This document shows, piece by piece, positions 1 through 21,727 of a DNA stretch of 21,727 nt. Every line of letters starts with the position of its first letter. Positions within the stretch are counted from its first letter, which is position 1. The notes under the pieces are model-generated. The model was not told the DNA's origin, searched no databases, and worked only from the letters and a program-made list of their open reading frames with translations. The position numbers and the translations under genes are program-made. The stretch is from positions 1 to 21,727 of IMG/VR virus record IMGVR_UViG_3300010297_000107; one strand, given 5' to 3'. The DNA is from a virus.

Positions 1-398
1 CCCCACTCATGCAATTCTACCGCATCCCACTCATTCGCCAATAGATCATCGTCATGTTCCCCATAGTTCGTGTTAGCCTGTAACACAATCTGTCTGTAAG
101 TCTCTGGCTCTAAATCATCCCTCAATATATTACATGGAACTTCTTTAATTTTTAGCTCTTTTAATGCTCTAAGCCTCTGGTTCCCTGACAACACAATATA
201 CTTACCATCATGCTCTATAACATCAAGTGGCCTTATCTGTGTTAGGTTGCTCTTCTCTAATGACTGCAACAATAAGTTATACTTATCTTTTGTTATTTTT
301 CTTGGATTTGTTGGTATGCCCTTTTCTATTAATTGCCCTTTGTTGGCTCTTATATTAGACACCGGCAATACCTTATGTATATGTAAAACATCAACCAT
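1..398 (-). CDS. ParB-like nuclease-domain protein, partial (probable ParB-methyltransferase fusion)
   Basis: Reverse-strand reading frame with ATG at 398-396, open to the left edge; 132 codons are visible. It carries the ParB/sulfiredoxin-like fold signature: NPRK at residues 31-34 and GNQRLRALKEL at 72-82 (the GxxRxxA box). The visible end, around DLLANEWDAVELHEW (118-132), resembles the linker that follows the ParB domain in phage ParB-DNA-methyltransferase fusions, so the missing part is probably an adenine or cytosine methyltransferase. That is inference; no methylase motif is in the window. It diverges from the early operon and has its own TTGCTT-N18-TATAAT promoter. No Shine-Dalgarno is visible and the ATG lies only a few bases after the predicted start of transcription. 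Confidence 0.85.
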   Translation of the reverse strand, partial: MVDVLHIHKVLPVSNIRANKGQLIEKGIPTNPRKITKDKYNLLLQSLEKSNLTQIRPLDVIEHDGKYIVLSGNQRLRALKELKIKEVPCNILRDDLEPETYRQIVLQANTNYGEHDDDLLANEWDAVELHEW

Positions 399-406
399 AT
401 TTTAAT

Positions 407-436
407 ATTATACAAAACTTTTTAAGAGAAAAGCAA
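407..436 (-). promoter_or_regulatory. Promoter of the ParB-like gene (TTGCTT-N18-TATAAT)
   Basis: On the reverse strand TTGCTT (436-431) is followed after exactly 18 bases by a perfect TATAAT (412-407). The start codon at 398 is about 9 bases beyond the -10 box, so the message would be leaderless or nearly so. The same TTGCTTTT-N16-TATAAT layout recurs at 5536-5565 and 5741-5770. Confidence 0.6.
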
Positions 437-445
437 ATATATTAT

Positions 446-469
446 AATACGTATTGACAACAGCAATAC
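446..469. promoter_or_regulatory. Operator-like inverted repeat, early operon 1
   Basis: GTATTG (451-456) and CAATAC (464-469) form a perfect 6-bp inverted repeat with a 7-base spacer, laid over the -35 box. A further AATAC (446-450) abuts it to give the palindrome AATACGTATT. The same GTATTG-N7-CAATAC element occurs at 3363-3381 in the same place relative to the operon 2 promoter. It is likely bound by a small dimeric repressor; the RHH protein at 3209-3361 is the obvious candidate (inference). Confidence 0.6.
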
Positions 470-482
470 TATATATTAATAT
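454..482 (+). promoter_or_regulatory. Promoter of early operon 1
   Basis: A perfect -35 TTGACA (454-459), a 17-base spacer and TAATAT (477-482) as -10. It lies upstream of the first small gene, whose leader shares the 14-mer AAAACTATGGAGGT (492-505) with operon 2 (3407-3420). Confidence 0.65.
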
Positions 483-512
483 GTTAATAACAAAACTATG
501 GAGGTTGAAAAA

Positions 513-596
513 ATGATAATAAATACAGAGATGCAAATAACTGAGATTCGTGATGGTGTTATTGTTGGGGTTGAGTATCGATGCGCCCAAGACTAG
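513..596 (+). CDS. Unknown 27-residue early protein
   Basis: ATG at 513 follows a strong GGAGGT Shine-Dalgarno (500-505) at 7 bases, directly behind the operon 1 promoter; TAG at 594-596. The product is acidic and soluble in appearance, with EIRDGVIVGVEYRCAQD at its C-terminus. I do not recognise it. An in-frame ATG at 498 overlaps the Shine-Dalgarno and is unlikely to be the start. The excellent ribosome site and first place in the operon support translation; it could be a real micro-protein or a leader peptide coupling translation to the next gene, which starts inside it at 581. Confidence 0.5.
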   Translation: MIINTEMQITEIRDGVIVGVEYRCAQD

Positions 597-715
597 CGGC
601 AATAGGAATCACAATATCGTGTATATTAAGCGTTATGGCATTGTTTGGCCTTAGCTATTGGATTGTATTGATTTTTATGGGGTGGTTCATAATTAAATAC
701 GGAGGTGAATATTGA
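581..715 (+). CDS. Small membrane protein, 44 residues
   Basis: ATG at 581 lies inside the end of the preceding mini-gene (16-base overlap) and the frame ends with TGA at 713-715, overlapping the next start TTG at 712. Residues 5-25 and about 27-39 are hydrophobic with basic residues at the N-terminus (RPR), which predicts one or two membrane segments. It has no clear Shine-Dalgarno of its own, consistent with translational coupling. Function unknown. Small inner-membrane proteins in phage early operons are often host-takeover or superinfection-exclusion factors, but nothing here shows that. Confidence 0.5.
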   Translation: MRPRLAAIGITISCILSVMALFGLSYWIVLIFMGWFIIKYGGEY

Positions 716-1083
716 AGTTAGGTGGAATTATTGCAGTTATCTTTGCAATTAAATTTTTTATTTTTGATAAATTTGTAAAAAAAAACAATGAATACGGTAC
801 AAAAATACAAATTAAAGGAAGTAAAAAACTTGGTAACGATTCAAAGTTCTATGAGTTCTATAGTGATGCATGGGCTTACTACGACAACGGTCTTGCTCTT
901 AGTATAGACATCGATGGTGTTCTTATAGATAGGCGTGGACGGCCTTATAGGGTTACTTCATGGGGAATTGAAATAAACCCAGATCAAATCAATATGGATT
1001 ATGAATTAAAAACGAATAGATATCTAAGATGTCAAAGCAAAACAATGTTTGTCGAAAAAAATGTTGTGAATGGAGGAAAATAA
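712..1083 (+). CDS. Unknown membrane-anchored protein, 123 residues
   Basis: TTG start at 712 is chosen because GGAGG (701-705) sits at the right distance; TAA ends at 1083. Residues 4-18 are strongly hydrophobic and are followed by a charged stretch (DKFVKKNNE), giving an N-terminal anchor with a soluble domain of about 95 residues on one side of the membrane. The soluble part contains SIDIDGVLIDRRGRPYRVTSWG, which looks like beta-strands. No family recognised. It overlaps the preceding membrane mini-protein by 4 bases and abuts the DUF4116 gene, so it is co-translated with both. Confidence 0.65.
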   Translation: MKLGGIIAVIFAIKFFIFDKFVKKNNEYGTKIQIKGSKKLGNDSKFYEFYSDAWAYYDNGLALSIDIDGVLIDRRGRPYRVTSWGIEINPDQINMDYELKTNRYLRCQSKTMFVEKNVVNGGK

Positions 1084-1971
1084 ATGATAGATGAAAAAAG
1101 TACAAGAGAAGAAGTGATGGAAGCCGTTAGAAATGATGGTTACGCGTTGCAGTATGCACGTCAGGAATTAAAAGAGGATCGTGAAGTTGTACTGGAAGCC
1201 ATTATGGAGTCTGCTTCATCGTTGAGGTTTGCGTCTGATGAATTGCGTGGTGATCGTGAGGTTGTGCTGGAAGCATTCAGGCAGAATATCCATGCGTTGG
1301 AGTATGCCAGTAAGCAATTGCAAGGTGATCGTGAGTTTGTGCTAGAAGCAGTGAAAGAGTTTGGTTGTGCGTTGGAGTATGCCAGTAAGCAATTGCAAGG
1401 TGATCGTGAGGTTGTCATGGAAGCGGTGAAAAATGATACTAGTGCGTTTTTGTATGCTAGTGACGAATTGCGTGGTGATCGTGAACTCGTCATGGAAGCA
1501 GTGAAACACGATGGTTTTGCGTTGTTGTATGCCGGTGAGGAATTGCAAGGTGATCGTGAGGTGGTGCTGGAAGCTGTTAAAAGGTATGGTCTTGCCTTGG
1601 AGTATGCCAGTGAGGAATTGCGTGGTGATCGTGAGGTTGTCATGGAAGCAGTGAAACACGATGGTTTTGCGTTGTTGTATGCCGGTGAGGAATTGCAAGG
1701 TGATCGTGAGGTGGTGCTGGAAGCTGTTAAAAGGTATGGTCTTGCGTTGAAATATGCTAGTAAAAAATTGCGTGGTGATCGTGAGGTTGTCATGGAAGCG
1801 GTGAAAGACTGGGGGAGTGCGTTGCAGTATGCCAGTGAGGAATTGCAAGGTGATCGTGAGGTGGTGATAGAAGCAATGAGGCAAAATGTATATGCGTGTA
1901 AATATGCAAGCGATTGGTTGCAATTTGAAATTGCAAACTTATGGGTTGAACATATGGAGGAAAAAAAATGA
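1084..1971 (+). CDS. DUF4116 repeat protein, 11 repeats (295 residues)
   Basis: The protein is almost wholly 11 head-to-tail 25-residue units of the type DREVVLEAVKxxGxALxYASEELRG (residues about 8-280), then a non-repeat tail FEIANLWVEHMEEKK. This is the DUF4116 motif, known mainly from host-associated bacteria, protists and large viruses; its biochemical role is unknown. Each unit looks like two short helices, so an alpha-solenoid binding scaffold is likely (inference). Units 6-7 and 8-9 are a recent 150-bp duplication: 1489-1595 and 1639-1745 are identical. ATG at 1084 follows GGAGG at 1072-1076. It overlaps the second copy by ATGA at 1968. DUF4116 is unexpected in a phage early operon. 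Long reverse-strand open frames across it are by-products of the repeat. Confidence 0.9.
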   Translation: MIDEKSTREEVMEAVRNDGYALQYARQELKEDREVVLEAIMESASSLRFASDELRGDREVVLEAFRQNIHALEYASKQLQGDREFVLEAVKEFGCALEYASKQLQGDREVVMEAVKNDTSAFLYASDELRGDRELVMEAVKHDGFALLYAGEELQGDREVVLEAVKRYGLALEYASEELRGDREVVMEAVKHDGFALLYAGEELQGDREVVLEAVKRYGLALKYASKKLRGDREVVMEAVKDWGSALQYASEELQGDREVVIEAMRQNVYACKYASDWLQFEIANLWVEHMEEKK

Positions 1972-2105
1972 TAAATAAAAACAGTACAAAAGAAGAAGTG
2001 CTAGAAGCAGTGAAAAATGATACTAGTGCGTTTTTGTATGCTAGTGACGAATTGCGTGGTGATCGTGAACTCGTCATGGAAGCAGTGAAACACGATGGTT
2101 TTGCG
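1426..2105. repeat. 96-bp identical block shared by the two DUF4116 genes
   Basis: Bases 1426-1521 in the first gene equal 2010-2105 in the second with no change. The surrounding repeats differ more, so this points to recent gene conversion or duplication rather than uniform ancient divergence. Confidence 0.9.
1489..1745. repeat. Recent 150-bp duplication inside the first DUF4116 gene
   Basis: Bases 1489-1595 and 1639-1745 are identical over 107 bases at an offset of 150 (two 25-codon units). This shows recent repeat expansion by slippage or recombination. Confidence 0.9.
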
Positions 2106-2642
2106 GTTTTGTATGCCAGTAAGCAATTGCAAGGTGATCGTGAGGTTGTGCTGGAAGCTGTTAAAAGGTATGGTCTTGCCTTGGAATCTGCGAGTGAGGA
2201 ATTGCGTGGTGATCGTGAGGTGGTCATGGAAGCGGTTAAACACTGGGGGCCTGCGTTTGAGTATGCCAGTGAGGAATTGCGTGGGGATCGTGAGTTTGTC
2301 ATGGAAGCGGTCAAAGACTGGGGGCATGCGTTGGAGTATGCGTTGGAGTATGCCAGTGAAGAATTAAAAAATGATCGTGAGGTTGTACTCGAGGCGGTCA
2401 AGCAGGATGGATACTGTTTGCGATATGCGAGCAAAGACCTGAAAAATGATCGTGAGGTAGTGATAGAAGCGGTCAAGCAGGATGGGCGTGCGTTGGAGTA
2501 TGCCAGTGAGGAATTGCGTGGGGATCGTGAGGTTGTGATGCAAGCATTGGGGCAGTATACTCATGCGTGGTTTTATGCAAGCTATGAATTGCAATTTGAA
2601 ATTGTAAACTTATGGATTAAACATATGGAGGCTCAAAAATGA
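1968..2642 (+). CDS. DUF4116 repeat protein, 8 repeats (224 residues), paralogue of the upstream gene
   Basis: ATG at 1968 overlaps the stop of the first DUF4116 gene (ATGA). Eight 25-residue DREVVxEAVK...YASEELRG units fill residues about 7-210, then a tail FEIVNLWIKHMEAQK nearly matching the first paralogue (FEIANLWVEHMEEKK). The N-termini also match (STREEV and STKEEV), so the pair came from whole-gene duplication followed by repeat gain, loss and conversion. Unit 5 has an in-frame insertion of ALEY made by a 12-bp tandem duplication (2328-2339 and 2340-2351). Function unknown; an alpha-helical solenoid for protein binding is the most likely architecture. The next gene starts by ATGA overlap. 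Confidence 0.9.
   Translation: MINKNSTKEEVLEAVKNDTSAFLYASDELRGDRELVMEAVKHDGFAVLYASKQLQGDREVVLEAVKRYGLALESASEELRGDREVVMEAVKHWGPAFEYASEELRGDREFVMEAVKDWGHALEYALEYASEELKNDREVVLEAVKQDGYCLRYASKDLKNDREVVIEAVKQDGRALEYASEELRGDREVVMQALGQYTHAWFYASYELQFEIVNLWIKHMEAQK
2328..2351 (+). repeat. 12-bp tandem duplication adding four residues
   Basis: GCGTTGGAGTAT occurs twice in a row and adds ALEY to the fifth repeat, so that unit is 29 rather than 25 residues long. Confidence 0.9.
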
Positions 2643-2938
2643 ATAAACGAGTAATTTTTACAATTGATATAAGCGGATGGCCTGTAAGATCAAGGGAATT
2701 GATGCAAAATAAAAAATATAGTATTGCAAGATCATTAGGAGCTGAAGAATTGGGGGGTATTGGATTATCAAATAATAGTATGGCCAGATTTAATTATTCA
2801 TGGAATGACCCGTTTACTATTGGTATAGAAGCTAAAATCGCAAAGCCAAGAGATAAAGTATCAGGCAACTTTCTTGGTTATGACTGGATGATTGATAATT
2901 TAGTTAAATATGGAAGTGTTTATGGAGTAAATAAATGA
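2639..2938 (+). CDS. Unknown protein, 99 residues
   Basis: ATG at 2639 overlaps the DUF4116 stop (ATGA) with GGAGG at 2626-2630. The product starts RVIFTIDISGW, an amphipathic beta-strand, and is mixed alpha/beta with a basic middle (KIAKPRDK). No transmembrane segment, signal peptide or known motif is visible. It is placed between the DUF4116 pair and another small unknown, each joined by 4-base overlaps, so all are made together. I do not recognise a family. Confidence 0.65.
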   Translation: MNKRVIFTIDISGWPVRSRELMQNKKYSIARSLGAEELGGIGLSNNSMARFNYSWNDPFTIGIEAKIAKPRDKVSGNFLGYDWMIDNLVKYGSVYGVNK

Positions 2939-3225
2939 ATAACGATATTTCGAGAGAGCGAGCATTAGAGGCAGCAAAAAAACTAAAAGATGATCAAAAG
3001 TATTGGATGGACCTTTATTATAAAGAACCTGATCCAAGAGAATTCTATTGCGATGATGAGATGATGGCAACTTACACCAACAGTGGTGAAATATGCTGCT
3101 TTTCATTTAATCCAAATACTAAGCAATCGACAACATCTTATTATAAAAATTGCACCTTATCTGAGGCGGTGGATAAATTTAACAAAAAAATAATAAGGAA
3201 ACTCAAAAATGAAAAAACAAAATAA
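2935..3225 (+). CDS. Unknown small protein, 96 residues
   Basis: ATG at 2935 overlaps the preceding stop (ATGA). The N-terminus (residues 5-25) is a charged helix, ERALEAAKKLKDDQKYW; the middle has paired cysteines (EICCFSF) and the C-terminus is strongly basic (NKKIIRKLKNEKTK). Soluble, no known motif. It overlaps the RHH gene, which starts at 3209 inside it. Function unknown. Confidence 0.65.
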   Translation: MNNDISRERALEAAKKLKDDQKYWMDLYYKEPDPREFYCDDEMMATYTNSGEICCFSFNPNTKQSTTSYYKNCTLSEAVDKFNKKIIRKLKNEKTK

Positions 3226-3361
3226 AATCCCAGTAACTTTTAAAATGGATTCGGACTCGCACGTAAAACTAATAGAGATTACAGAAAAACAGCCTTGGGT
3301 AACCAAGTCCTGGATCATTAATACTGCGATTCGTGAATATATTAATAATAATTATAAATAA
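3209..3361 (+). CDS. Ribbon-helix-helix (Arc/CopG-like) DNA-binding protein, 50 residues
   Basis: ATG at 3209, TAA at 3359-3361. The length and pattern fit an Arc/CopG-type protein: a short beta-strand with alternating residues (residues 7-13, IPVTFKM), a first helix (about 15-26), a turn (PWVTKS) and a second helix (about 31-45, ending IINTAIREYI). Such proteins bind short inverted repeats as dimers or tetramers. It ends operon 1, and 2 bases after its stop the GTATTG-N7-CAATAC inverted repeat covers the operon 2 promoter; the same element covers the operon 1 promoter. I infer that it is the early-operon repressor, regulating itself and operon 2. Without a profile search the fold call rests on pattern only. 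Confidence 0.65.
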   Translation: MKKQNKIPVTFKMDSDSHVKLIEITEKQPWVTKSWIINTAIREYINNNYK

Positions 3362-3362
3362 T

Positions 3363-3389
3363 GTATTGACATTAACAATACGTTGTATT
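3363..3389. promoter_or_regulatory. Operator-like inverted repeat, operon 2
   Basis: GTATTG (3363-3368), 7 bases, CAATAC (3376-3381): the same arms, spacer length and position relative to TTGACA as in operon 1 (451-469). A third half-site GTATT (3385-3389) makes AATAC-GTT-GTATT with the second arm. Confidence 0.6.
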
Positions 3390-3399
3390 ACTATATAAT
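3366..3399 (+). promoter_or_regulatory. Promoter of operon 2
   Basis: A perfect -35 TTGACA (3366-3371). The -10 is either TACTAT (3389-3394, spacing 17) or the perfect TATAAT (3394-3399), whose 22-base spacing is too long for a normal sigma-70 promoter. The leader then carries the 14-mer shared with operon 1. Confidence 0.6.
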
Positions 3400-3424
3400 T
3401 ATCAAAAAAACTATGGAGGTACAA

Positions 3425-3562
3425 ATGGATAGATTTCAAATTCCAACATATTACGAGGAGGTATGCAACATGTGCAAAGACCCTGACTGCAATGATATAG
3501 ATTGCCAAGGTGTGGACTGGGAGCATGTTATAGAATTCGAGGAGTCGTTAAATGTTGCTTAA
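3425..3562 (+). CDS. Cysteine-rich mini-protein, 45 residues
   Basis: ATG at 3425 sits just downstream of GGAGGT (3415-3420). The product has four cysteines arranged C-x2-C-x5-C-x5-C (residues 14-27), in an otherwise acidic chain ending EESLNVA. This could bind a zinc ion, or be a small redox or inhibitor peptide; the spacing is not a standard zinc finger. First gene of operon 2. No family recognised. Confidence 0.55.
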   Translation: MDRFQIPTYYEEVCNMCKDPDCNDIDCQGVDWEHVIEFEESLNVA

Positions 3563-3731
3563 TAAATTACTTAATGCGCTTAATATTGTGCCTAACAATA
3601 CAACTTATATCGATTGCAATGGCTACGGCGACGTTTGCATATATCACCAAAACAAAAAAACTATTGCAACAATCAATTTAAAAGAGTCTGTAATTAATAA
3701 ATTACCGATAAACGATGAGGTGCCCTTCTAA
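3552..3731 (+). CDS. Unknown small protein, 59 residues
   Basis: ATG at 3552 overlaps the end of the Cys-rich gene and has GAGGAG at 3540-3545 as ribosome site; TAA at 3729-3731. The sequence is short beta-like segments (TYIDCNGYGDVCIYHQNKKTIATI), soluble, with no motif I recognise. Its stop overlaps the start of the next gene by one base (TAATG). Confidence 0.55.
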   Translation: MLLNKLLNALNIVPNNTTYIDCNGYGDVCIYHQNKKTIATINLKESVINKLPINDEVPF

Positions 3732-3889
3732 TGGAAGAAGTAGAAATATATGACATGGACGCCGAGCCAAGTTTGATTGCCCGCTTTTTTGAAAATGATT
3801 TGTTAATGTACCGCAGTGTGTTGTCTCGTGACGAGGCAGTACACTTTGCAAGAAAGATACTGGAGGTAATGGATAGTGAAAACAGTTAA
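3731..3889 (+). CDS. Unknown acidic small protein, 52 residues
   Basis: ATG at 3731 (TAATG junction), TAA at 3887-3889. The product is acidic and largely helical (EEVEIYDMDAEPSLIARFFEND, then SRDEAVHFARKILEVM). No motif recognised. Its last 14 bases overlap the annealing-protein gene, whose Shine-Dalgarno lies inside this frame, so the two are translationally coupled. Confidence 0.55.
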   Translation: MEEVEIYDMDAEPSLIARFFENDLLMYRSVLSRDEAVHFARKILEVMDSENS

Positions 3890-4376
3890 TATCAAAGGTA
3901 AAGAGTATGTAGAAGTTCACGAGCGAATCACACATTTAAGACAAAATTATAAAGACGCCCAATTACTAACTGAAATAATTTCTAATGATAATGGCGTGTG
4001 TGTTATGAAAGCAACGTTAATAATTAATGACAAGGTTGTCTCTACTGGCCATGCCTATGAAAAAGAAGATAGTACATACATAAATAAAACTAGCTATATA
4101 GAGAACTGCGAAACGTCAGCCGTTGGCCGTTGCTTGGGAAACTTTGGCATTGGCATAAATTCAAGCATTGCGAGTGCTGACGAAGTCGTAAACGCTATTA
4201 CTCAACAACAACAAAAACCAAAAGAAAAAAACGAATGGGAAAAAAAACTACTAGAACAGGCTAATAATAATGAGTCCTTATTAATCGAAATTAGCGACTC
4301 ATGGAACAACGGAATTAAAAGTGAGAAACAATACTATTGGTTTGTAAAACAACTAGTTGATCGCAATTACAAATAG
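3876..4376 (+). CDS. Rad52/Sak-like single-strand annealing protein
   Basis: GTG start at 3876 is set by GGAGG at 3862-3866. The core matches phage proteins related to Rad52/Sak recombinases: a beta-rich N-terminus with NIKGKEYVEVHERI, GHAYEKEDSTYINKTSYIE (about 58-76), then the strongly conserved block ENCETSAVGRCLGNFGIGI (76-94) and IASADEVVNAI. Such proteins anneal complementary single strands and promote phage recombination together with SSB. A Gln/Lys-rich linker (about 110-120) leads to a short C-terminal helical domain. Gp157 and SSB follow immediately, a classic phage recombination module. The family name is from memory of conserved motifs and not from a search. Confidence 0.75.
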   Translation: MKTVNIKGKEYVEVHERITHLRQNYKDAQLLTEIISNDNGVCVMKATLIINDKVVSTGHAYEKEDSTYINKTSYIENCETSAVGRCLGNFGIGINSSIASADEVVNAITQQQQKPKEKNEWEKKLLEQANNNESLLIEISDSWNNGIKSEKQYYWFVKQLVDRNYK

Positions 4377-4400
4377 AGCTAAATAGAAGGAGTATAAAAA

Positions 4401-4889
4401 ATGTCACTTTGGACGATTAAAAAAGAATACGAAATAATTTTAAACGATATTATTGATGATGATGGCGTGGTATCAGAACAAGCAGAACAATTATTAGCAA
4501 TTAATGTTGAAAAGCGTGATGATACAGCTACTAATTATTACTACATTATAAACAATCTTCAACATGAAAACGGCCAAATTGATGAAGAAATTAAACGCTT
4601 ACAAGCACTTAAAAAACGCAATAAAACTAAAATAGAATTGCTATCACGTTCAGTTATAGGCTTGATTAATATGTACGGTGAATTTAAATCAAATCTACTG
4701 AATTTTAAAACAAGAAAATCAACCGTTGTTGAAGTAGATGAAGATTCTATCAATGAGCTATTAGAAGAATATAAAACAACTAAAACAACAATAGCACCAA
4801 ACAAAACAGCAATTAAAACAGCTTTGAAAAATGGATTAGAAATAACAGGTTGCCGACTAGTTGAAAAACAAAATTTAAATATTAAATAA
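4401..4889 (+). CDS. Siphovirus Gp157-like protein
   Basis: ATG at 4401 has AAGGAG at 4388-4393. The layout is that of phage Gp157 proteins: an N-terminal helical part, a central charged coiled coil (about 50-80, ENGQIDEEIKRLQALKKRNK) and the diagnostic C-terminus with NKTAIKTALKNGLEITGCRL followed by Lys-rich residues. Gp157 was first described in Streptococcus phage in connection with phage resistance, but its biochemical role is unclear. It very often sits between a single-strand annealing protein and SSB, as here, so a role in recombination or ssDNA handling is likely. It is about the usual size. Confidence 0.8.
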   Translation: MSLWTIKKEYEIILNDIIDDDGVVSEQAEQLLAINVEKRDDTATNYYYIINNLQHENGQIDEEIKRLQALKKRNKTKIELLSRSVIGLINMYGEFKSNLLNFKTRKSTVVEVDEDSINELLEEYKTTKTTIAPNKTAIKTALKNGLEITGCRLVEKQNLNIK

Positions 4890-4901
4890 GGAGTATAAAA
4901 A

Positions 4902-5231
4902 ATGCAAAACTTTACATTAATAGGAATAATTACAAAAGACCTTGAATACAGGATGACAGAGAAAGGGGATGCAATGGTACGCTTAACAGTGCGTGTCCCT
5001 AGTAACAGAAAAGACGAACAAGGGCGGCGTATCAGTGATTTCTTCGATATGACAGCTTGGGGTAAGACCGCAATGTTTTTACAAGAATACTTTAAAAAAG
5101 ATATGCCAATCTGCATACAGGCAACACTTCAAAATCACAAATATGACAAGCAAGGCGTTACTGTATACACCAATAACTTTTTAATTAATAAGGTTGACTT
5201 TGTACCACAGATTAAAAATGAAACAATATAA
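4902..5231 (+). CDS. ssb: Single-stranded DNA-binding protein (OB fold)
   Basis: ATG at 4902 with AAGGAG at 4888-4893. The 109 residues form a single OB fold: NFTLIGIITKDLEYRMTEKGDAM, a central DFFDMTAWGKTAMFLQEYFKKDMP and YTNNFLINKVDFV, all typical of bacterial-type SSB. It binds ssDNA at the replication fork and in recombination. It stops directly after the fold (VPQIKNETI): the acidic C-terminal tip (usually ending DDDIPF) that recruits partner proteins in bacterial SSBs is missing, so it should coat DNA without recruiting host repair enzymes in the usual way. The next gene overlaps it by 14 bases. Confidence 0.92.
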   Translation: MQNFTLIGIITKDLEYRMTEKGDAMVRLTVRVPSNRKDEQGRRISDFFDMTAWGKTAMFLQEYFKKDMPICIQATLQNHKYDKQGVTVYTNNFLINKVDFVPQIKNETI

Positions 5232-5457
5232 AATAATACTAATTATTATTACCTCTTGCTTTTTAGTTTGCTGTGGTAAGCTCCAAACTCAAGCATTGGA
5301 AGACAATAAAAGATATGTAATTTCTAAATATGATAACGGCATTCTTATAGATGAATATATTGCAAACACAGAGGTTTATTTAAAATTCAATGATGAGTAT
5401 ATTATGGCAACCGGAAGTTATACAATTAAGCAAGAAACAGAAATAACCACATATTGA
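5218..5457 (+). CDS. Small lipoprotein-like or secreted protein, 79 residues
   Basis: I start at ATG 5218 because it gives a proper export signal: MKQYK, then a hydrophobic stretch IILIIITSCFLVCCG (residues 6-20). The Cys pair at 18-19 looks like a lipobox, though with an unusual Cys at -1 (LVCC). An upstream in-frame ATG at 5194 would bury the signal. The mature part is short and beta-rich (RYVISKYDNGILIDEYI...). It overlaps the SSB end, has no good Shine-Dalgarno and its TGA stop lies inside the next -35 box. Phage lipoproteins in early operons are often superinfection-exclusion factors; that is only a possibility here. Confidence 0.55.
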   Translation: MKQYKIILIIITSCFLVCCGKLQTQALEDNKRYVISKYDNGILIDEYIANTEVYLKFNDEYIMATGSYTIKQETEITTY

Positions 5458-5487
5458 CATATACTTTAAAAAAAAATAAAGTACAAT
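5454..5487 (+). promoter_or_regulatory. Promoter and inverted repeat at the head of the non-coding region
   Basis: A perfect TTGACA (5454-5459) is followed by TAAAGT (5477-5482, spacing 17) or TACAAT (5482-5487, spacing 22). The spacer carries a perfect inverted repeat TACTTTA (5462-5468) and TAAAGTA (5477-5483) around an A8 loop, a probable operator. It opens a 449-base stretch without any protein gene. Confidence 0.5.
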
Positions 5488-5502
5488 CGGTTATGAAACA
5501 AC

Positions 5503-5533
5503 AGTAGTGTTAGTTGCTCAGGCTAACACTACT
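5503..5533 (+). other. Strong hairpin (11-bp perfect stem)
   Basis: AGTAGTGTTAG (5503-5513) pairs perfectly with CTAACACTACT (5523-5533) around a 9-base loop. It is followed by AATTGCTTTTAA, too weak a T-tract for a confident terminator, though it may attenuate transcription from upstream. Confidence 0.7.
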
Positions 5534-5535
5534 AA

Positions 5536-5565
5536 TTGCTTTTAATACTTTAAATATATTATAAT
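5536..5565 (+). promoter_or_regulatory. Promoter TTGCTT-N18-TATAAT
   Basis: TTGCTT (5536-5541), 18 bases, perfect TATAAT (5560-5565). Predicted start near 5572, about 9 bases before the next long hairpin. Same class as 436-407 (minus) and 5741-5770. Confidence 0.55.
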
Positions 5566-5571
5566 TACAAT

Positions 5572-5738
5572 AGACTATATGATAGCTGTAAGCGTCCTAC
5601 TTGAGAAACTACTCTTGCAGCTATCCCCACACATATTATATAATTACTATTAAGAGATCACGATATGGGGCTGTGCATTACCCTTATGTACAGCATGAAT
5701 GCTTAATTGGGCTATGTTTTTTCATTGCATAGCCCATC
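5572..5738 (+). ncRNA. Candidate structured small RNA
   Basis: No reading frame of note is present, but from the predicted start near 5572 there are three good stems in a row. The first is GATAGCTGTAAG (5581-5592) with CTTGCAGCTATC (5614-5625), 12 bp with one G-U pair. The second is GCTGTGCAT (5670-5678) with ATGTACAGC (5686-5694), 9 bp with one G-U. The third is TGGGCTATG (5708-5716) with CATAGCCCA (5728-5736), 9 bp. CCCC..ATAT (5625-5636) can also pair with ATATGGGG (5663-5670), closing a larger domain. Own promoter upstream and a strong terminator at 5790-5819. No known RNA family recognised; the 3' end is a guess (5738 or 5819). It precedes the replication genes, so a role in copy control or host regulation is possible. 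Confidence 0.45.
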
Positions 5739-5740
5739 AT

Positions 5741-5770
5741 TTGCTTTTACTTATAAGAATAATGTATAAT
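5741..5770 (+). promoter_or_regulatory. Promoter TTGCTT-N18-TATAAT
   Basis: TTGCTT (5741-5746), 18 bases, perfect TATAAT (5765-5770). Any transcript would start near 5777 and meet the terminator at 5790-5819 at once, so it would be a tiny RNA or an attenuated leader of the replication operon. Confidence 0.5.
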
Positions 5771-5789
5771 TATATTGAATTTGTTTAGA

Positions 5790-5819
5790 GGCTACATATT
5801 TTTATGTGGCCTTTTTTTT
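5790..5819 (+). terminator. Rho-independent terminator
   Basis: GGCTACAT (5790-5797) pairs with ATGTGGCC (5804-5811), one G-U pair, with an AT loop and eight T directly after (5812-5819). This is the clearest terminator in the window and separates the non-coding block from the replication operon. Confidence 0.85.
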
Positions 5820-5820
5820 G

Positions 5821-5849
5821 TTGACATAAAATACATATACTTGTATTAT
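5821..5849 (+). promoter_or_regulatory. Promoter of the replication operon
   Basis: TTGACA (5821-5826), 17 bases, TATTAT (5844-5849), starting one base after the terminator T-tract. AATAC (5830-5834) and GTATT (5843-5847) repeat the half-sites of the early operators in another arrangement. Confidence 0.7.
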
Positions 5850-5864
5850 ACTAATATAAACAAA

Positions 5865-5884
5865 TTCACTACCTAAATAGTGAA
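5865..5884 (+). promoter_or_regulatory. Inverted repeat in the leader of the replication operon
   Basis: TTCACTA (5865-5871) and TAGTGAA (5878-5884) around CCTAAA, about 10 bases after the predicted transcription start and 12 bases before the AAGGAG ribosome site. It is a possible operator or leader hairpin. Confidence 0.5.
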
Positions 5885-5906
5885 ATTCTAATATTAAGGA
5901 GTTTCT

Positions 5907-6206
5907 ATGAACAAACAAAAACACATTATATTTTTTATTGGTTTACTGCCTTTTCTAAACGCAAAAGAGGCTTTATTTATGAGTTTTATGATTAATGAAT
6001 TTCTTTTTGCTAATAAAGACTGGTTTTTAGTTACTGCCGATCAAATGTCTTTAAATACTGGGTTATCTAAAACACAACAATTAGCCATTAAAAAACGTTT
6101 ATACGATCTTGAAATACTAGAGACTGAGCGTCGAGGTATCCCCCCTAAGAATTGGTATACAATTAATGCAGATAAACTAAAACAGTATATCCCAGAGGTT
6201 TTATAA
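5907..6206 (+). CDS. Small winged-helix protein, paralogue of the initiator N-terminal domain
   Basis: ATG at 5907 with AAGGAG at 5896-5901. The 99 residues align with the N-terminal domain of the next gene: the block TGLSKTQQLAIKKRLYDLEI followed by ETERRGIPPKNWYTI matches TGLSTDEQRTIKKTLKNKGI followed by KIERRGNPCKNWYTI there. This is a winged helix with recognition helix and wing (about 50-90). It lacks the linker and C-terminal domain. It probably binds similar DNA, perhaps the origin iterons or the operon leader, as a regulator or competitor of the initiator (inference). First gene of the replication operon. Confidence 0.7.
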   Translation: MNKQKHIIFFIGLLPFLNAKEALFMSFMINEFLFANKDWFLVTADQMSLNTGLSKTQQLAIKKRLYDLEILETERRGIPPKNWYTINADKLKQYIPEVL

Positions 6207-6216
6207 GGAGTTCCAC

Positions 6217-7023
6217 ATGAACTATGAAAATTTATTGCTAACGCTTTTAGATAAGCCAATTGTATTTCATCGACCATTTTTGCGAATAATGAATACAAAT
6301 TGCGCTTTATTTTTAAGCCAGTGTTTACATTGGCAACGCCACACTATATACGATAGTTGGTTTGCGCATACTATTCAACAATTTGAGTTTGAAACTGGAT
6401 TATCGACAGATGAGCAAAGAACTATAAAAAAGACACTAAAAAATAAGGGCATCTTAAAAATTGAACGACGAGGCAATCCATGTAAAAACTGGTACACCAT
6501 TGATTTGGAGGTTTTATATACACTTTTAGAAAAACAAGTGGAAAAATCCACAAACAAGGAATGGGAAAATCCCACATCTAGTAATGGGAAAATCCCATAT
6601 CAAGAAAAGGGAAAATCCCATAACTATATAAATAAAGAAGTATTAATAAATAATAATAATAAAATAAAAAGTAATAGTATAAATACTATTACTAAAAAGA
6701 AGTCTAACCATTATCAATTAATTCTTGAATCTTGGAATGCATTTGCCAAAAGTAATGGGTTGTCTGAAATTAGACAATTAACAACCAAGCGTATTAATGG
6801 CATCAAATCCCGCCAAAAAGAAAATGGATTTAACATACAAGAAATATTTAGCTGCATACAAGATTCACCGTTCCTTTTAGGCACTAATGGGAATGATTGG
6901 AAGGCGGACTTCGACTGGGTGTTTTGTAGTCCGAACAACTGGCTAAAAATTGTTGAAGGTAAATACAAAGGGGAAAAAAACAAGAGCCACAAGATAAACT
7001 GCAAAGCATTTTCAATGAATTAA
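6217..7023 (+). CDS. Replication initiator (lambda O-like, winged-helix N-terminus, origin inside gene)
   Basis: ATG at 6217 with AAGGAG at 6206-6211. Residues 1-103 are a winged-helix DNA-binding domain (TGLSTDEQRTIKKTLKNKGI, then ERRGNPCKNWYTI). Residues 108-162 are a low-complexity Asn/Lys/Ser linker encoded by iterons and AT-rich DNA. Residues 165-250 are the C-terminal domain common in phage replication proteins (WNAFAKSNGL, IRQLTTKRINGIKSR, DSPFLLGTNGNDWKADFDWVFCSPNNWLKIVEGKY). This is the architecture of lambda O: origin binding at the N-terminus, origin DNA in the middle of the gene, helicase-side contacts at the C-terminus. It should open the origin at 6538-6700 and recruit the host helicase with a loader (candidate at 7866). 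Confidence 0.85.
   Translation: MNYENLLLTLLDKPIVFHRPFLRIMNTNCALFLSQCLHWQRHTIYDSWFAHTIQQFEFETGLSTDEQRTIKKTLKNKGILKIERRGNPCKNWYTIDLEVLYTLLEKQVEKSTNKEWENPTSSNGKIPYQEKGKSHNYINKEVLINNNNKIKSNSINTITKKKSNHYQLILESWNAFAKSNGLSEIRQLTTKRINGIKSRQKENGFNIQEIFSCIQDSPFLLGTNGNDWKADFDWVFCSPNNWLKIVEGKYKGEKNKSHKINCKAFSMN
6538..6620. repeat. Origin iterons: four palindromes with 23-bp phasing
   Basis: GTGGAAAAATCCAC (6538-6551), TGGGAAAATCCCA (6562-6574 and 6585-6597) and AGGGAAAATCCCA (6608-6620). Centres fall at about 6544.5, 6568, 6591 and 6614, so spacing is 23-24 bp, near two helical turns. They lie inside the initiator gene, as in lambda ori, and are the likely binding sites of its N-terminal domain. Confidence 0.85.
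6621..6700. other. AT-rich unwinding region of the origin, with a 24-bp palindrome
   Basis: About 80 bases almost without G or C directly follow the last iteron. They end in AGTAATAGTAT (6670-6680), AA, ATACTATTACT (6683-6693): a perfect 11-bp inverted repeat with a 2-base centre. This matches the duplex-unwinding element placed beside the iterons in lambdoid origins. Confidence 0.7.
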
Positions 7024-7037
7024 CAGGAGAAAAATAA

Positions 7038-7487
7038 ATGAAATTAATTGAAAAGTATATGTTTTTTTTAAAATGTGCAATAAATGAAGGTTGGTTTAAA
7101 GGTTATTCGGAAGCCGGGTATTGGATAAAAACAACTGAAGTAGGCCGAAAAGATAAAGATGTGTATCAGTTAAAAGGGATTAATGGTACTAATTGGAATC
7201 TATATATAACAGAGCTTGATGATTATTCAATTATGGTTTCGGATAATGGGGAGGGGTTTAAGTACTTAATTGACTTAGGTATTGATATACAAGGGAATGG
7301 GGTAAAAAAACAGATTAATGAGATTTTATATAATAACAGTTTACATTTAGTTGATGGCTTATGTATTTATCATAATCCTATGGAATGGAGATTAGAGTCT
7401 GTATGCCTTGTTTATAGAGGGTTATGTGAAATTCAGGATATGGGAAAAATGTACATGAAATATAAAAAGATTTTTGGGGGGAAATAA
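7038..7487 (+). CDS. Unknown protein, 149 residues
   Basis: ATG at 7038 with AGGAG at 7025-7029. Mixed alpha/beta sequence rich in aromatic residues (INEGWFKGYSEAGYWIK, YITELDDYSIMVSDNGEGF). No membrane segment, motif or family recognised. It abuts the next gene without a gap (7487/7488) and both sit between the initiator and the helicase-loader candidate, where lambdoid phages have none, so the pair looks like an inserted accessory cassette. Confidence 0.7.
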   Translation: MKLIEKYMFFLKCAINEGWFKGYSEAGYWIKTTEVGRKDKDVYQLKGINGTNWNLYITELDDYSIMVSDNGEGFKYLIDLGIDIQGNGVKKQINEILYNNSLHLVDGLCIYHNPMEWRLESVCLVYRGLCEIQDMGKMYMKYKKIFGGK

Positions 7488-7865
7488 ATGAATGAATACG
7501 AGAAATATTATTATTATGACAAAAAGAATGATTGTGTTGTTGAATGCGCATGGAATGAATACATGAAGATAGACCCAAAAGTTAGAGACGACCAGAAAAT
7601 TAAATGCGACAAATTCAACTTAGGATGTTTTTCTTACGATGTAAAAAGTTGGACAACTAAAAATTATACAATTTCAACAATATGCTTGATGAAAGATCAT
7701 GCGATGGCTCAAACTTCAATAACCCCTTTAATTTTCGAGACAATGATATTTAGTGATGACAAAGATTATGACGGATATATTAAAAGATACACTAGCTTAA
7801 AAGAAGCTAAGTTCGGTCATGATTGGATTATTCTTAAAATTAAACGCAGAGAGGCATTGAAATAA
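7488..7865 (+). CDS. Unknown protein, 125 residues
   Basis: ATG at 7488 follows the previous stop directly, with GGGGG at 7478-7482 as a possible ribosome site. The product is soluble and Lys/Tyr-rich with four cysteines near the N-terminal half (DCVVEC, KCDKFNLGC) and a later cysteine (TICLMK). The arrangement is not a standard metal site. The end KFGHDWIILKIKRREALK is basic. No family recognised. It abuts the loader candidate (7865/7866) in the same operon. Confidence 0.65.
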   Translation: MNEYEKYYYYDKKNDCVVECAWNEYMKIDPKVRDDQKIKCDKFNLGCFSYDVKSWTTKNYTISTICLMKDHAMAQTSITPLIFETMIFSDDKDYDGYIKRYTSLKEAKFGHDWIILKIKRREALK

Positions 7866-8417
7866 ATGAATAACTACGAAAAAACAGTCACAGCAATGAT
7901 TTTGAAAGCCTACGCATTAGTAGGCCAAGAAGACAAGCAAATACAAATTAAAGAATTGGCAAAAGCAATTATCGAAAGGCAGATTGATTTAAAATTGCTT
8001 AATGAGGCATTAAATAAGCATGCTGAGACATCAGAATTTGCACCAAAATTAAAAAATATCATAGATTATGTAAACAATATACCAGATAACCAAGTTAATG
8101 AGTTTTTAGAGCGTTTTCGTAAGCAGGCAAAAAATCCTTATGACTGGAATCCCATTGATGATGACGTTTACACCATAAAACAGATTATTGGCAAAGAACG
8201 ATGTGAGAATTGTCTATCTGAGCATTGGGCATTTATTGAAAAGGAGGCTAAAAAATTATATGTGGATTTGAAAAACAAAAAAATTGAGCTTATTGAAAGC
8301 CCTAATAAGCATAATATTAAACAGATTGCAGGCTCTAATACGGTTTATATTGAAGCTAAAAAGAATGTAGCTAATGGGGTTAATCCATTAAAAAACTTAT
8401 TAAAGGAGTATAAATGA
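7866..8417 (+). CDS. Candidate helicase loader (G39P-like N-terminus)
   Basis: ATG at 7866, 183 residues. The N-terminal 70 residues are helical and end with LNEALNKHAETSEFAPKLKNIIDYV, like the start of phage replicative-helicase loaders/inhibitors of the G39P type, where a helix is followed by an 'xFxPxxxxI' segment. The middle has ERCENCLSEHW, two cysteines and a histidine with metal-site potential. The C-terminus is basic and looks flexible. Position downstream of a lambda O-like initiator is where lambda has its loader P. No DnaB-type helicase is present in the window, which fits use of the host helicase. The family call is weak; position is the stronger argument. Confidence 0.5.
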   Translation: MNNYEKTVTAMILKAYALVGQEDKQIQIKELAKAIIERQIDLKLLNEALNKHAETSEFAPKLKNIIDYVNNIPDNQVNEFLERFRKQAKNPYDWNPIDDDVYTIKQIIGKERCENCLSEHWAFIEKEAKKLYVDLKNKKIELIESPNKHNIKQIAGSNTVYIEAKKNVANGVNPLKNLLKEYK

Positions 8418-8572
8418 ATATACGTGCAAGATTTGGGCATAATCAAAGCCCTAAACCAAAACCAAAAAAAAATAACACAAAATTAAATGAAAAAAAGTTA
8501 AATGAAAAAAAGTTAAATCAAAATTATGAAGTAAATAAATCTAAAATTAAGGAAATAAAAAATGAACGTTAA
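8414..8572 (+). CDS. Lys/Asn-rich 52-residue protein
   Basis: ATG at 8414 overlaps the loader stop (ATGA) with AAGGAG at 8403-8408; TAA at 8570-8572. The composition is extreme: PKPKPKKNN, then the repeated unit KLNEK, no hydrophobic core. It is probably disordered and may bind nucleic acid or be an adaptor peptide. A 15-bp tandem repeat (8483-8497 and 8498-8512) underlies the repeated residues. The next gene starts 11 bases before its end. Confidence 0.5.
   Translation: MNIRARFGHNQSPKPKPKKNNTKLNEKKLNEKKLNQNYEVNKSKIKEIKNER
8483..8518 (+). repeat. 15-bp tandem repeat in the Lys/Asn-rich gene
   Basis: TTAAATGAAAAAAAG occurs at 8483-8497 and 8498-8512, with a partial third copy TTAAAT at 8513-8518. 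In frame, so copy-number change alters protein length only. Confidence 0.85.
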
Positions 8573-8939
8573 AACAATTTCTATAGAGTATCTGCAACAA
8601 AAAATTATAAGTAAGGTTGGTAGAATCTACAGCGATGATAGCTACGCCAGCTATAAGCTCGCAAGGGACACTAAAATTAAAGCAAAAAATGATGCAATAC
8701 ATGCTTTAAAAGAACTGAATTATACTAATAAAGAAATTAATACAATTGTTAACGATTATTGGCCTAGAGAATTTATTAAGATAAAACACAGATTCCAACT
8801 AACATACACAAACATAGAAATGGCTCGAAATAAATACCCAACTAAAATGTTCAAAAAATACATTATGCAACGCTATTACCTTGCATTAAGCGCATTGGAA
8901 CAAGAATTAATTGATATGAATTATGGTGGCCAGGGCTAG
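8562..8939 (+). CDS. Unknown basic protein, 125 residues
   Basis: ATG at 8562 inside the end of the Lys/Asn-rich gene; a weak AAGGAA (8549-8554) is the ribosome site. Helical and basic: ASYKLARDTKIKAKNDAIHALKE, then FIKIKHRFQLTYTNIEMARN and a final acidic helix ALSALEQELIDM. No catalytic motif visible. Proteins of this place and size in phages are often antiterminators or nucleases, but no such motif supports that here. Confidence 0.65.
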   Translation: MNVKTISIEYLQQKIISKVGRIYSDDSYASYKLARDTKIKAKNDAIHALKELNYTNKEINTIVNDYWPREFIKIKHRFQLTYTNIEMARNKYPTKMFKKYIMQRYYLALSALEQELIDMNYGGQG

Positions 8940-8975
8940 TACAACAATCAAAAAAACAAACTATGGTTGCCCTGG
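8929..8975. repeat. GC-rich inverted repeat
   Basis: GCCAGGGC (8929-8936) and GCCCTGGC (8968-8975) are perfect 8-bp arms around 31 AT-rich bases, spanning a stop codon. It is conspicuous in an AT-rich genome. No T-tract follows, so it is not a standard terminator. Confidence 0.55.
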
Positions 8976-9011
8976 CGTGGTGTGATGAGATTACAATACA
9001 ATTATAGCATA

Positions 9012-9365
9012 ATGAAAATAAATTCTGAACTAAATAAACATTTAACCGAAAAACAGCATCAAACTCGATGTTTAAACATTCTTGCCGTTAGTAAAGTGAT
9101 AGCATGGCGCAACAACGTTGGAATGGCCAAGTACGAATCAAAAAAAGGGCCACGTATGGTTAAGTTCGGTCATGCAGGGATTAGTGATATTATAGGATTC
9201 ACAAACGAAGGTTTGTTTTTTGCTTTTGAGGTTAAACGTTATGGTAAAAAACCAACAGTTCTACAGAAAAGCTTTCTTGATAATGTGGCCAACAACAAAG
9301 GGATATGTGGTTATGGAACATCAAATGACTTAGTAGATTTACTAATCCTTAATAACCTATTATAA
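9012..9365 (+). CDS. VRR-NUC domain nuclease
   Basis: From ATG 9012 the product has 117 residues and is the small stand-alone VRR-NUC nuclease of phages: WRNNVG (32-37), GISDIIG (56-62), FEVK (72-75) and a following Q (85) supply the D, ExK and Q active-site set of the PD-(D/E)XK fold. These enzymes cut branched DNA and may resolve replication or recombination intermediates. The start is uncertain: in-frame TTG 8967 and ATG 8985 are possible, none with a good Shine-Dalgarno; I chose 9012 because the domain begins soon after it. Last gene of the plus-strand operon; its 3' end overlaps the convergent gene by 17 bases. Confidence 0.85.
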   Translation: MKINSELNKHLTEKQHQTRCLNILAVSKVIAWRNNVGMAKYESKKGPRMVKFGHAGISDIIGFTNEGLFFAFEVKRYGKKPTVLQKSFLDNVANNKGICGYGTSNDLVDLLILNNLL

Positions 9366-9561
9366 AAAATAAGATTGTTAAATTTATTAAAATAATAATA
9401 GCAATTGAATACTTAAAAATATTAATTACCTTATCGATATTGTCCCAACGTACTCGAGTTAAATCCTCAATAGATTTGAGTTGTGATGCAAGATTATCAC
9501 ATTGTTTTTTGAGATTAGTCACATTTTTTTTGTTTTTTGTTAAATTTTCTTCTAATTGCAT
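9349..9561 (-). CDS. Coiled-coil membrane protein, 70 residues (lysis cluster)
   Basis: ATG at 9561 on the reverse strand, stop at 9349-9351. Residues 2-45 are charged and helical (probable coiled coil) and residues about 49-69 (KYSIAIIILINLTILFFIIG) are one C-terminal membrane segment. No Shine-Dalgarno; the start lies 47 bases inside the preceding gene, so coupling is likely. It is the last gene of the late operon beside other membrane mini-proteins, so a holin, antiholin or spanin-like role is reasonable but unproven. Confidence 0.5.
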   Translation of the reverse strand: MQLEENLTKNKKNVTNLKKQCDNLASQLKSIEDLTRVRWDNIDKVINIFKYSIAIIILINLTILFFIIGY

Positions 9562-9730
9562 AAGATTTCACAAAATTGTAGATTAACGATAAAACAAATA
9601 GTTCTGTTATCGCTTCTGTTTTGATACCATGACGATAATATGCCAAGGGGCTAATAATCAACACATTCCAGGCTACATCGCTTAAAACTTGCAATGTTGT
9701 TTCACTAATACTACTTATTTTACTTTGCAT
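9515..9730 (-). CDS. Small membrane protein, DUF7220-like (71 residues)
   Basis: I start at ATG 9730 (MQSKISSISETT...); an upstream TTG at 9739 would add three residues. The pattern resembles phage membrane proteins known as DUF7220: a start with SSISETTLQVLSDV, hydrophobic segments around WNVLIISPL and ELFVLSLIYNFV, then YAIRRKFN and a basic tail. Probably two membrane segments, fitting a holin-type role in the lysis cluster. No Shine-Dalgarno; an 18-bp tandem repeat covers its start. The family match is from memory and moderate. Confidence 0.6.
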   Translation of the reverse strand: MQSKISSISETTLQVLSDVAWNVLIISPLAYYRHGIKTEAITELFVLSLIYNFVKSYAIRRKFNKKQKKCD

Positions 9731-9760
9731 AAAACACAATCATTGCATAAAATACAATCA
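9725..9760. repeat. 18-bp tandem duplication over a start codon
   Basis: TTGCATAAAACACAATCA (9725-9742) and TTGCATAAAATACAATCA (9743-9760) differ at one base. On the coding (minus) strand each copy carries an ATG; the upstream one reads ATG-CAA-TGA and stops at once. The upstream copy also contains the stop of the preceding hydrolase gene. Confidence 0.85.
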
Positions 9761-10228
9761 TTTAACGATGGTTTTTATTTTTGCTCCGGTTAAGATCATT
9801 CTCACATCTTTCGGGCTTGGATTCGTATTCATATTTTTAATACTAACATCTAAAACATTTTTCGTGACTATGTCACAAATCTCACTACAAAAATAAGCTT
9901 TTTTTGATTGTATTTTTTTTCCAAAGAATCCAGATAATAACGCTAAGTAATCATACTTTGCCCCAATAAGCGCATTTAATTCAGATACGATTTTGCTTTT
10001 TGTTTTAGTGTCTACATCCAAAACATAAGTTAAACCTATATTAGATGAAATTTTCTTAGATTTTATTACGCCATTAAAAAAGTTAGCTTCATAGTAAATA
10101 TTGTTAATTTGAATTGAAACATGATAAAAAATATCATTTGTGAAAAACTTAATTATTGCCGTTGTGTAAAACAAAGGATTTAGAATACTAAATTTTTCGT
10201 TATGGAAATGTATGTAAATCTTAGTCAA
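9758..10228 (-). CDS. Permuted NlpC/P60 (YiiX-like) papain-fold hydrolase, candidate lysis enzyme
   Basis: TTG at 10228 is the only sensible start (156 residues), overlapping the preceding stop by 8 bases. The order of likely catalytic residues is that of the circularly permuted papain-like group: His first, in FYHVSIQI (H36) followed by YYEAN (E48), then Cys late, in AYFCSEI (C114) after KYDYLALLSGFF. Permuted NlpC/P60 proteins act as amidases or peptidases, on peptidoglycan or lipid-type substrates. Among small membrane proteins next to the tail-fibre gene it may be the endolysin, but a structural tail peptidase is also possible. Catalytic residues are assigned by pattern. Confidence 0.65.
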   Translation of the reverse strand: MTKIYIHFHNEKFSILNPLFYTTAIIKFFTNDIFYHVSIQINNIYYEANFFNGVIKSKKISSNIGLTYVLDVDTKTKSKIVSELNALIGAKYDYLALLSGFFGKKIQSKKAYFCSEICDIVTKNVLDVSIKNMNTNPSPKDVRMILTGAKIKTIVK

Positions 10229-10475
10229 TTTCTAGTTTTCCAGCCATTTTATAGACAACACGAGATACTTGTTTTAGTTCTTCAAATACCTTTTTTATAT
10301 TGTCATCAGTTTGATTTTTATATTTTTCCATGTCTTTTTGTATTGAATTTATCTTGTTAAACATTTTGTATATGTAAATACCCATAATTCCGTACGCAAA
10401 GCATAATAAAAAAAATTGTCCGCTATCGGTTTGTATTAGTGTGTAAAGTGACGGTGCGTATCGAAAAAGTTCCAT
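10221..10475 (-). CDS. Membrane protein with coiled coil, 84 residues (holin/spanin candidate)
   Basis: ATG at 10475 on the reverse strand, directly after the fibre gene stop; no clear Shine-Dalgarno. One membrane segment at about 20-38 (FFLLCFAYGIMGIYIYKMF) is followed by a charged helical region (NKINSIQKDMEKYKNQTDD...) likely to form a coiled coil. This N-in single-span plus coiled-coil layout is seen in pinholin- and inner-membrane-spanin-like proteins. It opens the lysis cluster. Function by position only. Confidence 0.6.
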   Translation of the reverse strand: MELFRYAPSLYTLIQTDSGQFFLLCFAYGIMGIYIYKMFNKINSIQKDMEKYKNQTDDNIKKVFEELKQVSRVVYKMAGKLEID

Positions 10476-10476
10476 T

Positions 10477-11481
10477 TTATAGTTTTATGCAGTACATGAC
10501 GTTGATGTTTGTTGGACGTGTTTCAGACGTTATGCGTGGATTGCCGTTTACGCTATCAGTCACTATCAAACGAGCGTCAATTTGTGTTCCAGACACTCCA
10601 TTTTTAAATGAATCTCCTGACCCTGTATCTGCTCTTTGATCTGTATCTCGATAAAGAAAAGAAGTATCGCTTTGCCCTACACGATGATGATGGCCTTGTA
10701 ACGCATCATCTTGCTTTGTACCAACCGCATCGCCTGTCGTACCATCGCCTCGATCAGTACGTGACGCTGCGTCCGGATCTGTTCCTGCTGTGTTGTCAAA
10801 CCCTCTTAAAAATCGGCCTCTGTAATCAGGCAAGTTAAAAGTAGTACTTCCATCACCATTGCCATAAATAACACCTAATTCACTAAATAAACGTGCGTGT
10901 GTTGTTCTACTAACTGCTGAACCATCACATTCAAGATACCCTTTAGGGGCTGACGTTAAGGCTGTACTAATAATTGTTCCAGTTGGCTTGTCATCTTCTC
11001 TAAAATTAAGGTTAATTCTTGTTCCGCTAACCGCTCGACCAATTTCTACTGGGTATAAACTTGGCTTCGTTGATGTTATCGCACCACTAGTCCCTATGTA
11101 ATACAATGTTCCTGCGGTCAAAGAACTAAACGAATTATAAAAACCATAGTCAATTTTAACTGTTCCGCCACTGGATACAGTGGTATTACAAACCCCCACA
11201 ACAGAGGTAACCCCTGCGCTAGTAGCATTGCTTGCCTTATACGCCTGTCCACCACTAATTCTTACAATATCACCTGCTGTTAGGTTTTCACCTGCGGTAA
11301 TTGTTGAAAACTGGTCTGAGGGGATGCCAACGTAAGTTGATGCTGTAATTTGATTTACATTTAGGTCATACGTGCCATCTGCTAAAAATTGTATTAATTT
11401 ATTACAATTATCATTCCAGTCCGTATTTGTAAATTTAGTTCCTGACCAGGTGATTAGTTCACTTATATTTGGTACTGCCAT
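10477..11481 (-). CDS. Tail fibre with phage collar domain
   Basis: ATG at 11481; stop overlaps nothing and the start shares one base with the upstream stop (TAATG). Residues 1-50 are an attachment region (WSGTKFTNTDWNDN). Residues 60-160 are a beta-rich segment like capsid-decoration folds (ITAGENLTAGDIVRISGG, LTAGTLYYIG). Residues 167-227 are the tail collar domain: GTIISTALTSAPKGYLECDGSAVSR and GDGSTTFNLPDYRGRF. It is followed by a Gly/Asp-rich receptor-tip region with HHH (264-266), a typical metal-binding site in fibre tips. 334 residues. It probably forms the distal host-binding fibre; the C-terminal region (230-334) should evolve fastest. Confidence 0.88.
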   Translation of the reverse strand: MAVPNISELITWSGTKFTNTDWNDNCNKLIQFLADGTYDLNVNQITASTYVGIPSDQFSTITAGENLTAGDIVRISGGQAYKASNATSAGVTSVVGVCNTTVSSGGTVKIDYGFYNSFSSLTAGTLYYIGTSGAITSTKPSLYPVEIGRAVSGTRINLNFREDDKPTGTIISTALTSAPKGYLECDGSAVSRTTHARLFSELGVIYGNGDGSTTFNLPDYRGRFLRGFDNTAGTDPDAASRTDRGDGTTGDAVGTKQDDALQGHHHRVGQSDTSFLYRDTDQRADTGSGDSFKNGVSGTQIDARLIVTDSVNGNPRITSETRPTNINVMYCIKL

Positions 11482-13067
11482 TATAATTCACGCTCCTTTT
11501 TAATTTGTTCTGTTGTTTGTGTTGTTAAGTAACCGCCTAATTGTCTACTTATAACTGGGCTTGTTACTTTTCTTGCTGCTTGCATAGCTTGCCTAATTGG
11601 ACTTGGAACACTTGGCTTTATTTGCTCTGGGACTGGTTTTCTTAGTTTTGCAGCAGTTTCTATAAGCTTTTCAGTTGTTCCACTTTGCCTTAATCCATAT
11701 AATGTGGGGCCAATAGAGGCAGTCAATAAAGGGCTTACACCAAAACCTAAAGTACCTAATACCCCAATCTCACTGAGTGATAATTTATTTTTTGCCATTC
11801 CTTCTTGTACTAAATCCTTGACTGCTTCATCTTCTAATATTTTTGAGTATTTATTTTTTTCGCCCAGAATTTTGCCTATTTTATTTAAATCTTTAAACTG
11901 TTTTTGCTTAACTGTTCGTTTATCTTTTAATATTTTTTTAGCATCGGTTAAAAGTGTGTTAATTTTAGTGTCTTCTATATATGCATTTCCTTGAGCGTCA
12001 TACGATCTTAATTTTTTTTCAACGTTTTTTACTGGTTCAATTTTTTTTGCATATCGCTTATTTATTTTTTTAATTGGTACCGCATCACTTATATTGTCTG
12101 ATATTTTCTTTTTAATTTTTGAAAATGCATTAATTACATCCGGTTGAAGTCTTGAGCTAGGGGTCATTCTTTCAATATTTCCTAAACTACGATTTAAAAT
12201 CATAAATTCATTAAGTGTAATTCTATCCCCTTCTATTACCTTTTCTAATAAATTTTCGTCTACATCTTCCAATAAATCTTGTTGTATTGATTGATATTTT
12301 TTAGCTAATTTTTTCAAATCCTTACTTTTAACAGCTGATTTTAAATTTTTGTTTATATTTTTGTATTTAGCTAGTTTAAAAGATTCTGGCAAAGCATTAA
12401 GTGATGCTTCATATTCATCACTCGCCATCTGCTGGACTTGTTTTAAGTCAGTCAATATATCATCCGCTAAATTTTCATTTTTTTGAGCTGTGAATAGTTC
12501 AGGATTATCAATGACTTTATTTATTGCACCTTTTTCTATTTGTGTACTACGTTTCAAAATTTGCTCTGGGACTTTTCTTAATAATTTAGCTCCCTGCCTC
12601 GCCGTTTTGCTTAGGGCTTTGCCCGCTAATGGCAATGCTGCTTCTAATCCTGCTGCTGTTAATCCTACCATCCCAGCCTCTTTTAAAGGGCTTTCCCCTA
12701 TCACTTTTTGTTCTTCTGGTGTAATGGCTTTTTCTGCTATAGTTCCAGCTGCTGATAGTAAGCCTTGTATTCCAGCTTGTGCAGGAATTGACATCCCACC
12801 AGTTGCTAAACCTACTGCTGCTGCTGGGGCTTGTGTAGCAATTTGACGTAATACTTTTAAATTCTTTTTTTCTTGTTCTGTTAATTCACGATCTAATCGT
12901 GTTGGTGCTAAAGGAACTTGTTGTTCGCTTAGTGATGCTCTTATTGGGTCTACTTGTTGTCCTTCAACAATTAAAGTTGCCTCTTCTATTTCTTGCTGTG
13001 TTGGTGGGGTATTAGATTCAATGGAAATTATTTTTCCGCTAGGTGTTTGTATGTCAAAAATTGGCAT
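11481..13067 (-). CDS. Internal virion / DNA-ejection protein, 528 residues
   Basis: ATG at 13067 with GGAG nearby. The N-terminus IFDIQTPSGKIISIESNTPP is a common opening of large podovirus cargo proteins. Alanine/Gly-rich hydrophobic stretches at about 70-95 and 130-155 (APAAAVGLATGGMSIPAQAG, GMVGLTAAGLEAALPLAGKAL) could insert in a membrane, and long Lys-rich helices fill the middle (about 160-420). No lytic transglycosylase motif is seen. Position behind the other cargo-like proteins and before the fibre suggests a protein ejected with the DNA to form a trans-envelope channel, like P22 gp16/gp20 in role though not clearly homologous. Confidence 0.65.
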   Translation of the reverse strand: MPIFDIQTPSGKIISIESNTPPTQQEIEEATLIVEGQQVDPIRASLSEQQVPLAPTRLDRELTEQEKKNLKVLRQIATQAPAAAVGLATGGMSIPAQAGIQGLLSAAGTIAEKAITPEEQKVIGESPLKEAGMVGLTAAGLEAALPLAGKALSKTARQGAKLLRKVPEQILKRSTQIEKGAINKVIDNPELFTAQKNENLADDILTDLKQVQQMASDEYEASLNALPESFKLAKYKNINKNLKSAVKSKDLKKLAKKYQSIQQDLLEDVDENLLEKVIEGDRITLNEFMILNRSLGNIERMTPSSRLQPDVINAFSKIKKKISDNISDAVPIKKINKRYAKKIEPVKNVEKKLRSYDAQGNAYIEDTKINTLLTDAKKILKDKRTVKQKQFKDLNKIGKILGEKNKYSKILEDEAVKDLVQEGMAKNKLSLSEIGVLGTLGFGVSPLLTASIGPTLYGLRQSGTTEKLIETAAKLRKPVPEQIKPSVPSPIRQAMQAARKVTSPVISRQLGGYLTTQTTEQIKKEREL

Positions 13068-14217
13068 CTCTAACTCCTATAATTCTGGCCCCTGTTGATA
13101 ATCTTGATAAATTTTCAGGAACTACAATGTTTCCTTGTGCATCATATTTCAAATCGTTTACATTTTTTTGTTTATTGTCTGCCATAGGCTTAATAGGACG
13201 TTGATAATTATAAACTCTACCCTCATAAGCTGCGTCTCGATCTTCTAAAGCACGTTGTCTAAAGTTTGTTAATTCTGATTCTATAATGTTTTGTCTTAAT
13301 GTGATACGTGTCGGGTCTGGGAGTGCTTTTTCTATAAAGTTTTTCACGTCGGATTCAGATATAACCCCTAATTGTGCCATTTTTTTATAAGCTAATCTTA
13401 AATCGGTAATGTCTTGGTTCATTTTTGCTTTTAATTTTGGGTCTAAAACTCCACCTGTATATTTATTTCTACTTTGAATCAAGCTTGTAGTTAAACGATC
13501 AATTTTTTCAGACGCTTCATTTATATCTTTTATTTTTTTAGCGTCTTCAACACTATTAGCATACATTTTTGTTTTTTGCCCATTTTGAAAAACGTCTACT
13601 TGTCTTTTTGTTGCTTCCGATTGCTTTACTAACTGTATAGGTTCGCCACTAACAGGGCTTGTAAATTCTATAGATAATTCTGGTGGTAAATTTGGATCAT
13701 CAGCCAATTTTGGAATAAATCCTGCCTTTGCAAAATCTCTACGTGATTGTCTTTCTTCTTTTTCTAATGCTGCAATACTTTTTAGTCTGTCTTTTTCTGC
13801 TTTTTTAGATTCTTGCGATTCTTTTAAACCTAATTTTTCTAATTCAAATTCACGTTCACTTTCTTTTTCTCGTTTAGCTAATCCAAGTTTAAACTGTTCT
13901 TGTCCTTGCTGAACGATACTAGCACCAATCGTTGGGTCAGCTCCTAACGCAACTGTTACGCCTGCAAGCATGTTATTAAGTAGTAGTCGGCCTTCTGGCG
14001 TGTCTTTCTGCGCATTTACAAAATCACCAAATCCTTGCAATAAACCTTTAGCACCTTGTCCTAAACCACCAATCAAGTTATCAACTGGGCTTGGTTGTTG
14101 TGGTTGCATTGGCTGTATTGGCTGACCGCTTGCAAGTAGTTCTGCTGTCATTTGTTCTTGTGTTGGTCTAGTTGGCATTGCAGCCATATTTAGTTGATTA
14201 CGTGGCTGCCCCTTCAT
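13054..14217 (-). CDS. Internal virion / DNA-ejection-like protein, 387 residues
   Basis: ATG at 14217 (ATGA overlap with the preceding gene) with GGAGAG upstream; its end overlaps the next gene by 14 bases. A Gln/Pro-rich N-terminus (about 15-45, QPIQPMQPQQPSP) is followed by a Gly-rich hydrophobic segment, a long charged coiled coil (about 105-170, KLGLAKREKESEREFELEKLGL...) and a helical C-terminal half. The composition and order fit virion cargo proteins of short-tailed phages. No enzymatic motif. Function inferred from composition and neighbours. Confidence 0.6.
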   Translation of the reverse strand: MKGQPRNQLNMAAMPTRPTQEQMTAELLASGQPIQPMQPQQPSPVDNLIGGLGQGAKGLLQGFGDFVNAQKDTPEGRLLLNNMLAGVTVALGADPTIGASIVQQGQEQFKLGLAKREKESEREFELEKLGLKESQESKKAEKDRLKSIAALEKEERQSRRDFAKAGFIPKLADDPNLPPELSIEFTSPVSGEPIQLVKQSEATKRQVDVFQNGQKTKMYANSVEDAKKIKDINEASEKIDRLTTSLIQSRNKYTGGVLDPKLKAKMNQDITDLRLAYKKMAQLGVISESDVKNFIEKALPDPTRITLRQNIIESELTNFRQRALEDRDAAYEGRVYNYQRPIKPMADNKQKNVNDLKYDAQGNIVVPENLSRLSTGARIIGVRDANF

Positions 14218-14783
14218 GCACGCTCTCCATATCTTTTAATTGGCTGTAATTGTTGTCCTAATGATACTAAACCACGTTGTCCGGCCAACTGCTCCCGGCT
14301 TCTCTGACGCCTTAACTCTTCCTCTAACGCTAGTTTCTCAACGTCAAACCCAAGTTCACGACCTAATCGTCCCGCCAACATTGAAGTGATTTGAGCCGCT
14401 TCTGGACCTCTAACGCCTGCTTGTTGCTGTGCTAACTGACCTCGTTTTATTGCTTGTTGTTGTTCTGGCAGTCTTTGTTGTCTAATTATTTCTTGTATTC
14501 GTGATATTTGTTGCGGGCGACCTTCAGTAGCTGCCATAAACTGTTTTTGCGCTTTTTGACCTATTTGTGTTGCTCTTTGTTGTGCTTCTTCTTGACCACG
14601 CTCAATACCTAAAAATTGCTGTTTTTGCTGTTCTAATTGTAGTTCTGTTAGCTCCTTTTGCTGTTCTAATTGTTGTTCTGTCAGCGCCTCTTCTTGTTCC
14701 CTCGCCTTTTTTTGTTGTTCGCTCGTAAAAGCTCCTGTAACAACAGCCCCAGTAACGGCTGCTCCGATAGCTACCCAACTCAT
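14214..14783 (-). CDS. Gln-rich coiled-coil virion protein, 189 residues
   Basis: ATG at 14783 with GGAGGC upstream. A short Ala/Gly/Val N-terminal hydrophobic segment (WVAIGAAVTGAVVTGAF, residues 3-19) precedes an almost continuous Gln/Glu/Arg helical region (ELTELQLEQQKQQFL, RLPEQQQAIKRGQLAQQQ). This is the usual look of the smallest ejected protein (compare P22 gp7 and T7-like internal virion proteins) with a membrane-active head and coiled-coil body. Overlaps neighbours by 4 bases on each side. Family assignment is by appearance and order. Confidence 0.65.
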   Translation of the reverse strand: MSWVAIGAAVTGAVVTGAFTSEQQKKAREQEEALTEQQLEQQKELTELQLEQQKQQFLGIERGQEEAQQRATQIGQKAQKQFMAATEGRPQQISRIQEIIRQQRLPEQQQAIKRGQLAQQQAGVRGPEAAQITSMLAGRLGRELGFDVEKLALEEELRRQRSREQLAGQRGLVSLGQQLQPIKRYGERA

Positions 14784-15259
14784 TGTAATGCCTCCTTATT
14801 TTTAATAGTTGTATTATTAGATCGGTTAATTTTATTAAATTCTTTTAATAATTCTTCATCTACTAAATTATTTTTATGATCTTTTATAATTTCTTTTTCT
14901 ATTTCATCAACATCGGTTTTATTTGTGACGTGAAACGTGGTCCAGATAGTATCTTCTTCAATGTAAAGCAATCTTCTTGTATTTGCTTCTGTTATTCCTG
15001 TGTAAGGTGCGCTTATAGTTTCTGGCTTGCTTCCATCGTAAACTATACACTTTCCCTTACTTACCACGAATGGATGTCTCGTTTTATGTATTTTAGATGT
15101 TAGCAATGTTCCTGCAGGCATAAATATTTCTCTAATGTACATACCGTCAGTAAAACGATGAGTTAATGGCATCTCTACCGGTTCACCTGTTGCAATTATA
15201 GCTTCCGCATTGTCTATAACCTCATTAACAGAAATTTTAGTTTCTTTAACTTCAAACAA
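14780..15259 (-). CDS. Cupin-like virion-cluster protein, 159 residues
   Basis: TTG start at 15259 is supported by GGAGGG five bases upstream, inside the end of the preceding gene (8-base overlap). The core LTHRFTDGMYIREIFMPAGTLLTSKIHKTRHPFVVSKGKCIVYDG reads in pieces as a double-stranded beta-helix: MPAGTLLTSKIHKTRHPFVV (about 47-66) then KGKCIV, with His residues at cupin positions. Such single-domain cupin-like proteins are common in marine podovirus tail clusters with unknown role. The C-terminal 50 residues are charged and helical, perhaps for assembly. Confidence 0.7.
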   Translation of the reverse strand: MFEVKETKISVNEVIDNAEAIIATGEPVEMPLTHRFTDGMYIREIFMPAGTLLTSKIHKTRHPFVVSKGKCIVYDGSKPETISAPYTGITEANTRRLLYIEEDTIWTTFHVTNKTDVDEIEKEIIKDHKNNLVDEELLKEFNKINRSNNTTIKNKEALQ

Positions 15260-17018
15260 CTCTACCCTCCAGTTTCCAACCTTTAATCACTGCTTGAGTT
15301 TGTGTGCTTATCTTAAACCGCATCCAATTAGCGTATTTATTTATGTATACGACTTTATAATCTTCTTCGTCCTCTGTGGTTTCGAAATAATCTTCATCGT
15401 AATAATCAAAATCATAATACGCCCCATCGTATGTGATGGTGGCCGTTACTGTTTTAGTGCTGTCTATTGTGGCAAGTGCTGTCAATGTATTGCTTCCTGA
15501 TTTGTCATAATACACATAAAGATTTTTATAAAACTTCTTTTCTGTTCCCACAGCAATTTCAGGGGTCTCAAAAAATGCTGTCAGTTCTTCGCCTCTGTAG
15601 GTCAGTGCATTATACATTTGCTCAACAATCCCTGCGTTCTTCTGCGTAACATACAAATCTTCATTGATCTGAAAAAACCGCCAGTACGTTGGCTGATAAC
15701 TTGTTGTTTTTATAAAATACTTTGTCCAACCACTATTACGTATGTCATAAACATACATAAACGTTTCAGCAATTAGATGATACTTATAATCATAAAATGC
15801 TGCTTCTAGTGGATTATCTTTTAGTTGATTCTTTAAACTATCTTTGTTTAAAGCCGAACTAAAATTATTTGTTGTTAAATTGTCAAAACTTGTCGCAAGG
15901 TTGGTGGCAATGTTACCACTAAAAATACGGACATCATACAAATTAGAAACAAACATAATACCACCTTGCAATACGTCATTTTCTGGTATTCTAGCGATAC
16001 TAAAACCATCAATACAGCCCACGTTAGATGTAGTTTGTTTCACACTTGTGGTTAAGCCTGACGTATCCGCCAAGTATATATGGTTTTCCGAAAAAACAAC
16101 CATTTGATTATAGTCTTCAATTAAGCCGGTTAGTGGTGAATTGTCATTACCTACACCAGAAACATCATATACCCCGGACGTGTTAAAAAATACTTCTACC
16201 TCGTACTCTGTGACATACAAGTAGTTTGGTCTATTAGCATTAACTGCGCCTATAATCTTTTCGTCTTTAACAGTAATAAATTGTGGTGTTGGGCATGAGC
16301 TGTTCGTACTAGGAATATTTGCGCTTAGTGAGCCGTCAGCTGTGTTATCTTGATACGTTGTAGTCGTGTTATCATTAATCGTTGTTAGTAGCTTTAATGT
16401 GCTTCCGCCTGCTTCTGTACGGTATATTTTACGTGATGTACAGGTAGCAATCCCAACTGGTAAATCAAGATCAATACTTTTACTTGATACGGTTATGGTG
16501 TTGCTAATAGTCCCTAATATAAGTTCAACCCCATCAACAACGTAGCTCATAGCGTAATAGTAGTCACCAGTTAGTCCACCGGCAACTAGTAAGTCTTTAG
16601 CAGTAGGTGCGCCCATTTGTTTTACATAAGTTCCGTCATACACCAACGGATAATCGAACCCATTTGAAATAAATAATTTATCGTTAAGAATCCCAAACGT
16701 GCATTTCTTACCGGCTGTTAATCCTGTATAAATTGTACTCGGGCTAGTCAGGAAGTCTTTAACGATTGAGCCCCCTTGAACAATTATTTTTTCACTTTGA
16801 AATTGCCCTACTGAATCAATATACCGAAAATCAAAACCACCATCAATTTGATTGCTTCCTACGTTATATTGAACACTTGGTGCTTTTATTCTACGACACC
16901 CTATAATGCTGTCATAGTTCATATTTTCTATGTTGTAAAAATAATCAGGCGACACAAACTTGCGCCCTTTATCGTCTCGTAGTCCTTTAGATTGGTACGA
17001 CTCTACAACAAAGCTCAA
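15252..17018 (-). CDS. Beta-propeller tail hub / stabilisation protein (P22 gp10-like in role), 588 residues
   Basis: ATG at 17018 overlaps the adaptor stop by 4 bases. The product is beta-rich throughout with repeated propeller-type blades: DGGFDFRYIDSVGQ, FGILNDKLFISNGFDYPLVYDG, PQFITVKDEKIIGAVNANRP, EDYNQMVVFSENHIYLADTSG, GGIMFVSNLYDVRIFSG, and FMYVYDIRNSGWTKY. This pattern fits the tail hub or DNA-stabilisation proteins that follow the adaptor in short-tailed phages. The C-terminal part (about 480-588, GEELTAFFETPEIAVG...) resembles a jelly-roll. It lies directly after the adaptor, the expected place. Structural role inferred from blade pattern and order. Confidence 0.75.
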   Translation of the reverse strand: MSFVVESYQSKGLRDDKGRKFVSPDYFYNIENMNYDSIIGCRRIKAPSVQYNVGSNQIDGGFDFRYIDSVGQFQSEKIIVQGGSIVKDFLTSPSTIYTGLTAGKKCTFGILNDKLFISNGFDYPLVYDGTYVKQMGAPTAKDLLVAGGLTGDYYYAMSYVVDGVELILGTISNTITVSSKSIDLDLPVGIATCTSRKIYRTEAGGSTLKLLTTINDNTTTTYQDNTADGSLSANIPSTNSSCPTPQFITVKDEKIIGAVNANRPNYLYVTEYEVEVFFNTSGVYDVSGVGNDNSPLTGLIEDYNQMVVFSENHIYLADTSGLTTSVKQTTSNVGCIDGFSIARIPENDVLQGGIMFVSNLYDVRIFSGNIATNLATSFDNLTTNNFSSALNKDSLKNQLKDNPLEAAFYDYKYHLIAETFMYVYDIRNSGWTKYFIKTTSYQPTYWRFFQINEDLYVTQKNAGIVEQMYNALTYRGEELTAFFETPEIAVGTEKKFYKNLYVYYDKSGSNTLTALATIDSTKTVTATITYDGAYYDFDYYDEDYFETTEDEEDYKVVYINKYANWMRFKISTQTQAVIKGWKLEGRVV

Positions 17019-17941
17019 ATTGTACTCCCTATATTGTTAACTTCCCAGTCATAGGCTCCGCCAATCATACCTGCTTGTATAACGTCTGCATATCCAGCTT
17101 GTATTTCGTTAGCTGCTTGCTTATAGAAGGCTGCTGCGTCAATTTTATAGCGGTCTGCCCTAGCGTAATCATCAATTAGAATTAATAAACGATACGCAAC
17201 TAAATCGATAATTGATTCAATATGCTCGTCTGGGATTTCCATTTCTTTAGCTAAATCAGTGGCTGATATGGTGTCATTAGCATCTACACTAATGACAAAA
17301 TGTTTTTTTCTATAATACAAAATAAAATTATTATGTGTGACAGTATCGGTATTGCTATGACTTGCTGCGGTTGTATTTTCAATGCCTCTAGTACATCCAC
17401 TAAACGTTGTTGCTGTTTTTGCTGTGTAACGGATTTTTTCATTATTAATTGTTATTCGTCCGTTTATATCGGGAAAATTATTAGTAGATGCTACAGTAAT
17501 TGTTGTAGCGCTGTCACTAATTGCACCGTCAAGCGTGGTTGTTTGTGGGGTATTTGTATTTTCAGGGTATATTGTTATTTCGTTGTCCCACACATTAAAA
17601 AACCTTGGGATTCCTCCGTCTGTGGCATGCGGAAACTCACTCGTAACGAAATTTAAATCTTTATAATTTAAGGGGTATTTCGTTCCTGTTACCCATATAT
17701 AGGCCATTCTATACGCTTCAGACCTTATTGCATCTGTCGGTCCTGCAACAACACGTCTTGATAAATTTACAACTGTACTATAAATATCCTCAATACCCTT
17801 AGTTGTACTTGCATACACATCTAGTGCATTTTTTAGTTGATTAACTTTTCTTTTATTTGTAAACAAACTGCTTGTAGCTTTGGTGCTGTCCTCATCACTT
17901 ATAGCCGTATTAATTCTATCTATAACGTCGCTTACTAACAT
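17015..17941 (-). CDS. Head-to-tail adaptor protein with inserted beta domain, 308 residues
   Basis: ATG at 17941 with AGGAG. Helices at both ends (residues 1-100 and 218-290) form the adaptor fold: VSDVIDRINTAISD, and later DEHIESIIDLVAYRLLILI and AAAFYKQAANEIQAGYADVI. Between them (about 137-203) sits a beta module TTLDGAISDSATTITVASTNN then GRITINNEKIRYTAKTATTFSGCTRG, a known insert in many phage structural proteins, probably a surface-exposed decoration. The adaptor ring sits under the portal. Neighbours (fibre and hub) agree. Confidence 0.8.
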   Translation of the reverse strand: MLVSDVIDRINTAISDEDSTKATSSLFTNKRKVNQLKNALDVYASTTKGIEDIYSTVVNLSRRVVAGPTDAIRSEAYRMAYIWVTGTKYPLNYKDLNFVTSEFPHATDGGIPRFFNVWDNEITIYPENTNTPQTTTLDGAISDSATTITVASTNNFPDINGRITINNEKIRYTAKTATTFSGCTRGIENTTAASHSNTDTVTHNNFILYYRKKHFVISVDANDTISATDLAKEMEIPDEHIESIIDLVAYRLLILIDDYARADRYKIDAAAFYKQAANEIQAGYADVIQAGMIGGAYDWEVNNIGSTI

Positions 17942-17949
17942 ATTTACTC

Positions 17950-18222
17950 CTAACTCAATAAGTGCTGAATAACAATCCCAATCAAAGCCGTTGAGACAAT
18001 CGCAATACCACTTATTATGCCCTTCAATATCAATTTATGTCTATTTACATCTTTCTCAATTTTTTGTGAAAAGTCATGAATGCCATACCCCATAGCATCA
18101 ATTCCCATATCTATTACAATTTTTCTATTTGCTTTTTGTTTTGCAGTCATGTCTTCGTGAATGTATTTGTCCTCAAGTCGTCGTCTGTATTTATCTAGTT
18201 GATCTGTAATACTTGCCATCAT
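17950..18222 (-). CDS. Small membrane protein, 90 residues
   Basis: ATG at 18222 (a second ATG follows at 18219) directly after the stop of the fibre gene; no clear Shine-Dalgarno. Residues 1-60 are charged and helical (DQLDKYRRRLEDKY, TAKQKANRKIVID) and residues about 66-89 (LILKGIISGIAIVSTALIGIVIQHLL) form one C-terminal membrane segment. It sits between a fibre and the adaptor, an odd place for a lysis protein; possibilities are a holin-like, membrane-docking or assembly factor. Function unknown. Confidence 0.6.
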   Translation of the reverse strand: MMASITDQLDKYRRRLEDKYIHEDMTAKQKANRKIVIDMGIDAMGYGIHDFSQKIEKDVNRHKLILKGIISGIAIVSTALIGIVIQHLLS

Positions 18223-19803
18223 TTACCCAAAATACTGCGTAGCATTATCCAACGCATACTGTACCCTTTCATCTATATAATCTTTTATTGCTTTAGCGCT
18301 TGCAAGCGTATCATGACTTGCACTAACACTGGTTAAATCTGTATCAAGTACTCCAGCTTTTAAATTTGTAACTGTTAAATTACTAATTGTCGTATTATCC
18401 GCATCTATACTAGGTAGTCGTGCTTCTGCTAATGTTCCACTAGATATATTGCTTGCATTAGTCGTATCTACATTTGCTACATTCCCAAGCCCTACATCGC
18501 CTTTAACTAAACCCAGTGCTGTTTTAAGTGTTGTTGATATTGTTATATCTTCCACATCGCCTGTACCTGCTGTTGTTCTGCCCTTAACCGTTCCTGTTGC
18601 AACGTGTGCCATTTTTGCATTGGTAACGGCTTCATCAGCGATCGTTAAAGCTGTGGCACCTGTGACGTCACCTGTATGAGTTGCATTGGTCACCTTGGCG
18701 TTGTTAGTTGTTACATCTGATTCCATCGTGTCTAGGTCCACTGCCTGTGTAACGGATATATGCCCTAGCTTAGTTTGTTCTGCACTTGTAATTGTTGTTG
18801 GTTTGTTTAATATCTGCGCATCACCACTAACTGCGTTCCAGTCGGCATTTACATTAACCTCTGCACCCGTTGCGATGCCATCTAATTTAGTATTGTCGCT
18901 AGCTGTAAAATGCTTATTTGTAGCTGTTTCTGAGATATCATCAAGGGTTAAGGCCCTAGCTTCCCATGTATTGCTTGCATTACCAATAAACACATTCCCA
19001 TCGTTAAGATTAGGCACGTCATTAGTACGACCTGCGCCACCGACTTTTATGCTTCCTGCACTAGCATGTACTCGTTGAACTTTCCCAATGTTTTGTACTT
19101 TTGATGACTCACCATAAGGTTTTGTTGCTGTCAGTGTACCTGTGTCAGAAACATATAAAATATCACCTAAACTAAATGAGCTTGTATCTATTCCTGACAA
19201 TGTCCCAAAAGTAACTACATTTATAGATGCACTATTAGAAACTGTACTTTCAGCTAACCCAAACGCTGGCATTTTATTAGCATCATTTGCATCAGCAATG
19301 CCAACGACCGGAGTATTTCCACTTACATCAAACCCTGAGATATATAATGGGTCACCTTTTGTTATTGCCTCACCGGCTTTAGCTTTAAATTGCACCTCAC
19401 CACGTAAGCCACCAATAAAGTTGTCAGCTTCAACGTTGCCATTGACAGTGAGCGCCTCTGCTAGTGTTGTTGTGCCAATGCCTACTTGATTATTTGTTGA
19501 ATCGACATATAGCGTATTAGTGTCTACTGTCAAATCGCCTGACAGAGTACCAGAGCCTGTTATATTTATATCGCCTGTACCAGTTATGTCACTGCTATTT
19601 AAATCTAAGTCTCCACCTAATTGTGGCGTTGTGTCTTCTACGACGTTTTCTAAATATCGTCCATCTAAATCTACGGTTCTTGTTGCACTATCGTTCATCG
19701 TAGCTGTGAGAACACCTGTTCCAGTGTCAAAGCCTAGTGATGATAAAAACTTATCTGAACCACCACCACCGCCACCTTCAGTTGGGTTATAGATGTATGT
19801 CAT
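18223..19803 (-). CDS. Large tail/head fibre protein, 526 residues
   Basis: ATG at 19803 overlaps the preceding stop by 4 bases with GAGG just upstream. A Gly-rich start (GGGGGGSDKFL, after residue 10) leads to repeat-like beta segments typical of trimeric phage fibres: DGRYLENVVEDTTPQLGGDL, DITGTGDINITGSGTLSGDL, LTVNGNVEADNFIGG, TNKHFTASDNTKLDGIATGA, and a C-terminal helix ASAKAIKDYIDERVQ. Asn/Thr/Ser/Gly-rich with little charge. It lies between the capsid genes and the adaptor, so it may decorate the head or the collar rather than the tail tip. No chaperone domain (S74 type) visible. Confidence 0.8.
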   Translation of the reverse strand: MTYIYNPTEGGGGGGSDKFLSSLGFDTGTGVLTATMNDSATRTVDLDGRYLENVVEDTTPQLGGDLDLNSSDITGTGDINITGSGTLSGDLTVDTNTLYVDSTNNQVGIGTTTLAEALTVNGNVEADNFIGGLRGEVQFKAKAGEAITKGDPLYISGFDVSGNTPVVGIADANDANKMPAFGLAESTVSNSASINVVTFGTLSGIDTSSFSLGDILYVSDTGTLTATKPYGESSKVQNIGKVQRVHASAGSIKVGGAGRTNDVPNLNDGNVFIGNASNTWEARALTLDDISETATNKHFTASDNTKLDGIATGAEVNVNADWNAVSGDAQILNKPTTITSAEQTKLGHISVTQAVDLDTMESDVTTNNAKVTNATHTGDVTGATALTIADEAVTNAKMAHVATGTVKGRTTAGTGDVEDITISTTLKTALGLVKGDVGLGNVANVDTTNASNISSGTLAEARLPSIDADNTTISNLTVTNLKAGVLDTDLTSVSASHDTLASAKAIKDYIDERVQYALDNATQYFG

Positions 19804-20186
19804 CCCTCGGCACCTACAAGCGTTTTACTTCCGTTCGCTGATATTGCATTAACTACCCCTTTAAATATGGGGTTATCCAATGCTAACGCCCCACCGCTTG
19901 CATTTAAACGAATACCATTATTAAGCGTTGCTGTTGCCCCTAGTGACACATAAATAGGCTCATCGCTGTCGTTAACTAATATTAGTAATTTTCTGTTACT
20001 GTTTGCAGCTAAAACTTGTGTGCTACTTGTGCCTATAGACACATTAAAATTAGTAATACTAGATACCTCTTCGGCACTAATCGCCGTTGACGTTGATGGA
20101 ATGTAAGGGTCGGTATCTGTACCAGTCCCAGTTGACGCGAAGTACTTAATTCCATTGTTTGCAATTATATCTTGGTAATTTGCCAT
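19800..20186 (-). CDS. Small structural protein, 128 residues
   Basis: ATG at 20186. No Shine-Dalgarno is visible; a GC-rich hairpin (20199-20221) lies just upstream instead. The product has a Ser/Thr/Gly-rich N-terminal linker (ASTGTGTDTDPYIPSTSTA) and then a compact beta domain: FNVSIGTSSTQVLAANSNRKLLILVN, EPIYVSLGATATLNNGIRL, NPIFKGVVNAISANGSKTLVG. That looks like a surface beta-sandwich of head or fibre-attachment proteins. Family not recognised; structural role from position. Confidence 0.6.
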   Translation of the reverse strand: MANYQDIIANNGIKYFASTGTGTDTDPYIPSTSTAISAEEVSSITNFNVSIGTSSTQVLAANSNRKLLILVNDSDEPIYVSLGATATLNNGIRLNASGGALALDNPIFKGVVNAISANGSKTLVGAEG

Positions 20187-20198
20187 TATCTTAGTTGT

Positions 20199-20221
20199 GG
20201 GGGTGGCACGTGGCCACCACC
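20199..20221 (-). other. GC-rich intergenic hairpin in the capsid operon
   Basis: GGTGGC (20202-20207) and GCCACC (20213-20218) pair around ACGTG; after one mismatch two more G-C pairs follow. No T-tract follows on the transcribed strand, so it is not a clear terminator. It fills the only gap of more than 26 bases in the late operon and may trim or stabilise the abundant capsid message. Confidence 0.6.
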
Positions 20222-20231
20222 CTAAAAACTA

Positions 20232-20738
20232 TTAAGAAGCCGCTACAGCTACTACGTTACCTGATAATACGAAAGATGCTGAACCACCGCTAGTTGCAGT
20301 AGTTGCGATTCCAACGGAACCCGCACCTTCAGCAGTTGAACCAGAAACACCACCGTCTAATTTAAATCCAGTGCCTGCGTTCAATACTTCAGCGTAATCA
20401 CCTGCTGCAAAAGTGTCAGTGGTTAATACGGTACCAACACCTTTGACTAAGAACCAAGCGTAGTACCCAGAACTTACAGCTACTTGAGGAACAACAACAG
20501 TAGCGCCACTTGCAGTAGTTGCAGGGGCTTTAGTTGAAACTTCTGCTCCAGCAGTGTTTAAAACTGATAATTGATATGGCTGGTACTGTGTTAATGCGCC
20601 ATGTGCTTTAGCATATACGTATTCTTTGTTAATTGCATTTGTATCGTTGTAGTCAACAAACTTAGCACCAAGATCATATTTTCTGTTGCTAGATGGGTTT
20701 ACTAAATCATCTGTATCAATTGCGTTAATGTATGACAT
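20232..20738 (-). CDS. Capsid decoration-like protein, 168 residues
   Basis: ATG at 20738 with AAGGAG upstream. After an N-terminal part (IDTDDLVNPSSNRKYDLGAKFVDYN) the sequence is the small beta-barrel type common in phage head decoration proteins: HGALTQYQPYQLSVLNTAG, GYYAWFLVKGVGTVLTTDTF, AAGDYAEVLNAG and a final strand ASFVLSGNVVAVAAS. Immediately downstream of the major capsid gene, as decoration genes usually are. Ala/Gly/Thr-rich, no charge clusters. Probably binds capsomers to stabilise the filled head. Confidence 0.75.
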   Translation of the reverse strand: MSYINAIDTDDLVNPSSNRKYDLGAKFVDYNDTNAINKEYVYAKAHGALTQYQPYQLSVLNTAGAEVSTKAPATTASGATVVVPQVAVSSGYYAWFLVKGVGTVLTTDTFAAGDYAEVLNAGTGFKLDGGVSGSTAEGAGSVGIATTATSGGSASFVLSGNVVAVAAS

Positions 20739-20763
20739 ATTTTACTCCTTTTTCTAAATTTTA

Positions 20764-21727
20764 TTATGATTGTAAATTTTTGAAGACACCATTGTATCTG
20801 CGAGCTTTACAAACCAAATTGTAAGCCATGTCGTGCTTAGATAGAACTGCTGACTGATTGGGCAATGGAGCATTCACGTTTGTTGGGGCGTTTTTGCCTT
20901 CAAAACCATATTTATACTTGAGGCTCATTGTTTCAGGCGCAATGATATACAAATGGTTATCATCCACAGCTGCATCCCCTGACCCTTGACAATATTCGTC
21001 AACAAACCAGTCAATATTTCTAAATTTAACGCCGGCAAACCCAGATTTTAAATCGTTTTCACTTGTGAAGCGTTGCTGTGATTGCTGAGAATTTAAAAAC
21101 TTATCTTGTACGTATGAGTTAGATATCATTAATTTTGGCGCGTACCGTTGACCACCTTTATTAATTAATTTACCTACTAGTCCGTTGATGTTTGCAAAAT
21201 TGATTGTATTAGTAGATGTGTCAATTTCTGTTAACCAAGTAGTATTATCGTCAAAATCAGTGTTTGTTAATCCACCGTAAGCCGTTCCAGAAGCAGCAAA
21301 AATGTCTGTAAATCCATTGATTGCAAAACCATCACTATCAGAGCCTGACCCGAACAATCCTTCGGCCATAACGTTAGCAGCGTCTTGTGCAGCTAATTTT
21401 ACTTTTTCTTCAATTAAACTTACAACTGCGTTTGCTCCTGAAGTAAGGGCAATTTCTTTTAGGGTTGTAGTAACTGAGTAATCTTGATATTTAAGATCAA
21501 ACTTTGCATTAGTAATTAATTGATTAGAGCTAATGTCTCTCTGATCAAATCCACCACTAAAAAAACCGCCAGACTTATTTTTTGCTTTTTGAACTGGGAT
21601 CTGAATATCAGCTCCACCGTCGAAATATTCAAGAATAGGTTTTTTAGTTACAGTGTTTAAAAGTGCTGTAGTTACTAACAATTGATTAATAATTTCTTTT
21701 TCAATTGCAGAAGGTACTACCGCATAA
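20764..21727 (-). CDS. Major capsid protein (HK97-fold type), 5' end outside window
   Basis: The frame is open up to the right edge: beyond a TTG at 21681 it continues with YAVVPSAIEKEIINQ, so that TTG is an internal codon and the true start lies outside. 320 residues are visible. Typical features are an early ILEYFDGGADIQIPVQ strand, a Gly/Phe-rich segment (SGGFFSGGFDQRD), KFDLKYQDYSVTTTLKEIALTSG, a long helix (VSLIEEKVKLAAQDAANVMAEGL) and P-domain-like parts with NTINFANINGLVGKLINKGGQR and KLMISNSYVQDKFL. This matches large HK97-type coat proteins of podoviruses. Scaffold and portal should follow to the right. Confidence 0.85.
   Translation of the reverse strand, partial: YAVVPSAIEKEIINQLLVTTALLNTVTKKPILEYFDGGADIQIPVQKAKNKSGGFFSGGFDQRDISSNQLITNAKFDLKYQDYSVTTTLKEIALTSGANAVVSLIEEKVKLAAQDAANVMAEGLFGSGSDSDGFAINGFTDIFAASGTAYGGLTNTDFDDNTTWLTEIDTSTNTINFANINGLVGKLINKGGQRYAPKLMISNSYVQDKFLNSQQSQQRFTSENDLKSGFAGVKFRNIDWFVDEYCQGSGDAAVDDNHLYIIAPETMSLKYKYGFEGKNAPTNVNAPLPNQSAVLSKHDMAYNLVCKARRYNGVFKNLQS

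Follow-up and report, generated by a model that had tools for sequence, protein, structure and literature searches.

Does a replication initiator gene in this viral DNA carry its own origin in the way that lambda O carries ori, and, if it does, what is the part of a further palindrome that lies beyond the presumed melting zone? The DNA analysed here, called the window below, is a 21.7-kb virus record (IMG/VR IMGVR_UViG_3300010297_000107, 21,727 nt). A sequence-only reading had described four palindromes, an A+T-rich block and a perfect 11+2+11 palindrome inside the initiator gene, all of which we find present where it placed them, and had likened them to lambda ori.

Iterons and A+T-rich stretch inside the initiator gene

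The gene at 6217-7023, which with the elements inside it lies on the plus strand, encodes an O-like replication initiator of 268 aa and carries the origin elements. It matches the PHROGs families for 'replication initiation O-like' (phrog_345, E 4e-24; phrog_9773, E 6e-24), and phrog_345, phrog_9773 and phrog_678 match both this initiator and lambda O. The N-terminal part (6217-6525) is a predicted DNA-binding domain, winged-helix-like, which on its homology and on its movement with the iterons is taken as the specificity module; it is up to 37-44% identical to the corresponding domain in many phage initiators that have 23-bp iterons. This N-domain gives no match to Pfam PF04492 (Phage_rep_O), to which lambda O itself scores 6e-36, and therefore the initiator would be lambda O-like in its working and yet lie outside that Pfam family. 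An hhalign comparison of the N-domain with lambda O was not significant, the N-domain profile had no match among solved structures, and the AlphaFold model of the initiator (pLDDT 34) was too low in confidence for a fold search. The C-terminal domain (6709-6972), with the motif ADFDWVF...EGKY, is common to initiators with four different N-domains and differs from that of lambda O. Note also that in six near-identical contigs (L004-L009) the last 14 or so residues (6970-7023) are read in a different frame; the cause is apparently a single base in the A-run near 6975, either a natural frameshift or an assembly error.

Between the two domains lie four iterons: GTGGA-AAAA-TCCAC at 6538-6551, TGGGA-AAA-TCCCA (TGGGAAAATCCCA) at both 6562-6574 and 6585-6597, and AGGGA-AAA-TCCCA (AGGGAAAATCCCA) at 6608-6620. 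The last three have the common core GGGA-AAA-TCCC, and the centre-to-centre distances are 23.5, 23 and 23. The core GGGAAAATCCC is present in the window in 3 copies, with none further even at one mismatch, as against at most 1 copy in dinucleotide shuffles of the whole window (n=100). When the codons were resampled with the protein preserved, four evenly spaced palindromes arose in 0 of 2000 resamplings, with an array of three in one, and three copies of the core arose in 0 of 20000 resamplings of the linker. The iterons encode V-E-K-S-T, W-E-N-P-T, N-G-K-I-P and K-G-K-S-H; since the 23-bp step puts the copies in all three reading frames with different peptides, the repeat is a DNA signal, and its origin as a by-product of a peptide repeat is excluded. 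Iteron palindromes elsewhere in the window, for example as operators, were also looked for, and none was found at one mismatch. Directly after the iterons comes a stretch of 47 nt (6623-6669) with 93.6% A+T, which in its computed fold is hardly structured as a single strand and is the presumed melting zone. GC skew, which had been suggested as a further mark, follows the gene direction and marks no origin here.

The order of the parts, their spacing and the gene family all support the lambda ori architecture. As in lambda, the elements lie inside the gene of an O-like initiator, between its DNA-binding and C-terminal parts, with about four inverted-repeat iterons at 20-24 bp followed directly by an A+T-rich stretch. 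The iteron itself is different, GGGA-AAA-TCCC here and TCCCTC-N5-GAGGGA-like in lambda. Two contrasts with lambda that had been drawn from the sequence do not hold. Firstly, full palindromes are not peculiar to the window, as the lambda iterons are nearly perfect inverted repeats too (PMC5043065, PMC7466680), which O dimers bind and after which comes an A+T-rich region of 40 bp (PMC5043065; also PMC7466680, PMC3349717). Secondly, the period is not different, as the lambda iterons (J02459) start at 39034, 39054, 39078 and 39101, that is, at spacings of 20, 24 and 23 bp. The iteron plasmid origins (RK2, P1, F) likewise have iterons and an A+T-rich melting zone, with the plasmid iterons lying outside the rep gene. 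By contrast with that non-palindromic, external arrangement, the iterons here are palindromic and within the gene. On the plasmids it is monomers of the initiator rather than dimers that bind the iterons (PMC5043065).

Homologous N-domains are present in the Vibrio phages phi 2, X29 and PVP-XSN, Synechococcus phage Ssp-JY37, the Acinetobacter Vieuvirus phages and many proteobacterial prophages. Their initiators have imperfectly palindromic iterons of 22-23 bp in the same linker as here but, unlike here, an iteron core that is TGCGGAAA-CCGCA-like, other C-domains and a melting zone of 12-mers (ACAGAGATTAC). In the wider N-domain family (L098-L106, L192-L344) tandem 12-mers (ACAGAGATTACT/ACAGAGACTAC, peptide TEITTEIT) follow 23-bp iterons, and 12-mer melting zones are found in prophages of Vibrio, Pseudomonas, Acinetobacter and enterobacteria. 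Compared with protein-preserving codon shuffles, 83 non-redundant N-domain relatives have an excess of structure in the iterons, avoid it in the melting zone of 12-mers (mean z +0.8) and have an excess again 10-30 nt past that zone (mean z -0.7), with the standard error of these means near 0.1 if the spread of z is near 1.

The palindrome beyond the presumed melting zone as a probable DNA hairpin

The presumed melting zone is bordered on its far side, 49 nt after iteron 4, by the perfect 11+2+11 palindrome AGTAATAGTAT-AA-ATACTATTACT (6670-6693). As a hairpin, AGTAATAGTA-TAAA-TACTATTACT, it has a 10-bp stem and a 4-nt loop that reads TAAA, or TTTA on the minus strand. When the sequence has to encode SNSINTIT, the probability of such a perfect palindrome is 0.0017, and a perfect palindrome with arms of at least 11 anywhere in the reading frame arose in 4 of 500 resamplings. 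As single-stranded DNA the hairpin has a folding energy of -6.0 kcal/mol (z -5.6), with the A+T-rich stretch staying open.

The palindrome is kept by compensatory change. In an alignment of eleven C-domain loci, which gave 8 distinct rows, 94% of the cells are paired, and three pairs have changed on both sides (A-T/G-C, G-C/A-T and G-C/A-T), where the identical double change of L052 and L062 may have arisen only once; one further change is of the wobble (G-U) type, and in most rows one pair of the stem does not form. Slid controls of the same alignment gave 0 pairs with double-sided change. Since several of the changes alter the peptide (SNSINTIT, SNNINIIT, DNSINTIV), they are not explained by codon need.

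Lambda has a comparable palindrome, GTCAGAGAATTC-TGGC-GAATCCTCTGAC, at 39162-39189, with one mismatch, 43 nt after iteron 4 (-9.4 kcal/mol as single-stranded DNA). The likeness to lambda that had been claimed thus holds, and it is closer than first thought, because this palindrome, at the corresponding place and with similar spacing, had been overlooked. It recurs in phages of Salmonella (loop TGAC), Yersinia (TAAC), Edwardsiella (TAAC) and Klebsiella (TGGC). In the window, by contrast with lambda, the stem is A+T-rich, the loop is TAAA and the palindrome covaries, whereas most E. coli relatives of lambda have an uncompensated A-to-C change in it. The functional lambda ori is 39034-39160 and ends just before the palindrome (PMC3349717), and therefore the palindrome is maybe dispensable for melting and any role may come after it. 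In a literature search no function was found for the palindrome beyond lambda's melting zone.

The same C-domain family (ADFDWVF-like) occurs in Bacteroides, Ruminococcus and Roseburia phages (BS-TP2, phiRgPS_6, Shimadzu), which have hairpins upstream of the C-domain, such as ATACTCC-TGAC-GGAGTAT in BS-TP2, although their N-domains and iterons are unrelated to those of the window. We took 59 non-redundant distant relatives of the C-domain and scored the stems in the 130 nt 5' of it. A fold-energy profile aligned on the C-domain start had no clear peak, because the distance of the hairpin varies, and the stems were counted directly instead. Perfect stems of at least 6 bp number 43 in these 130 nt, against 12.8 in shuffles, and 15 inside the C-domain, against 18.7. 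Loops of the form T..C (TAAC, TGAC, TGGC and others) number 11 against 0.12 expected, where the idea of TNNC came from about eight loci before the 59 were counted and 8 of the 11 remain when two contigs seen earlier are left out. Loops of the form T..A number 9 against 0.37 expected, 7 of them being TAAA, the window's own loop, with the window and L065, the source of the TAAA idea, outside the 59 loci. Examples are AGGGATAC-TAAA-GTATCCCT, ACTTCTGA-TAAA-TCAGAAGT, GAACTTAC-TAAC-GTAAGTTC and CATTCC-TGAC-GGAATG. Under the consensus T[AG]N[AC], which was fitted after counting, there are 19 hairpins with stems of 6 bp or more, where protein-preserving shuffles give 0.38 (maximum 2 in 60 shuffles) and the reverse-complement loop gives 1; these 19 lie in 10 kb of linker, whereas the other 213 kb of these loci hold 2. 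In the window, 6670-6693 is the sole such hairpin on the plus strand.

The palindrome is thus a member of a hairpin class in which the loop, on one strand, is kept and the stem varies. Such hairpins are not present everywhere, because among 15 mixed gammaproteobacterial O-like loci, where some reading frames were possibly mispicked, no TNNC hairpin was found. A hairpin with a stem of at least 5 bp is present in 22 of 61 C-domain loci and is absent or imperfect in about two thirds; the N-domain relatives have a structured spot after the 12-mers but few T-R-N-M loops. A first scan of genome contigs with the close C-domain alignment gave no relatives. The T of the loop is at the third codon position in 22 of 27 cases, a bias that we read as the phase where the wobble positions pair mutually, and which shows that coding constraints shape the hairpin element.

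The palindrome as a symmetric protein site is rejected, for the stems are variable and the asymmetric loop is kept on one strand only; conservation of the loop with a variable complementary stem on one strand points to a single-strand hairpin, not to a duplex-bound dyad. A primase start site (CTG/CTA beside the loop) was also considered and dropped, as it suits most TNNC loops and not the TAAA loops. The minus-strand loops here are TTTA and GNNA, and the GNNA loops have in most cases a C-G closing pair. Both are unusually stable DNA tetraloops, and for this reason we favour DNA over RNA. It is an unlikely but still serious alternative that the hairpin acts in the initiator mRNA, either in translation control or by folding of the origin transcript during transcriptional activation. 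The strand asymmetry would suit RNA as well as a DNA strand, the type D alleles described below have U-G wobble pairing in the sense RNA, and transcription through lambda ori is required (PMC5043065); however, the sense RNA loops UAAA, UAAC, UGAC and UGGC belong to no standard class of stable RNA tetraloop, and there is no evident reason why an mRNA element should lie just where the melting zone ends.

Exchange of initiator halves and the proposed mechanism

The close relatives from IMG/VR include natural chimeras. In two of them (L010, L011) the N-domain is about 92% identical to that of the window and the iterons are the same, with iteron 1 unchanged, while the C-domain is another one and no such palindrome is present. 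The C-domain of the window also stands behind three further types of N-domain, each with its own repeats: type B (L012, L013, L017) with ATACCCCTATAGCC at 24 bp, type C (L014, L020, L022) with ACGGAAAACCCGGT at 15 bp and type D (L016, L018, L019) with CGAACAACAAACGAACA at 11-23 bp. The palindrome is present in all of types B, C and D, and their similarity to the window starts at it. Where the N-domain is replaced in the relatives, the iterons are replaced along with it. From this pattern it follows that the iterons belong with the N-domain and the palindrome with the C-domain. The sequence-only reading, which was right about the position of the palindrome, had overlooked that it is part of the C-domain module and not of the iterons. 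That reading had also held that loss of the repeats with the linker kept would speak against it; among the relatives the outcome is in its favour, the iterons staying wherever the N-domain stays. Between the window and L010, 27 codons are synonymously changed in codons 2-73 versus 5 in codons 74-145, which contain the iterons, a drop that recent exchange could also produce. In lambda, too, the module of N-domain and iterons is swappable against a fixed module of palindrome and C-domain: in E. coli lambdoids three iteron types (CCCTCAAAACGAGGG, TTTACCTGAATCAGGTAAA, GTGTCACCAAAACGGTGACA) are joined to one C-domain just 5' of lambda's palindrome. The initiator genes thus consist of two exchangeable halves, one for recognition and one for helicase recruitment, which always meet at the same point.

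In a rival reading the iterons and the A+T-rich stretch are the origin and the palindrome is only a homology joint for swapping initiator halves, its identity kept by recombination and not by function. This agrees with the onset of similarity at the palindrome between phages of different N-type, with the position of the junction in the lambdoids, with the two recombination junctions that the lambda record annotates there and with two contigs (L023, L025) that start at the palindrome. However, recombination needs identity, not self-complementarity, and the three pairs changed on both sides are still paired; moreover, the distant relatives have the same loop class on quite different stems. We therefore regard a mere homology joint as quite improbable.

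Our preferred reading is that the initiator gene very probably houses a theta-type phage origin of the lambda O/ori kind, with the palindrome as its fourth part. It is argued for by the O-like family, the iterons beyond chance in three frames and the lambda-like order and distances; by the N-domain relatives, which generally have 23-bp iterons, a structure-avoiding zone and then a structured spot; by the joint movement of N-domain and iterons and the drop in synonymous change over the iterons; and by the covariation of the palindrome, the enrichment of the hairpin class and the neighbouring SSB gene. Counting against it are the GC skew, the absent PF04492 match, the end of lambda ori at 39160 and lambda's uncompensated A-to-C change.

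In the mechanism that we propose, the N-domain (residues 1-103) would bind the four palindromic iterons as dimers, and the bound array would melt the A+T-rich stretch, as in lambda. The C-domain, probably together with the product of 7866-8417, would bring the host DnaB helicase to the open strands. The palindrome, inherited with the C-domain, would fold once the melting zone opens, and the folded hairpin may keep the zone open or may dock the complex of C-domain and loader on one strand. More generally, we tentatively propose, as a serious possibility rather than a probability, that a strand-specific DNA hairpin is the fourth cis element of O-type origins. It would have the loop TTTA/GNNA on the strand complementary to the initiator mRNA and would lie at the far edge of the melting zone; the C-half of the initiator or the helicase loader would read it and be inherited together with it, and lambda's palindrome would be one case. 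Should the hairpin class prove real and functional, a large phage group would have a further structural step after the melting of the origin and before the loading of the helicase, and the class suggests which half of the initiator uses the hairpin; lambda ori is a textbook origin, and yet the hairpin would be an overlooked working part of it.

Neighbouring genes

The gene at 7866-8417 (plus strand) is the best candidate for the P function, that is, a candidate helicase loader analogous to lambda P. It occurs with the C-domain behind different N-types, being 80-90% identical in nine C-domain loci, downstream of the C-domain, and had no match beside L010 and L011 in the flanking DNA searched. 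Four of ten members weakly match phrog_2289 'helicase loader' (best E 0.003); the AlphaFold model of its product (pLDDT 48) was too low for a fold search. Upstream of the initiator gene are a Gp157/Gam-like gene (4401-4889), an SSB gene (4902-5231), which is close to the initiator gene, and a solo winged-helix-like gene (5907-6206), whose product is a 40-42% identical paralogue of the initiator N-domain and is a candidate regulator or competitor. The remaining genes around the initiator are mostly of unknown function.

This paralogy would fit the repeats being autoregulatory operators for the solo domain or the initiator, with replication starting elsewhere, a reading that is very improbable, as the solo gene also stands beside type D initiators with unrelated iterons (L016, L019), the repeats lie 320 bp into the gene with an A+T-rich stretch after them, and a separate leader palindrome is better suited as an operator. 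That palindrome, TTCACTA-CCTAAA-TAGTGAA (5865-5888), lies between a promoter and the solo gene, is conserved in L016 and L019 and is a probable operator; a similar one, TCACTACCAAATAGTGA, lies upstream of the type C initiator L020.

The intergenic stretch at 5458-5817 is a candidate structured phage RNA of about 330 nt. A promoter-like TTGACA...TACAAT lies near 5456; three strong hairpins follow, at about 5508-5533, 5580-5626 and 5708-5734, and then, at about 5790-5817, a hairpin with T8 that is taken as a terminator. Mainly the 3' part of the stretch is common to L016 and L019, and an Rfam search, which included this stretch, gave no match. Finally, at 1084-2642 two adjacent genes are built of repeats of about 25 residues (DREVVLEAVKQDG...ALEYASEELRG).
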